34,947 nucleotides of DNA from Capsulimonadaceae bacterium (GCA_031292625.1 JARLGU010000059.1:1-34947); one strand, 5' to 3'. Numbered from the stretch's first letter, positions 1-34,947 are shown. Notes: generated by a model from the sequence alone, not told the origin. Made by a program: numbers and translations.

Positions 1-234
1 CATGGAGAACGTCGCCAGCCAATCTTCGCTACGGGGTTTACGCCACCAGAGCGAAAGCGACTTCAGTGCTCGCTACGCACATAGCCTATCATAATTTCCT
101 TGCTTTTGACGTGGCGCGAAGCGCCTAAGGATTCTTCGCTCTATAAAAATAACACCCAGCCCATCGCGTTCACATTGCGAAGCGCATGAATAGCAGCCGC
201 GCAGCCAAGGAACGCTCTTGAAGAAAGATACATA

Positions 235-1281
235 ATGCAAGCAGCCGTTTTAGAATCACTTGGCAACCTGAAGCTTCGGGATGTTCCCATCCCCGAAATA
301 GACGACGACTCCGCATTGCTGCGCGTCGAGGCCGTGTCCATCTGCGGGTCGGACGTACGCATCATGCGCCACGGAAACCCGCGCGTCGTTCTGCCGGCGA
401 TCATAGGCCATGAAACTGCGGGAACGGTCGTGAAGGCGGGCAAGAATGTCTCGCGCGTCAAAGTAGGCGACCGGGTTGCGATAGGAGCCGACGTGCCATG
501 CGGGCAATGCGATTGGTGCCGCAACGGAATGGGCAACAACTGCGCGATCAATTACGCGATCGGCTACCAAATCCCTGGCTCGTTCGCCGAGTACATGAAG
601 CTGCCGCGTCTAGTGCTCGACGAGGGTCCCGTCACGCCGTTCTCCGAGGGCCTCTCATTTGAGCGCGCCGCGCTTGCGGAGCCGCTCGCCTGCGCAATCA
701 ATGGCCTTGAACTGGTCAACCTTTCGCTTGGAAAGAGCATCGCGATTATCGGCCTGGGACCGATCGGCTGCATGATGATCGATCTCGCGCGGATCATGGG
801 CGCCACTCAGGTAATCGCCGTACAACGCAGCGCAAAGCGAATGGAAATCGGACGCTCGTATGGGGCGGACGCGTATATATCGTCGGACACGGAGGACGTG
901 GTATCGCGTTGCCGCGAACTGACCGGCGGAAAGGGACCTGACGTTATCATGACAACGTGCGGCTCGGTGGAAGCGCACGAGCAGGCGATTGAAATGGTGG
1001 CGCAACGGGGATACGTCAACCTGTTCGGCGGGCTCGGCAAAGACGCGCGGGCAATGTCGCTGTTCTCGAATACAGTCCACTACAAGGAGTGCTTCGTGAC
1101 CGGCTCCCACGGCAGCACGCCCCGCCAGCACGCCCTCGCCGTCAAGCTGCTCGAAAAGGACCTCGTCCGCGTCGCGCCCATCATCACGCACCACTTCCCG
1201 CTTTCGGAAATTGTCGCCGCCTTCGATACGATGGAAAGTCGCAAGGGCATGAAGATCGTCGTCGAGCCGCAAAGGGGCTAA
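235..1281 (+). CDS. Zinc-dependent alcohol/polyol dehydrogenase (MDR family)
   Basis: A 348-residue medium-chain dehydrogenase/reductase that should oxidise an alcohol or polyol with NAD(P). The fold order is clear: a GroES-like catalytic domain with Cys37 (SICGSD) and the GHE motif at 58-60 as catalytic zinc ligands, then the structural zinc lobe with Cys89, Cys92, Cys95 and Cys103 (CX2CX2CX7C), then a Rossmann domain with a GLGPIG dinucleotide loop near residue 173. Length and motif spacing are normal for sorbitol, threonine or galactitol-type dehydrogenases, but the substrate cannot be read from the sequence. The start is the ATG at 235, with a weak purine stretch (aagaaag, 221-227) as ribosome site. 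It converges on ymdB with only 11 bases between stop codons. Confidence 0.9.
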   Translation: MQAAVLESLGNLKLRDVPIPEIDDDSALLRVEAVSICGSDVRIMRHGNPRVVLPAIIGHETAGTVVKAGKNVSRVKVGDRVAIGADVPCGQCDWCRNGMGNNCAINYAIGYQIPGSFAEYMKLPRLVLDEGPVTPFSEGLSFERAALAEPLACAINGLELVNLSLGKSIAIIGLGPIGCMMIDLARIMGATQVIAVQRSAKRMEIGRSYGADAYISSDTEDVVSRCRELTGGKGPDVIMTTCGSVEAHEQAIEMVAQRGYVNLFGGLGKDARAMSLFSNTVHYKECFVTGSHGSTPRQHALAVKLLEKDLVRVAPIITHHFPLSEIVAAFDTMESRKGMKIVVEPQRG

Positions 1282-1292
1282 AGACGCATTGC

Positions 1293-2087
1293 CTAGTCGA
1301 CTTCAATATCGCGCCGGAGGATCCGCTCGATCGCCGTGGCGCGGCCGGTTTCGCGCGCGACCGTGACGAGGATGCCGTTGATCTGGCATGGTCCCTCCGC
1401 AATATCGAAGCGCTGCGGACGGAGGCTGGTAAAGCGCGCGAGGACGGTTTCCGGCTTCATGCCGATCACCGAATCCTGCGGACCGCACATCCCGAGGTCT
1501 GTAATATAAGCGGTTCCTTGGGGAAGGATCCGCTCATCGGCCGTCTGAACGTGAGTATGCGTCCCGGCGACGAGAGTCGCCCGGCCGTCGAGGTAAAGCC
1601 CAAGCGCCTGCTTCTCAGATGTCGTCTCCGCGTGAACATCGACACAGATAATCGACGCGTTCTTGGCGCGCGCTTCCTCGATCAGCACGCCGGCGGCGCG
1701 AAAGGGATCGTCGATGGGGTCCATCAGCGCGCGTCCGAGGATGTTGGCGACGAACACGGCGGCCCCATTCGCGGCCAGATACGTCCCGGAACCGCTCCCC
1801 GGAGTCCCGGGCGGATAGTTTGCTGGGCGGAGCACGCGCGGCTCTTTTTCCATGAGCGGGATAACATCGGCCTTATGCCAGGTGTGGTTCCCCATGGTGA
1901 TGACGTCGACGCCGTTATGGAGCAAACGTCTGGCCGCTTCGCCCGTGATTCCGCGGCCTCCCGCAATGTTCTCGCCGTTGACGATCACGAAATCTGGTTC
2001 ATACTCCAACCGGAGGGCCGGCATCACGTGAAGAACGGCGCTAAGACCTGCCGCCCCAACAATGTCGCCAAGCATCAATATTCGCAC
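1293..2087 (-). CDS. ymdB: YmdB-family metallophosphoesterase (TIGR00282)
   Basis: A 264-residue calcineurin-like phosphoesterase of the YmdB family; characterised members hydrolyse 2',3'-cyclic nucleotides in the cytoplasm with a dinuclear metal centre. The ligand set is visible in order: Asp8 (GDIVG), Glu39-Asn40 (NGEN), Asn67-His68 (GNHTWHK), His152 (DVHAE), and His177/His179 (GTHTH), followed by the family signature DLGMCGPQDSVIG at about 197-209. The start is a GTG at 2087, which gives the usual MRIL-x-x-GD N-terminus; the next in-frame ATG would cut into the first strand. It lies 51 bases downstream of murQ on the same strand and may be co-transcribed with it. Confidence 0.93.
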   Translation of the reverse strand: MRILMLGDIVGAAGLSAVLHVMPALRLEYEPDFVIVNGENIAGGRGITGEAARRLLHNGVDVITMGNHTWHKADVIPLMEKEPRVLRPANYPPGTPGSGSGTYLAANGAAVFVANILGRALMDPIDDPFRAAGVLIEEARAKNASIICVDVHAETTSEKQALGLYLDGRATLVAGTHTHVQTADERILPQGTAYITDLGMCGPQDSVIGMKPETVLARFTSLRPQRFDIAEGPCQINGILVTVARETGRATAIERILRRDIEVD

Positions 2088-2138
2088 GATGACACCCGCG
2101 GGAGCAGTCGTCCCGCCTTTCCGCCGCGTTGAGTTCGC

Positions 2139-3047
2139 TCAGCCGACGCCAAGAGCCTTGCGAAGAAATCCGCCGCAAGCGGTTAGACGCTCTTCGGCGG
2201 CGCTCGCGGTTATATTGCGCGAGACCATGACGATTGCGACCTTGGCGTTCCCGCCTGCCTCGTCAAGAGCTTTCTCGATCACATCGGGCATCGCGCCGGT
2301 AACCTGGCGTACGATGCGCTTGGCGCGCGCGACAAGCTTGACGTTGGTTGCCCGAACGTCGACCATGAGGTTGCCGTAAGTTTTGCCGGTCTCGATCATC
2401 GCGCAGGTCGTCAGCATATTGAGCACCATTTTTTGAGCGGTACCCGCCTTCAAACGCGTCGATCCTGCAAGCACTTCGGGGCCGACGATCGGGGCGATCG
2501 TAATCGCGGCAATCTTCTCCATCTCGGACGGGCGGTTATTGACGACCGCGACGGTCGATGCACCGCGCTGACGCGCCTTTGCAAGCGCTCCGCAGACGTA
2601 CGGCGTCCGGCCGCTTGCGCTGATGCCGACGACGGTATCGTTGTCGTTCACATCGTGCTCGGCGATCGCGATCGCGCCGGCTTCCACATCGTCCTCAGCG
2701 CCCTCGATCGACCGGCGAAGCGCCGTGTCTCCGCCCGCGATGATCGCTTGGATAAGCTGCGGCGGCGAGCCGAATGTCGGCGGACATTCGGACGCGTCGA
2801 GCACGCCCAAGCGCCCGCTGGTGCCGGCGCCGACGTAAATGAGGCGGCCCTGGTTGCGAAACGAACAAACGATCTTGCGAACAGCGCGTGAAATGTTCGG
2901 TATTTCAAGCGCAACGGCCGGAGCGACATTGTCGTCCTCGGCATTCATGATTTGCAAGATCGATACTGTTGGGAGGGTGTCGAGGCCGGATAAGTCCGGA
3001 TTAATTGTTTCTGTTACGAGTCGGTCGAGTGTGCGCGTATAATCCAT
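2139..3047 (-). CDS. murQ: N-acetylmuramic acid 6-phosphate etherase MurQ
   Basis: MurQ cleaves the lactyl ether of MurNAc-6-phosphate to GlcNAc-6-phosphate and D-lactate during recycling of the organism's own, or imported, peptidoglycan. The protein has about 302 residues, the usual size, with a SIS sugar-phosphate isomerase domain: VGAGTSGRLG binds the phosphosugar, ASECPPTFG carries the first catalytic Glu, and IEGAEDD carries the second. The C-terminal part has the conserved NMLTTCAMIETGKTYGNLMVD-type segment. I chose the ATG at 3047; a TTG two codons upstream (3053) is the alternative, and neither has a clear Shine-Dalgarno. No PTS MurP or anhydro-MurNAc kinase is nearby. Confidence 0.95.
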   Translation of the reverse strand: MDYTRTLDRLVTETINPDLSGLDTLPTVSILQIMNAEDDNVAPAVALEIPNISRAVRKIVCSFRNQGRLIYVGAGTSGRLGVLDASECPPTFGSPPQLIQAIIAGGDTALRRSIEGAEDDVEAGAIAIAEHDVNDNDTVVGISASGRTPYVCGALAKARQRGASTVAVVNNRPSEMEKIAAITIAPIVGPEVLAGSTRLKAGTAQKMVLNMLTTCAMIETGKTYGNLMVDVRATNVKLVARAKRIVRQVTGAMPDVIEKALDEAGGNAKVAIVMVSRNITASAAEERLTACGGFLRKALGVG

Positions 3048-3108
3048 GTTCAATCTAGTGCCGTTAGCGGTCTGTATTGGCCCCTCAAATCGTCGCGGGG
3101 CATCGCTT

Positions 3109-3128
3109 CAATTGCTCAGCAGGAACAG
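3109..3128 (+). repeat. 20-base direct repeat, left copy
   Basis: The sequence CAATTGCTCAGCAGGAACAG here is identical to 3343-3362; the two copies lie 234 bases apart in the murQ-fmdB intergenic region and flank the structured segment. The function is unknown. It is too long for an ordinary transposon target duplication. Confidence 0.75.
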
Positions 3129-3196
3129 CAGGGCAATCGCATCCATTCATATCAACTATTGTCACCGATATTGGCTCGGTTTCCGGCCGTGAACGA

Positions 3197-3313
3197 CCGG
3201 CCTGAGATTTCAAGCCCCATCAATGGGGCTGCCGGAGCACGAAAATGCTGGCCGTCTACCGATGAGGCCCGTTCACGGGCTTTCTCAACACAGGCCAGCC
3301 CCTTCAGGACCGG
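3197..3313 (+). ncRNA. Possible structured RNA (multi-branch hairpin set)
   Basis: Complementary segments nest into a closed shape. CCGGCCTGA (3197-3205) pairs with TCAGG-A-CCGG (3304-3313). Inside it sit the perfect 8-bp hairpin 3213-3230 and a second arm, GCTGGCC (3247-3253) with GGCCAGC (3293-3299), which encloses the hairpin 3267-3280. An alternative pairing (AGCA 3236-3239 with TGCT 3246-3249) could compete. The strand is assigned only because fmdB lies downstream. I recognise no known riboswitch or ncRNA family, and the region may instead be an intergenic repeat element. Confidence 0.3.
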
Positions 3314-3342
3314 ACCCGCGCCGCTGTTAACAGTTATAGGTG

Positions 3343-3362
3343 CAATTGCTCAGCAGGAACAG
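3343..3362 (+). repeat. 20-base direct repeat, right copy
   Basis: Perfect second copy of the 20-mer at 3109-3128, ending about 20 bases before the TATAAT box (3382-3387) of the fmdB gene. Confidence 0.75.
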
Positions 3363-3466
3363 ACTGCCCCCGTGCCTGTGTTATAATAATAGCATACATA
3401 GGATGACACGTCCGCGGGACCGACAGTTCCCGGCGGATGTCATTTTGTTGGAGGTTAGATTTAGAG

Positions 3467-3787
3467 ATGCCGACTTATGCTTACCAATGCGACTCGTGCG
3501 GCAACGAGATCGAAGTATTTCAAAAAATGTCCGACGACCCGCTGACAGAATGCGAGGCCTGCGGCGGCGATCTCAAGAAGCGGATGTTTCCGGTGGGAAT
3601 CGTGTTTAAAGGCTCCGGGTTCTACGTAAACGACTACGCCAAGAAGGACGGCGCTAAGTCGTCCACCAGCGCCCTGCCCGCGCCAGCCGCCGAGACCAGC
3701 TCGGAAACCAAGACCGAGACGAAGGCCGAAGCCGCTCCATCGAAAGCGGAAACGTCGTCCACGCCCGCGGCGGCAGCCAAAGCCTGA
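3467..3787 (+). CDS. FmdB-family zinc ribbon protein
   Basis: A 106-residue protein whose first 40 residues are an FmdB/CxxC-CxxC regulatory zinc ribbon: MPTYAYQC at the start, with Cys8, Cys11, Cys29 and Cys32 as the four ligands. After about residue 64 it becomes an Ala/Ser/Glu/Thr/Lys-rich low-complexity tail, common in this family. The start is the ATG at 3467 because the family always begins MPxYxYxC; an ATG at 3437 would add ten unrelated residues. A ggagg ribosome site sits at 3450-3454. FmdB proteins were first noted beside formamidase/amidase genes, but their molecular role is unclear. A strong terminator follows at 3871-3910. Confidence 0.92.
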   Translation: MPTYAYQCDSCGNEIEVFQKMSDDPLTECEACGGDLKKRMFPVGIVFKGSGFYVNDYAKKDGAKSSTSALPAPAAETSSETKTETKAEAAPSKAETSSTPAAAAKA

Positions 3788-3870
3788 CCGAATCGCGGTT
3801 TTCCCTCCTTTGGAGAGAACCGACGCAGATTTTTTGCCCCCTACGCTGGACGTCACTCAATTCGACGGCA

Positions 3871-3910
3871 AGCCCCACTTTCGGTTACCCGGAGTGGGGC
3901 TCGTTTTTGT
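3871..3910 (+). terminator. Rho-independent terminator after the fmdB gene
   Basis: A perfect 9-bp stem, AGCCCCACT (3871-3879) with AGTGGGGCT (3893-3901), is followed by cgtttttgt. It is T-rich only on the plus strand, so it serves the zinc ribbon gene and not the converging membrane-protein gene. Confidence 0.85.
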
Positions 3911-3941
3911 CTGAAGACCGCTCGCGCGGAAGACGCTCCGC

Positions 3942-5621
3942 CTAGATCTTGATCTTAAAACAGGCGTATTCGATAACCTGCAACACCTTTGAAATCACGA
4001 ACATCGCCACAATCGTCAAAACAATCCATCCGACCGGGCCGCTCAAGTCCGCGCCAGCTCCGATGACCGGGTTCGGCGTATCGGGTTCCCCGGCTTTGTG
4101 GTGCGGAATCACCGGACCGCCGTGCCCAGGATCGAAGGACATGTGCGCCATCGTATTGTCGAACCAATGGTAGCCGTACGCCACTTCGGTCAGCATAAAA
4201 CCGGAATACTGATAAAGACCATACACGACAGCAAGAAGCGCAACGACGACCAGCGCTTTGTACTTCTGCTCCTGGTGCGTGTTGTAGATGACGCACTGGC
4301 GGCAGCGTTCTCGCTTAAACGCTGCCGAAAGCTGTTGTCCGGCGCCGTGCGAGGGCGGCTGCACCCGCGTCTGGGTCCGCGTTTGCGTCGATCCCTCAAG
4401 CGTCTGCTTGGCCGCGTTCACGCTCTGACGCCACTCGCCCGAGTTGGCCTGCAGGACGATGGTCTCATCGCACATACAGCCGCGCTTATTGCGCCAGCAC
4501 GGTCCGCGTCGCTGCAAGAAGATTGGGCATTTGGACCGTATCTTTTCGCGGCAGAACGGCATGTTCCAGCAACTGCCCAGAAAAACATTGCGCAGCTTCT
4601 CCGACTTGACAATCCCCTGCCCGTAAGTGAGGTGCTTGCGCTTCATGCGCTGCTCTTCAAGCCCCGTTACAAAGTGGCGCAGGATCTCCATCACCAGCAA
4701 GACCACGCCGGGGATACCGGGGATCCAGGCGACTTCCGTTAGGTTGGCGATCAGGTGGTTGGACGCGTCGCTGGGGGCCGTACGGGCCAGCGCGAAGTAT
4801 TGCGACGAAACGATCGGCATCAGGATCTGGAGAAACAGCGCGACGCCGACCAGGGCGTACGCCGACATCGCTTCGTCGTAAAACAGGAAGCACATGCACG
4901 CGACGGCGACCAGTAGGCCGTAGGTCATCACCGTATGGGTGTTATCAAGGTTCGTGATGATGCGAGCGCGATCGTCGTGGTTGAACGTCCCATACATCTC
5001 TTGAGAGAGCGTGCCGCTAAACAGGCCGTACAGATAGTAGATCATACAGCCGGCGGATACGAACAATGCAAACGTCAAGAGGCCGCGCACAATGTCGTCG
5101 GCCTTGGTCATCGGCCGCTCTCCCGTAAGCGCGGGCAACATGGGGCGGCCGTCCGGCGATTCCTGCGCCTTGTAGTTCGGGTGACCACGCAGCAAATCGC
5201 TGGCTTTGGTGTGAGGAGGAACTCCGACCTGGGTTGGCGATCCGCCAGCGGTCGTTGGGCGTCCGGTGGCCGGCCCTGCGGCAGAGCCGCCGGACGTGAC
5301 AGCGCCCGTCGGATGGCGCGAGGGCAGCGATCCTGTGGGCGCGCCGCCTACGCGGCCGCTCGAAGGCGGTCCGGCAGGTCCGGCGCCGGGCGGGCGCACC
5401 CCGCCAGTCGTTGGAGGCCCTGTTGGCCCCGTGCCCGGCGGGCGCGCCGGAGCCGTCGAAGGGCGCTGAACAGCGCCTGTTGGGGGCGCGGCTTCCCCTT
5501 CAGGTTGCGGAGGCGCTGGCTTATTGGATTCGCCGGCTGGCGCCGCCGGCGTCTGCGCGGGCTGCGAACCGATCCCCAGAGGATCGTACGAGTCGTCATC
5601 GAGGTCGAATGTTTCCGGCAT
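3942..5621 (-). CDS. Unrecognised six-helix membrane protein with Pro/Gly-rich N-terminus and Cys-rich cytoplasmic domain
   Basis: A 559-residue protein I cannot assign to a family. Residues 1-170 are acidic, then Pro/Gly/Thr/Ala-rich and probably disordered. Six hydrophobic segments follow at about 179-201, 231-248, 255-278, 299-317, 455-477 and 528-551. Positive charges after helix 4 (QRMKRKH) and before helix 5 (EQKYK) put the 320-452 loop in the cytoplasm. That loop holds eight cysteines (351, 357, 365, 375, 382, 384, 440, 443), suggesting bound zinc or iron-sulfur. The loop between helices 5 and 6 is His-rich (YHWF, HMSFDPGH, HH) and would be periplasmic. The ATG at 5621 has GGAG eight bases upstream. 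Confidence 0.8.
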   Translation of the reverse strand: MPETFDLDDDSYDPLGIGSQPAQTPAAPAGESNKPAPPQPEGEAAPPTGAVQRPSTAPARPPGTGPTGPPTTGGVRPPGAGPAGPPSSGRVGGAPTGSLPSRHPTGAVTSGGSAAGPATGRPTTAGGSPTQVGVPPHTKASDLLRGHPNYKAQESPDGRPMLPALTGERPMTKADDIVRGLLTFALFVSAGCMIYYLYGLFSGTLSQEMYGTFNHDDRARIITNLDNTHTVMTYGLLVAVACMCFLFYDEAMSAYALVGVALFLQILMPIVSSQYFALARTAPSDASNHLIANLTEVAWIPGIPGVVLLVMEILRHFVTGLEEQRMKRKHLTYGQGIVKSEKLRNVFLGSCWNMPFCREKIRSKCPIFLQRRGPCWRNKRGCMCDETIVLQANSGEWRQSVNAAKQTLEGSTQTRTQTRVQPPSHGAGQQLSAAFKRERCRQCVIYNTHQEQKYKALVVVALLAVVYGLYQYSGFMLTEVAYGYHWFDNTMAHMSFDPGHGGPVIPHHKAGEPDTPNPVIGAGADLSGPVGWIVLTIVAMFVISKVLQVIEYACFKIKI

Positions 5622-5759
5622 AGTCGTGCTCCGTAAGACATCTCGCGCAACCCGGAGGTCAACCGCACTAACGCGGTTGCCAACCGGCCGCCGCGAAGGT
5701 GGCTGGTTCAGGTTGCTCGGTCGCGCACATTATCCCTCGTTCGCGCTAGCGGCAGACAG

Positions 5760-6317
5760 CTACTTAACGCGCTCGAGATAGGTATCCGTGCGTGTGTCGA
5801 TCTTGATCTTGTCCCCAACCTTCACGAAGAAGGGAACCGTCACGACAGCGCCTGTCTCGACGGTGGCGGGTTTGCCGCCTCCAGAGGCAGTGTCGCCCTT
5901 TTCACTTCCGGCAGTTTCGGTAACTTCCAACTCGACGAATGTCGGCACTTCCACGCCGATAATCTGATCCTTATGAGTTTGGAGCGCGACGTCCATATTC
6001 TCCTTCAAGTACTTAACGCCATCGCCAATCTGTTCCTTGCGGACGCCGATTTGCTCGAACGTTTCCTTGTCCATCAGGAAGAAGTCTTCGCCATCGTTAT
6101 ACAGGTACTGGTATGTCTTCTTTTCCAGAACAGCCTGCTCCATGCGCTCGCCCGCTCGGAAGGTCTTGTCGACCGACCGGCCGTTGCGGGCATTGCGCAG
6201 GGTTGTGCGGACGAACGCCCCGCCCTTGCCAGGCTTTACGTGTTGAAATTCGACGATGGTAAAGATGTCGCCATCTTGAATTATTGATAGACCGTTTTTG
6301 AAATCACTCGTATCCAT
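5760..6317 (-). CDS. efp: Elongation factor P
   Basis: A 185-residue EF-P, which binds stalled ribosomes between P and E sites and promotes peptide-bond formation at polyproline. The three-barrel order is complete: KOW-like domain I with the KPGKGGAF loop, whose tip Lys31 is the residue modified in lysylated types; then the central domain (YQYLYNDGEDFFLMD) and the C-terminal OB domain ending in DTRTDTYLERVK. The linker around 137-152 is Gly/Ser/Thr-rich and slightly longer than usual. No EpmA/EpmB-type modification gene is seen here. A sigma70-like promoter lies only 10 bases before the ATG and there is no Shine-Dalgarno, so the message may be near-leaderless. The neighbouring membrane protein's many prolines make it a plausible EF-P client. 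Confidence 0.97.
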   Translation of the reverse strand: MDTSDFKNGLSIIQDGDIFTIVEFQHVKPGKGGAFVRTTLRNARNGRSVDKTFRAGERMEQAVLEKKTYQYLYNDGEDFFLMDKETFEQIGVRKEQIGDGVKYLKENMDVALQTHKDQIIGVEVPTFVELEVTETAGSEKGDTASGGGKPATVETGAVVTVPFFVKVGDKIKIDTRTDTYLERVK

Positions 6318-6327
6318 GTTTAGCTCG

Positions 6328-6357
6328 ATTATGACATAAAGATGTTCGATTGTGCAA
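6328..6357 (-). promoter_or_regulatory. Sigma70-like promoter for efp
   Basis: On the minus strand, TTGCAC (6357-6352), 18 bases and CATAAT (6333-6328). Only 10 bases separate the -10 box from the efp ATG, so transcription would start within a few bases of the start codon. Confidence 0.55.
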
Positions 6358-6490
6358 CGAGAGTATCGTTAAAATACTAAGTATTGTGCATGCAATCGCG
6401 TTTCGGCAGGCCCTAAATGCGCGATCGGCGCAAGAAGAACCTGCCGGCTATATTCGTACAAAAATGACCGGAGGGCGGCCGGAAAGGACG

Positions 6491-7483
6491 CTAGAATATC
6501 TTCGCTTTGGCAAGTGCATTGCGAAGATCCTCCGCTTTTTCCTCGGCCAACGTGTCGTTAATGTACGCGCCAACGCCCGCTTCCGAACCGGCGAGGTACT
6601 TGAGCTTATCCTTCGTGCGATATGGAGGATAGAACTCGATGTGGAACTGATAGATGTCCGCGTAGTCCTGTCCATCGGTGGGCCGCTGGTGGATGCTCAT
6701 GATGTACGGCAGAGAGAAGTCCCATAACTTGTCGTACGCCGCAAGAATCTGCTTCAGGATCACGGCCAAGTTTATGCGGTCGGCGACGGTGAACTCGGAA
6801 AACGATGTCGTCCCAGGCCGCTTGGCCGTAATGTGCACCTCATAGGGATAGCGCGCAAAGAACGGAATGTAGGCGGCGAACGAATCGTTCTGCGCAATGA
6901 TCCGCCGGCCGTCGGCCACCTCGCCCGCGACGATGTCGAGCAGGAGGTTGCGCCCCGTCTCCGCCCGATGCTTGCGCGCCTGGTCGAGCTCGCGCTCGAT
7001 GATGGGAGGGATGAACGGATAGGCGTAGATTTGACCGTGCGGATGGAACATCGTCACGCCGATCTCTTTGCCTTTGTTCTCGAACTGAAAGACGTACTTC
7101 ACTTCCGGCCGGTCGCCGAGAACCTGAAAGCGGTCGGTCCAGACCTGGATCAAATGCTCGATGCGCCGGATCGGCTGCTCGGCCAGCGTTGACTCGTGGT
7201 TCGGCGTGTAGCAGACGACTTCGCAAACGCCGCCGGCAGGTGCGACGGGCTCAAAATCGGTTCCAGCGATCGCCGGAACCGGCGGGTTCGGGCGCAGCGA
7301 CGGAAACTTGTTCTCGAACGTCACGACATCGTAGTCAGCTTCCGAAACTTCGCTCGGAAACGCGCCCGGCTTGGTCGGACACAGCGGACAAAAGTCCTTG
7401 GGCGGAAGGAACGTGCGCTCCTGGCGCTCCGTGGCCGTGATTACCCACTGGCCAACCAGGGGATGCCAGCGTAGTTCACTCAT
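6491..7483 (-). CDS. galT: Galactose-1-phosphate uridylyltransferase GalT
   Basis: A 330-residue HIT-superfamily enzyme that swaps UMP between UDP-glucose and galactose-1-phosphate in the Leloir pathway. Visible motifs are CPLC (Cys32, Cys35) as zinc ligands and the active-site HPHGQ, where His149 is the expected uridylylated nucleophile. The C-terminal half has the family QFHxEFYPP segment, where E. coli GalT has HAHFYPP. The ATG at 7483 has a very good GGAGGAG site seven bases upstream; an upstream in-frame extension to 7561 is Arg-rich and unrelated. The start overlaps the stop of the 57-residue gene before it (AATGAGTGA), implying translational coupling. Confidence 0.96.
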   Translation of the reverse strand: MSELRWHPLVGQWVITATERQERTFLPPKDFCPLCPTKPGAFPSEVSEADYDVVTFENKFPSLRPNPPVPAIAGTDFEPVAPAGGVCEVVCYTPNHESTLAEQPIRRIEHLIQVWTDRFQVLGDRPEVKYVFQFENKGKEIGVTMFHPHGQIYAYPFIPPIIERELDQARKHRAETGRNLLLDIVAGEVADGRRIIAQNDSFAAYIPFFARYPYEVHITAKRPGTTSFSEFTVADRINLAVILKQILAAYDKLWDFSLPYIMSIHQRPTDGQDYADIYQFHIEFYPPYRTKDKLKYLAGSEAGVGAYINDTLAEEKAEDLRNALAKAKIF

Positions 7484-7649
7484 TTGTTTTCTCCTCCGAG
7501 GAGTCTTCCTTCGCGGCCGTCCCGTTCCCGGACTTCTCGTCTGCCTCATCGGCCTGTTCATCGAACGTGAAGTAGTACATCTTGCGGCGGCCGTCGGCCA
7601 TGATCGTCTCCCGCTTATGCATCACGTCTTCTTTTTCTGCGTTTGCCAT
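7476..7649 (-). CDS. Small acidic protein of 57 residues, coupled to galT
   Basis: This short gene (ATG 7649, TGA 7476-7478) encodes MANAEKEDVMHKRETIMADG then RRKMYYFTFDEQ and an acidic Ala/Glu/Ser-rich tail. The middle, HKRETIxxDGRRxxYYFTFD, looks like a compact beta-hairpin unit; I believe similar short proteins occur beside galT in other bacteria but cannot verify that here. Its stop codon overlaps the galT start by one base on each side, and its 3' end carries the galT Shine-Dalgarno. The function is unknown. The coding call rests on the coupling and the sensible composition, as its own ribosome site is weak. Confidence 0.7.
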   Translation of the reverse strand: MANAEKEDVMHKRETIMADGRRKMYYFTFDEQADEADEKSGNGTAAKEDSSEEKTNE

Positions 7650-7734
7650 GATAAAACTCTGCCTTCGCGTCCGGCAACGTCCGCGTATCGCACGGCGATC
7701 GTTTGCTCAGCCTGGAGCGGCTGTTATGGACGCA

Positions 7735-7760
7735 TAAAAGGGGCAGGACTGGCCTGCCCC
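7735..7760 (-). terminator. Rho-independent terminator after enolase
   Basis: On the minus strand, a perfect 8-bp stem GGGGCAGG (7760-7753) / CCTGCCCC (7747-7740) with a five-base loop is followed by TTTTA. It lies 18 bases past the eno stop and separates eno from the small-protein/galT pair. Confidence 0.85.
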
Positions 7761-7777
7761 CAATGCCCTCTTGCGAC

Positions 7778-9178
<1,401 letters not shown>

Positions 9179-9211
9179 CTACGAGGTACGGGAGGAATAC
9201 ACAGCGTACTC

Positions 9212-10165
9212 CTATTGCCGCGAACCGAAATCACTCGCTCCCTCGGCAACCGCGTTCAGGACGTGCTCACGCAACGGCGACCGAAGCGCAAGCGCAACTT
9301 GCGTCTCGATCAGCCCCTCCGGAACGCCCATATCGTATCTGCGGCCGTTTATTGTTGCCGCGATATACTGGTCTTCGCTTGCCAGCAGCAGGTTGAGCGC
9401 GCTCGTAAGTTGGATCTCGTTCCTTTCGCGCTCATCGGTATCAATCAGGTGCTTGAGCCCATCGAACAAAGCTGAGGGAAACACGTTGATGCCGAAAAAT
9501 GCCAAATAATATCCTTCCGGCACGCCCGGCGCACGATACTCGGCGCGCGCATGCTCAACCGATGGCTTTTCAACCATCTTCGTAATCCGGTAAACGTCCG
9601 TGCGATTCCCAATGAGTTCGCCCGTCACAATGCCATAACGGCTGAGCGTACTTTCCGGCGCAGCGGTCACGGTCGAGACCGGCGAGCCAAACGCATCCCA
9701 CGCATCGAGCGCTTGACGTACGCAATGCCGCTCCCGCGCAACGTAAACGTGGTCTCCAACCATCAACACGAACGGCTCGCCGCCAACCCACTCCCGCGCT
9801 TGGTACACCGCGTGCCCATATCCGTCCTGCCGTTCCTGAACCACGAAATGAATGCGTCCGGCGAGCTCGGAAAGGCGGTCCAAAAGCGGTCCGCCCCATG
9901 ACTTCGCGCGCAGCTTCTGCTCGAGGGCCGATGCGGGCGCGCGGAAATGCCGCTGAATATCGCCAAGATTGTCCGGGTTTGCCACGATGCAAACCTCATC
10001 GATCCCCGACGCGACCACCTCTTCGACGATGATCTGCAGAACCGGCTTCGTGTACCCGTCGACATCGACGAGCGGAAAGAGCTCCTTCTGAACGGAATTG
10101 CTTGCCGGAAACTGCCTTGTTCCGCGCCCTGCCGCCGTAATCACCGCCTTACGCACTGAGCTCAT
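9212..10165 (-). CDS. galU: UTP-glucose-1-phosphate uridylyltransferase (GalU type)
   Basis: A 317-residue nucleotidyltransferase with the GalU layout: AAGRGTRQFPAS at 11-22 binds the nucleotide, followed by Lys27-Glu28 and the PLVD segment, then QERQDGYGHAVYQA (GalU usually has QxxxxGLGHAV) and the MVGDHVY metal/substrate loop, VEKP, and GIN/xFP near the end. It makes UDP-glucose for glycan synthesis and for GalT. The GLGH-type Leu is Tyr here (DGYGHAV) and the usual DD of the metal loop is GDH, both mild departures, so a related sugar-nucleotide substrate is possible. It starts at ATG 10165, 74 bases after the GHMP kinase stop, so an operon is likely. Confidence 0.85.
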   Translation of the reverse strand: MSSVRKAVITAAGRGTRQFPASNSVQKELFPLVDVDGYTKPVLQIIVEEVVASGIDEVCIVANPDNLGDIQRHFRAPASALEQKLRAKSWGGPLLDRLSELAGRIHFVVQERQDGYGHAVYQAREWVGGEPFVLMVGDHVYVARERHCVRQALDAWDAFGSPVSTVTAAPESTLSRYGIVTGELIGNRTDVYRITKMVEKPSVEHARAEYRAPGVPEGYYLAFFGINVFPSALFDGLKHLIDTDERERNEIQLTSALNLLLASEDQYIAATINGRRYDMGVPEGLIETQVALALRSPLREHVLNAVAEGASDFGSRQ

Positions 10166-10239
10166 TCGACCAACCCAATTCTTCGCGCGCCGCGTCAGAT
10201 CGCGTTCGGCGCCCCCGGCCCATCGGTCTCAAGTACGCC

Positions 10240-11622
10240 CTACGCCAGTACAAGCGTCCGGCACCCGAAGGCGGCAGCGCCCGGCGACTTGCCGGCTTCC
10301 ACGATGCAAGCATCGTTGCCAGTGAGGCGCGCGTACTCGGCGGCGATCTCCGCAATCGACTCTTCCGCGTCGTCGCCGTTCGTCAGCATTGCGACAACGC
10401 CGCCGGATCCGCAGCCGGTGATCTTCGCGCCGAAGACGCCTTTTGATGGTCCGGCCTCGCGGGCGAGACGTGTCAGAATTGTCGTTTCGCGAGCGCCCAG
10501 ACCGATCCGCGTATAGCTCCAATGCGATCCATACATCGCCACGCCAGCCTTGATGAGCGCGATGGTCTGCCGGGATGCGTTGCTCTGTCCGGCCTCGTCC
10601 ATGCAGTTCAAGAACGTCTTGACGCGTCCGTGCTCGTAAACAGCGTGCTCGGTTGCGGCGCGCACCGGATAAAGCGTCTCGGCGGCGATCTTCGTAGCTG
10701 GATCTTCGTGATCGCCAACGGCTTCGAGAAACTCCTGCCCCGACATCTTGCCCGGAAGGCTCGGCGCATGATCTCGCCGGTAACGCGTCGGCGAAAGCTG
10801 GCAGAGATACGTAAGCGGCTCCTCGCCCCGGCTCTTCCGCCGATCGTTGATCAGCTTTCGTCCCATGAATGCGGCGATCCGGGCCCGAGCGGAAGAAGCG
10901 CCGGCATCGGAATGGTTGACGCCGGAATGAACGCCAAAGATCCGGACGCCCTTTGGCAATTCAGAAAAACCCTGCACCGAATGTGGCTGGCAAAGGATCA
11001 GCAGAAGCTGTCCGGGCTCGCCCAAGGCGGAAGCCATCGGTCCCATGATCCCGCACGGCGCGCCGCCAACGGCATGGTCGACGCGCTGCGCAAGGACGGC
11101 GACCTTTTCGGCATCCAACGCCAAACCGTAAGCGCCGGCAATCGCTTGCAAAGTCGCAACTTCGAGCGCGGCGGAAGACGAAAGCCCAGCAGAAGCCGGA
11201 ATGCTGCCCTCGACGACAATGTTGGCCCCGCGGATGTCGTCGGGGAGAAGCTTGTTTTTCCAGAGGACCGAATAGCAACCCAGGACATACGCCGCGCGGC
11301 GAGATGCCGGATCTGATGCTAGCGTCTCCGAATTAGAAAAAATCCGGTCAAGGGGCGCTTCCGCGGTGTGCCCTGGCGAGCCGGCGTCCCGGCTCCAGAC
11401 ACGTACCAGTGAATCCTTACGAGGTTGCAGGGCCACGCGAATCGCTTCACCAATTGTGGCCTCCGCGACCAGGCTACCCGAATAATCGGCAATACCGCCA
11501 AACACATCAAGCCCGCCGGGCGCTCGCGTCAACGTCACCGGCGCAGGCGAATCGAAGAAACGCTGCAGGACGGACTCTTGGCCGGCAATGCGGTTTTCGA
11601 AATCCCTTGTGTCCGCCAGCAT
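10240..11622 (-). CDS. GHMP-family sugar kinase, ARA1 (L-arabinokinase)-like, annotated galactokinase by context
   Basis: A 460-residue GHMP kinase. The N-terminal APGGLDVFGGIADYSGS (34-50) and the glycine loop GSIPASAGLSSSAA (139-152) define the family. The wording of several blocks (GGIADYSGSLV, GAPCGIM, AAFMGRKLI, YLCQLSPTRY, GAKITGCGSGG) is much closer to the kinase domain of plant L-arabinokinase as I remember it than to E. coli GalK. The genes beside it (galU, galT) argue for galactose or a related sugar. An important oddity is that the catalytic Asp of GIMDQ is Gly194 here (GIMGPM), and the DSGxRH Asp is His. The ATG at 11622 is adjacent to GAGGGAG; a TTG at 11634 is the alternative start with weaker signals. 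Confidence 0.8.
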   Translation of the reverse strand: MLADTRDFENRIAGQESVLQRFFDSPAPVTLTRAPGGLDVFGGIADYSGSLVAEATIGEAIRVALQPRKDSLVRVWSRDAGSPGHTAEAPLDRIFSNSETLASDPASRRAAYVLGCYSVLWKNKLLPDDIRGANIVVEGSIPASAGLSSSAALEVATLQAIAGAYGLALDAEKVAVLAQRVDHAVGGAPCGIMGPMASALGEPGQLLLILCQPHSVQGFSELPKGVRIFGVHSGVNHSDAGASSARARIAAFMGRKLINDRRKSRGEEPLTYLCQLSPTRYRRDHAPSLPGKMSGQEFLEAVGDHEDPATKIAAETLYPVRAATEHAVYEHGRVKTFLNCMDEAGQSNASRQTIALIKAGVAMYGSHWSYTRIGLGARETTILTRLAREAGPSKGVFGAKITGCGSGGVVAMLTNGDDAEESIAEIAAEYARLTGNDACIVEAGKSPGAAAFGCRTLVLA

Positions 11623-11726
11623 TCTCCCTCTCAATCTTTAAGTCCGAGTCATTATGACCGTCGCACGCGGCGAGTGTCAAGGAGAGGCATACCCAATCAG
11701 TCGTTGGGCGGACAATGCCAAGCGGA

Positions 11727-12311
11727 TCAGCACAGCAACTTCGCCCGGATGTTTGCAACACGATCGTCGTAAGCCGCGTCGCGCGCGATTGCGGGAAGAG
11801 CGCCAGCCGTGGAAACGCTTTCGCGGAGCTCAATCCACGAGCGGCAACCAGCGTAATCGCTGTCAAACGGAACCTCGACGGGCGCGGCCAGCCGGTATGC
11901 CCGGCAAAAGAGCGCAAAGACCGGCTTGTAAGGCTCCCAATCGAAGCGGCCGTCGATAAACTGATCCGTCCATACGTGTTCCCCCGAAAGCGCCTTGAGC
12001 GGTTCGCGGTTCGCGACCTGGACGATTCCGGTGACATCGCAGGCCGCCTCGAAGCGAACCCGATTTTCAGCAGGACGCCGCGCCTCTTCATCGCGCAGCC
12101 ACTCGTGGAAACGCGGTTGGACATCCCCGGCGCGCTCCGTCTCGTGGATGTAAGTAGGCATGAGGAGAAACGAGCGCGCCTTGAGGTCGAATTCGCCGGT
12201 ATCCTCAATGAGCCCTCCCTTGCGAAGGAGAACGATCTGACGTCCTTCCAAGAGGGCTCGCTGGACGAGCGCCCATTCCTTGAGCGCAATTTGGAGAGTC
12301 TCGGGTAACAT
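11727..12311 (-). CDS. DUF1802 family protein
   Basis: A 194-residue cytoplasmic protein. Its N-terminus LKEWALVQRALLEGRQIVLLRKGGL matches the DUF1802 family as I know it, and the later TYIHE, WTDQFIDGRFDWEPYKPVFALFCRAYRL segments fit the same fold. No catalytic motif is recognisable and no function is established. The ATG at 12311 is chosen because family members begin a few residues before LKEWA; a longer reading frame to 12344 would need a TTG. It precedes the GHMP kinase by about 104 bases on the same strand and diverges from the gene at 12387. Confidence 0.8.
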   Translation of the reverse strand: MLPETLQIALKEWALVQRALLEGRQIVLLRKGGLIEDTGEFDLKARSFLLMPTYIHETERAGDVQPRFHEWLRDEEARRPAENRVRFEAACDVTGIVQVANREPLKALSGEHVWTDQFIDGRFDWEPYKPVFALFCRAYRLAAPVEVPFDSDYAGCRSWIELRESVSTAGALPAIARDAAYDDRVANIRAKLLC

Positions 12312-12386
12312 GGCATCGAGTATACCCGTGCAGACGTGCGCCAAACTTCACGTCGTCGCACGTCCTAATGTTGGGGACCGTAACGA

Positions 12387-12941
12387 ATGTTGGACTCTCG
12401 TCATGCCGCGTTTCAATTTGATCGCTATCGCTCGCTCGGCTGGAACATGGACGTCTGGTTCGCGTACGCCCGCGACGTGGATGCCGCCAATCCCGGCGCT
12501 GATGTCACGGGGACGCTCTTGCGCGGTCTCACCGTCGCCTATCTCGATCTTCTGGGCGACGCCTACCATCGCCTGGCGCCAACGCACGATTGGAAGACCC
12601 CGCGCGATGGCGGACCGAGCTTTGCCGGCGAGGTGGTCGTCTACGCGCTCGCCAATCCGACGCCGGAGCGGATACAGGAACTTGCGGAAGCGCATGCCCA
12701 CAAATCGCTGCTGATCACGACTTTAGGCGTCGCACAGCCGGAACACGTGGAACGCTGTCCGGACAGCGCCGCGATATGCGGGATATTTCGACTGCTGACC
12801 GGAGAAGCCGTGAAAGACACATTAATGGATGGGGTCGTCTGGAGGCCTTGCTTGACGAAGCTCGTACAGGCCTACAACTTCCTTGCCGACAGCAACATCC
12901 TCGGACCGGCGGGCAGCCACAGGATCGAAAATAGGGATTAG
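12387..12941 (+). CDS. Hypothetical protein of 184 residues
   Basis: I do not recognise this protein. It begins MLDSRHAAFQFDRYRSLGWN and is a soluble, mostly helical sequence with repeated aromatic residues (WNMDVWFAYARDVD, VAYLDLLGDAYHRLAPTHDW) and no signal peptide, membrane segment or known motif. The ATG at 12387 has a ggggA purine site about nine bases upstream. It is the only long frame that fits between the divergent DUF1802 gene and the converging murB, and its composition is protein-like; competing minus-strand frames are Arg-rich. It converges on murB with 45 bases between. Confidence 0.65.
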   Translation: MLDSRHAAFQFDRYRSLGWNMDVWFAYARDVDAANPGADVTGTLLRGLTVAYLDLLGDAYHRLAPTHDWKTPRDGGPSFAGEVVVYALANPTPERIQELAEAHAHKSLLITTLGVAQPEHVERCPDSAAICGIFRLLTGEAVKDTLMDGVVWRPCLTKLVQAYNFLADSNILGPAGSHRIENRD

Positions 12942-12986
12942 CAGACGCGGGGCAGAAGATCGCGTTCTTGCCGTTACGATCCGGAG

Positions 12987-13949
12987 TCACTCCGCCCAAT
13001 CGCCCGCGTAGAGCACTTCCTCTTCGAGCGTAACGCCGAATCGATCGTAGACGCGTTGCTTCACGACGCTCGCAAGATTGCGAATGTCAGTCGCGGTAGC
13101 TCCGCCTACGTTGACCAGAAAGTTAGCGTGCTTTTCAGACATTTGCGCCCCGCCGAGGCGCTCGCCCTTCAGTCCACACGCTTCGATTAGAAACCCTGCA
13201 GGCACGACCCCTGCCGCCTTGAGCGCGCCGGGCAAGGTGGAGAGGGAGTTCGCAAGTTCCGCGTTGTTGACGTTCTTAAAAAATGAACCCGCGCTTGGGT
13301 CGAAGGGCTGTTTCGTCCTCCGCTGATCCTGGTAGAACTTAGATCGCTCAAGAATGGCGTCGGCATCGCCTTCGTATTTAAGCTCCAACGTACAGGCCAG
13401 CAGCACGGCGCGTTCGCTCTGGTTTCGACGCAGACGCGAGTCCCGGTACGAGAACTCCATCCAATCGGGTGATACGGTCTGATCGCGGCCGTCGTGGAAT
13501 ATCCGCACCGATCGGACGAGCGGGCCGACGTTGCCGCGATAGGCGCCAGCGTTGGACACGAGCGCGCCGCCAACCGTTCCCGGAATGCCCACCGCCCATT
13601 CGAGACCGCTGTAGCCCGCCTTCGCCGTCTGTTGGAACAGCGATCCCAGCGTAGCGCCTGTTTCCGACATCGTAACGGGCCCAACATCGATTCTCTTGCA
13701 CTTATTCTGGATCACCAGTCCGCGGTAGCCGCGGTCGGAGACCAGCAGGTTGGAACCGTGACCGATAAAGAGATACGGAATATTAGCCAACTGGCAGTAT
13801 TCGAGGACGGCGACAAGTTGCTCGACGGTTGTCGCCGCCCAGAACCAACGCGCCGTGCCTCCGACCTTCAAAGTCGTGTGCCGGCTCATCGGCTCGCCTT
13901 CGACAAGCTCATCGCCAATCAGTTTTCGCAGTTCGTAAACAGATTCCAT
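12987..13949 (-). CDS. murB: UDP-N-acetylenolpyruvoylglucosamine reductase MurB
   Basis: A 320-residue FAD enzyme making UDP-MurNAc from UDP-GlcNAc-enolpyruvate with NADPH, in peptidoglycan precursor synthesis. FAD-binding segments are clear: RHTTLKVGGTA (23-33), GHGSNLLVSD (63-72) and GIPGTVGGALVSNAGAYRG (121-139). YRDSR (168-172), the proton-donor Ser222 in SAGSFFKN, the substrate loop GLKGERLGGAQMSEKHANFLVN and the catalytic Glu region at 309-311 (LEEEV) are intact. The layout looks like type II MurB, as in many non-enterobacterial species. The ATG is at 13949. No mur/ftsQ neighbours are present, so it is detached from a division cluster. Confidence 0.97.
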   Translation of the reverse strand: MESVYELRKLIGDELVEGEPMSRHTTLKVGGTARWFWAATTVEQLVAVLEYCQLANIPYLFIGHGSNLLVSDRGYRGLVIQNKCKRIDVGPVTMSETGATLGSLFQQTAKAGYSGLEWAVGIPGTVGGALVSNAGAYRGNVGPLVRSVRIFHDGRDQTVSPDWMEFSYRDSRLRRNQSERAVLLACTLELKYEGDADAILERSKFYQDQRRTKQPFDPSAGSFFKNVNNAELANSLSTLPGALKAAGVVPAGFLIEACGLKGERLGGAQMSEKHANFLVNVGGATATDIRNLASVVKQRVYDRFGVTLEEEVLYAGDWAE

Positions 13950-14329
13950 CAGCGATCAGTGTAGCATAACACGCGTTGTATAACAAGAAGCGGCAGCGAA
14001 CGGCGAGCAGCAAGCGTCCAGTTCCTGCTGCGTATAGATAGGAGCCGAAGGATCCCGCGATCACGGGCAAGGAAATGACCCGTCAGGCCGCTGCGAACGT
14101 CTGAACAATGGGGAGCAGGAAAAAGCCTGCCCGCTTACGAACTCTTTCATCATCAACCGCGTGCGCAGAAAGCGCGCAGGCCGTCACGCACTTAAGTACG
14201 TGGCCGTGAACAACGGGGAGCCCGCTTCAGCGGGCTTGACGCACTTCCAGCCACGGGTTTGAACCCGTGGGCGACAGCGCGCAATTGTTGCAAACGCATT
14301 AAGCGCCGAAATATGCCGGAGACCTATCC
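13950..14329. repeat. 380-base intergenic region with REP-like palindromes
   Basis: There is no gene here. The right half is packed with inverted repeats: AGCCCGCT-TC-AGCGGGCT (14219-14236), CCACGGGTT-TG-AACCCGTGG (14251-14270), and an arm around ACTTAAGT with CACG/CGTG flanks near 14184-14202. GCCGTGAACAA (14203-14213) matches the core motif of the other intergenic elements in this window. The two-base-centred perfect palindromes resemble those at 3213-3230 and 3267-3280. It separates murB from the divergent PQQ-like gene, so promoters for both must be within it, but I cannot pick them out. Confidence 0.55.
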
Positions 14330-15583
14330 ATGCGAACGCCCGCCATTTCGCTTATGATTGCATTGCTCGCGACGATCGTCGCGTCGCCGGTCTGCCCGTC
14401 GCATGCCGATCCGGGCGCTCCAAGCGCCAGTCAGACTCTTGCGCACGACTGGCCCGCGTTTCGTGGTCCGGACGCCAACGGTATTTCTCCCGAAACCGGC
14501 ATCAACAAGAACTGGGCTGCTCGACCGCCCAAAATGCTTTGGACACAGCCGATGACCGACGAGGGCTACGCGGGACCGTCGGAAAAGGATGGCGCCGTCT
14601 TCATTGTGGACCACCTCGGCACGGACGATATCGTCCGCTCATTCGACCTGACAACAGGAGCCGAGAAGTGGCGCTACACTTATCCGGATGCCGCAACATC
14701 CAACTACGGGTTCACGCGCGCTACGCCCTCGGTCGACGGTCACCGGGTGTACATTTACAGCCGCCTCGGCAGGCTGATCTGCCTGACCGCCGCGACCGGC
14801 AAGCTCGTCTGGCAGCGCGACATAATCGGCGAATTCCACGGACGACGTCCCGGCTGGGACATGGCGGACTCGCCGCTCATTGACGGCAACCGCGTGGTCG
14901 TGTACGGCGGCGGGCCGGACGCATCGGTTGTCGTCGTGGACAAGACGACCGGGGCAACGATCTGGTCGGGCGGCGGCAGCGAGATGCCAGGCTACTCAAC
15001 GCCGGTATTAGCAACGATCGGCGGTGTAAAGCAATACGTCTGCATGCTCTTCGCCAGTGTCGAAGGCGTCGACTGGCAGACGGGACGGCTGCTCTGGTCC
15101 TACCCGTGGAAAACCGGCGCGAACGTAAACGCGGCGACGCCGCTGGTGATCGGAGATTCCGTCTTCATTGCGAGCGGCTATGGGCACGGCTGCGCGATGC
15201 TCGATATCACCGGCGGCGCTCCGCAGCTTCGCTGGCAGAACACCGAGATCGTAGCGCACTTCAGCTCCCCAATCTACGCGGGCGGCTACATCTACGGCAC
15301 CGGCGATCCGGGCTTCCTGTCCTGTCTGGATCCCGCGACCGGCGCGGCTCTTTGGAAGCAGCGCGGCTTCCAAAAGGGCGGGTTAATCGGCATCGACGGC
15401 ACGATCGTCGCGTTCAACGGCGCGGCCGGGGATCTCATCATGGTCGCGCTGGCTCCAGACGCCTACAAGGAACTCGGACGGTTCATCCCGCTAGGCGGCC
15501 AGAGCTGGACAGCGCCGATTGTCGCAAACGGAAAGCTGATCGTCCGCAACAAGACGACGCTGGCGGCGTTCGATCTTAGGTAG
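14330..15583 (+). CDS. Secreted PQQ-like beta-propeller protein
   Basis: A 417-residue exported protein. The first ~27 residues form a Sec signal peptide (Arg, then a hydrophobic ISLMIALLATIVASPV core, cleavage near SHA). The mature part opens with DWPAFRGPDANGIS, the start typical of PQQ-binding-like propellers in Planctomycetes and related groups, and then has repeated blades with the W-motif pattern (LTTGAEKWRY, AATGKLVWQRD, KTTGATIWSG, WQTGRLLWSYP, PATGAALWKQ). Such proteins may be quinoproteins or pure scaffold propellers; no PQQ or metal ligand can be assigned. It is paralogous to the gene at 18004 and converges on the glycosyltransferase with 17 bases between. Confidence 0.88.
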   Translation: MRTPAISLMIALLATIVASPVCPSHADPGAPSASQTLAHDWPAFRGPDANGISPETGINKNWAARPPKMLWTQPMTDEGYAGPSEKDGAVFIVDHLGTDDIVRSFDLTTGAEKWRYTYPDAATSNYGFTRATPSVDGHRVYIYSRLGRLICLTAATGKLVWQRDIIGEFHGRRPGWDMADSPLIDGNRVVVYGGGPDASVVVVDKTTGATIWSGGGSEMPGYSTPVLATIGGVKQYVCMLFASVEGVDWQTGRLLWSYPWKTGANVNAATPLVIGDSVFIASGYGHGCAMLDITGGAPQLRWQNTEIVAHFSSPIYAGGYIYGTGDPGFLSCLDPATGAALWKQRGFQKGGLIGIDGTIVAFNGAAGDLIMVALAPDAYKELGRFIPLGGQSWTAPIVANGKLIVRNKTTLAAFDLR

Positions 15584-15600
15584 GACTACCGGAGGCCGCA

Positions 15601-16899
15601 TCAACCGGCGCGACTGGCGCGAATGGCTTCTTCATACGCATCCACCGCGGCGTCGGCCATCGTTTCCACGGAGTGCTTCGAGCGGACAATCACGCCCGCA
15701 TTAGCGCCGATCTGCGCGGTGAGTTCCGGGTTGTCCATCGCCCACGCCAGCGCGCTGGCGAGCTCTTCGACGCCTTCCGGCTCGAAAAGTATCCCGGCGG
15801 TTCCCTCGCGAAGAAGTTCCGGGTAGACGCCGTTTCCGGGAGCAACCACGGTCAACCCCGCCGCCATCGCTTCCATGGCGGCGATCCCGCGGGACTCGGC
15901 TATACGGCTGGGGACGCAAAAGACGCTGCAGCGCTCGAGGAACGCAACTTTGCCGGCAAAGTCGAGTTCGCCAACGTACTCGAATCGGTCATCGAGCCAC
16001 GCCGCGTCGACCTTGGCGCGGATCTCCTTCCAATACGCCTCATTTAACGGCTTGCCCGCCACAATGATCTTAACGTTTCTGTGGACATCGCGGACGAGGA
16101 TGCGAAGGGCATCGACCAGGAGATCCAACCCCTTGCGCTGATCGATCGACGAAAGGTAGCCGATCACGTACGGCTCTCCGCGCTGGCGCGAAGGAGCGGG
16201 ACGGAAACCGTCGGCACGAATGCCGGCAGGGACGGGCACGATCTTTTCGATCGGCACATCGAGCAGCGCGGCCATCGTCCGCGCATGGTCGCGGCTGGGC
16301 GCAACGAATCGATCGATCGCCGAGGCGTTCGCGCGAAGCAGGTCGATCGCCTGCTCACGGTAAGGAGAGGGAAGCCTATCGATGAACGAATCCTCACCCA
16401 TCAGCCCGCAGACGATCGGGATGCCTGCTTTGCCCCCGACATGCGGGGCGAGTCCGGAGAGCAGCGAATTGGCAATAATGACGACATCGGGCTGCGGCAG
16501 GCTGTTGAGGAATGCTTGAAGCCGCGCGATCGGCTCCCGCTGGCGGCCCGCGCTTCCACTCAGCATGGCGACCGTCATGGGACCAAGAGTCTCCGGCTGC
16601 GTGCGAACCGCGAACTGTCCAGCCCAGCGAAGAACTGCGGGGCTATCGAGAAAACCGCGAAATAACCCCGAGACCAGATTATAACCGGGAACGGTCTGTT
16701 CGAGATAGAGGCTCACGCCGCCAAGATACACGGCGGTATCGTCCGCGACGCCATCCCGATCCAGCCGCATCGGCGTGTAAAGCTGAACGACGCGAACGTC
16801 ATGGCCTCGCCGCGACAGTTCGCTCAGCAGCGCGGCATCGCGTGCGCATGCCCCGCAGTACATTTGTCCCGCACCCGCAACGAGATGAACGATTCGCAT
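15601..16899 (-). CDS. Glycosyltransferase family 4 protein
   Basis: A 432-residue GT-B fold enzyme that should transfer a sugar from a nucleotide donor with retention. The C-terminal donor domain has GYLSSIDQRKGLDLLVDALRIL, then VGELDFAGKVAFLERCSVFCVPS and the EX7E pair in AESRGIAAMEAMAAG, followed by GTAGILFEPEG. The N-terminus carries GAGQMYCGACARDAAL with Cys15 and Cys18; this variant occurs in a GT4 subgroup I associate with Planctomycetes and relatives. Acceptor and donor are unknown. The ATG is at 16899. It sits between two secreted propeller genes and next to a prepilin, so an envelope or surface glycan role is reasonable but inferred. Confidence 0.9.
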   Translation of the reverse strand: MRIVHLVAGAGQMYCGACARDAALLSELSRRGHDVRVVQLYTPMRLDRDGVADDTAVYLGGVSLYLEQTVPGYNLVSGLFRGFLDSPAVLRWAGQFAVRTQPETLGPMTVAMLSGSAGRQREPIARLQAFLNSLPQPDVVIIANSLLSGLAPHVGGKAGIPIVCGLMGEDSFIDRLPSPYREQAIDLLRANASAIDRFVAPSRDHARTMAALLDVPIEKIVPVPAGIRADGFRPAPSRQRGEPYVIGYLSSIDQRKGLDLLVDALRILVRDVHRNVKIIVAGKPLNEAYWKEIRAKVDAAWLDDRFEYVGELDFAGKVAFLERCSVFCVPSRIAESRGIAAMEAMAAGLTVVAPGNGVYPELLREGTAGILFEPEGVEELASALAWAMDNPELTAQIGANAGVIVRSKHSVETMADAAVDAYEEAIRASRAG

Positions 16900-16958
16900 G
16901 TTGACTCAATGTTACCACGCCAGAGCGCAAGGATGCATGAACGAGCACGAGGAACCGT

Positions 16959-17786
16959 CTACATGGGTGTCCAAACGTTGCCGGAGTTGTAGTATTCGAC
17001 GCCCCAGGTTCCATCGCTCTTCGTATACGCGATGCCCTGCAGATCCTGACGGTTCGCGTATGGCCCCGTGCTAATCACGGTCCAGAGCGGAATGGTCGTC
17101 CCGTCCAGGGCGGACTGAGTCACTGGCGCGGCTGCGGCGGGGCTCGCGTGGACGATCCCCGCATGTCCGTCCGCCCAGACAACGTTCACCGAACCGTCGT
17201 GCCTGGCCTGGACCGGTGCGTTGAAGGCAGGCACCGGCGAATAGCTGACGTAGAGGGACGAATCGTAGAATGCGGACGTGTTGGCCGGATACTGTATCTG
17301 GCTATACGAGATCGACGGCATTGGCGTGCCATACATCGATGACACGAGCGGGTTCGGACTGCCGGACGCGATCAGGCTCATATTCGGCTGATAGCTCATG
17401 ATCCCGGCGGAGGGGTTCGAGGAACAGACGCCAATGCCATGCATCATGGTCGCCATGCCCGCCGAATAATTAAGCGGCGCCGAGTCCGATGGACAGATCA
17501 AGAGTTGCGCGCTGTGCTGATAGGGTTGGAGCGTCTGGAACTCCGTCATGATGCAATCGTAAGAGGCATCGCCAAAGTAAAAGGTCAGCGGATAGCCTTC
17601 GTCGTTGTCCTGCAGGTACTGCATCATACTCGTGCCGATCTGTCGCAGATTGCTCTCGCAAGCCGCGCTACGCGCCTTCTCCCGGGCGTGCGCGAACACG
17701 GGAAAAAGGATAGCCGCGAGTATGCTTATAATGGCGATCACAACGAGGAGCTCGATTAAAGTAAAGGCGCGGTGAGTTCTGTTCAT
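16959..17786 (-). CDS. DUF1559-type protein with type IV prepilin N-terminus
   Basis: A 275-residue protein starting [20 protein letters not shown], a class III (prepilin-type) signal: a short basic leader, cleavage before Phe8, and Glu at mature position 5. Position -1 is Ala rather than the usual Gly. The remainder fits DUF1559 'H-X9-DG' proteins: [32 protein letters not shown], and the [13 protein letters not shown] box near the C-terminus. These are pseudopilin-like surface proteins, processed by a prepilin peptidase and possibly assembled by a PilB-type motor such as the one at the window's right end. The ATG at 17786 has GGAG upstream; a TTG one codon before is possible. A 17-base palindrome lies just upstream. 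Confidence 0.9.
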
Positions 17787-17801
17787 CAATGAGTGTCTCC
17801 A

Positions 17802-17818
17802 TCCGGCAACTTGCCGGA
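17802..17818. promoter_or_regulatory. Perfect 17-base palindrome in the prepilin leader
   Basis: TCCGGCAA-C-TTGCCGGA is a perfect inverted repeat centred 24 bases upstream of the prepilin ATG and overlapping its GGAG region. It could be an operator or an RNA hairpin controlling translation; no bound regulator can be named. Confidence 0.4.
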
Positions 17819-18003
17819 CGTCTAAACGCGACCGGGTTCATCAGAGACTTGCGGCTACGACTACTAGCATGGTAACGCGACTCGGACTTGCGCAGGTATC
17901 CGTGATCCGGCGTATTTATCCACGGCGGTCCCAACAGACGCGAATGCTTCTGGTAGAGTAGACGCATCGCCTGTTGTTTCGTTCGTTTGTTCGGAATGAC
18001 GCC

Positions 18004-19407
18004 ATGAAGCTTCCGCCTTCAATCATCGACAAGGGCATTCCCGCCTTGACCGCGCTCATCGCTATCGCGGCGGTCGGCGCTTGGGTCGCCTTGACGGAGC
18101 GCGGTCCCAACGTCCTGGAGCGCTCCTTCGAGCTGGACGCGCCGCGTCCCGTCTCCCCCGCCTCCGCGCCAACGTTAACGGGAACCACGTTCTACAATCC
18201 CGCCGTCCCTGTCACGACTTCGACCGAATCCTGGCCTTGCTTCCGTGGAGCCGCGCGTGACGATATCAGCCAATCGACGGCCCAGCTCGCGCCGACATGG
18301 CCAACAAGTGGCCCGCCGCGCCTGTGGAGCGTCGCGGCAGGACAGGGATACGCCGGCGCATCCGTCGCCGGAGGACGCGTCTACCTGCTGGACTACGACG
18401 AGGCCGCGCAATGCGACTCGCTTCGGTGCTTCGCTTTGGAAAGCGGCCGGGAAATTTGGCGGCGCTCCTATCCCGTGGCGATCAAACCCAATCACGGCAT
18501 CTCGCGGACAGTCCCGGCAGTCAGCGGCCGTTACGTCGTCTCGCTTGGGCCGAAATGCAACGTCCTCTGCGCCGATGCCGTAAACGGCGCGGTGATCTGG
18601 CGCATTGACCTGGTCGCGGAGTACGGCGCAACCGTGCCGGACTGGTACGCCGGGCAATGCCCGCTGATCGACGGCGGCCGGGCAATCCTCGCCCCCGGCG
18701 GATCGTCGCTCCTGATCGCCGTCGATCTAGCCACCGGCAAGCCGGCGTGGAAGACGCCAAACCCGCACGGATGGAACATGACGCATGCGTCAGTTCTGCC
18801 CGTGACCGTCGCCGGGACGCCAATGTACGTCTGCTGCACGACGGGCGGCGTGGTGGGCGTCAGTGCGAAGGACGGAACGACGCTCTGGGAGAACACTGGC
18901 TGGACGATCCCGACGGCCGTCGTCCCGACCCCGGTAGACGTTGGCGGCGGGCGGATCTTCCTGAGCGGAGGCTACGGCGCAGGGGCGATGATGCTGCAGG
19001 TTGAGCAAACGGACGGCAAATGGACGACGCGGTCGCTGTTCCGCACGCCGCCGCAGGTGTTCGGCTCGGATCAGCAGACCCCGATTTTCTACAAAGGGTT
19101 TCTCTACGGCGTCATCCCCGGCGGCCAACTCGTTTGCCTGGATCTCACCGGCCACCAGCGCTGGGCAAGCGGCGACGCGCACCGCTACGGCCTCGGCCCA
19201 TACGCGATCGCAGGCAGCCGGATCTACGTCCTGAACGACCATGGCGCGCTCGATCTCGTCGATGCCGCCCCGGATGCCTACCACCTCCGCGCAAGCGCCG
19301 CCATCCTCCCCGGTCCCGAGGCGTGGGGCCCCCTCGCCATCGCCGGCAACCGCCTGATCGCCCGCGACCTGACGCACGTGGTCTGTCTGGATATCGAGAA
19401 GAGATGA
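18004..19407 (+). CDS. Membrane-anchored PQQ-like beta-propeller protein
   Basis: A 467-residue protein with one N-terminal hydrophobic helix (IPALTALIAIAAVGAWVAL, about 12-30) that acts as uncleaved anchor or signal, followed by a propeller starting SWPCFRGAARDDIS. Blade motifs recur: LESGREIWRR, AVNGAVIWRID, LATGKPAWKTP, AKDGTTLWENT, LTGHQRWAS. It is clearly paralogous to the gene at 14330 (SLAPDAYKEL versus AAPDAYHLRAS, GYAGAS versus GYAGPS) and unusually cysteine-rich for the family. The ATG at 18004 is preferred over a TTG at 17974. It is divergent from the prepilin gene. Confidence 0.87.
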   Translation: MKLPPSIIDKGIPALTALIAIAAVGAWVALTERGPNVLERSFELDAPRPVSPASAPTLTGTTFYNPAVPVTTSTESWPCFRGAARDDISQSTAQLAPTWPTSGPPRLWSVAAGQGYAGASVAGGRVYLLDYDEAAQCDSLRCFALESGREIWRRSYPVAIKPNHGISRTVPAVSGRYVVSLGPKCNVLCADAVNGAVIWRIDLVAEYGATVPDWYAGQCPLIDGGRAILAPGGSSLLIAVDLATGKPAWKTPNPHGWNMTHASVLPVTVAGTPMYVCCTTGGVVGVSAKDGTTLWENTGWTIPTAVVPTPVDVGGGRIFLSGGYGAGAMMLQVEQTDGKWTTRSLFRTPPQVFGSDQQTPIFYKGFLYGVIPGGQLVCLDLTGHQRWASGDAHRYGLGPYAIAGSRIYVLNDHGALDLVDAAPDAYHLRASAAILPGPEAWGPLAIAGNRLIARDLTHVVCLDIEKR

Positions 19408-19587
19408 GGAGGCGGAAGGGTTCATTGGAAACCTCTCGTCAACAACCTCAGCGCCCCAAGATCCTCGAAGGACCAAAACCGGCCGTTCCTTGCCCCATCC
19501 GTCCCATCGGCGCCGCTCGCCGCCGCGTTGCGCCTTACCTGGTACAATAACCAGGCGCTCCACCTACGATAGCCGGACGCATGCGTT

Positions 19588-22203
19588 ATGTCATTTTTAA
19601 TTCGATTTCCTGATCAAATGGACGGTCCTGAGGCCGTCGGCGTCAAAGCGCAAACGATCCAGCGCGTCGCCGATGCTGGGCTTCCTGTACCGCGCTGGTT
19701 CGTGGTGAGCAGCGAGGCGTTCGACACGGCGCTTAGCTTCGAGCAGAGCGACACGCTGCTTTCCGCGCAGACGGCGTCGCGTGCGTCGGCTGTCGTCGAT
19801 GAACTCATGCTGCCGCCGGCGATCGCGTCCCAGATCAGCGAAGCGATGGTCCGCTGCGGACTGGATCGCGACGACGTGGTTCTGCGGGTCTCCCTCGACC
19901 CGGAAGACTGGCCGCACCTGCCGCCTTTCCCTGTTGCACCCGCGCGACTGTCCGTCCGGCCCGCCGACGCACCCGACCGGCTCCTGGAGCAATGGCGGGC
20001 GGCATTCGCGGAGCGTGTCCTGATCCACCGGCGGACGCACGGAATGCATATGCTGCCGCGCGCCCCCGCCGTGATCGTCCAGCAAATGCTTCGTCCACAA
20101 GCCGCGGGCCTCGCATACGGGCTAGACCTGGTAAGCGGACAGCGTTCCGTCAGCGTCATCGCGTCGGTATTCGGACTGGCGACGTCGCTAACGTCGGGCG
20201 ATTGCGACGCCGACCTGTTCCACGTCGGCGCGGACGGGAAAATTGTCTCCAAAAGCATCGCCGATAAGCGCCAGCAGCACCGGCCGAACATCGACTCGCC
20301 AGGCGGCGTGTTAACGCTCCCCGTCCCAAGCGTTGACCGGGAGATGCCGAGCCTCGACGACGAGCAAGTGCTGCGGGTCGCCGACTTAGTGCGTCGCGTT
20401 GAGACCGTTTTCGAGCGGCCGCAAGAGATCGAATGGGCATTTGACGGCGGTAAGCTCTACCTGCTTGGCGCCCGCCCGATCATGGGCCTGGATCGCCTTC
20501 CGGATCCCGACGCGCCGCTGACCTACTGGGAAATGGGCAACACGGCCGAGTTCTTTCCCGGTTCTTGCTCGACGCTGACGTTTTCGTTCGCTCGTGAGGC
20601 GACCAGTAGACTGGCCCGCTCGTTCTGCCGCCGGATGGGCGTTTCGCAACGCCGCATCGACCGGCTAGGGCTCACGTTCGACAACCTGATCGGGTCGTTC
20701 CGAGGGCGCATCTATGGCAATGCCGGCAACTGGTACCGGCTGTTTTCGCTGCTTCCCGACTATCCCGCCAACGCCCGATATTACGTTCGCGTAAGCGGTC
20801 TCTCGAAGGGCCTACCGGCTCGCGAAGAGGCGGCGCTTGCACCTGGCTGGCGTGATCGCTGGCGCCTCATCGGCGGGTTCGCCGCCTTTCTCGCGAACTG
20901 GCTGAGCCTCGGCGGCGATATGGATCGCTTCGAGCGTCGCGTCAAGGCCGCCCTCGACGCAATCGGTCCATCGCTTGAGAGGGCGCGCGCCGATGAGCTG
21001 GCAAGCGCCTACGAAACGCTGCACCGGCTCTTCCTGGCGGATTGCGACGCACTCGCGCTAAACGACTTCTACGCCATGGTCTCCTGCGCGCTCTTGCGCA
21101 ACGTCGCCGAACGATGGTGCGCGGATACATCCGGCGTGCTTGTCAATGATCTGATGATGCTGCGCGAAGCCGCGGCTGTCGAAGAGAGCACGGCTATCGT
21201 ATCGGTCGCGCAGGAGCTCTCCACCGCTCCGGAGCTTGTCGCGGCGCTGCAGCTTGGCTCAACCGCGGCGATCCGGCGGCATCTTGCCGACTTTCCGCTT
21301 CTTCGCAGTGAGGTGGATCGCGTTGTCGAACGCTATGGCGATCGCGCGATCGGCGAACTCCGCTTCGAGGCGGTCGATTTCCGAACCGACCCATTGCCGC
21401 TCTACCGTGCACTCGGCCGCGCGGCGTCAGCGGAGGGAACCGCGCCCGCTCCCTCGCGGGCGGCGCGGGAAATCCGCGAGCGCGCCGAGGAGTTTGTCAT
21501 CGACTCGATAGGCGGGCGTCCGGTACGCAACGCGGTATTTCACTGGCTTCTCAATCAGGTTATCGAGCGGATCTCGGATCGCGTCCATCTCGCAAGCCTG
21601 CGCCGCAGTCTCTTTGGGCGGATCCGCGCCATCATGATCGAATTGGGCCGTCGCTACTATGCGCTGGGGCTGCTCGATCTGCCCGGCGACATCGTGCACC
21701 TGAGCATCGACGAGGCGATTGGGGCGGTTGGCGGCGGCGCGCCCGCCGGCGGCCTATCCTCACTCGTCGCCATCCGTAAAGCGGAATTCGAGCAGTTCGC
21801 GGCAGAACCGGCGCCGGCCGCTATTTTTGAAGCGCGCATGCCGCTTGCGACCGCCCGTTTGCATGCGTCGATTACCCCGGGAGACGCAAACGCGCGAACG
21901 GGGATTGGCTGCTGCCGCGGGGTCGCGCGCGGCCGTGTCCGGTTTGCGAGCGACGAGAAGGGCAGCGAGTTCGCGCCAGGCGACATCCTCGCCGTCGAGG
22001 GCGCGGACCCGATTTGGCTCTTGCTTTATCCGTCGGCGGGTGGTTTGCTCGTTGCCTTCGGCGGCCCTCTTTCGCAAGCGGTCGTCAGCGCTCGCGCGAT
22101 CGGTCTGCCGACCGTGGCAGGGATCGACGACCTTAAATCGTGGCTGGCAGACGGTGAGATTGTCGAGATGAACGGCGAGACGGGATTGGTCTCGAAGGCA
22201 TAG
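19588..22203 (+). CDS. Rifampicin phosphotransferase / PEP synthase-like protein with altered phospho-carrier residue
   Basis: An 871-residue protein with the three-part layout and length of rifampicin phosphotransferase. An ATP-grasp PEP/pyruvate-type domain occupies about 1-300 (GVKAQTIQRVADAGLPVPRW; VIVQQMLRPQAAGLAYGLDLVSG; RPQEIEWAFDGGKLYLLGARPI). A helical middle domain starts at YWEMGNTAEFFPGSCSTLTFSF, and a PEP-utiliser swivelling domain covers 765-871. In active enzymes the swivelling domain carries a His in a T/S-H-A/G motif that shuttles phosphate; here the motif reads GGPLSQAVVSAR, so the His is Gln830 (codon CAA at 22075-22077). It may be inactive as a dikinase, or repurposed. No clear ribosome site precedes the ATG at 19588. 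Substrate unknown. Confidence 0.82.
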   Translation: MSFLIRFPDQMDGPEAVGVKAQTIQRVADAGLPVPRWFVVSSEAFDTALSFEQSDTLLSAQTASRASAVVDELMLPPAIASQISEAMVRCGLDRDDVVLRVSLDPEDWPHLPPFPVAPARLSVRPADAPDRLLEQWRAAFAERVLIHRRTHGMHMLPRAPAVIVQQMLRPQAAGLAYGLDLVSGQRSVSVIASVFGLATSLTSGDCDADLFHVGADGKIVSKSIADKRQQHRPNIDSPGGVLTLPVPSVDREMPSLDDEQVLRVADLVRRVETVFERPQEIEWAFDGGKLYLLGARPIMGLDRLPDPDAPLTYWEMGNTAEFFPGSCSTLTFSFAREATSRLARSFCRRMGVSQRRIDRLGLTFDNLIGSFRGRIYGNAGNWYRLFSLLPDYPANARYYVRVSGLSKGLPAREEAALAPGWRDRWRLIGGFAAFLANWLSLGGDMDRFERRVKAALDAIGPSLERARADELASAYETLHRLFLADCDALALNDFYAMVSCALLRNVAERWCADTSGVLVNDLMMLREAAAVEESTAIVSVAQELSTAPELVAALQLGSTAAIRRHLADFPLLRSEVDRVVERYGDRAIGELRFEAVDFRTDPLPLYRALGRAASAEGTAPAPSRAAREIRERAEEFVIDSIGGRPVRNAVFHWLLNQVIERISDRVHLASLRRSLFGRIRAIMIELGRRYYALGLLDLPGDIVHLSIDEAIGAVGGGAPAGGLSSLVAIRKAEFEQFAAEPAPAAIFEARMPLATARLHASITPGDANARTGIGCCRGVARGRVRFASDEKGSEFAPGDILAVEGADPIWLLLYPSAGGLLVAFGGPLSQAVVSARAIGLPTVAGIDDLKSWLADGEIVEMNGETGLVSKA

Positions 22204-22271
22204 CCGACCCGCATAGCGCGACGCGCACATTGCGGCCGGGAAGGCAGGCGCGGCGGCGAACGTTCCTTGCG

Positions 22272-22631
22272 TTATTCGAAATACGTCAAGTTACGCAACG
22301 CCGTCTGGTTCTCGCGATCCTTGGCGAGGACGCGGGCGAACTGATCCTTCGCTTCGTCGTACATGCCGAGCATTGTGTACGTGAGCGCAAGGTCATTGCG
22401 GATTAGGGTATTGTCCGGGGCAAGCTCAACGGCTTTGTGCAGTTCGGAAAGCGAAGGGTCGAAATCGCCGGTAAATCCAAGCACGAGACCAAGCTGATGA
22501 TGCGCCTCGGCATCGTCAGGATACACCTGCAGGAACGCACGCAACTCCGCCACCGCCTCACTGTAGCGGCCATCTACTTTGTGGACGAGAGCCCGTTGGA
22601 GCCGTTCCGCAAGTGTCGTGTCTTGTTTCAT
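22272..22631 (-). CDS. Tetratricopeptide repeat protein, 119 residues
   Basis: A small all-helical protein of about three TPR units: GRYSEAVAELRAFLQVYPDDAEAHHQLGLVLG, then GDFDPSLSELHKAVELAPDNTLIRNDLALTY, then GMYDEAKDQFARVLAKDRENQTALRNL. There is no signal peptide or membrane segment, so it is a cytoplasmic protein-interaction module. The ATG is at 22631, only 23 bases after the fmt stop, so it is very probably co-transcribed with fmt. The partner is unknown. Confidence 0.88.
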   Translation of the reverse strand: MKQDTTLAERLQRALVHKVDGRYSEAVAELRAFLQVYPDDAEAHHQLGLVLGFTGDFDPSLSELHKAVELAPDNTLIRNDLALTYTMLGMYDEAKDQFARVLAKDRENQTALRNLTYFE

Positions 22632-22654
22632 TACCGATTGGCTGTCCGTGTACG

Positions 22655-23641
22655 TTAGCCGGACGACGATCCGTTCACTGCGATTCGTTCAAGAGACGTA
22701 AACTTCTGACCGATTGACGCCCGCGCGCCGCGCGCCCAATCCGCCGCCTTCATCTTCGCCTTACTCTCCGGCTGGACTTCGATCAGCTTGAGGGCTGTAT
22801 TCACACCGGTTTGCACGATTATACCCGTCGTTTCTAGATTTGATATTTCGCCCGGCTGAGCGTTCGGCCGCGGCTCCGCGACGAGCGCCGGCTCTGCCGT
22901 CCAGACCTTAATCCGCTTCCCGCCGAACCCGATGAACGCTCCGGGCCGAGGCGTGACGCCTCGGATCAGGTGCGACAGCTCGACCGCCGGGCGATTCAAG
23001 TCTAGATAGCCGTGATCGGACGCTAACGATGGGGCGTAGGTAACCTCGGCCGCATCCTGCGGCGTCCGCGGACATTCTCCCCGTTCGAGCAGGTTCAGCG
23101 TTTCCAGGATGAGTTCCGCGCCATCGGCACTCAGCTTCTCTTCGAGCCGCTCGATCGTATCCGCCGGCTCAATTATACGGCGACTTTGCAGCAGAATATC
23201 CCCGGTGTCCATCCCAGCATCCATCTGCATGGTCGTAACGCCCGTCTCGGCGTCGCCTTCGATCAGGCAGTATTGCATAGGCGCCGCGCCGCGCCAACGC
23301 GGCAGCAGCGAGCCGTGAATGTTGATTCCGCCGTATCGCGGCGTGTTCAGCAGTCGCTGCGACAGGATCTGACCAAATGCGGCGACGACGAAGACATCCG
23401 CCTCAAGGGCGGCGGCAGCCTCGCGAAACTCGCGCGTTCTCGCCTTTTCCGGCTGCAGAATCGGCAGCTCAGGCGCAAGCGCAAGCGCCGCCTTTTTCAC
23501 CGGCGACAGCGAGAGCTGCAACCCGCGCCCCGTCGGCCGGTCTGGCTGCGTGACGACGCCGATAATAACGTGCCGCGATTCAAGAAGCGCCGCAAGCGCG
23601 GGGACCGCAAACGGCGATGTGCCGAAGTAGAGGATTCGCAT
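22655..23641 (-). CDS. fmt: Methionyl-tRNA formyltransferase
   Basis: A 328-residue enzyme formylating initiator Met-tRNA with 10-formyl-THF. The formyltransferase domain has GTSPFAVPAL (7-16), TQPDRPTGRG (31-40), and the catalytic triad Asn107, His109 (NIHGSLLPRWRGAAP) and Asp145 (MDAGMDTGDIL). The C-terminal OB-like domain begins around residue 205 (LSHLIRGVTPRPGAF). The length is slightly above the ~315 usual. The partner peptide deformylase gene (def), often adjacent, is absent. The ATG is at 23641. Confidence 0.97.
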   Translation of the reverse strand: MRILYFGTSPFAVPALAALLESRHVIIGVVTQPDRPTGRGLQLSLSPVKKAALALAPELPILQPEKARTREFREAAAALEADVFVVAAFGQILSQRLLNTPRYGGINIHGSLLPRWRGAAPMQYCLIEGDAETGVTTMQMDAGMDTGDILLQSRRIIEPADTIERLEEKLSADGAELILETLNLLERGECPRTPQDAAEVTYAPSLASDHGYLDLNRPAVELSHLIRGVTPRPGAFIGFGGKRIKVWTAEPALVAEPRPNAQPGEISNLETTGIIVQTGVNTALKLIEVQPESKAKMKAADWARGARASIGQKFTSLERIAVNGSSSG

Positions 23642-23767
23642 GTACTAAGTGCTTTCGATTAAGCGAGCCGATCAAGTTGCATCGTCTGCCAAATGGCTGC
23701 CGCAACGGCGAAAACGGATGCTCGGATCACGCAATGCCAAGTAAGAGCGCGTGCAAGAATCGAAAAG

Positions 23768-23884
23768 TCTTGTAGGACCGCTCTGCGGCCGTCGTGGCCG
23801 TTTTTGAAAATGGGCCGTCACAGCGCTTTCACTGCTTCACGATGTGCGCCGGAATCGGACGCTGCCGGCAAAAGGCCGTACGCG
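23768..23884 (+). repeat. Dispersed intergenic repeat, copy A
   Basis: Aligned without gaps to the reverse complement of 32545-32661, 102 of 117 bases agree. It contains a terminator-like hairpin CGGCC-GTCGT-GGCCG followed by TTTTTG (23786-23806), the shared GATGTGCGC and ATCGGACGCTG blocks, and GGCAAAAGGCCGTACGCG at its end. Similarity appears to run weakly further on both sides. There is no plus-strand gene upstream that it would terminate. Confidence 0.85.
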
Positions 23885-23931
23885 TGTTGACGAGGCAACG
23901 TAAATCACCGCCGTGAACGAGGCGCGAGCAA
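23867..23931 (+). repeat. 65-base tandem repeat, unit 1
   Basis: Begins GGCAAAAGGCCGTACGCGTG and includes GCCGTGAACGA (23910-23920). It differs from unit 2 (23960-24024) at 5 of 65 positions; the period is 93 bases. It overlaps the tail of repeat copy A. Confidence 0.9.
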
Positions 23932-23959
23932 GACCGGTCCGTGACCGGCGGACGATGGC

Positions 23960-24024
23960 GGCAAAAGGCCGTGCGCGTGTTGACGACGCAATGTAAATCA
24001 CCGCCGTAAACGAGGCGCGGGCAA
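23960..24024 (+). repeat. 65-base tandem repeat, unit 2
   Basis: Second copy of the 65-base unit, 60 of 65 bases identical to unit 1, with GCCGTAAACGA at 24003-24013. It is followed by a CCGCC-CC-GGCGG hairpin. Confidence 0.9.
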
Positions 24025-24168
24025 AAAACCGCCCCGGCGGCACGAGCCGTCCTGAATCCTTTTCGCAATACGCCAGTTTATTACAAACGCTCTAAGACAA
24101 TTCTGCAACCTATCTTACCCTCTTGGAGAGACGGTTGTCAGGCGCGCCTCCAGGGCGACGACGCTCGG

Positions 24169-25419
24169 CTAGCCCGAGGCTCGCAATACAAACGGACGCT
24201 TCTTTTCGATGTCGGGCAAAAACGCAGCCAGAAGCCCCAAGGCTGGCAGGTACGAACACGCGCGGTAGACAACGTCGAGCCCCGCGATATCGGCCCAACG
24301 CCCAAGGATCGCTGCCCCGATGCCGCCCATGCCGAACGCGAAACCAAAGAACAGGCCCGCAACCGTTCCTACGCGGGCAGGGAGAAGCTCCTGGGCGTAT
24401 ACCAGGATGGCGGAGAACGCCGACGCCAGGATCAGGCCGATGAAGGCAGTCAGCACGCCGGTCGCCGCGAGGCTCGCGGCCGGAAGCATCAGCGTAAAAG
24501 GCAATATGCCCAGAATCGACCCCCAGATCACCAGCTTGCGCCCAATGCGGTCCCCAAGCGGCCCGCCGATCAGAGTGCCGACCGCTACCGCTCCGAGGAA
24601 AATGAACAGATGCATCTGCGCCACGCGAACGCTTAGATGGAACCGGTGAATCAGGTAGAGCGGGAAATAGCTCGTCAGGCTAGCCATGTAGAAATATTTC
24701 GAGAAGATGAGCACCAGCAAGATCCCAATTGCGGCAATCGTCCGGCCCCGCGAGACCGGCGATGTCGCGGCCGCTCGCGCGGCCTGCTGAGCGCCCGGAC
24801 GTGCAAGAGGATGGCTCTTGTACCAGCGTCCAACCTTTGTCAGAATGACGATGGCGATCATTGCGGCTACCGAAAAGAAGGCGAGTGAACGCTGACCTTC
24901 AGGGGCGACGACCAGCGCGGCCATCAACGGTCCCGACGCCGCCCCCAAGTTGCCGCCGACCTGAAAAATCGCCTGCGCGAGTCCATGCTGCCCGCCGGAC
25001 GCCGCCCGGGCCATACGCGATGCCTCGGGGTGAAATACCGACGATCCGCTGCCCACGATCGCCACTGCGCAGAGCAAAACGCCGTAGCTGGGCGCAAACG
25101 CGATGCAGAGGAGACCGATCAGCGTAAAAGTCATCCCGGCAACCAGCGAATACGGCTGCGGGCGCCGGTCGGTGAAAAAGCCGACAAACGGCTGGAGAAT
25201 CGACGCAGTCATGGACTGAATGAACGTAATCAGGCCAATCTGCGCGAAGTTCAACCCAAACGACACCTTCAAGACGGGATACGTCGCCGGCACAAGCGAT
25301 TGGATGAGATCGTTGAGCAGGTGGGAAACGCTAAGGGCGCCAAGCACGGCGAACACGGCCTGGGCGCCCTTAGAAACGGGAACTGCCGAAGCCGGACTCT
25401 CATGGGTCTTGCTGATCAT
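24169..25419 (-). CDS. fsr: MFS exporter of the fosmidomycin resistance (Fsr) type
   Basis: A 416-residue major facilitator protein with about 12 hydrophobic helices. Several blocks closely match E. coli Fsr as I remember it: HLLNDLIQSLVPATYPVLK, GSGSSVFHPEASRMARAASG, GLAQAIFQVGGNLG, LLVLIFSKYFYMASLTSY, GGPLGDRIGRKLVIWGSILG and AILVYAQELLPARVG. Fsr exports fosmidomycin in E. coli by proton antiport; the native substrate here is unknown. The inhibitor hits DXR of the MEP pathway, but no isoprenoid gene is nearby. The ATG at 25419 gives the family-like start; a TTG at 25452 is unlikely. A sigma70-type promoter lies about 100 bases upstream. Confidence 0.92.
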   Translation of the reverse strand: MISKTHESPASAVPVSKGAQAVFAVLGALSVSHLLNDLIQSLVPATYPVLKVSFGLNFAQIGLITFIQSMTASILQPFVGFFTDRRPQPYSLVAGMTFTLIGLLCIAFAPSYGVLLCAVAIVGSGSSVFHPEASRMARAASGGQHGLAQAIFQVGGNLGAASGPLMAALVVAPEGQRSLAFFSVAAMIAIVILTKVGRWYKSHPLARPGAQQAARAAATSPVSRGRTIAAIGILLVLIFSKYFYMASLTSYFPLYLIHRFHLSVRVAQMHLFIFLGAVAVGTLIGGPLGDRIGRKLVIWGSILGILPFTLMLPAASLAATGVLTAFIGLILASAFSAILVYAQELLPARVGTVAGLFFGFAFGMGGIGAAILGRWADIAGLDVVYRACSYLPALGLLAAFLPDIEKKRPFVLRASG

Positions 25420-25521
25420 TATTACGACTTTCGCGACATCGAGGCGCAGCAACTATGGCGATCCACGATCCCCGCGAAACCGCCTTGCTCGCGCTTGCGC
25501 TCAACCTTTGTCTACGAATTC

Positions 25522-25550
25522 ATTCTACTTCACGAGAAACTATAATACAA
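25522..25550 (-). promoter_or_regulatory. Sigma70-type promoter for fsr
   Basis: Minus-strand TTGTAT (25550-25545), 17 bases, TAGAAT (25527-25522), giving a leader of about 95 bases to the ATG at 25419. A TATAAT on the plus strand overlaps it (25541-25546), but no plus-strand gene follows. Confidence 0.55.
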
Positions 25551-25658
25551 ATGAAACTTTCGCATGCCATGCATTACCTGGAGACATAGGATAGCACGCA
25601 TGAGCGGACGGTCGCCGATCGAACCGTTGGAGAGAGGAGCATCTGGGCGCCCGATGCG

Positions 25659-26462
25659 TTAAACGCCGTCGGGGGATGCGACGAGGCCGGCAATACTTAC
25701 GATGTGCGCCTGCCCCTGCAGCAGAACCCGGTCGCCATTGAGCGCGGTCTTAACGACCCCGCCGCGCGCGCTGGTCTGATATCCCGTCAGCGCCGTCCGG
25801 CCAAGCTTATGGGACCAGTAAGGCCCCAGCGCGCAATGGGCGGAGCCGGTCACCGGATCCTCGTTCACCCCGGCGAATGGGACGAAATAGCGCGACACGA
25901 AGTCGTACCGGCGATCGTCCGATGCGGCGGTGACGATCACTCCGCGATCGAGCGTCGAAAGCCGTCCAAAGTCGGGATGCAGCGAACGCACGGCCGCCGC
26001 ATCGGGCAACTCGATCAGCCAATTGAAGTCGCCAGCCGTGCCGCACGCCGCAATCTCCGCCGGAATGCCCTCGACTAGCGCCTTGGGCGGCAGCGCTGAA
26101 GCGAAGGCGATACCGGGAAAGTCCATTTCAATCCACTCACCGGATTGCCGGCACGTAAGAGGGCCGCTGAGCGTCGAGAAACAGGCTTCCGCCTGCGCGT
26201 CGAGCTGTCCGAGGCTCCAAAGGGCATGTGCGCTTGCCAGAGTCGCGTGGCCGCAGAGGGCAATTTCCAGAGCTGGCGTAAACCAGCGAAGTGAGTAACC
26301 GTTCTCGATAGGAAGCAAGAACGCCGTCTCGGACAGGTTCATTTCCCGCGCGACGGTCTGCATCCAGGCATCCGTACGCGGCGATGGCAGCAGGCAGACG
26401 GCAGCAGGGTTGCCCCGGTACGGGGCGTCCGCGAATGCGTCGATCACGTAGATGAATTGCAT
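25659..26462 (-). CDS. PhzF family isomerase/epimerase
   Basis: A 267-residue protein of the PhzF/DapF-like two-domain fold. The N-terminus IYVIDAFADAPYRGNPAAVCLL is characteristic, with the catalytic Glu45 in LSETAF, then LRWFTPALEIALCGHATLASAHAL and, in the second domain, EDPVTGSAHCALGPYW. The true PhzF makes a phenazine precursor; most homologues, as here with no other phenazine genes, are orphan isomerases of unknown substrate. It lies 56 bases downstream of the PKD protein gene, so co-transcription is possible but functionally unexplained. The ATG is at 26462. Confidence 0.93.
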   Translation of the reverse strand: MQFIYVIDAFADAPYRGNPAAVCLLPSPRTDAWMQTVAREMNLSETAFLLPIENGYSLRWFTPALEIALCGHATLASAHALWSLGQLDAQAEACFSTLSGPLTCRQSGEWIEMDFPGIAFASALPPKALVEGIPAEIAACGTAGDFNWLIELPDAAAVRSLHPDFGRLSTLDRGVIVTAASDDRRYDFVSRYFVPFAGVNEDPVTGSAHCALGPYWSHKLGRTALTGYQTSARGGVVKTALNGDRVLLQGQAHIVSIAGLVASPDGV

Positions 26463-26518
26463 GGCAGGTCAAATCCCCATCACGAATGCAGAGCGCCTGC
26501 CGTGATCCCCCGGCGCGT

Positions 26519-27604
26519 TTACTGCTCCTGAACGACGACCTTTATCGAGGTCGTAAAGGGCGCCTTGATGCCGTCGATGTCGGTCACGGTCAGCCCGACA
26601 TGATAGACGCCGGGCTTCGCAAACTGGTGCGTTAAGGTGACGCCATGTTCGGCAGGCGAGCCGTCGTCGATGGTCCAGTCCCACTTCACATTGGACGAAC
26701 CGGAATCGAGGAAGAACATGTAATTCCCTGGAACGGACGGAGTCAAGTCGGTATCGCCCTGGATCACCGCGGCGAAGGGCTTTGAATCTGTCGTCAGCCG
26801 GACGTAGCCAAGGTACGCCTTGGCCGTCGTATCGCCCGCGATCACGACGCGGCTAATCGATAGGTGCGCCGCATCCTGAGCGGACAGCGCGAAGTTGCTG
26901 AGCGGAAAGCCCATTGTGATCCAGATCGCGTTCTGCAGAGGAGTCGGCACGGCGCGGATGCACTCGGACGTCGTGCCGCTTGGGGTGGTAATCACGGCGC
27001 GCAAGTAGTTCAGCAATGGAGCCGCCGGGGCGACAGGCGCCGCAGGCTGCTGAGCGCCATTATCCGGCGCCGGCTGTGGCGCGCCTTGCATTCCCGGCAT
27101 GCCGCCGGGCATGTTGGGCATCTGCACTTGAGCCAACTGTACGCTCGCCAAATGAAACAAGCTCGCGGGCGCTGAACCGATTTGATCCGGCAGAGAGTTT
27201 TTTGGCTTGGGCTTGGGAACGACAACGGGGGCGGGCGGACCAGCTGGAGAAAACGCGATCGCGATCGTCAAATAGTGCGTCTTATCCGTCCGCACATCGC
27301 CTACCTCGAGCGGAGACTTAAGCGTAAAGGCGACGCCCTGGTAGGGTCCAATCGTGGTGAATAGGAGCGAGCGCTTCCCATCGATAAAATTGGCCTGGTC
27401 GGTATCCGACACGCTGCCTCCGCCCCACGGCGTGATGATCGACGCAGCCTGCGCGACAGTCTCGCCGCCGTATAGCTCCAGAGCCGGCGCATCGGCGGCG
27501 GCGGCTGATGCGCAAGCGCCTCCCGCGAGAACAGCCACGGCGCCCCAAAGCGCCATGAGAATGGAAGAACCGCTGAGGATTCGACGGCAAAGTCTAGGGG
27601 TCAA
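26519..27604 (-). CDS. Secreted protein with C-terminal PKD domain
   Basis: A 361-residue exported protein. The start is a TTG at 27604, supported by AGGAG seven bases upstream and by the complete signal peptide it gives (MTPRLCRRIL, hydrophobic SILMALWGAVAVLAG, cleavage near ASA/AAADA); an ATG at 27556 would remove the basic region. Residues ~40-130 and 195-270 look like beta-rich domains of no known family, joined by a Pro/Gly/Gln/Met-rich linker (150-190). Residues ~280-360 form a PKD domain (VKWDWTIDDGSPAEH ... HQFAKPGVYHVGLTVTDIDG). Probably a cell-surface or extracellular binding protein. Confidence 0.82.
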   Translation of the reverse strand: MTPRLCRRILSGSSILMALWGAVAVLAGGACASAAAADAPALELYGGETVAQAASIITPWGGGSVSDTDQANFIDGKRSLLFTTIGPYQGVAFTLKSPLEVGDVRTDKTHYLTIAIAFSPAGPPAPVVVPKPKPKNSLPDQIGSAPASLFHLASVQLAQVQMPNMPGGMPGMQGAPQPAPDNGAQQPAAPVAPAAPLLNYLRAVITTPSGTTSECIRAVPTPLQNAIWITMGFPLSNFALSAQDAAHLSISRVVIAGDTTAKAYLGYVRLTTDSKPFAAVIQGDTDLTPSVPGNYMFFLDSGSSNVKWDWTIDDGSPAEHGVTLTHQFAKPGVYHVGLTVTDIDGIKAPFTTSIKVVVQEQ

Positions 27605-27781
27605 GGCATTGCTCCTGACGGCAAATACGAGCTCAGTATTCTACCGCCCTCGTCAAGAATAGGTCGTTGTCACTATTATACGATGCGCGAGCGCGATTTT
27701 GCTTCAAATCACGGGGCAGGACAAAAAGGGTCGGCAAGGCCGCGGGACAAGCATGCGTCGAGGCACGCGAGCAATGGCGGC

Positions 27782-28942
27782 CTAGCAGTACTCCAGCTTC
27801 ACTTCTTTTTTCAGCGTAAGAAGGAAAGTGGCGATCTCTTCGACGAGTTGGCGGCGAATTGAGATGCTCTTGGGGAGAAGCGGATTTTGATACCACTCAT
27901 TAATGCTCTGGCCAACGACGAAATTGATCGAGTCGGTGTACAGAAGCTCTTTGGCAAGCAGCGCAGCGCCGTTGTTGTCGTCGGTGATCCGCGCCGCCTC
28001 GCCGCGCGCGTTGCGCATCAATTCAAGCGCTTTCGCCATCGTGAAGATGCCCTCGGTGACGAGGTCGACATCGGGCAACGTTCCGGTTGGCGGAACGTCG
28101 GGGCGCATGGTCTCGATGTTGGTCTCGATCTCGACTCCGAGGGAGGCGCTGACGATATTGGCGGTCGTTCCGCCGCAAACGACTCGACGGCCGCGGAAAT
28201 CGAACAGCTTGGCGACGAATTCTTCGTCGTCCTCGGTCTTGAGCGGCGGACCGGTCAGGACCATCAGCGCGTTACGCTCGCGAGCGTAGACGCCGACAAA
28301 CGTCGCATCGTCGCCGATCCGATCCTGATAAAGCCGGCGAGTCTCCGCGACGGCTGCGCTGATAATCTGCTGCGACGTACGCGCGTGGCGCAAGAAGAGG
28401 CTTTCGAGAAACTTGGCGATATTCTCGCGCCCCCAACCGAAGTCCATCACAACTCCGAGCCCTGCGTACAGTACGCCGTCGCTGACCAACCCTACGAAAT
28501 CGCCGCGTTGGAGTTGGCCGTTAGAAAACTTGATCTCCCTGCCCAGAATCGTCTCCGTTCTTATCTGTAAATCCACATTGTGCCCATCTCGAAAAAAGAA
28601 GCTGGGCGGATTGTCGAAATTGACGATGCGAAATTTGCCGGTGGAGCGTTCAATCTCAAGGATCGTAAACGTCGCGTAGGCAACCTTGCGCACCTTGCAG
28701 ATTGGAAGCGTGCCAATGACCGTCTTGATCATCTCGTGAAGCGGCACCTCGGAACGCCCAAGCGTCGCGATGATGCTGCTCGTCAGTGATGACAAGATGC
28801 TCGCCTTGACGCCGCTGCCGAGGCCGTCGGACAGGACGATAATCGTCCGGTCGCCTACGTTGAGCGTCCTCACCTGATCTCCGCACAGCTCCTCGCCGGT
28901 TTTGGTAAGGCTCAGTTCGGCAATATCAAGGAAGCTGTCCAC
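27782..28942 (-). CDS. SpoIIE-family serine phosphatase with an extra C-terminal domain
   Basis: A 386-residue cytoplasmic PPM-type phosphatase. Metal-binding motifs are present: GDQ near 21-23, SDGLGSG with Asp39-Gly40, LVSDGVL near 162-168 and GDDATFVGV near 216-224. The last ~150 residues, beginning around NALMVLTGPPL and including FRGRRVVCGGTTANIVS, are a separate domain I cannot name. It starts with GTG at 28942 behind a GGGAGG site and overlaps the PAS gene by 17 bases. Similar phosphatases occur beside [FeFe]-hydrogenase genes in clostridia, as I recall. The phosphoprotein target (anti-anti-sigma-like?) is not in the window. Confidence 0.9.
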   Translation of the reverse strand: MDSFLDIAELSLTKTGEELCGDQVRTLNVGDRTIIVLSDGLGSGVKASILSSLTSSIIATLGRSEVPLHEMIKTVIGTLPICKVRKVAYATFTILEIERSTGKFRIVNFDNPPSFFFRDGHNVDLQIRTETILGREIKFSNGQLQRGDFVGLVSDGVLYAGLGVVMDFGWGRENIAKFLESLFLRHARTSQQIISAAVAETRRLYQDRIGDDATFVGVYARERNALMVLTGPPLKTEDDEEFVAKLFDFRGRRVVCGGTTANIVSASLGVEIETNIETMRPDVPPTGTLPDVDLVTEGIFTMAKALELMRNARGEAARITDDNNGAALLAKELLYTDSINFVVGQSINEWYQNPLLPKSISIRRQLVEEIATFLLTLKKEVKLEYC

Positions 28943-29447
28943 CAGGCGTATCCTCCCGCTCGATCATGCGAACCAGCTTCAGCAAACTCGCCTTGGTCTC
29001 CGCGGTCACCTCGCCCAAAAGGCTGGCGATCTCCTGCGCGACCTTCATCTGGTTGTCCACGACCTCGTTCACCTTCGCGATAGTCTCTCGCTGTAAGCTG
29101 TTCATTTCCTTGCGCTCGTTCCACTCCGTGGTCAGGTCGACGAGAACGCACGCGGCGAAATCCGTCGACGGGATCGCGAAGACCAGGGCTCGGGCAGCAA
29201 ATCCGAAATCCGGGAATTCGCGTTCAGCACGCTGAACCTCAAGGGAACTCCACGCACGCTGGAACTCCGGAGTCTCCCCCAGAAGCAGCGTCGAATGAAG
29301 CCCGATCGCCGCATCTTCGGTCGTCCGGAACAGGCGGCAGAAGGCAGGATTGACAAACCGGATGATCTCATCACGATCCACCGCGACCATTCCGTTAGGA
29401 TCATAATCCCAGAGCAGCTCCCAAATGCACTTATCAAGTGGCTCCAC
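28926..29447 (-). CDS. PAS domain sensor-type protein, 173 residues
   Basis: A soluble protein with one PAS domain (about 10-112: LWDYDPNGMVAVDRDEIIRFVNPAFCRLFRTT... FVIP-like sheet end) followed by a helical, coiled-coil-like tail (about 112-163, EMNSLQRETIAKVNEVVDNQMKVAQEIASLL) similar to a signalling helix. No kinase, HAMP or DNA-binding domain follows, so it must act through a partner, most simply the SpoIIE phosphatase encoded next. A GTG start at 29447 has AGGAG nine bases upstream and overlaps the ferredoxin gene end by 14 bases. The PAS ligand cannot be read from the sequence. Confidence 0.85.
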   Translation of the reverse strand: MEPLDKCIWELLWDYDPNGMVAVDRDEIIRFVNPAFCRLFRTTEDAAIGLHSTLLLGETPEFQRAWSSLEVQRAEREFPDFGFAARALVFAIPSTDFAACVLVDLTTEWNERKEMNSLQRETIAKVNEVVDNQMKVAQEIASLLGEVTAETKASLLKLVRMIEREDTPGGQLP

Positions 29448-29736
29448 GCGTTAGGTCTCCTGATTGGTTTTCGTCGAGAATGTACGGCAAAATATGCTCG
29501 AAAAAGACCTGATCGACATTGTCCGGAAGGACGCGTTCGACCATTTTGTCGCCGACCTTGATCACAACGCCCTCGCTACAGTTATTGAGGCAAAAATGGC
29601 CCTTCAAATGGACCATGTCCTCAATCTTAAACTCGATGATCAGCTCTTGCAAACGAGGCAAAATCTGAGCAACTCCTAGCCGGTGGCAGGCCGAGCCCAT
29701 GCAAAGCAACATCACGATGCGATTGTCGTCGTCCAC
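29434..29736 (-). CDS. Thioredoxin-like [2Fe-2S] ferredoxin
   Basis: A 100-residue protein of the thioredoxin-fold ferredoxin/NuoE C-terminal type. The cluster ligands are Cys12, Cys17 (CMGSAC) and Cys49, Cys53 (CLNNC), in the usual CX4C...CX3C arrangement, and the strand VVIKVGDKMVERV follows. Comparable small ferredoxins accompany electron-bifurcating [FeFe]-hydrogenases. The GTG at 29736 has GAGGGA upstream. It is the first gene of a three-gene overlapping operon with the PAS protein and phosphatase and is driven by a strong promoter at 29805-29833. It could supply the redox signal for the PAS/phosphatase pair; this is inference. Confidence 0.9.
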   Translation of the reverse strand: MDDDNRIVMLLCMGSACHRLGVAQILPRLQELIIEFKIEDMVHLKGHFCLNNCSEGVVIKVGDKMVERVLPDNVDQVFFEHILPYILDENQSGDLTRGAT

Positions 29737-29804
29737 GGTTGTTCCCTCGTCGGATGATGCAATCCAACGTGCCTTGCATCGCCGTCGTACCTATTGTAGC
29801 AACG

Positions 29805-29833
29805 ATACTACCATTCACTTTTTTGAGTGTCAA
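29805..29833 (-). promoter_or_regulatory. Strong sigma70-type promoter for the ferredoxin-PAS-phosphatase operon
   Basis: Minus strand: perfect TTGACA (29833-29828), 17 bases, TAGTAT (29810-29805). The predicted leader is about 60 bases. The -35 box overlaps an inverted repeat CAATC-AGTC-GATTG (29831-29844) that could be an operator shared with hydE. Confidence 0.65.
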
Positions 29834-29877
29834 TCAGTCGATTGGCGGTTTTCATTCCGTGTCACATCCCCCCAGAA

Positions 29878-29897
29878 TCTAATCATCAGAAATTAGA
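29878..29897. promoter_or_regulatory. Inverted repeat upstream of hydE
   Basis: TCTAAT, eight bases, ATTAGA (29878-29883 and 29892-29897) ends 12 bases before the hydE ATG. It is a candidate operator or leader hairpin. No FNR or Rex consensus is evident. Confidence 0.3.
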
Positions 29898-29909
29898 ACG
29901 GCTATTTAT

Positions 29910-30971
29910 ATGGAACGAGCTGAAATAGAACAGTGGCTGCGTGAAACGGACGATAAGCGGCTAAAGACTCTGTGGGACATCGCCGACAAGGTTCGCAATG
30001 ACCACGTTGGCAGCGCCGTGTATTTGCGAGGGCTCGTCGAGTTCTCGAACAACTGCGCCCGCCAATGCGCGTACTGCGGGCTGCACGCGGGCAATCGCAA
30101 GGTCAACCGCTACCGCATGACCGAGGACGAGATCGTCGCGTGCGCTCATAAGGCCGTAGAGTTCGGCTACGGAACCGTCGTCCTGCAATCCGGAGAGGAC
30201 CGCGCCTATAAGCGCGACGACCTGTCCTCGATCATCCGTCGCATCAAAACGGAGACGCCGCTCGCCGTTACCCTCAGCCTCGGCGAGCGCGAGGATGCCG
30301 AGCTTCTTGCATGGCGCGAAGCCGGAGCAGACCGCTACCTGCTGCGCTTTGAGACGTCGAACCCCGACCTATACGCGATTATTCACCCCAACCTGGCCGG
30401 GAAACCCTCCGACCGGCTCGCGATGCTTCGGCGAATGCGCGATATGGGCTACGAGATTGGCAGCGGCATCATGGTGGGCATTCCCGGGCAGACGTACGCC
30501 GACATCGCGCGGGACATCGAAACGTTCCGCGAACTCGATCTCGATATGATCGGTATCGGACCATACCTCTCTCACCCAGACACGATGCTCGGGCAGCGTC
30601 GCGAGGAATTGACCGCGCCCGGCGGCGAGCAGGCGCCCAGCGGCGAGCTGATGACCTATAAAGCCGTCGCGCTGACACGGATCGCCTTGCCCGAAGCCAA
30701 CATCCCGAGCACGACGGCCCTGGCGACGGTGAACAGGGCAAAAGGGCGCGAACTGGGATTGCGGCGCGGCGCCAACATCATGATGCCCAATATCACGCCG
30801 GTCAAATATCGCAAGGATTATCAGATCTACCCGGGCAAAGCCTGCATCATGGAGGATGCCGCAGCGTGCCACGGATGCATGCTCATGCGCATCGAGGCGC
30901 TCGGACGAACAGTCGGCAGCGGCCGGGGGGATTCCCCGCACTACAAGAACGCAAACCTCGCGCCGGCGTAA
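29910..30971 (+). CDS. hydE: [FeFe]-hydrogenase H-cluster maturase HydE (radical SAM)
   Basis: A 353-residue radical SAM enzyme. HydE acts after HydG in building the azadithiolate-bridged diiron subcluster of [FeFe]-hydrogenase. GLVEFSNNCARQCAYCGL carries the CX3CX2C motif (Cys49, Cys53, Cys56), and residues near the C-terminus (CIMEDAAACHGCM, CX7CX2C) form the second cluster site seen in many HydE proteins. GIMVGIPGQTYADIARDI and NIMMPNITPVKYRKDYQIYPGKACI are family-typical. It is followed by hydG after 66 bases. The ATG at 29910 lacks a Shine-Dalgarno. The closest alternative family, PylB, is excluded by the second cluster motif and the hydG neighbour. Confidence 0.94.
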   Translation: MERAEIEQWLRETDDKRLKTLWDIADKVRNDHVGSAVYLRGLVEFSNNCARQCAYCGLHAGNRKVNRYRMTEDEIVACAHKAVEFGYGTVVLQSGEDRAYKRDDLSSIIRRIKTETPLAVTLSLGEREDAELLAWREAGADRYLLRFETSNPDLYAIIHPNLAGKPSDRLAMLRRMRDMGYEIGSGIMVGIPGQTYADIARDIETFRELDLDMIGIGPYLSHPDTMLGQRREELTAPGGEQAPSGELMTYKAVALTRIALPEANIPSTTALATVNRAKGRELGLRRGANIMMPNITPVKYRKDYQIYPGKACIMEDAAACHGCMLMRIEALGRTVGSGRGDSPHYKNANLAPA

Positions 30972-31038
30972 GATGCGCTCGCGACGCCCGCCATGGCGAG
31001 ACGCGTCGTGGGCGCATGGCAAAAGAACGGAAAAACCA

Positions 31039-32430
31039 ATGACACCAATCACGGAAGACTTCATCAACGACGATTTACTGCACGGCCTATTGGACGTCAA
31101 GCCGACCCAAGAGCGTTTTCAGGAAGTCATCGACAAGAGCATGGCCAAACAGGCGCTCACCGTGGAAGAGTGCGCCGTACTGATCAACGCATCCGCCCCC
31201 GAACAGATCGAACAGATTAAGGAAGCCGCGCGCGAGCTGAAACGGCGCGTTTACGGCAACCGGATTGTTCTCTTTGCCCCACTCTATGTCGGCAACTACT
31301 GCCAGAACGATTGCGTCTACTGCGGGTTCCGCAAATCCAACACGGCAGCCGTACGCCGAACGCTGACGCACGACGAACTCCGCGGCGAAGTTGAGGCCCT
31401 CGAAGATATGGGTCACAAGAGACTGATCCTCGTTTACGGCGAAGCCTACAGCGCCAAGTGGATTGCCGAAACTGTTCAGACGGTTTACGACTTCAAAAAA
31501 GGCCACGGCGAGATTAGACGCGTGAACATCAATGCCGCGCCCATGTCGATCGACGATTACAGAACCGTCAAGCAGGCCCATATCGGGACGTATCAGATCT
31601 TCCAGGAAACGTACCACAAGGAAACCTACGCTAAGGTCCATCCGGGCGGAACGCGCAAGGGCGATTACCTGTGGCGTCTGCACGGATTGGGGCGCGCCAT
31701 GGAGGCGGGGATCGACGACGTCGGCATCGGCGCCTTGTACGGTCTTTACGACTGGCGCTTCGAGACGCTGGGCCTTATCTCGCACGCCCTTCACCTGCAG
31801 AAGCATTACGGCGTCGGACCTCACACGATCAGCTTCCCTCGCCTACAGCCGGCAAGCGGCGTGAACATCGACCAGAAGTGGTTCGTCAACGATGACGAGT
31901 TCAAGCGTCTCGTCGCGATTCTTCGCTTGTCAGTGCCCTACACTGGCATGATCATGACGGCGCGCGAGAGTCCAGAGGTTCGCCGCGAAGTGCTGGGATT
32001 CGGCGTCTCTCAGATCGATGCCGGAACGCGTCTCGAAATCGGCGGTTATAGCGAAGGCAAGCCGCACCAGGAACTCGAGAAGGAACAATTCGCGGTCGGA
32101 GATGCACGCTCACTCGATAGCGTGACCCGCGAATTGTTGCGCGACGGCTTTATCCCGAGCTTCTGCACGGCATGCTACCGCCTGGGCCGAACCGGCGAGA
32201 CATTCATGGAGTTCGCCATTCCCGGCTTCATCGAGCAGTTCTGTACGCCAAACGCGCTGACCACGCTTCAGGAATATTTGATCGACTACGCATCGCCGGA
32301 AACGCGGCAGGTTGGCGAAAAGACGATCGATTCCGAACTGACGAAGATGCCCGAGGGAGTTCTAAAGGACAAGGCCGCGAGAGACCTCAGAAAAATCCGC
32401 GAGGAAAACGCAAGGGACATGTACTCATAA
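31039..32430 (+). CDS. hydG: [FeFe]-hydrogenase H-cluster maturase HydG (tyrosine lyase)
   Basis: A 463-residue radical SAM enzyme that cleaves tyrosine to p-cresol, CO and cyanide and delivers an Fe(CO)2(CN) unit for the H-cluster. The N-terminal radical SAM site is YVGNYCQNDCVYCGFRKSN (Cys88, Cys92, Cys95). The diagnostic C-terminal CX2CX22C auxiliary cluster site is intact (Cys376, Cys379, Cys402, within FCTACYRLGRTGETFME). This motif separates HydG from the related thiamine enzyme ThiH, which lacks it. The ATG at 31039 begins MTPITEDFIN; the longer frame upstream is unrelated. hydF is not found downstream. Confidence 0.96.
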   Translation: MTPITEDFINDDLLHGLLDVKPTQERFQEVIDKSMAKQALTVEECAVLINASAPEQIEQIKEAARELKRRVYGNRIVLFAPLYVGNYCQNDCVYCGFRKSNTAAVRRTLTHDELRGEVEALEDMGHKRLILVYGEAYSAKWIAETVQTVYDFKKGHGEIRRVNINAAPMSIDDYRTVKQAHIGTYQIFQETYHKETYAKVHPGGTRKGDYLWRLHGLGRAMEAGIDDVGIGALYGLYDWRFETLGLISHALHLQKHYGVGPHTISFPRLQPASGVNIDQKWFVNDDEFKRLVAILRLSVPYTGMIMTARESPEVRREVLGFGVSQIDAGTRLEIGGYSEGKPHQELEKEQFAVGDARSLDSVTRELLRDGFIPSFCTACYRLGRTGETFMEFAIPGFIEQFCTPNALTTLQEYLIDYASPETRQVGEKTIDSELTKMPEGVLKDKAARDLRKIREENARDMYS

Positions 32431-32544
32431 AGCGCTAAACCGGAGATCCGGGCCCCTCGCCCATTTTCGGAAGCGGCTCGGGGCGCTGGGAATATATTTC
32501 CAGACGTATCGTTCACGGCGTCGATCGACAAGGCCGCGTCTATC

Positions 32545-32661
32545 CGCGTACGGCCTTTTGCCGCCAGCGTCCGATCCCAGCGCACATCGTTAAGCGGTGA
32601 AAGCGCCGCGCCGTCCCTTTGTCAAAAACGGCCACGGCGGCCGCGGAGCCGTCCTACAAGG
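32545..32661 (-). repeat. Dispersed intergenic repeat, copy B
   Basis: Reverse-complement partner of 23768-23884: ungapped, 102 of 117 bases identical. On the minus strand it begins CCTTGTAGGACGGCTC and ends GGCAAAAGGCCGTACGCG. Weaker similarity continues to the GCCGTGAACGA motif at 32519-32509. It contains a terminator hairpin that can serve the ATPase gene. Confidence 0.85.
32624..32643 (-). terminator. Terminator-like hairpin inside repeat copy B
   Basis: Minus strand CGGCC (32643-32639), GCCGT loop, GGCCG (32633-32629), then TTTTTG. It lies about 120 bases past the stop of the GspE/PilB gene and points the right way to end its transcript. The same hairpin is kept in copy A. Confidence 0.5.
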
Positions 32662-32764
32662 TCTCTCGAATATTACACACCCTTTAACTGGGCGACCTTT
32701 CGTTCCGGCCAATTGCCTGGCGTCGAAATCGCCGTCGCGATTTGGCCAATCGTTAACGGGGCAT

Positions 32765-34723
32765 CTAGTCGTCGTCGAGCATGACGCGCTTCTGCACTTC
32801 CTCGCAAGTCGTTAGCCCTTGCATCACCTTCATCGCGGCATCCCGGCGCATCGAGATCATCGGATTCGCGCCGGTCGTGGTTGCAATCTGGCGGATCTTC
32901 GTTGACGTCGCTCGCTCAAGGGTGAGTTCGCGAATGCCTTCGTCCATCACCATCACTTCCTGGACGCTGCAGCGGCCGGAGAACCCGGAGCCGTTGCATT
33001 TCTCGCATCCCGCGCCCATCCGGAAGTTCGCGTTGCGCACCTCGTCGCTGTTCGCATCCAATCCGAGCAATCCAAGCTCATCGACGCGGGGCGTGTAGGG
33101 GGCAGCGCAGTTGTTGCAGACCTTGCGCACAAGGCGCTGCGCCATGACGCCGATAACCGACGACGCGATCAGGAAGGGGTCCATGCCCATGTTGAGCAAC
33201 CTCGTAATCGCGGCCGAGGCCTCGTTGCAGTGCAAGGTGCTGAAGACAAGGTGGCCGGTCAACGCGGCGCGGAACGCAATCTCAGCCGTTTCGGGATCCC
33301 GGATCTCACCGACATAGATAACATCGGGGTCCTGGCGCAAGATCGCACGAAGCTGCTTCGCAAAGGTCAGGCCCGCCTTTTCGTTAGTGTTCGATTGGCG
33401 AATGCCAACGAGTTCGTATTCGATCGGGTCCTCGACGGTAATGATGTTGATCTCGGGCGATTGAATGGCATGGATCGCGGCGTAAAGCGTGGTCGTTTTA
33501 CCGGAACCGGTTGGTCCAGTGGCAAGAAATATACCGTGCGGCCGCTTGATCAAGTTATGCAGCGTGCTCAGGTTACGTTCGCCAAATCCAAGGTGGTTGA
33601 CGTCGAGGCGCATGCTTGTGCGGTCGAGGATTCTCAGGACGATCGCCTCGCCGTACTGCGTCGGCAACGACGAGACGCGCATGTCGACGCTTCGTCCAGC
33701 GGTCCGAACCGTAATACGGCCATCCTGGGGAACGCGGCGTTCGGCGATGTTCATCTCCGCCATGACCTTGAGGCGTGACGTACAGGCATTCGCGAAGCCC
33801 TTAGGGACCCTGTCCCATTCAATCAAAGTGCCGTCGACCCGGTACTTGACGATAATGCCCTCCCGCTGAGGCTCGAAGTGGATGTCGCTGGCTCTGTGGT
33901 GAATCGCGTCGGCGATCAGCTTGTAGACCATCTGGATAATGGCTGGCTGATCGACTGAAAAGTCTACAATATCGACATCTTCGTCGGACTGCGTGACCTT
34001 TTGGCCGGCGAACGCAATCTCTGGGTTTGCGGCGGCGCTCAGGACGTCGGATGCGCGGCGGTCGGCGAAAGCCGGACGACTGCGCCGGGGATCGACGACA
34101 GCCGGGACGGCACTGATTGGCTTATTAGGGGTTCCGTTTGACATATTGGGATTATTCTTATTAATGTAATAGCGCCGGATGGCGCTCTTGATCGCTTTGT
34201 CCGAACCAATCAGCGGATCGAGTTTCAGCGATGCGTCTGCGATCTGCGTCTTGCAAACGTCGTACAGGCTCTTCGTCCAGTGGCCCGCGACAACCTTGAG
34301 CGCGCGGCCGCCATGCGAGAGCCCAACCGGCAACACATGGTAGGCAACCGCGTGTTCCTCTGGGATCAGAGCAAGGATCTCATCTGGAATGTCGGAAATC
34401 GGACCGTAAAGGTCGAGCCCCGCAAATCTCAGGCCAAGTTGGGCGGCGCGTGCCTTGGCAAGCTTCTCATCGTCGATATAGCCCAGCTTCACGAGGACCG
34501 TGATGATATCGAGCTTCGCCTCGATCCCGCTCTGCATCTGCTCCAGAGCAACGTCGAGCTGCTCCTGGGTGATCGAACCCTGTTCGAGGAGAATGTCCGT
34601 CAGCCGCCGCTTAACGGCTCGCTGATGTCCCGGCGCAGCTTCGCTTGCGATCCGCGTCGTTGACGGATCGTCATTTCGCCCGGCGTCTCCATCTTCGAGG
34701 GGATCCTGGTCAACCGTTGCCAT
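32765..34723 (-). CDS. pilB: Type IV pilus/type II secretion assembly ATPase (PilB/GspE family)
   Basis: A 652-residue cytoplasmic hexameric motor. The N-terminal MshEN/GspE_N-type domain spans about 38-185 (LTDILLEQGSITQEQLDVALEQ, LGLRFAGLDLYG). After a Pro/Ala/Ser linker, the ATPase domain has ASDIHFEP, Walker A GPTGSGKT (403-410), the Asp box TVEDPIEYEL, Walker B RQDPDVIYVGEIRD (464-476), the His box TGHLVFSTLHCNEA, and a zinc site Cys536, Cys539, Cys573, Cys576. This motor could assemble the DUF1559-type prepilin seen at 17 kb. PilB and GspE cannot be separated without its operon partners. The ATG is at 34723, with a small TCTAAC-C-GTTAGA palindrome right before it. Confidence 0.93.
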   Translation of the reverse strand: MATVDQDPLEDGDAGRNDDPSTTRIASEAAPGHQRAVKRRLTDILLEQGSITQEQLDVALEQMQSGIEAKLDIITVLVKLGYIDDEKLAKARAAQLGLRFAGLDLYGPISDIPDEILALIPEEHAVAYHVLPVGLSHGGRALKVVAGHWTKSLYDVCKTQIADASLKLDPLIGSDKAIKSAIRRYYINKNNPNMSNGTPNKPISAVPAVVDPRRSRPAFADRRASDVLSAAANPEIAFAGQKVTQSDEDVDIVDFSVDQPAIIQMVYKLIADAIHHRASDIHFEPQREGIIVKYRVDGTLIEWDRVPKGFANACTSRLKVMAEMNIAERRVPQDGRITVRTAGRSVDMRVSSLPTQYGEAIVLRILDRTSMRLDVNHLGFGERNLSTLHNLIKRPHGIFLATGPTGSGKTTTLYAAIHAIQSPEINIITVEDPIEYELVGIRQSNTNEKAGLTFAKQLRAILRQDPDVIYVGEIRDPETAEIAFRAALTGHLVFSTLHCNEASAAITRLLNMGMDPFLIASSVIGVMAQRLVRKVCNNCAAPYTPRVDELGLLGLDANSDEVRNANFRMGAGCEKCNGSGFSGRCSVQEVMVMDEGIRELTLERATSTKIRQIATTTGANPMISMRRDAAMKVMQGLTTCEEVQKRVMLDDD

Positions 34724-34947
34724 GTGTCTAACCGTTAGATGCGCGAATCCTCATGAATCCTTCACAATTGCGCCAAGCCTAATTCATTGGGCCAGCCACT
34801 GATACTATTAGGACTTTCGCTTTGCGTCGTTTGCTGCCTTGACAAGATTCCTGTCTTTGATTCACAATTTCGAATCTTGACCAGGCAACAATATATCGAA
34901 TATTTGATCGCGACGAACGGTAACTACACTTGCTCGAACCTATCTGA
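34724..34947. other. AT-richer intergenic end of window
   Basis: This stretch is noticeably AT-richer than the rest and holds no gene. An inverted repeat, CAAGATTC (34843-34850) with GAATCTTG (34872-34879), and two TTGAC boxes on the plus strand (inside TTGACA at about 34839 and TTGACC at about 34877) suggest a promoter/operator zone, possibly also serving a gene beyond the right edge. The exact promoter of the ATPase gene cannot be fixed. Confidence 0.35.

Follow-up and report, generated by a model that had tools for sequence, protein, structure and literature searches.

A ferredoxin-PAS-phosphatase operon resembling HydS without its hydrogenase domain lies divergent to hydE and hydG in an Armatimonadota genome

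Gene content of the locus

The window analyzed here, a stretch of 34,947 nucleotides, is an entire contig (C27) of an Armatimonadota genome (Capsulimonadaceae bacterium; 5.77 Mb, 65 contigs, 96% complete). Two adjacent genes encode the H-cluster maturases HydE and HydG (Table 1), as originally predicted: both proteins score above the curated family cut-offs and contain the expected Fe-S cluster motifs, namely CX3CX2C (CARQCAYC at residue 49) and CX7CX2C in HydE, and CX3CX2C and the C-terminal CX2CX22C in HydG. The HydG reading frame as listed (30856-32430) is over-extended; the ATG at 31039, which is located 67 bases after the HydE stop codon, is the likely start, and both motifs are intact in the resulting 463-residue form. 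Neither HydA nor HydF was found in the window, and there is no match to the H-cluster domain (PF02906) on this contig, consistent with the prediction that HydF and the catalytic subunit are missing locally.

Starting 173 bases away, the same distance as noted before, and transcribed in the opposite direction is a trio of genes for a [2Fe-2S] protein, a stand-alone PAS protein and a serine phosphatase. The overlaps between these genes (14 and 17 bases) and the GTG start codons throughout were reproduced, and each start follows a GGAG/GAGG-like site. The [2Fe-2S] protein contains the ligand motifs CMGSAC (C-x4-C) and CLNNC (C-x3-C), and these four cysteines are invariant in the alignment. The promoter-like sequence originally proposed to drive the trio is indeed present upstream, but the match by itself is only suggestive because the region contains 4 such sites compared to 1.8 expected. 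An inverted repeat overlaps the -35 element of this promoter, and no known operator was recognized in it. Control of the trio by Rex was rejected given that no Rex-box-like site was detected in the window even when 3 mismatches were allowed; two such sites occur in one of the HydABC loci of the same genome (C47, see below).

Table 1. Coordinates of the features at the locus (window positions) and of related loci elsewhere in the source genome
Feature	Position	Strand	Properties
SpoIIE/PPM-type serine phosphatase	27782-28942	-	386 aa; PF07228, 72 bits
Extra C-terminal domain of the phosphatase	28279-27782	-	about residues 222-386
Stand-alone PAS protein	28926-29447	-	173 aa; PAS core and long C-terminal helix; homologue of the HydS C-terminal sensor segment
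[2Fe-2S] thioredoxin-like ferredoxin-type protein	29434-29736	-	100 aa; PF01257, 26.6 bits
Complete trio	29736-27782	-	
Promoter-like site TTGACA-N17-TAGTAT	29833-29805	-	10/12 matches; TG before -10 (extended -10)
Inverted repeat	29828-29847		8 bp; TGTCAATC/GATTGGCG
HydE	29910-30971	+	radical SAM maturase; TIGR03956, 326.6 bits (cut-off 254.6)
HydG	31039-32430	+	radical SAM maturase; TIGR03955, 504.4 bits (cut-off 312)
C20 locus	L015:11197-18413		
C10 HydA-chemoreceptor fusion	L016:389-2240	-	
Second HydG (C59)	L111:7474-9215		921 bits

The phosphatase has a PP2C core and an additional C-terminal domain

The AlphaFold model of the phosphatase (pLDDT 87) adopts the PP2C fold, a fold search with this protein retrieved PP2C proteins exclusively, and the metal-binding aspartates (D39, D155, D211 and D212) are invariant. 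The core and these residues are shared with the SpoIIE/RsbU phosphatases of the PPM family, to which the protein can be assigned, and Mn/Mg-dependent dephosphorylation of Ser/Thr residues is its predicted activity. Unlike the SpoIIE/RsbU enzymes, the window phosphatase contains an extra domain of approximately 165 residues at the C-terminus, which is an alpha/beta domain in the model and yielded no match in a Pfam search. The same domain is common to the phosphatases that are linked to the putative sensory hydrogenase HydS and to those, like the window enzyme, that are encoded next to a PAS protein devoid of the hydrogenase domain (hereinafter, headless). Across its full length, the window phosphatase is 35% identical to the HydS-linked phosphatase from its own genome, and the identity with the phosphatase from the HydS operon of Ruminococcus albus is 38.7% over 98% of the length.

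The PAS protein corresponds to the C-terminal segment of HydS

A profile built from the stand-alone PAS proteins of the window and ten other carriers of the trio matches, with its positions 13-166, residues 417-570 (approximately) of HydS, that is, the last 150 residues, with domain E-values down to 5e-35; in a profile-profile comparison (hhalign), the headless PAS and HydS match at 99.9%. That the sensor segment at the C-terminus of HydS aligns with nearly the entire PAS protein is a new finding. The C-terminal helix is almost invariant (VVDNQMKVAQEIAGLLGETTAET in the alignment), with the near-invariant segment VVDNQMKVAQEIAxLLGExTAET. The PAS model is nearest in fold to short LOV and WalK PAS domains, a similarity that is uninformative about the cofactor. 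Compared to group C [FeFe] sensory hydrogenases, the protein has the HydS-type C-terminal PAS segment and lacks the H-cluster domain, with its 173 residues accounting for the PAS portion only; the two other components of a HydS-type operon, an adjacent [2Fe-2S] protein and a SpoIIE phosphatase with the family-specific C-terminal domain, are both present.

The homology of the PAS protein to the HydS C-terminus, together with the occurrence of full-length relatives of the phosphatase in HydS operons, indicates that the trio is the HydS system minus the hydrogenase domain. By sequence comparison, the PAS protein is HydS without its hydrogenase domain, a point absent from the original prediction, and each gene of the trio has its counterpart in the known Fd-HydS-SpoIIE operon, of which the trio is a headless form. 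The operon of this type in R. albus 7 (pRUMAL01), which includes HydA2 (named in PMC11837493), shares with the window the [2Fe-2S] protein, the PAS segment and the full-length SpoIIE phosphatase, including the C-terminal domain of the latter. The R. albus genes are arranged as Fd-Fd-HydS-SpoIIE, with a 4Fe-4S protein next, at the position of HydA2, and HydS contains Fe-S domains and an H-cluster domain before the PAS segment whereas the window protein consists of the PAS segment alone. HydS of Thermotoga maritima is similarly a PAS-bearing putative sensor encoded in a hydrogenase operon (PMC10055695) and, unlike the trio, includes an H-cluster domain; the [2Fe-2S] protein from that operon was characterized by Pan et al. 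2003, as cited in PMC10055695. The hfsABCD genes of Thermoanaerobacterium also combine a PAS domain and a serine phosphatase next to hydrogenase genes, as in the headless type (PMC11837493, PMC5707799), but HfsB, which is of the HydS type, is a hydrogenase-PAS fusion, unlike the window protein, and this likeness is by description, not by sequence.

Hydrogenases and maturases elsewhere in the source genome

The search for HydA, HydB, HydC and HydF in the rest of the genome that the original prediction called for was positive: we identified four proteins with PF02906 (on contigs C47, C5, C20 and C10) and a single HydF, on C14, beside an aspartase/fumarase-type lyase. Thus, the possibility that the maturases serve something else because the genome has no HydA or HydF does not hold; the maturases are needed given the presence of HydF and the PF02906 proteins. 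Two of these proteins belong to trimeric HydABC sets, Rex-HydC-HydB-HydA on C47 and HydC-HydB-HydA on C5, in which HydA contains the canonical H-cluster motifs (TSCCP, MPCxxK and L3) and is accompanied by NuoF-like and NuoE-like subunits, a make-up that suggests bifurcating H2 metabolism. On C20, a HydA-like protein whose C-terminus contains an Fe-S motif and a PAS-type segment (HydS) is followed by a SpoIIE phosphatase and preceded by a short [2Fe-2S] reading frame, so that the Fd-HydS-SpoIIE order is found in the source genome as well. Divergent to these genes are those for an ArsR-type regulator and complex-I-like subunits; the latter set resembles an energy-converting hydrogenase-related complex and lacks the nickel cysteines. 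A [NiFe] hydrogenase was sought in the source genome and rejected, with no protein detected by PF00374 and no nickel cysteines in the complex-I-like genes of C20. The fourth protein, on C10, is HydA fused to a chemoreceptor signaling domain; an in-frame TAA between its two N-terminal 4Fe-4S motifs may mean that this is a pseudogene, that the sequence contains an error or that translation starts further in.

The HydE of the window is the sole one above the cut-off in the genome, so the locus probably serves the HydABC, HydS and other HydA proteins encoded elsewhere. A second HydG, encoded on C59, outscores the window HydG, to which it is 45% identical; neither HydE nor HydF was found beside it. 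Its gene follows that of a small TM1266-like regulator, and recombinase-like genes lie upstream. Among the matches listed for the other sampled genomes that share the family or order of the source genome, there is none to PF02906, and hence the hydrogenases of the source genome look either acquired or singular within the family.

Distribution of the headless trio

We scanned 84,980 species genomes with an alignment of headless phosphatases as the query, so that the carriers were gathered with a headless query, and identified nine headless loci, each with the genes for the [2Fe-2S] and PAS proteins in front of the phosphatase gene. Five of these are cyanobacterial (Oscillatoria, Phormidium pseudopriestleyi, Laspinema), and the remaining four come from other bacteria (Armatimonadota G059, Dependentiae L080, Sedimentisphaerales (Planctomycetota) L081, L082). 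In the phosphatase tree (28 sequences, unrooted), the 11 headless proteins, spanning Armatimonadota, Cyanobacteria, Planctomycetota and others, form one side of a branch with the support of 100/99. Because the tree is unrooted, it leaves undecided whether the H-cluster domain was lost in the headless form or gained by HydS.

In the five cyanobacteria, the trio is inserted into the hoxEFUYH operon between hoxH and the gene for the hydrogenase maturation protease (order HoxE-F-U-Y-H, Fd, PAS, SpoIIE, protease), with HypA-B-F-C following in the longer loci. Hox is a [NiFe] enzyme unrelated to [FeFe] hydrogenases, unlike the hydrogenases of the source genome, and no PF02906 protein was found in the cyanobacterial carriers. 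Among 386 genomes of the cyanobacterial phylum, the phosphatase scores are bimodal, with 12 genomes at 613-751 bits and 133 at 194-277 bits; the latter are taken as HydS-type, all 4 low-scoring loci that were checked being HydS-linked. Small genomes of this phylum (L166, L167, L168) encode Fd-HydS-SpoIIE-Fd-HydA-like modules; their size hints that they might belong to non-photosynthetic lineages of the gut. The trio is located directly behind hoxH in 8 of the 12 high-scoring carriers (locus L077 of genome G293 and 7 of the 11 further ones sampled), whereas the other four have a lone phosphatase gene, in two cases beside a HoxW-like protease. HoxU is encoded by all 12 carriers compared to 88 of the 386 genomes overall (hypergeometric probability of 1e-8, rising to 2e-6 when the HydS-type genomes are left out), although both values overstate the significance because the related cyanobacteria are not independent.

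Phosphatase and PAS go together: exactly one headless PAS was detected in each of the 17 headless-phosphatase genomes searched, including those in which the genes are unlinked, and in none of 3 Hox-bearing cyanobacteria without the headless phosphatase. The Armatimonadota carriers G058 and G059 possess Hox genes, and neither PF02906 nor HydG was found in either; in these two genomes and in L082, the trio is encoded away from hydrogenase genes. Nevertheless, every examined headless-type genome encodes a Hox or an [FeFe] hydrogenase. Most relatives in Armatimonadota belong to Rex-HydC-HydB-HydA-(Fd)-HydS-SpoIIE loci. The comparison of neighborhoods thus runs against the trio being unlinked to hydrogenases everywhere, its relatives residing in hox and Fd-HydS-SpoIIE operons. 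The association with [FeFe] maturases that the original prediction emphasized did not extend to the closest relatives of the trio, which in cyanobacteria and two Armatimonadota accompany [NiFe] Hox in genomes without [FeFe] hydrogenases.

Proposed function and alternatives

We consider it probable, with appreciable room for doubt, that the trio is the output half of a putative HydS sensor without the H-cluster domain, paired in this genome with the sole HydE and one of the two HydGs, and functions as an electron or redox relay. The [2Fe-2S] protein would take or sense electrons from the hydrogenase/diaphorase or from the ferredoxin/NAD(P)H pool, and the PAS protein would pass the redox state to the phosphatase through the conserved helix or coiled coil; the phosphatase, in turn, would dephosphorylate a regulator that is phosphorylated on Ser/Thr and modulates the genes of hydrogenase and fermentation. 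The enzymes regulated in the source genome would be its two HydABC sets, for which the HydE and HydG of the window and the distant HydF would provide maturation. For the window itself, the link to hydrogenases is suggested by the maturase adjacency in one genome plus the behavior of the relatives. The presence of the trio alongside both [NiFe] Hox and [FeFe] enzymes implies an association of the relay with NAD(P)-linked hydrogenases regardless of kind. H2 sensing at an H-cluster is impossible in those carriers that have no H-cluster protein, which argues for an electron-state input in them; what the relay reads is probably not H2 at an H-cluster but the state of electrons or redox. The redox relay of the original prediction is supported by the homology to HydS operons and the hydrogenase linkage in other genomes, and its placement next to [FeFe] maturases is not a feature of the relatives. 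In Thermoanaerobacterium, mutants of hfsB and of the serine phosphatase gene hfsC show altered fermentation products and gene expression (PMC5707799, PMC11837493); by analogy, these deletion effects support the output of the proposed relay, not its input.

Alternatively, the trio could be a relay with a general redox or partner-switching role, located near hydrogenase genes by chance and acting, for example, on a sigma factor for anaerobic growth. The three genomes with the trio unlinked to hydrogenase genes, the position of the trio behind a Rex gene in the planctomycete L081, and the resemblance of the phosphatase to RsbU/SpoIIE enzymes with anti-sigma antagonists as their substrates are compatible with such a role. 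We nevertheless regard it as unlikely in view of the hydrogenase encoded by every headless-type genome examined and the location of the trio inside the hox operon in most cyanobacterial carriers. The trio might also still report H2, with the PAS protein pairing with an H-cluster protein made elsewhere, such as the C20 HydS or a group-B enzyme: the source genome does have a full HydS, and in Dependentiae L080 a group-B-like HydA precedes Fd-PAS-SpoIIE. However, HydS of C20 comes with a PAS and a phosphatase of its own, and the cyanobacterial carriers, G058 and G059 lack a PF02906 partner altogether, making a split sensor quite improbable. Least plausible, with a very small chance of being correct, is the regulatory outpost of the original prediction, in which the phosphatase would specifically control the expression or activity of HydE and HydG. 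The divergent arrangement with so short a spacer and the maturase genes near HydS-SpoIIE in L064 and L069 fit this scheme, but in the other carriers found the headless trio is not beside HydE/HydG, and most of these lack HydE/HydG.

Extending the electron-relay interpretation across the carriers, one could tentatively propose, with the balance tipping slightly against it, that a relay free of the H-cluster, which either derives from the HydS system or is its ancestor, serves both [FeFe] HydABC and [NiFe] Hox through the electron state of the shared diaphorase/[2Fe-2S] components. If so, HydS, whose label of hydrogen sensor rests mainly on the PAS domain, would be a variant, later or specialized, of a sensor that detects hydrogenase electrons more generally. 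A natural hydrogenase-free form with the same phosphatase, present in several phyla and in the cyanobacterial hox operon, separates the signal output from H2 sensing and allows both the input of the relay and the target of the phosphatase to be tested in organisms relevant to hydrogen production. In the open-licence literature, we found nothing direct on the trio in hox operons or on SpoIIE with HydS, and no description of the trio in two papers on the Lyngbya hox operon; an earlier mention elsewhere is possible. In two of the trio carriers (L155 and L156), a gene for a hybrid-cluster protein is located between hoxF and hoxU, as in Lyngbya and Arthrospira.
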